Assembly: GCA_030619215.1 (NCBI GenBank)
Contig: JAUXBV010000048.1
Span: 1-11,272 of the forward strand
Origin: Fibrobacterota bacterium
Lineage (GTDB): Bacteria > Fibrobacterota > Chitinivibrionia > Chitinivibrionales > JANQEN01
DNA: 11,272 nucleotides
Direction of reading: 5' to 3'
Shown here: positions 1 through 11,272 of the stretch, piece after piece
Position numbering within the stretch: position 1 is the stretch's first letter
Layout of the letters: each line of letters begins with the position of its first letter
The notes under the pieces: model-generated
Told to the model about the DNA's origin: nothing
Database searches by the model: none
What the model saw: only the letters and a program-made list of their open reading frames with translations
Program-made: the position numbers and the translations under genes

Positions 1-44
1 CAGAGAATGAAACTGGAAACTGGAAAATTGAAACTTGAGAGGTT

Positions 45-121
45 AGTACCTGAGAAATAATTTCCTGCGTTTTTTTACCCTGAAGGGCACACGTGGCAGA
101 AAATTATTTCGTGAAGGTACT
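45..121. repeat. Long imperfect inverted repeat (hairpin) upstream of the first operon
   Basis: The left arm GAAATAATTTCCTGC (54-68) matches the reverse complement of GCAGAAAATTATTTC (96-110) at 14 of 15 positions. The pairing resumes outward with AGTACCT (45-51) against AGGTACT (115-121), after a short unpaired stretch. The 27-base loop holds a T-run and a small CCC/GGG dyad. It lies about 70 bases ahead of the first start codon. It could be a terminator for a gene left of the window, a palindromic dispersed element, or a leader structure; the sequence does not decide between them. Confidence 0.5.
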
Positions 122-191
122 TATCCAGTTTATCTGGGTTAGGGGGCGTAAATGTTACTTTTTCAATTAATTCTATAGAAAGGGGATTGGA

Positions 192-683
192 ATGCCGGCT
201 ATTTTTAATGCGGATGAGGTGTACGAAATTGGAGTTGAGATTGAAAAGAATGGAAGAGAATTTTATCAAACTGCGGCTGAACAAGCGGAAAATCCTGAGA
301 TGAGTGAGTTCTATAATGATTTAGCGGACTGGGAGGAGAAACATGTCGAGCTCTTTGAAAAATTGAGATCAGAGTTGCCTGATAAAGCTGGAGAGGAAAC
401 TGTATTTGACCCTGATAACCAGAAACACCTTTATTTAAAGGCAGCGGCAGACAGCCATATTTTCAGGAAAAATTTAAATGTATCCGCTTTAATTAAAGGG
501 TGTAAAAGTCCAAAAGAAGTACTGGATATTGCAATGCAATTTGAGAAGGATTCAATTGTGTATTATAATACAATGATCACTCTTGTCCCGGAGAGTCTGG
601 GTAAAGAGAAAGTTGAGTGGTTGATTAACGAAGAGTTAAGCCATATATCTATTCTGCATGAGAAGTTGAAGTTGTTGGGATAG
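192..683 (+). CDS. Rubrerythrin-like ferritin-family diiron protein
   Basis: A 163-residue protein with the repeated helix-pair pattern of the rubrerythrin branch of the ferritin superfamily. The expected carboxylate and histidine ligands are visible: E18 in helix 1 (EIEKNGREFY), E48-x-x-H51 in helix 2, E118 in helix 3 (FEKDSIVYY), and E148-x-x-H151 in helix 4. It lacks the C-terminal rubredoxin domain of classical rubrerythrin, so it is a stand-alone diiron domain. Family members reduce peroxide or oxidise or store iron in the cytoplasm; which of these applies cannot be told here. The start is supported by an AAGGGG sequence just upstream. The next gene follows after 21 bases and is also a diiron protein, so the two are probably co-transcribed. 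Family is secure, exact role open. Confidence 0.88.
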   Translation: MPAIFNADEVYEIGVEIEKNGREFYQTAAEQAENPEMSEFYNDLADWEEKHVELFEKLRSELPDKAGEETVFDPDNQKHLYLKAAADSHIFRKNLNVSALIKGCKSPKEVLDIAMQFEKDSIVYYNTMITLVPESLGKEKVEWLINEELSHISILHEKLKLLG

Positions 684-704
684 ATAAAAACAAGGAAATG
701 TATT

Positions 705-1382
705 ATGGATATTGATCTGAAAAAAGAGCAGGAAGCGACTTTATCAAGACCCAGGATGAAATATGGATTAATGGCAAGCTTAATGTTCCGGTCAATGGAT
801 TTTATCTATGGTAAGAAGACGACTTATCCTAAAGTAAAGTTTTTAGAGATACTTGCGCGAATTCCTTATCAGGCGTGGGAGGTAAAACAGTACCAGCATA
901 TCATTACATGCTTTGGGAATGAAAAGAAGCGCCATAAGGCGGAGGAGATTATAAAATGGAGCAGGGAATCCCAGGATAATGAGTACTGGCATTTGCTGGT
1001 TGCTTCAGAAAAGATGAAAGAGGATAAGGTAAAGGACAGTTGGTTCTGGTATCACCTTATCCCACCGTTAGTAGCTTTCAAGTATACGATATTCTCGCGT
1101 TTTTTCGCTTTTCTTAGTATTAAGTCTGCCTGGAAACTCAATGCGGAGTTTGAGGACCATGCTGAACATACATTCATGCAGTTCGTCAAAGATAACCCCC
1201 GGTTAGAGGATCAAAAGGTAGAAAGCAGTGTTGTACAGGATGGACGGGGGAGTGACAACGGTAAATATGCTTCATGGGCTGATGTGTTCAGGCGTATGGG
1301 CCTGGATGAGCGTGAGCATATGAACGGGTCGCTGAGGTTGATTGGTAAAGAAAATAAAGTAGTAAAATATTCTTCTATTTAA
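705..1382 (+). CDS. Alternative-oxidase-like diiron membrane-associated protein
   Basis: A 225-residue protein whose motifs match the alternative oxidase (AOX/PTOX) family in order: E59 in IPYQAWE, E93-x-x-H96 in NEYWH (family NERMH), E150 in EFEDHAEHTF (family LEEEAVHTY), and E202-x-x-H205 in LDEREH (family ADEAHH). All six diiron ligands are therefore present. Between them lies a hydrophobic stretch at about residues 118-142 that would sit in the membrane face. Known AOX proteins oxidise ubiquinol and reduce oxygen to water without pumping protons; whether this divergent bacterial form uses quinol is inference. The start has AAGGAA about nine bases upstream. It forms an operon with the rubrerythrin-like gene, suggesting oxygen or peroxide removal in an organism that does not tolerate them well. 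Overall similarity is low apart from the ligand motifs. Confidence 0.78.
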   Translation: MDIDLKKEQEATLSRPRMKYGLMASLMFRSMDFIYGKKTTYPKVKFLEILARIPYQAWEVKQYQHIITCFGNEKKRHKAEEIIKWSRESQDNEYWHLLVASEKMKEDKVKDSWFWYHLIPPLVAFKYTIFSRFFAFLSIKSAWKLNAEFEDHAEHTFMQFVKDNPRLEDQKVESSVVQDGRGSDNGKYASWADVFRRMGLDEREHMNGSLRLIGKENKVVKYSSI

Positions 1383-1479
1383 TTTTTTGGTGTGGACAGT
1401 AGCCTCCTGTGCGGAGCTAAGTGCATGTGTTCATAATTATGCTGACGTTTTTCATCGTCCCGTTCCGTTGCTCTTCCCA

Positions 1480-1556
1480 ATCGTCCTCGTCCCTCCTCCT
1501 CGTTCTCGGATTTTCTTTTTTCGAGGACGACGGGCGAGCACGAGTACGAGGACGAT
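1480..1556. repeat. GA/CT-skewed inverted repeat of CGTCCTCG and CGAGGACG words
   Basis: The outer arms ATCGTCCTCGT (1480-1490) and ACGAGGACGAT (1546-1556) are perfect 11-base inverted repeats. The inside continues as imperfect CCTCCTCCTCG against CGAGGACGACG around a pyrimidine-rich loop. Base composition is sharply GC-richer and strand-skewed compared with surrounding AT-rich DNA. This looks like an inserted palindromic repeat or a strong secondary structure, not a gene. Confidence 0.6.
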
Positions 1557-1571
1557 AATACGTCATAGCAC

Positions 1572-1591
1572 TTTAGTCCTTTAGGATTTTT
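1572..1591 (+). terminator. Weak candidate terminator after the diiron operon
   Basis: TCCT and AGGA pair around a two-base TT spacer and are followed by TTTTT. The stem is short and the loop very tight, so this is a candidate only; the larger repeat just upstream (1480-1556) may do the job instead. Confidence 0.25.
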
Positions 1592-1878
1592 GAACAAGAC
1601 CACTAAGTTTCGCCCCGAATAAAAGGCTGTAACATACTGTCTGTTTTCACTATTCATTCAACCAGCCGGTATTAACAGCCTTTAATTCGTAACTCAACCG
1701 GATCTCCGCCTTACCCCCACTTATTCAAACCCTCATTCCAAATACAAAAGTGTATGGAAATAGTAATCCGGCATTTATTAATTATTTCAATTTTGCTAAA
1801 AACAAGTTTTAAGTAAAGTGGTAAGTCATATTTGTAACATAAATAATATCAACAAGTAACAGAGATATGCTATTTAAA

Positions 1879-1894
1879 TGGCACAGTATTTGAT
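1879..1894 (+). promoter_or_regulatory. Sigma-54-like promoter for the regulator/phosphoesterase operon
   Basis: TGGCAC, five bases, then TTGAT matches the sigma-54 consensus TGGCAC-N5-TTGCW except for A in place of C at the -12 element; the GG and GA dinucleotides have the required ten-base gap. The start codon is about 60 bases downstream. The surrounding 28 bases are nearly identical to those at 6286-6313. Confidence 0.55.
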
Positions 1895-1952
1895 GGTTTA
1901 TATTATTCTAAAGATGAGACAAAGAATTAAGGAAAAATAAAAGGAAATAAAA

Positions 1953-2375
1953 ATGAAAACAAGAGCATTTGTATTTGATGATGATGAATTAATTCGCTCG
2001 TTATTAAAATCAATTCTTGAAAATCGAGGTTATGAAGTATTTACTTTTAGCGAGCCGGGTGTTTGCCCATTATATCAAAAAGCTGAATGTGATTGTATCG
2101 ATGGCCAGCAGTGTGCGGATATAATTCTTTCGGATATAAGAATGCCTAATATTTCCGGTATTGGTCTCATTGAAAAGCTGGATAAAAACGGATGTAAAGT
2201 AAAAAACAGGGCTCTCATATCCGGAAGCTGGACTCCTTCTGAGTTAAACCAGGCCAAAGACCTGAACTGCAAAATATTTAAGAAGCCTTTTAAAATGGAA
2301 GAGCTTGAAGACTGGCTTGATGATTGTGAAAAAACTATTGACCCAAATAGAGTTTTACATAACCGCTTTTTTTAA
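1953..2375 (+). CDS. Receiver-only response regulator with cysteine-rich insertion
   Basis: A 140-residue CheY-like receiver domain with no output domain. The acidic cluster D9-D10-D11, phospho-acceptor D61 (SDIRMP), S90 in the fourth strand and K111-P112 are all in place, so it should accept phosphate from a histidine kinase. An insertion between strands 2 and 3 carries C38, C46, C48 and C54, and further cysteines occur at C81, C106 and C124. The spacing C-x7-C-x-C-x5-C could bind a metal or act as a thiol switch; that is inference. GGAAA lies ahead of the ATG. The phosphoesterase gene follows after 20 bases, so the two are probably one operon, driven by the sigma-54-like site at 1879-1894. 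Its kinase is not in the window. Confidence 0.88.
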   Translation: MKTRAFVFDDDELIRSLLKSILENRGYEVFTFSEPGVCPLYQKAECDCIDGQQCADIILSDIRMPNISGIGLIEKLDKNGCKVKNRALISGSWTPSELNQAKDLNCKIFKKPFKMEELEDWLDDCEKTIDPNRVLHNRFF

Positions 2376-2395
2376 TTGTAAAGGAGACTTGATAA

Positions 2396-3244
2396 ATGAA
2401 AGCATTTATCAGCGATATACATGCTAACCTGGAAGCTTTATGCAGCGTATTTGACGATATTGAGAAGCATAATGTTGATGAAATTATTTGCCTCGGTGAT
2501 ATTGTCGGATACGGGGCCGATCCTGAGGAATGTGTCGATATGGTAATGAGTAAAGCAAGACTGACGTTAAAGGGAAATCACGATTATGCCCTGATCAATG
2601 GTCCTGCAGGGTTTAATTCACTTGCCGCGGATGTAATCCGTAAGACGTATGACCTGATGCTTCCTGAAGAATCTGAAAAAGAGGAAAACAAGGAGTGCTT
2701 TGAGCCCCAATATTACAAATGCAGGCATGATGAAAAGTATTCAAAATGTTTAATTATGCAGCACTCAGCGCTGTCACGCTGGGATTTCGAAGATAAAATT
2801 CCTGATACACATAAAGAGGGAGAATTGTTTTATGTACACGCTTCTCCCTTTGACCCGCTTAATGAATACGTATTCCCTGACAGGTCAATACACTGGTGGA
2901 ACCCCAAAAGGATCGAAAAGATTTTTAAAGAAGTTGAAACTTTCCTTTTCTGCGGGCATACCCATATTCCCTGCCTGATTACGTCAGAACTGAAGTGTGT
3001 TTACCCGGATCAGTGTGATAATAAGCTTACGCTTGATATGGATGGCAAATATATTGTCAATACCGGCTCTGTGGGACAGCCGCGGGATCGTGATAACCGC
3101 GCCTGCTATCTGCTGTTTGACGAAGAGAAGAGAATAATTGAATGGCGTAGAGTAAGTTATGACATTGAGGAAGCAATGAAGCGAATTGAAGGGATGTGCG
3201 GAAAAGACAGTTGGTGCTCCCTCAGGCTGATGATGGGAAGATAG
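2396..3244 (+). CDS. Calcineurin-like metallophosphoesterase (YfcE/MJ0936-type fold)
   Basis: A 282-residue dimetal phosphoesterase with the full metal-ligand set: D7 and H9 in SDIHAN, D35 in GDIVGYG, N61-H62 in GNHD, H148 in YVHASP, and H188 and H190 in CGHTHIP. The family signature NTGSVGQPRD is also present. This subgroup hydrolyses phosphodiesters or phosphomonoesters in the cytoplasm; the natural substrate cannot be read from sequence. About 30 residues at 92-120 (acidic, containing C101, C109 and C118) look like an insertion relative to the shortest members. AAGGAG precedes the start by a normal distance. Co-transcription with the receiver protein is likely and suggests a signalling output, but there is no direct evidence. 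Confidence 0.88.
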   Translation: MKAFISDIHANLEALCSVFDDIEKHNVDEIICLGDIVGYGADPEECVDMVMSKARLTLKGNHDYALINGPAGFNSLAADVIRKTYDLMLPEESEKEENKECFEPQYYKCRHDEKYSKCLIMQHSALSRWDFEDKIPDTHKEGELFYVHASPFDPLNEYVFPDRSIHWWNPKRIEKIFKEVETFLFCGHTHIPCLITSELKCVYPDQCDNKLTLDMDGKYIVNTGSVGQPRDRDNRACYLLFDEEKRIIEWRRVSYDIEEAMKRIEGMCGKDSWCSLRLMMGR

Positions 3245-3287
3245 TTAAATAGTCAATGGTCAATTGCTAATTGTCAATTGTTAATAA
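3245..3287. repeat. Short word-repeat stretch (TCAATTG-type)
   Basis: The word TCAATTG or close variants (TCAATGG, TCAATTG, CTAATTG, TCAATTG) recur within about 30 bases just after the phosphoesterase stop. A similar low-complexity pattern (AAACTGG repeated) opens the window at 10-30. Such strings are common intergenic filler and carry no clear function. Confidence 0.4.
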
Positions 3288-3410
3288 ATTGGAGAGGTTG
3301 ATACACTCGAGCTTGAAGAAAATATTGATCCGGTTACTGAAGCGACATTGACAAGCGAGTTGACTATTAATGCAGTGAAGGCGATAAAGTATTTGTTGAA
3401 TTTATTGTAA
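3288..3410 (+). pseudogene. Remnant-like frame resembling the end of an FMN-binding domain
   Basis: An open frame of 40 codons after tandem stops has no ATG, GTG or TTG in a plausible position, so it looks like the 3' end of a broken gene. Its translation includes IDPVTEATLTSELTINAVKA, which resembles the closing motif of FMN_bind domains (D-x-x-[ST]-G-A-T-x-T-S followed by a helix), with Glu in place of the usual Gly. In that family the Thr of the motif carries covalently bound FMN. The stop codon overlaps the end of the convergent IscU-like gene by nine bases. Either a degraded relative of RnfG/NqrC-like flavoproteins or a chance resemblance over a short stretch. Confidence 0.35.
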
Positions 3411-4178
3411 AATAATGAGCGCATCAATAAACAATTCGTACTCTTCATCTTCGTTAAGGTCGTGGACCAGAACTTTTTCAACCTCGCCTTCCCCTTTGAT
3501 CTCAAGTATTTCCGATTCATAGAGGATTTTCACGTCGGATTGTTTTAATTGTGTTTTTAATTCAGGATTTGCAGCGACCTCTTTCGAAGCTGTCACAAAA
3601 ATGACTCTCGGAGTAAGTTTCGTTAATTCTAATGCTGTTTCTATGGATTGTTCACCCTTATCGAGTACCATCACTCTTTTATCTTTGAAAAGTGACAGGT
3701 CTTCAACCTCGTTGAATACGCCCTTATTGAGAAACTCAACAAATCCGATGATCTCTTTTTTCCCTGCGTCGCTTTTTTCCTTTTCCCCTGCTAAAGGCTG
3801 CTGCTTCGCACGGTAATTTTTTATCGCATCCCTGAGAGCATCCGCCGCAAGGTTGGAGCAGTGCATCTTAACAGGGGGAAGTCCGTCCAGCTCGTCAGCA
3901 ACGTCGCCGCGCGTGATCTTTTCGGCCTCTTCAATGGTTTTACCCTTTGCCAGCTCTGTTATCATGCTTGCAGTGGCAATTGCAGATCCGCAGCCGAAAG
4001 TTTTAAACTTTACATCCTTTATAACATCGTTTTTCACGTCAAGGTAGACCTCCATCAGGTCACCGCACACAGGGTTTCCGACCCGCCCCATTGCGACATT
4101 TTTACCCTCAAGCGTACCGCTGTTTCTCGGATTGCGGAAGTGGTCTAAAACTTTCTCTGAGTATTGTGTTGATTTCAT
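3402..4178 (-). CDS. iscU: IscU/NifU-type Fe-S scaffold fused to a degenerate thioredoxin-reductase-like domain
   Basis: Residues 1-125 are a canonical IscU scaffold on which Fe-S clusters are built: C38 in NPVCGD with D40, C63 in FGCGSAIA, and H106-C107 in PPVKMHCSNLA. After a charged linker, residues about 141-258 resemble the NAD(P)H-binding module of thioredoxin reductase: VEFLNKGVF, then KDKRVMVLDKGEQSIETALE where the family has a GGG-x-S-A loop, and an ending DALIIL like the family DGVFI. The redox CxxC expected near residues 154-160 is replaced by NEVE, and the glycine loop is LDKGEQS. A catalytic reductase is therefore unlikely; a docking or regulatory domain is more plausible. IscU alone is about 125-130 residues, so this protein is twice the usual length. 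AGGTG precedes the ATG, and it lies 15 bases after the IscS-like gene, its expected partner. Confidence 0.85.
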   Translation of the reverse strand: MKSTQYSEKVLDHFRNPRNSGTLEGKNVAMGRVGNPVCGDLMEVYLDVKNDVIKDVKFKTFGCGSAIATASMITELAKGKTIEEAEKITRGDVADELDGLPPVKMHCSNLAADALRDAIKNYRAKQQPLAGEKEKSDAGKKEIIGFVEFLNKGVFNEVEDLSLFKDKRVMVLDKGEQSIETALELTKLTPRVIFVTASKEVAANPELKTQLKQSDVKILYESEILEIKGEGEVEKVLVHDLNEDEEYELFIDALIILQ

Positions 4179-4193
4179 AGTGTCACCTGCTTT

Positions 4194-5348
4194 CTATTCG
4201 TATAGTGGCGATAAATTTCTTAACCTGCCTACTACTTCAGGTAATGCATTTATTATGCTGTGAATCTCCTCTTCATCGGTGAACCTGCCGATTGTTACCT
4301 CCAGGGAGCCATGAGCCTCTTCATGCAAAAGGCCCAAAGCGATTAATGTATGTGACGGCTCAAGGGTCTTTGATGAACAGGCGGACCCGGTTGAAATAGA
4401 AACGCCTTTATCTTTCAGGGATAAAAGCAGCGACTCGCCTTCAATCCCTTCAAACCTGAAATGTACGTTGTTTGGTAATCTCTCCTTCGGGTGACCATTA
4501 AGGTATGCTTTCGGTATATCCTTTGAAATGTTTCCTGTTAAAATATCGCGGAATTCTTTAAACCTCTTTACTTCTTCTTCCATTCCGCCCTGCATTATCT
4601 CAACCGCCTTTTTCATCCCGACAATCCCAGGCATATTCTCACTCCCGGAACGCAAGCCTTTTTCCTGACCGCCACCGATGATAACGGGGCTTATCCTGAT
4701 TCCTTTTCTTAAATATAAAACCCCAACTCCCTTTGGCCCGTAAATATCATTGGATGAAAGTGTCATTAAGTCAATATTATCCCTTTTTACATCCAGCGGT
4801 ATTAATCCCTCTGCTGCAACTGCGTCGGTGTGGAATGCAATACCTTTTTCCCTGCATAGTTTACCTATTTCCGCTACCGGCTGTATCGTACCTATCTCAT
4901 TATTTGCATACCCGATTGATATCAGGATCGTTTTTTCTGTTATGCGTCCGGCAATTTTCTTGATGTTTACTCTTCCGTACTGGTCAACCGGTACTTTGGA
5001 AACAAAGAATCCGTTTTTCTCAAGGTGTTTTGCAATGTTGTGAATTGATATATGCTCGATTTCTGAGATTATGATATGGTTACCTTTGTTCCTGTTACGC
5101 ATCGCAAAGCCAATGATACCGAGATTATTTGATTCAGTTGCTCCGGAGGTAAAGATTATCTCATCTTTTTCAGCATTGATAAAGCCGGCAATTGTTTCAT
5201 GAGCTTCTTCCAGAACAGCAGTAGCATCATCACCAACAGCATGCAGGGATGATGGATTCCCGGGTTTATCATGGAAGTAGGGGAGCATTGCTTCTATTAC
5301 CCTGGGGTCAACTGGTTTTGATGACTGATAATCCAAATATGCATTCAT
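4194..5348 (-). CDS. iscS: IscS/NifS-family protein lacking the PLP-binding lysine
   Basis: A full-length (384 aa) cysteine-desulfurase-family protein. Retained motifs include NPSSLH (31-36), FTSGATESNN (66-75), H99, NNEIGTIQP (149-157), D175, GGGQEKGLRSGSEN (225-238) and the mobile-loop cysteine C324 in STGSACSSKTLEPS. However, the motif S-[AG]-H-K-x-Y-G-P-K-G reads SSNDIYGPKG: the His and the Schiff-base Lys are N200 and D201 (codons AAT and GAT at 4746-4751). The PLP-contacting Gln (family TDAVQ) is A178, and the N-terminal ATT is SSK. Normal PLP-dependent release of sulfur from cysteine is not expected. Archaeoglobus fulgidus IscS is known, as I recall, with Asp at the same place. The surviving cysteine and IscU-pairing suggest a persulfide relay or assembly platform. 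AGGAGA precedes the start at a slightly long distance. Confidence 0.9.
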   Translation of the reverse strand: MNAYLDYQSSKPVDPRVIEAMLPYFHDKPGNPSSLHAVGDDATAVLEEAHETIAGFINAEKDEIIFTSGATESNNLGIIGFAMRNRNKGNHIIISEIEHISIHNIAKHLEKNGFFVSKVPVDQYGRVNIKKIAGRITEKTILISIGYANNEIGTIQPVAEIGKLCREKGIAFHTDAVAAEGLIPLDVKRDNIDLMTLSSNDIYGPKGVGVLYLRKGIRISPVIIGGGQEKGLRSGSENMPGIVGMKKAVEIMQGGMEEEVKRFKEFRDILTGNISKDIPKAYLNGHPKERLPNNVHFRFEGIEGESLLLSLKDKGVSISTGSACSSKTLEPSHTLIALGLLHEEAHGSLEVTIGRFTDEEEIHSIINALPEVVGRLRNLSPLYE

Positions 5349-5367
5349 AATAACCGTCTCTCCTGTT

Positions 5368-5381
5368 TATGCTAAAGCATA
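5368..5381 (-). promoter_or_regulatory. Small dyad in the iscS leader
   Basis: TATGCT and AGCATA pair around two bases, ending a few bases upstream of the AGGAGA ribosome binding site of the IscS-like gene. It could influence translation or be a protein site; support is only its position and symmetry. Confidence 0.3.
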
Positions 5382-5393
5382 ATATTGTGTAAC

Positions 5394-5427
5394 AGCAGAA
5401 AGGCTATTAGCATATCCTTCTGCTTAA
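5394..5427 (-). repeat. Intra-operon hairpin, copy 1 of a two-locus repeat
   Basis: Read on the minus strand, TTAAGCAGAAGG, a 12-base loop and CCTTTCTGCT form a stem with one bulged base, placed between the DsrE-like and IscS-like genes. The same two arms with the same loop length, but a different loop sequence, occur at 8788-8821 on the plus strand. Placed inside the operon it may separate the carrier genes from the Fe-S genes by processing or partial termination. Confidence 0.6.
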
Positions 5428-5434
5428 CACACTA

Positions 5435-5809
5435 TTAAAACCACATTGTAGCGCCGGCTTCCAGCGCAAGGTCATTTAACGTTCCTGCGCCGACAATTTT
5501 TAATCCGGGGATTAACTCCACATTTTCCCAACCAAACATTTGTTTAGATGCTTCGCATACATAAATCGGGATATCCATGTCCAATGTTTTTTTGATCATC
5601 TCATATACACTTGGTAAGCTTCCAAGCTTTATCTTCTCCGCTTCCCCGGGGAGCAAAACTTTTAACCCCTGCCCTAAATAATAGACCCTGGGCTTAATGT
5701 CCATTGACTTTGCTGTTTGAGCAAGCACAAGGGGTGAGTACTGCCTTTCCGGTACATCACTTGTTTGAACATACAATATTGAATTGTTATCTTTCATAGA
5801 GTCACACAT
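5435..5809 (-). CDS. DsrE-family sulfur-carrier protein
   Basis: A 124-residue DsrE/DsrF/YchN-type protein. The family core is visible: ILYVQTSD as the first strand, the hydrophobic loop YYLGQGLKVL, the active cysteine C85 in IPIYVCEAS, and the ending IVGAGTLNDLALEAGATMWF. Members carry persulfide on the conserved cysteine and pass it to or from TusA, or act in sulfur oxidation and reduction complexes. It follows the TusA-like gene by eight bases, the pairing known from sulfur oxidisers and tRNA thiolation systems, so transfer between the two is likely here. AGGAGG lies four bases before the ATG, close but much better than the 16 bases to the next Met (M5), so the first ATG is chosen. Confidence 0.88.
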   Translation of the reverse strand: MCDSMKDNNSILYVQTSDVPERQYSPLVLAQTAKSMDIKPRVYYLGQGLKVLLPGEAEKIKLGSLPSVYEMIKKTLDMDIPIYVCEASKQMFGWENVELIPGLKIVGAGTLNDLALEAGATMWF

Positions 5810-5817
5810 ATTTCCTC

Positions 5818-6060
5818 CTATTTAAGTTTTTTTATTAAAAATCTTAATACATCTTCACTCTTTTCGAATTTAACCATTTCGTGCCCTGTTCTTTTTACAA
5901 ATCTATGTAAGTCCTCATCAGCAGCAGGGTCATCAGAGAGAACTTCAAGTATTTGGCCGACTTCAATTGAATCGATGTTTTCCCGTGCCTGAAACAGTGG
6001 TTCCGGACAATAGAGTCCAATACAATCAAGTCTCTTATCTATCCTTACTGAATTATCCAT
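5818..6060 (-). CDS. tusA: TusA/SirA-family sulfur carrier protein
   Basis: An 80-residue TusA-like protein. The defining CPxP motif is present as C18-P-E-P21 in LDCIGLYCPEP, followed by the family region EVLSDDPAADEDLHRF and a closing RTGHEMVKFEKSE. TusA proteins bind sulfur as a persulfide on the CPxP cysteine and hand it between donors and acceptors in the cytoplasm. An additional cysteine, C13, is close by. This is the first gene of a four-gene minus-strand operon and is preceded by GGAGGG and an almost perfect sigma-54 promoter. Classical TusA takes sulfur from IscS; the IscS-like protein in this operon lacks the PLP lysine, so here the flow may start from TusA/DsrE rather than end there (inference). 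Confidence 0.9.
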   Translation of the reverse strand: MDNSVRIDKRLDCIGLYCPEPLFQARENIDSIEVGQILEVLSDDPAADEDLHRFVKRTGHEMVKFEKSEDVLRFLIKKLK

Positions 6061-6096
6061 TTTTACCCTCCATTTTCTAATTACACGATATTAAAA

Positions 6097-6112
6097 CGCA
6101 AAATAAGTGCCA
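6097..6112 (-). promoter_or_regulatory. Sigma-54 promoter of the TusA-DsrE-IscS-IscU operon
   Basis: Minus-strand TGGCAC-TTATT-TTGCG matches the sigma-54 consensus TGGCAC-N5-TTGCW at every fixed base except the last, weak position. Transcription would begin near 6086, leaving a leader of roughly 26 bases before the TusA start. Confidence 0.72.
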
Positions 6113-6286
6113 ATATTCAAATATGATGATTTATAAGATAAATAGTGATAATTCGGGATATTTGCAGTTATGAGAAATAATTCACAAAAATGGGAAATGA
6201 CTTGTAGATATTTTTGTTTTAAATATACAATACTGTTTATAAATAAAAATGTACACTTTTAACTATATTTTTTAAATATAATTTTA

Positions 6287-6302
6287 TGGCATAATATTTG
6301 AT
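6287..6302 (+). promoter_or_regulatory. Sigma-54-like promoter of the flavin oxidoreductase gene
   Basis: TGGCAT-AATAT-TTGAT has the GG and GA dinucleotides at the ten-base gap required for sigma-54, with two departures from consensus. It sits within 28 bases that match 1878-1905 at 24 positions, including the sequence downstream of the -12 element. Start codon about 88 bases downstream. Confidence 0.5.
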
Positions 6303-6389
6303 ATTTTATATTACCGCAAAGAAATACAAAATAGAGGTGTCACAATTACTCTATTTACTTTTCTGCTCAATAATAAAGTAGGTTATAGT

Positions 6390-7619
6390 ATGAAGAAATA
6401 TGTAATAACAGGCAATGGCCCGGCCGGCATTAATGCCGCAAAGAAAATACGTTCTATAGATAAAGAAGGCAGCATCTCTGTATTTGCAGAAGAGGCATAC
6501 CCTTTGTACTACAAACCACGGCTCCCTGAGGTTCTGTCAGGAGAGGTTACACTCGATGAAATTATAATTTACAAACCTGAATGGTATGAGTCTAATAACA
6601 TTCAAGTCAAATATAGAACAACTGTTAATGGAATAGACATCTTGAATAAAACAATAGCCACTTCAGATAAACAAAACGTTCCGTATGATAAATTATTGCT
6701 TGCAAGTGGAGGATATGCATTCCTTCCTCCTGTTGAAGGCATTGATAAAAAAGGAGTATTTACCTTTCGATCTCCCGCAGATGTTGAAAATTTAATACAG
6801 AACGTTAAAAATAATAATGCGGCAACTATAGTTGGAGGCGGGCTTCTTGCACTTGAAGTTGGCTATAACCTTACAAAACTTGGTATTAAGGTAAATATTA
6901 TCGAGATTATTGACCGTTTATTACCCAGGCAACTTGATCAGGAGGGGGCGGTAATTCTACAAAAGACGCTTGAGGATAAAGGCTTTGTTTTTTATCTTAA
7001 AGACCAATTGGAAAAAGTATGCGGTAATAATGGTGTTGAGAAGGTGATTTTGAAAAGCGGTAAAGAAATTAATACCGGGGCTCTTATTGTTTGTATAGGG
7101 ATCCGGTCAAAAATCGATCTTGCAAAAAAAGCAGGCATTGAGATTGAAAAAGCGGTTGTAGTTGATAAATATATGAGAACCAGCACAGATGATATATGGG
7201 CAGCAGGAGATGTAGCTGAATATAATCGAATGGTATGGGGATTATGGGCAGTTGCGATGCGGCAGGGTAATGTGGCAGGCGCTAATATGGCAGGGGAGAA
7301 CCTGATATACTACCCACAATCCAATACAATAACCTTAAAAGTCACAGGTATTGATTTGATTTCTTCCGGTATTATTGATGATGATAAATATGAAAAGATT
7401 GTATTCAAAAAAGATAAAATATACCGCAAAATTCTAATAGATAAAGGAAAAATTGTGGGATGCATTCTTTTAGGAGATATTACAAATGATAAAAAGATTC
7501 TTAAATGTATGAGTGATGGAGATAATATCGAAAATTATAAAAATGAAATTATTAATCCTAAAAATCGTTTGGACTGCGCCACACACAGCATTTTTCATAA
7601 GAACTGCATATTATTGTGA
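6390..7619 (+). CDS. FAD-dependent NAD(P)H oxidoreductase (NirB/rubredoxin-reductase type)
   Basis: A 409-residue two-dinucleotide-domain flavoprotein. FAD binding is shown by G8-x-G10-x-x-G13 and by IWAAGDVAE (269-277); NAD(P)H binding by IVGGGLLALE (147-156), with E172 at the end of the second strand favouring NADH. The region YPLYYKPRLP (37-46) resembles the flavoprotein half of nitrite reductase NirB and rubredoxin reductase; there is no redox cysteine as in CoA-disulfide reductase. Residues about 310-385 form the usual C-terminal interface domain. The last 25 residues, with C396 and C406, are an unfamiliar tail. Electrons probably go to rubredoxin or another small carrier. Divergent from the sulfur operon and sharing a sigma-54 control region, it could reduce sulfur species or serve the diiron proteins upstream; both are inference. 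The ribosome site (AGTAGG) is modest. Confidence 0.85.
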   Translation: MKKYVITGNGPAGINAAKKIRSIDKEGSISVFAEEAYPLYYKPRLPEVLSGEVTLDEIIIYKPEWYESNNIQVKYRTTVNGIDILNKTIATSDKQNVPYDKLLLASGGYAFLPPVEGIDKKGVFTFRSPADVENLIQNVKNNNAATIVGGGLLALEVGYNLTKLGIKVNIIEIIDRLLPRQLDQEGAVILQKTLEDKGFVFYLKDQLEKVCGNNGVEKVILKSGKEINTGALIVCIGIRSKIDLAKKAGIEIEKAVVVDKYMRTSTDDIWAAGDVAEYNRMVWGLWAVAMRQGNVAGANMAGENLIYYPQSNTITLKVTGIDLISSGIIDDDKYEKIVFKKDKIYRKILIDKGKIVGCILLGDITNDKKILKCMSDGDNIENYKNEIINPKNRLDCATHSIFHKNCILL

Positions 7620-7649
7620 TCAAAATCTGCCGTGCGTTTTATTATGATT

Positions 7650-8459
7650 CTACAGAAACAACATCAAACTAACTGCCATAACTATCATACCGGCAACAAG
7701 ACCATAAATTGCTAAATGCGCTTCACCATATTCTCTTGCTGTTGGAAGAAGCTCATCGAGTGAGATGAAGACCATTATTCCCGCAACACCCGCAAAGAGT
7801 ATTCCAAATACAACATCACTAAAGAATTTAAGCAGGAGAAGGTAACCGATAAAGGCACCGACCGGCTCTGCAATACCGGACATAAATGAGTACCAGAAAG
7901 CTTTTTTACGGCTGTTGGTAGCATAATAAATTGGTACTGAAACAGCGATACCTTCCGGAATATTGTGAATAGCTATTGCAATCGCTATTGAGATACCCAG
8001 GTTAGGGTCCTTAAGAGCAGCGGTAAATGTGGCAAGTCCTTCCGGAAAATTATGAATAGCAATAGCAAGCGCTGTAAATAGCCCCATTCTTAATAACTTT
8101 TTGTCATTATTTTGAGTTGATTCATGCATCTCTTCAACTCTACGCGCTTCATGGGGATTATGAAATGAGGGAACAAGCCTGTCAATAAGGCCGATTATAA
8201 ATATGCCCCCAAAAAATGCGGCTGCCGTTGTCCAGGTTCCCTTTTTTACTCCCAGGACTTCAATCAAAGAATCTTTTGCTTTAAAAAAAATTTCCACGAA
8301 TGAGACATAGAGCATTACGCCCGCTGAAAATCCCAGTGCTACAGAGAGAAATTTTGTATTTGTCCTTTTTGTAAGCAGTGCAAGGGCACTTCCAATACCG
8401 GTTGACAAACCTGCAAATAAAGTAAGGCCGAATGCAAAGAGAGTGGAATAGGTATCCAT
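7650..8459 (-). CDS. zupT: ZIP-family metal transporter (ZupT type)
   Basis: A 269-residue integral membrane protein with about eight hydrophobic segments. The two metal-binding helices carry the ZupT signatures HNFPEG (136-141) and HNIPEG (165-170). A cytoplasmic loop between transmembrane segments 3 and 4 (about 97-122) contains H100, H103 and H112, as is usual for ZIP loops. Family members import divalent cations such as zinc, iron or manganese into the cytoplasm. Iron import would suit the Fe-S and diiron genes around it, but specificity is not readable. The gene converges on the oxidoreductase gene with only a 30-base gap and no clear terminator. No strong ribosome binding site is visible; the start is the only good Met at the beginning of the first membrane segment. 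Confidence 0.9.
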
Positions 8460-8490
8460 TTTTAACCCGGATTATTCATGATTTAACGGC

Positions 8491-8520
8491 TATAGTCCCG
8501 ATGTTGTTTATCGGGGATTA
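8491..8520. repeat. Hairpin in the zupT leader
   Basis: CCCGAT (8497-8502) and ATCGGG (8510-8515) pair around a seven-base loop, and the flanks TATAGT and GATTATA extend the symmetry with a bulge. It lies about 40 bases ahead of the transporter start on its template, so it would be in the transcript leader or at the promoter. Confidence 0.4.
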
Positions 8521-8777
8521 TACTGATTTTGACTAATGAATGTTGACTGTATTAATATATGTTAATCCGAAACAACTGTTTAACCTGTTTGTCTCATTGT
8601 TATTGACAGAAAACGCTGCAAATAATATGTTATATACACTATGCAACACAGTAACACTCTACCCATCATTCTCCATTTGCAGCATTCTGTTATTCCCGCA
8701 GAAAATTCCCTTCCGTATAGTCCTTTATACAGTTCCGAATATCACGTTATTTTAAATAACACTAAACAACAATCTAT

Positions 8778-8835
8778 TAACATTAAGTTAAGCAGAAGGG
8801 CATGGATATGACCTTTCTGCTTCTACTTAATGTTA
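8778..8835. repeat. 58-base hairpin, copy 2 of the AGCAGAAGG/CCTTTCTGCT repeat
   Basis: Outer arms TAACATTAAGT (8778-8788) and ACTTAATGTTA (8825-8835) are perfect; inner arms AGCAGAAGG and CCTTTCTGCT (8812-8821) pair with one bulge around a 12-base loop. The inner part is the same as the hairpin at 5394-5427. The total stem is about 20 pairs, long for a terminator and suggestive of a palindromic mobile or structural element. Confidence 0.6.
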
Positions 8836-8859
8836 TCCCGTAGCTTGCCGTGGGGATAA
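8833..8859. repeat. Adjacent hairpin with TTATCCC/GGGATAA arms
   Basis: TTATCCC (8833-8839) and GGGATAA (8853-8859) form a perfect seven-base stem, with partly paired GTAGC and GCCGT inside. It shares three bases with the end of the preceding hairpin, so the two could be alternative structures of one unit. Confidence 0.5.
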
Positions 8860-8930
8860 TAGATGGTTACGCATGCCTTTATTAGAAAGTACATTGCATT
8901 CTTAAAGCCAAAAAATGCATTAAAAAAGTG

Positions 8931-8963
8931 AAGGATACCCCTGCGCAAAGCAGGGGTATCCTT
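8931..8963. repeat. Perfect 14-base stem capping the short-unit array
   Basis: AAGGATACCCCTGC (8931-8944) and GCAGGGGTATCCTT (8950-8963) are exact reverse complements around the loop GCAAA. The right arm is the first unit of the array at 8945-9136, and the left arm is therefore an inverted copy of that unit. No T-run follows, so it is not a typical terminator. Confidence 0.7.
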
Positions 8964-9136
8964 ATGAAATGCAGAGGTATCGGAGCGAAATACAGGGGTA
9001 TCGGTGTGAAAGGCAGTAGACTACCATACGAAATGCAAGGGTGCCTCCGCGAAATGCAGTGGCGCCGGATTGAAATGCAGTGGAATACCCTGTGAAAGGC
9101 AGGGGTAGCAGGGTGAAATGCAGGGATAAACAAAAT
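8945..9136. repeat. Nine-unit tandem array, 21-22 bp period, with conserved and variable halves
   Basis: Units begin at 8945, 8966, 8987, 9008, 9030, 9051, 9072, 9094 and 9115. Each starts with a conserved half close to GAAATGCAGGGG (variants GAAAGGCAG, GAAATACAG, GCAAAGCAG) and ends with 9-10 bases that differ from unit to unit. Six units are 21 bases long and three are 22, so a reading frame would be broken. The period is two helical turns, which would place every unit on the same DNA face. It is too short for CRISPR repeats and spacers. A degenerate minisatellite or an array of protein sites is most likely. Confidence 0.75.
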
Positions 9137-9150
9137 GAAAAAACATATTA

Positions 9151-9212
9151 TGCACTATTTAGTGAGTATAATATGCTGATTCCGGTACAAAGATTGCACT
9201 ATTTGGTGCATA
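9151..9212. promoter_or_regulatory. Pair of TGCACTATTT boxes upstream of the orphan gene
   Basis: TGCACTATTTAGTGAGTA (9151-9168) and TGCACTATTTGGTGCATA (9195-9212) are direct copies 44 bases apart, about four helical turns. Each has internal dyad symmetry (CACTA-TT-TAGTG in the first). They resemble NtrC-type sites (TGCACC-N5-GGTGCA) but are one base shorter between half-sites. Operator function for the gene at 9317 is inference. Confidence 0.45.
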
Positions 9213-9262
9213 CTTTATTTTATTGAAAGGTGCAAGGCGGCAGAAAATAAGAAGATAAAGAC

Positions 9263-9274
9263 AGCCCCCGTTAA
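9263..9274. repeat. Left copy of a 12-base inverted repeat flanking the orphan gene
   Basis: AGCCCCCGTTAA here is the exact reverse complement of TTAACGGGGGCT at 10540-10551. The two enclose the gene at 9317-10438. GC-rich words are rare in this AT-rich region, but no target-site duplication or transposase is visible. Confidence 0.45.
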
Positions 9275-9316
9275 AGACAAAGAAGTTTGGGCTAAGAAGA
9301 TTGGATATAAATTAAA

Positions 9317-10438
9317 ATGGCTATAAGTCAAGAAATCAATGTTGAAAATCTTTACCGTGTTTTTGGCCGTTACAACAATGTTGCGACATTTGTATTTAAA
9401 GTTGGAAGTACAGCATTTGAAGCCTATGGTCCTTACGTTACAGGTAGTATTCGATATAGACCAAGCGACAGATCAAAGCTACAAAAAGCACTTGAGGAAG
9501 GAATTCAATCTGGACTTCCACAAGGAATCAAACTTGGATATGTTTTTCCTGGTGATGACAGAAAAATATCTCTTCTTTTAAGAAAAGAAGGATTCAAATG
9601 TGATGACGTTGAGGAATGCCAATTCGTCTCTTGGAAAAGTGAGGATAAATTTGCAAAGAAAGAAGCACGAGAGTTGCCAAATGTAATTAAAATAAAGGTG
9701 GATACAAGCCAATTCTTGCCGGGAGCTGAGGATAACATTACGCTTCATAGGTATGAAAGTACATTGCATGCTGGTTGGGAGTTTATTGATGAGGAGAAGT
9801 TCGAATTTATTGGTATATATGCAGCACTATCCAGAGGTAGTTTTCCTAAAGAATACCTTGAAAAGCTAAATGTGAAGGAAGAAGATATTCGATTGGAAGA
9901 CCGTGAATGGATGTACTTTTACGAAGCGAAAGCAAAACGGGCCGAATTATCGGATGAAGAAAATTTTCACCTCCAGACAATAAAAACAAATAGGATGCAA
10001 GAAAGGCTCCTTATCCTTGCAAGTGAAATTGAAGAATCTTTTGGAGACATTCGAAAATCAAAAATAGAACCTGACAAACTGAAGATAATTCTCAATGCCA
10101 TATTTAATTTCAAAGATGAACGAGTCCTTTATATAGAGTGCCCAATATACTGGGATTTTGTTACATATGCACATGTATATTTACGGCACGTCAAAGAATC
10201 ACAATTGGGAGGAAATTTCGAGAAGAAGTCAGTCTTTTTATACAAGCAAGAAGATATAAAGGACCTCATGCGTAGAGTGTTAGAAACCATTTCTACTGAT
10301 ATTAAAGAGCATTATTCGATATTTCCAAGAAAACGCTTCACAAGACATGGAGATGGCGCAGTTGAATTCAATGGTGATTACTACACTATCGACATAAGTG
10401 ATAAGGGAAGAATTGAGAATTTTTTTTGTTCGGCATAG
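9317..10438 (+). CDS. Orphan protein of unknown function
   Basis: I do not recognise this 373-residue protein. It is soluble-looking: no signal peptide and no membrane segment, rich in charged residues, with Lys/Glu-rich helical stretches around 205-245. The N-terminal 100 residues alternate short strands (VATFVFKVGS, GSIRYRPS, IKLGYVFPGDDRKISLLL) and may form a compact domain; the C-terminal part has aromatic, basic segments (IKEHYSIFPRKRFTRHGDG). No catalytic motif is evident. Codon use is plausible throughout and the frame is intact, so it is likely a real gene. The ribosome binding site is weak. It sits alone between two long non-coding regions, flanked by a 12-base inverted repeat and preceded by a repeat array, a setting typical of accessory or acquired genes. 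Function could range from defence to regulation; nothing seen allows a choice. Confidence 0.7.
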   Translation: MAISQEINVENLYRVFGRYNNVATFVFKVGSTAFEAYGPYVTGSIRYRPSDRSKLQKALEEGIQSGLPQGIKLGYVFPGDDRKISLLLRKEGFKCDDVEECQFVSWKSEDKFAKKEARELPNVIKIKVDTSQFLPGAEDNITLHRYESTLHAGWEFIDEEKFEFIGIYAALSRGSFPKEYLEKLNVKEEDIRLEDREWMYFYEAKAKRAELSDEENFHLQTIKTNRMQERLLILASEIEESFGDIRKSKIEPDKLKIILNAIFNFKDERVLYIECPIYWDFVTYAHVYLRHVKESQLGGNFEKKSVFLYKQEDIKDLMRRVLETISTDIKEHYSIFPRKRFTRHGDGAVEFNGDYYTIDISDKGRIENFFCSA

Positions 10439-10539
10439 CTTTATTGCGGATATACCACAAATTTTTAGACTTAGGTAAACTTTAAACAGAGCCGTTATAA
10501 AGACAGAATCCTATGAAGCCTCCGCATGGGTATATGAAG

Positions 10540-10551
10540 TTAACGGGGGCT
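10540..10551. repeat. Right copy of the 12-base inverted repeat flanking the orphan gene
   Basis: TTAACGGGGGCT, the exact reverse complement of the copy at 9263-9274. Both copies are followed in the same direction by an AAAGACA word, so the similarity is not purely inverted. Confidence 0.45.
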
Positions 10552-10633
10552 TAAAGACAGAGAGAAAAGGACAAAGACCGCCGCCATAGAGGAGATTTTA
10601 ATAAGGTAGGTGGTTTACAAACAGCAAACAACA

Positions 10634-10670
10634 GCCGCAGTGATGTCATTAAAACGGCCACACTTGCGGC
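10634..10670. repeat. GC-rich hairpin
   Basis: GCCGCAGTG (10634-10642) pairs with CACTTGCGGC (10661-10670), allowing one bulged base, around an 18-base loop. No T-run follows. It could be a terminator-like relic or a structured element. Confidence 0.4.
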
Positions 10671-10692
10671 GCACGTTGAGCCTTTAGAAAAA

Positions 10693-10746
10693 GGTACCCC
10701 TCTAAAAAACAACCATTTTTGGACGAAATAATTCGGGAGGGGTTCC
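10693..10746. repeat. Inverted repeat GGTACCCCTC / GAGGGGTTCC
   Basis: The two arms match at 9 of 10 positions and are separated by a 34-base AT-rich interval. Purpose unknown. Confidence 0.4.
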
Positions 10747-10966
10747 CAGGTATATATTAATTATGAGATTCTCAGGCACTTTAAAATTTATTTTTTAACT
10801 AAAAAAGACTTTTTCTACACTCTCGTTGGTGGCAATATACTCGGCTACATATGATTTAAAAATACACGATTTAAGAAATAAAATTTACTTAAATGATAAT
10901 CTTTAATACAATAAAAATCCAAAAGAATTTAAAATTAAAAATCTGTGTTTGAGGAGAGAAAAATCT

Positions 10967-11272
10967 ATGAAGTTACCGAAATGGCCAATTGATCCCAAGC
11001 AACCTTTTAGATCGGTTGTTATTTCTTATATTGATTTGGGAGTCCTTAAAGTAGTAATACGAGATGTCTTCCAAGAATTTATGAAAAAAAATATCCCCAA
11101 AGATCGAACAAAGGATTTATTACAGGAAATTTCAAACCAGCAGTACGAACAAAATGAAATGGAAACCAATACTGAAAGTCTTTTTTTTAAAAAAGACCAG
11201 CTTTCATTTGAGCACTATTGTAGTATGAAATTCCCCTTTGCCCATGAATGTATTATGAAAATGATACAGCAC
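10967..11272 (+). CDS. Hypothetical protein, 5' part (cut by the window edge)
   Basis: An open frame of 102 codons begins at ATG 10967 and runs off the end of the window. A good ribosome site, AGGAG, lies about ten bases upstream. The start of the product is MKLPKWPIDPKQPFRSVVIS, continuing with a hydrophilic, Lys/Gln/Glu-rich stretch and two cysteines near the cut (HYCSMKFPFAHEC). No signal peptide, membrane segment or known motif is seen. I do not recognise the family, and without the rest of the gene no function can be proposed. Confidence 0.7.
   Translation, partial: MKLPKWPIDPKQPFRSVVISYIDLGVLKVVIRDVFQEFMKKNIPKDRTKDLLQEISNQQYEQNEMETNTESLFFKKDQLSFEHYCSMKFPFAHECIMKMIQH

What the first reader, a model, noticed from the sequence alone, without database searches (positions are those of the whole stretch)
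4194..5348. IscS-family protein without the PLP lysine
The codons for the invariant His-Lys of the PLP site read Asn-Asp (N200-D201, bases 4746-4751) inside an otherwise excellent motif (SS-ND-IYGPKG), and the PLP-contacting Gln is A178, yet the catalytic-loop cysteine C324 and the rest of the fold motifs are kept and the gene is intact. Selection seems to have kept the fold and the cysteine but dropped PLP chemistry. From memory, Archaeoglobus fulgidus IscS also has Asp at the lysine position and forms a cluster-bearing complex with IscU. A bacterial example sitting in an operon with TusA and DsrE suggests a distinct sulfide- or persulfide-fed subclass.
Basis: partly seen in the sequence, partly recalled or inferred. 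Interest (0 to 1): 0.85.

Follow-up and report, generated by a model that had tools for sequence, protein, structure and literature searches.

The report
Lysine-less IscS in a sulfur-relay operon
A protein shaped like the enzyme that pulls sulfur off cysteine has lost the lysine it needs, yet many bacteria and archaea keep it beside two sulfur-carrying proteins and a cluster scaffold, which suggests that iron-sulfur clusters can be built from sulfur that does not come from cysteine.

Summary
Observation confirmed: window 4194-5348 (minus strand) encodes an intact IscS-like protein with N200-D201 instead of His-Lys and A178 instead of Gln; C324 is kept. It is not an error: all 120 listed homologs (of 8000 scored) and all 80 named-genome loci kept lack the lysine. 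Archaeoglobus fulgidus IscS, published as lacking desulfurase activity, belongs to the group.

New here: this lysine loss travels with a gene module, tusA-dsrE-iscS(Lys-less)-iscU. TusA lies upstream in 68 of 73 Lys-less loci and 0 of 72 His-Lys loci, also at equal identity (44-60%: 17 of 22 against 0 of 32). TusA and DsrE keep their sulfur-carrying cysteines in every copy checked. In the window's sublineage IscU carries a degenerate thioredoxin-reductase NAD(P)H domain; one sister archaeal genome has the whole reductase.

Best reading: Fe-S assembly in which Cys324 receives sulfur from TusA/DsrE instead of cysteine. Sulfur flow is inferred. Host genomes generally also keep a Lys-type enzyme. 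'Dropped PLP chemistry' is too strong: most PLP contacts are invariant. Variant of a known kind, with a testable sulfur source.

The parts
4194..5348 (-). iscS(Lys-less), 384 aa, class-V aminotransferase fold
4746..4751 (-). codons AAT-GAT: Asn200-Asp201 where Lys-type IscS has His-Lys (PLP Schiff-base lysine)
4815..4817 (-). codon of Ala178, where Lys-type IscS has the PLP-contacting Gln
4377..4379 (-). codon of Cys324, catalytic-loop cysteine, kept in 331 of 331 rows with D or E at 201 (rows partly redundant)
3402..4178 (-). iscU fused to a TrxR-like C-terminal domain, 258 aa
   Evidence: Pfam NifU_N 1.2e-48; NCBIfam TIGR03419 188.7 bits, over its 187.9 cut-off, and TIGR01292 TRX_reduct to the C-domain, under its cut-off
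3858..4067 (-). IscU cluster-ligand region: Cys38, Cys63, Cys107 (and Asp40), invariant in the alignment of 33 fusions
3405..3761 (-). IscU C-domain (residues 140-258): NAD(P)H-domain fold of thioredoxin reductase, without conserved Cys
5435..5809 (-). dsrE-like, 124 aa; Cys85 (codon 5555-5557) in 64 of 64 copies, the window's included
   Evidence: Pfam DsrE
5818..6060 (-). tusA, 80 aa; CPxP Cys18 (codon 6007-6009), Asp44 and Asp50 in 76 of 76 copies, the window's included; the only TusA over Pfam's cut-off in its 68.6%-complete genome
   Evidence: Pfam TusA
6061..6389 (.). intergenic region between the four-gene unit and the divergent oxidoreductase gene; probable promoter region (inferred from gene layout; consensus scan not clearly above shuffles)

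Best explanation
The gene encodes a Lys-less IscS ('NDIY' type) that serves as a persulfide-receiving and cluster-assembly platform, not as a cysteine desulfurase. It works in a four-gene module, tusA-dsrE-iscS(Lys-less)-iscU, that builds Fe-S clusters from sulfur that has not passed through cysteine. Proposed steps: (1) DsrE Cys85 and TusA Cys18 carry sulfane sulfur taken from sulfide, polysulfide or another donor (cysteines shown conserved; the cargo is inferred). (2) TusA docks on IscS and hands the sulfur to Cys324 on the mobile loop, the reverse of E. coli flow (inferred). (3) Cys324 passes it to IscU and may ligate the nascent [2Fe-2S], as reported for A. fulgidus (published for the homolog, not shown here). 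(4) The TrxR-like domain on IscU is a remnant of an IscU-reductase fusion, now most likely a docking or assembly part (ancestry supported by one sister genome; role inferred). The Lys-less genomes usually also carry a Lys-type enzyme.
For: His-Lys and Gln of the PLP site replaced while Cys324 is kept in 331 of 331 rows (rows picked by D/E at 201). TusA directly upstream in 68 of 73 Lys-less loci with enough flank against 0 of 72 His-Lys loci; DsrE 55 of 73 against 0 of 72. The contrast holds where overall identity to the window is the same (44-60%: TusA 17 of 22 against 0 of 32; Fisher p 5.6e-10, not corrected for kinship). In 80 named loci: TusA 75, DsrE 64, IscU 77, fused IscU 71 (several misses are contig ends). 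TusA C18/D44/D50 76 of 76 and DsrE C85 64 of 64; the equivalent Cys19, Asp45 and Asp51 lie at the transfer site of E. coli TusA (PMC2854127 passages), and DsrE-Cys78 of A. vinosum is persulfurated by sulfide (PMC3397948 passages). E. coli IscS docks TusA with Cys19 about 4 A from Cys328 (PMC2854127 passages). A. fulgidus IscS: no desulfurase activity, Cys ligand to the IscU cluster (PMC7585200 passages). Sulfide can feed IscU in E. coli lacking IscS (PMC13015791 abstract, passages). A full IscU-TrxR fusion with a Lys-less IscS and tusA upstream in L266.
Against: No chemistry was measured. Host genomes keep Lys-type enzymes: an H-K copy was read in 11 of 12 genomes (in G026 it is a partial, 31% SufS-range match), and a second IscS match exists in 20 of 20 WOR-3-phylum genomes with a Lys-less copy at 67% or more, so cysteine sulfur could still feed TusA. 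5 of 73 Lys-less loci lack TusA and 18 of 73 lack DsrE. Other Lys-less forms (H-R 2 loci, Q-N 1 locus) have neither beside them, so loss of Lys alone does not bring the module. In E. coli TusA is an acceptor, not a donor, for IscS. A. vinosum DsrEFH does not take sulfur from thiosulfate or glutathione persulfide (PMC3397948 passages), so the first donor is unknown. In E. coli sulfide can reach IscU with no IscS at all (PMC13015791 abstract, passages), which favours the pure-scaffold rival. The invariant PLP contacts are unexplained by a pure relay.
Confidence: 0.52

Rival explanations
1. Pure scaffold: Lys-less IscS only gives a cysteine ligand and a dimer platform for IscU; sulfide reaches IscU directly, and TusA/DsrE take sulfur away for another product or bring it straight to IscU. 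Cys324 never carries a persulfide.
For: Published picture of A. fulgidus IscS-IscU (PMC7585200 passages); sulfide can serve IscU without IscS in E. coli (PMC13015791 abstract, passages); IscU keeps all ligands.
Against: Does not explain why TusA is tied to the N-D Lys-less type (68 of 73 against 0 of 72), nor the conserved TusA/DsrE cysteines.
Confidence: 0.22
2. The pocket still works with non-covalent PLP or PMP and Asp201 as acid/base (compare Lys-less PMP enzymes of sugar biosynthesis such as ColD, recalled), doing altered cysteine or cysteine-persulfide chemistry.
For: T71, H99, D175, S198, N200 and D201 each in 49 of 49 cluster representatives; K206A of E. coli IscS retains some PLP and forms intermediates at very low rate (PMC9978102 passages).
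Against: The Gln position is Ala, Pro or Ser in all 49, and the Asn at 150 is not invariant (38 of 48); E. coli K206A and Q183E lack activity (PMC9978102 passages); A. fulgidus IscS lacks activity (PMC7585200 passages).
Confidence: 0.12
3. TusA and DsrE are the output side: the Lys-type IscS of the cell charges them, and the Lys-less IscS acts as a storage or regulatory sink that competes for TusA and IscU.
For: Lys-type copies are present in the genomes; in E. coli sulfur flows from IscS to TusA, and TusA and IscU compete for IscS (PMC11302665 abstract).
Against: Operon-like packing with a dedicated IscU in the same order in two domains of life suggests a working assembly unit.
Confidence: 0.1
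4. Sequencing error, decaying gene or misbinned contig, of no functional meaning.
For: No other match above 44% among 167 genomes of its phylum; the contig's 705-1382 gene is found in only its own genome of 21 searched; window GC 0.384 is at the low end of the bin's contigs (0.377-0.459).
Against: Same residues in 120 of 120 listed homologs; intact ORF; tetranucleotide usage within the range of the bin's own contigs (r 0.72 against 0.70-0.82 for 8 contigs; 18 loci of other taxa at most 0.63); the adjacent gene 2396-3244 has full-length 51-54% relatives in 4 of 20 relatives, one in the same family. Even a misbin would not touch the family-level result.
Confidence: 0.02

Closest known systems
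Archaeoglobus fulgidus IscS2 (PDB 4eb5, 4eb7, 4hvk; D199K mutant 4r5f)
   Same: Asp at the Lys position in an identical SSNDIYGPKG motif, Ala at the Gln position, catalytic Cys, IscU partner; 54% identity over the aligned fold
   Different: Its IscU (4eb5_C, 153 aa) has no room for the TrxR-like domain; its gene neighbours were not read here
Methanosarcina acetivorans IscS1/IscU1 (MA0808/MA0807)
   Same: Published as lacking the catalytic Lys; IscU1 is 24.2 kDa against 13.9 for IscU2; clustered with four genes of unknown function (PMC7585200, section 5 and passages)
   Different: Sequence and neighbours were not available here; whether the four genes include tusA and dsrE is untested
E. coli IscS with IscU and TusA (ISC / Tus relay)
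   Same: Same fold and docking partners
   Different: Lys206, His205 and Gln183 present; desulfurase; TusA is an acceptor and its gene is elsewhere (recalled)
MIS minimal system (MisS/MisU, names recalled) and SMS (SmsCB)
   Same: Minimal Fe-S assembly; SMS can use mineral sulfide (PMC12192291 passages)
   Different: MIS is described there as having a cysteine desulfurase; SMS has no IscS-like part. Whether Lys-less proteins were filed under MIS could not be checked: the defining paper was not read
DsrEFH-DsrC and Tus relays
   Same: DsrE-type and TusA-type persulfide carriers (PMC3397948 passages)
   Different: Serve sulfur oxidation or tRNA thiolation, not an IscU scaffold

Membership tests
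IscS/NifS cysteine desulfurase | PLP Schiff-base lysine in the His-Lys pair | tested here: not met
   N-D in the window and N-[DEAS] in its relatives
IscS/NifS cysteine desulfurase | catalytic-loop cysteine | tested here: met
   C324; 331 of 331 rows
IscS/NifS cysteine desulfurase | fold type I, IscS fold | tested here: met
IscS/NifS cysteine desulfurase | curated NCBIfam cut-offs of the IscS and NifS equivalogs | tested here: not met
   TIGR02006 406 of 643 bits, TIGR03402 476 of 531; only the broad subfamily NF002806 passes, 308.9 against 304
IscS/NifS cysteine desulfurase | releases sulfur from L-cysteine | not testable with these tools
   needs purified protein
Lys-less IscS group (A. fulgidus type) | N-D motif, Gln to Ala, Cys kept | tested here: met
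Lys-less IscS group (A. fulgidus type) | one common origin | tested here: inconclusive
   first tree: 61 rows one clade, 96/97; wider tree: branch 73/99 with one QN row inside, bootstrap not settled; one clade not rejected, p-AU 0.224
Lys-less IscS group (A. fulgidus type) | Cys ligates the cluster on IscU | not testable with these tools
   needs structure
IscU/NifU scaffold (3402-4178) | three Cys and Asp ligands, LPPxK | tested here: met
   C38, D40, C63, C107 and L100-P101-P102-x-K104
Thioredoxin reductase (C-domain of IscU) | redox CxxC and FAD domain | tested here: not met
   no room for an FAD domain (residues 140-258 only), no conserved Cys after residue 107; fold alone matches
TusA | CPxP cysteine and two Asp | tested here: met
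   76 of 76
DsrE | conserved Cys | tested here: met
   64 of 64
Bacterial ISC operon | hscBA, fdx, iscA beside iscSU | tested here: not met
   no such family among the Pfam matches of the 11 window proteins scanned
MIS system | definition of MisS/MisU | not tested
   defining paper not read

The most novel reading that the evidence does not exclude
tusA-dsrE-iscS(Lys-less)-iscU is a separate Fe-S assembly system, shared by bacteria, Asgard archaea and other archaea, that draws on sulfide or zero-valent sulfur and runs beside the cysteine-fed system; IscS was turned from a sulfur-producing enzyme into a sulfur-receiving one, with sulfur flow through TusA reversed.
Probability: 0.35. Interest if true: 0.85.

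Novelty: new variant of a known kind. Interest (0 to 1): 0.64.

Why it matters
A. fulgidus IscS has been a puzzle: an IscS that cannot make sulfur yet sits on IscU. This work shows that it belongs to a large, well-conserved group in two domains of life, and names candidate sulfur donors (TusA, DsrE) that travel with most of that group. That makes the question of where such organisms get sulfur for Fe-S clusters testable with four small proteins. It also warns that databases name many such proteins 'cysteine desulfurase' (source names). If the reversed relay is right, cysteine-independent and cysteine-fed assembly run in parallel in the same cells.

Tried and rejected
Looked for a genome that has only the Lys-less IscS, which would prove a cysteine-free supply: not found. 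11 of 12 genomes have an H-K copy (in G026 it is a partial SufS-range match, and in the twelfth, G031, only an H-R copy was read and a 29% SufS-range hit was left unread). In the WOR-3 phylum 20 of 20 genomes (of 147 searched) with a Lys-less copy at 67% identity or more have a second match; the second copy was read in 6 of these and was H-K in all 6.

A clean identity gap between the two types seemed present after (Lys-less above 51%, H-K below). The Asgard sample broke it: both types occur at about 48-52% (40 places picked by identity from the list). I dropped that claim and used the overlap zone as a control.

Oxidative-stress neighbourhood (rubrerythrin, desulfoferrodoxin, flavodiiron protein and others; families confirmed): 22 of 80 loci, 16 of them WOR-3/Stahlbacteria and 3 Thermodesulfobacteriota; 0 of 20 Thorarchaeota and 0 of 14 Actinomycetota. 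It belongs to some hosts, not to the module; rejected as a functional clue for all.

Promoter and terminator scan 3200-6450: 11 and 4 found against 8.6 and 3.1 in shuffles; uninformative.

The literature searches did not list a paper on a tusA-dsrE-iscS-iscU module with a Lys-less IscS. The library lacks most subscription journals, so this is not proof of absence. Marinoni 2012, Yamanaka 2013 and Pagnier 2014 were seen only as references inside PMC7585200.

Rows dropped: one search left out 8 of 375 rows (gappy or other residues), and its 331 Lys-less rows hold some genes twice (named locus, genome locus and protein entry). One search used 93 chosen rows and one search used 103. Searches left out loci with under 300 aligned residues (L005, L134, L184 named). 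One search counts only loci with 1000 bases upstream (TusA, DsrE) or 700 downstream (IscU) and does not include L025-L104, which are counted. E-values and Fisher values ignore kinship. TusA and DsrE were sought with the window's own proteins, so very distant ones beside Lys-type genes could be missed. The second half of the script failed; it was mended and run.

Full report

It is a fixed family trait. Among the 120 homologs listed (best of 8000 scored), 112 have N-D and 8 have N-E. Among 80 loci from named genomes (best 80 kept of 100), found with patterns that do not cover the site, 79 have N-D and 1 has N-A. Among the 120 relatives listed for A. fulgidus IscS, 119 have N-D and 1 has N-K; the N-K entry is probably the crystallised mutant. 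The 120 listed relatives of the genome's own Lys-type IscS all have H-K, Q and C. Hosts include candidate WOR-3/Stahlbacteria, Aminicenantes, Deltaproteobacteria, Actinomycetota, Bacillota, Thorarchaeota, Lokiarchaeota and Euryarchaeota.

What was kept in the pocket. After clustering at 75% identity, 49 Lys-less representatives all keep T71, H99, D175, S198, N200, D201 and C324, while the Gln position is A (46), P (2) or S (1); Asn150 is less strict (38 of 48). H99 and D175 correspond to the E. coli ring-stacking and pyridine-nitrogen contacts (PMC9978102 passages), T71 and S198 to phosphate contacts (recalled). Selection therefore holds much of the cofactor cup as well as the cysteine; the Schiff-base lysine, the phenolate partner and the His next to the lysine changed. 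E. coli K206A still binds some PLP but has no desulfurase activity (PMC9978102 passages). Bound PLP or PMP remains possible.

One origin? In a first tree of 93 chosen rows, 60 D rows and one N-A row form one clade (96/97), all K rows outside. A wider tree of 103 rows puts 56 Lys-less rows and one Q-N row on one side of a branch with support 73/99, bootstrap not settled; holding the 56 together is not rejected (p-AU 0.224). One origin is likely but not shown. Other Lys-less copies exist: H-R in two Thorarchaeota genomes (L127, L128), Q-N in L130 and N-S in L241.

The module. On the minus strand, in order: tusA (6060-5818), dsrE (5809-5435), iscS (5348-4194), iscU (4178-3402), with gaps of 8, 86 and 15 bases. 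In 80 named loci the order TusA-DsrE-IscS-IscU occurs 60 times and TusA-IscS-IscU 14 times; TusA is present in 75, DsrE in 64, IscU in 77 and the fused IscU in 71 (several misses are contig ends). The key control is the Lys-type IscS genes of the same and other genomes: with at least 1000 bases upstream, TusA is found in 68 of 73 Lys-less (N-[DEAS]) loci and 0 of 72 H-K loci, and DsrE in 55 of 73 and 0 of 72. At 44-60% identity to the window, where both types occur, TusA is found in 17 of 22 against 0 of 32. H-K loci in that zone have a plain IscU next door in 21 of 33. The five Lys-less loci without TusA are L187, L228, L229, L230 and L232; the last four form one clade. The H-R (2) and Q-N (1) loci have IscU but neither TusA nor DsrE, so it is the N-D group, not loss of Lys as such, that goes with the carriers.

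The carriers look competent. TusA keeps Cys18 of CPxP, Asp44 and Asp50 in 76 of 76 copies; DsrE keeps Cys85 in 64 of 64 (window included). The window's TusA is the only one over Pfam's cut-off in its genome, which is 68.6% complete. In E. coli TusA the equivalent Cys19 lies about 4 A from IscS Cys328 in the complex, with Asp45 and Asp51 close by (PMC2854127 passages). A. vinosum DsrE is persulfurated on its conserved Cys by sulfide alone (PMC3397948 passages).

Host and transfer. Named relatives of the genome's own Lys-type IscS are Chitinispirillaceae, Chitinivibrionales and Fibrobacter, so the host is probably a Fibrobacterota relative. Within its phylum sample (167 genomes, E up to 1e-60) no other match exceeds 44%, and the copies whose residues were read outside G000 are H-K. 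Tetranucleotide usage fits the bin, though GC is at its low end; the neighbour gene 2396-3244 has full-length relatives in 4 of 20 relatives, one in the same family, while gene 705-1382 has none. Horizontal gain is more likely than misbinning, but misbinning is not excluded.

Mechanism. Shown: loss of residues needed for desulfuration, kept Cys, dedicated partners, conserved carrier cysteines. Taken from papers on relatives: no desulfurase activity and a Cys ligand to the IscU cluster in A. fulgidus (PMC7585200 passages); sulfide feeding of IscU without IscS in E. coli (PMC13015791 abstract and passages). Inferred: sulfur flow TusA/DsrE to Cys324 to IscU, and the role of the C-domain. Against a cysteine-free cell: the same genomes carry Lys-type enzymes.

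Verdict. The finding grows from one odd protein to a cross-domain gene module whose sulfur source can now be tested. It remains a variant of a known kind (Lys-less IscS with IscU), not a new category, until the sulfur flow is measured.

Noticed in passing
window 705-1382 (+): 225-aa protein with no Pfam, NCBIfam or PDB match, found in 1 of 21 genomes searched (only its own). By eye it has E...ExxH-like repeats reminiscent of di-iron oxidases; unproven.
   Followed up: partly
window 9317-10438 (+): 373-aa protein without any Pfam or NCBIfam family.
   Followed up: no
window 6390-7619 (+): NAD(P)H/FAD oxidoreductase (rubredoxin-reductase/NirB-N type) divergent from the module; a possible electron donor, untested.
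   Followed up: no
L266:2763-4109 (minus): IscU fused to a complete TrxR-like flavoprotein in a genome of the Asgard sample, beside a Lys-less IscS and with TusA upstream; likely ancestral form of the degenerate C-domain.
   Followed up: yes
L229:1-1586, L230:2819-4401, L228:526-1026: IscU genes of the Asgard sample next to a Lys-less IscS carry an intein-like insert just at the cluster-ligand cysteine C38 (GNPVC...HNC-GDLM in L229 and L230, start only in L228). Intein by eye, no family scan.
   Followed up: partly
L127, L128 (Thorarchaeota), L130, L241, L067: Other residues at the Lys position: H-R, Q-N, N-S and N-A. H-R and Q-N sit beside IscU without TusA/DsrE.
   Followed up: partly
L032:3896-5050 and 9735-10973: A Lys-less and a Lys-type IscS gene within one 11-kb stretch of an Aminicenantes genome.
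   Followed up: no
L025-L104 flanks: In WOR-3/Stahlbacteria and Thermodesulfobacteriota the module lies near rubrerythrin, desulfoferrodoxin, flavodiiron and glutaredoxin genes (22 of 80 loci in all); absent around the Thorarchaeota and Actinomycetota copies. The window also has a rubrerythrin at 192-683.
   Followed up: partly
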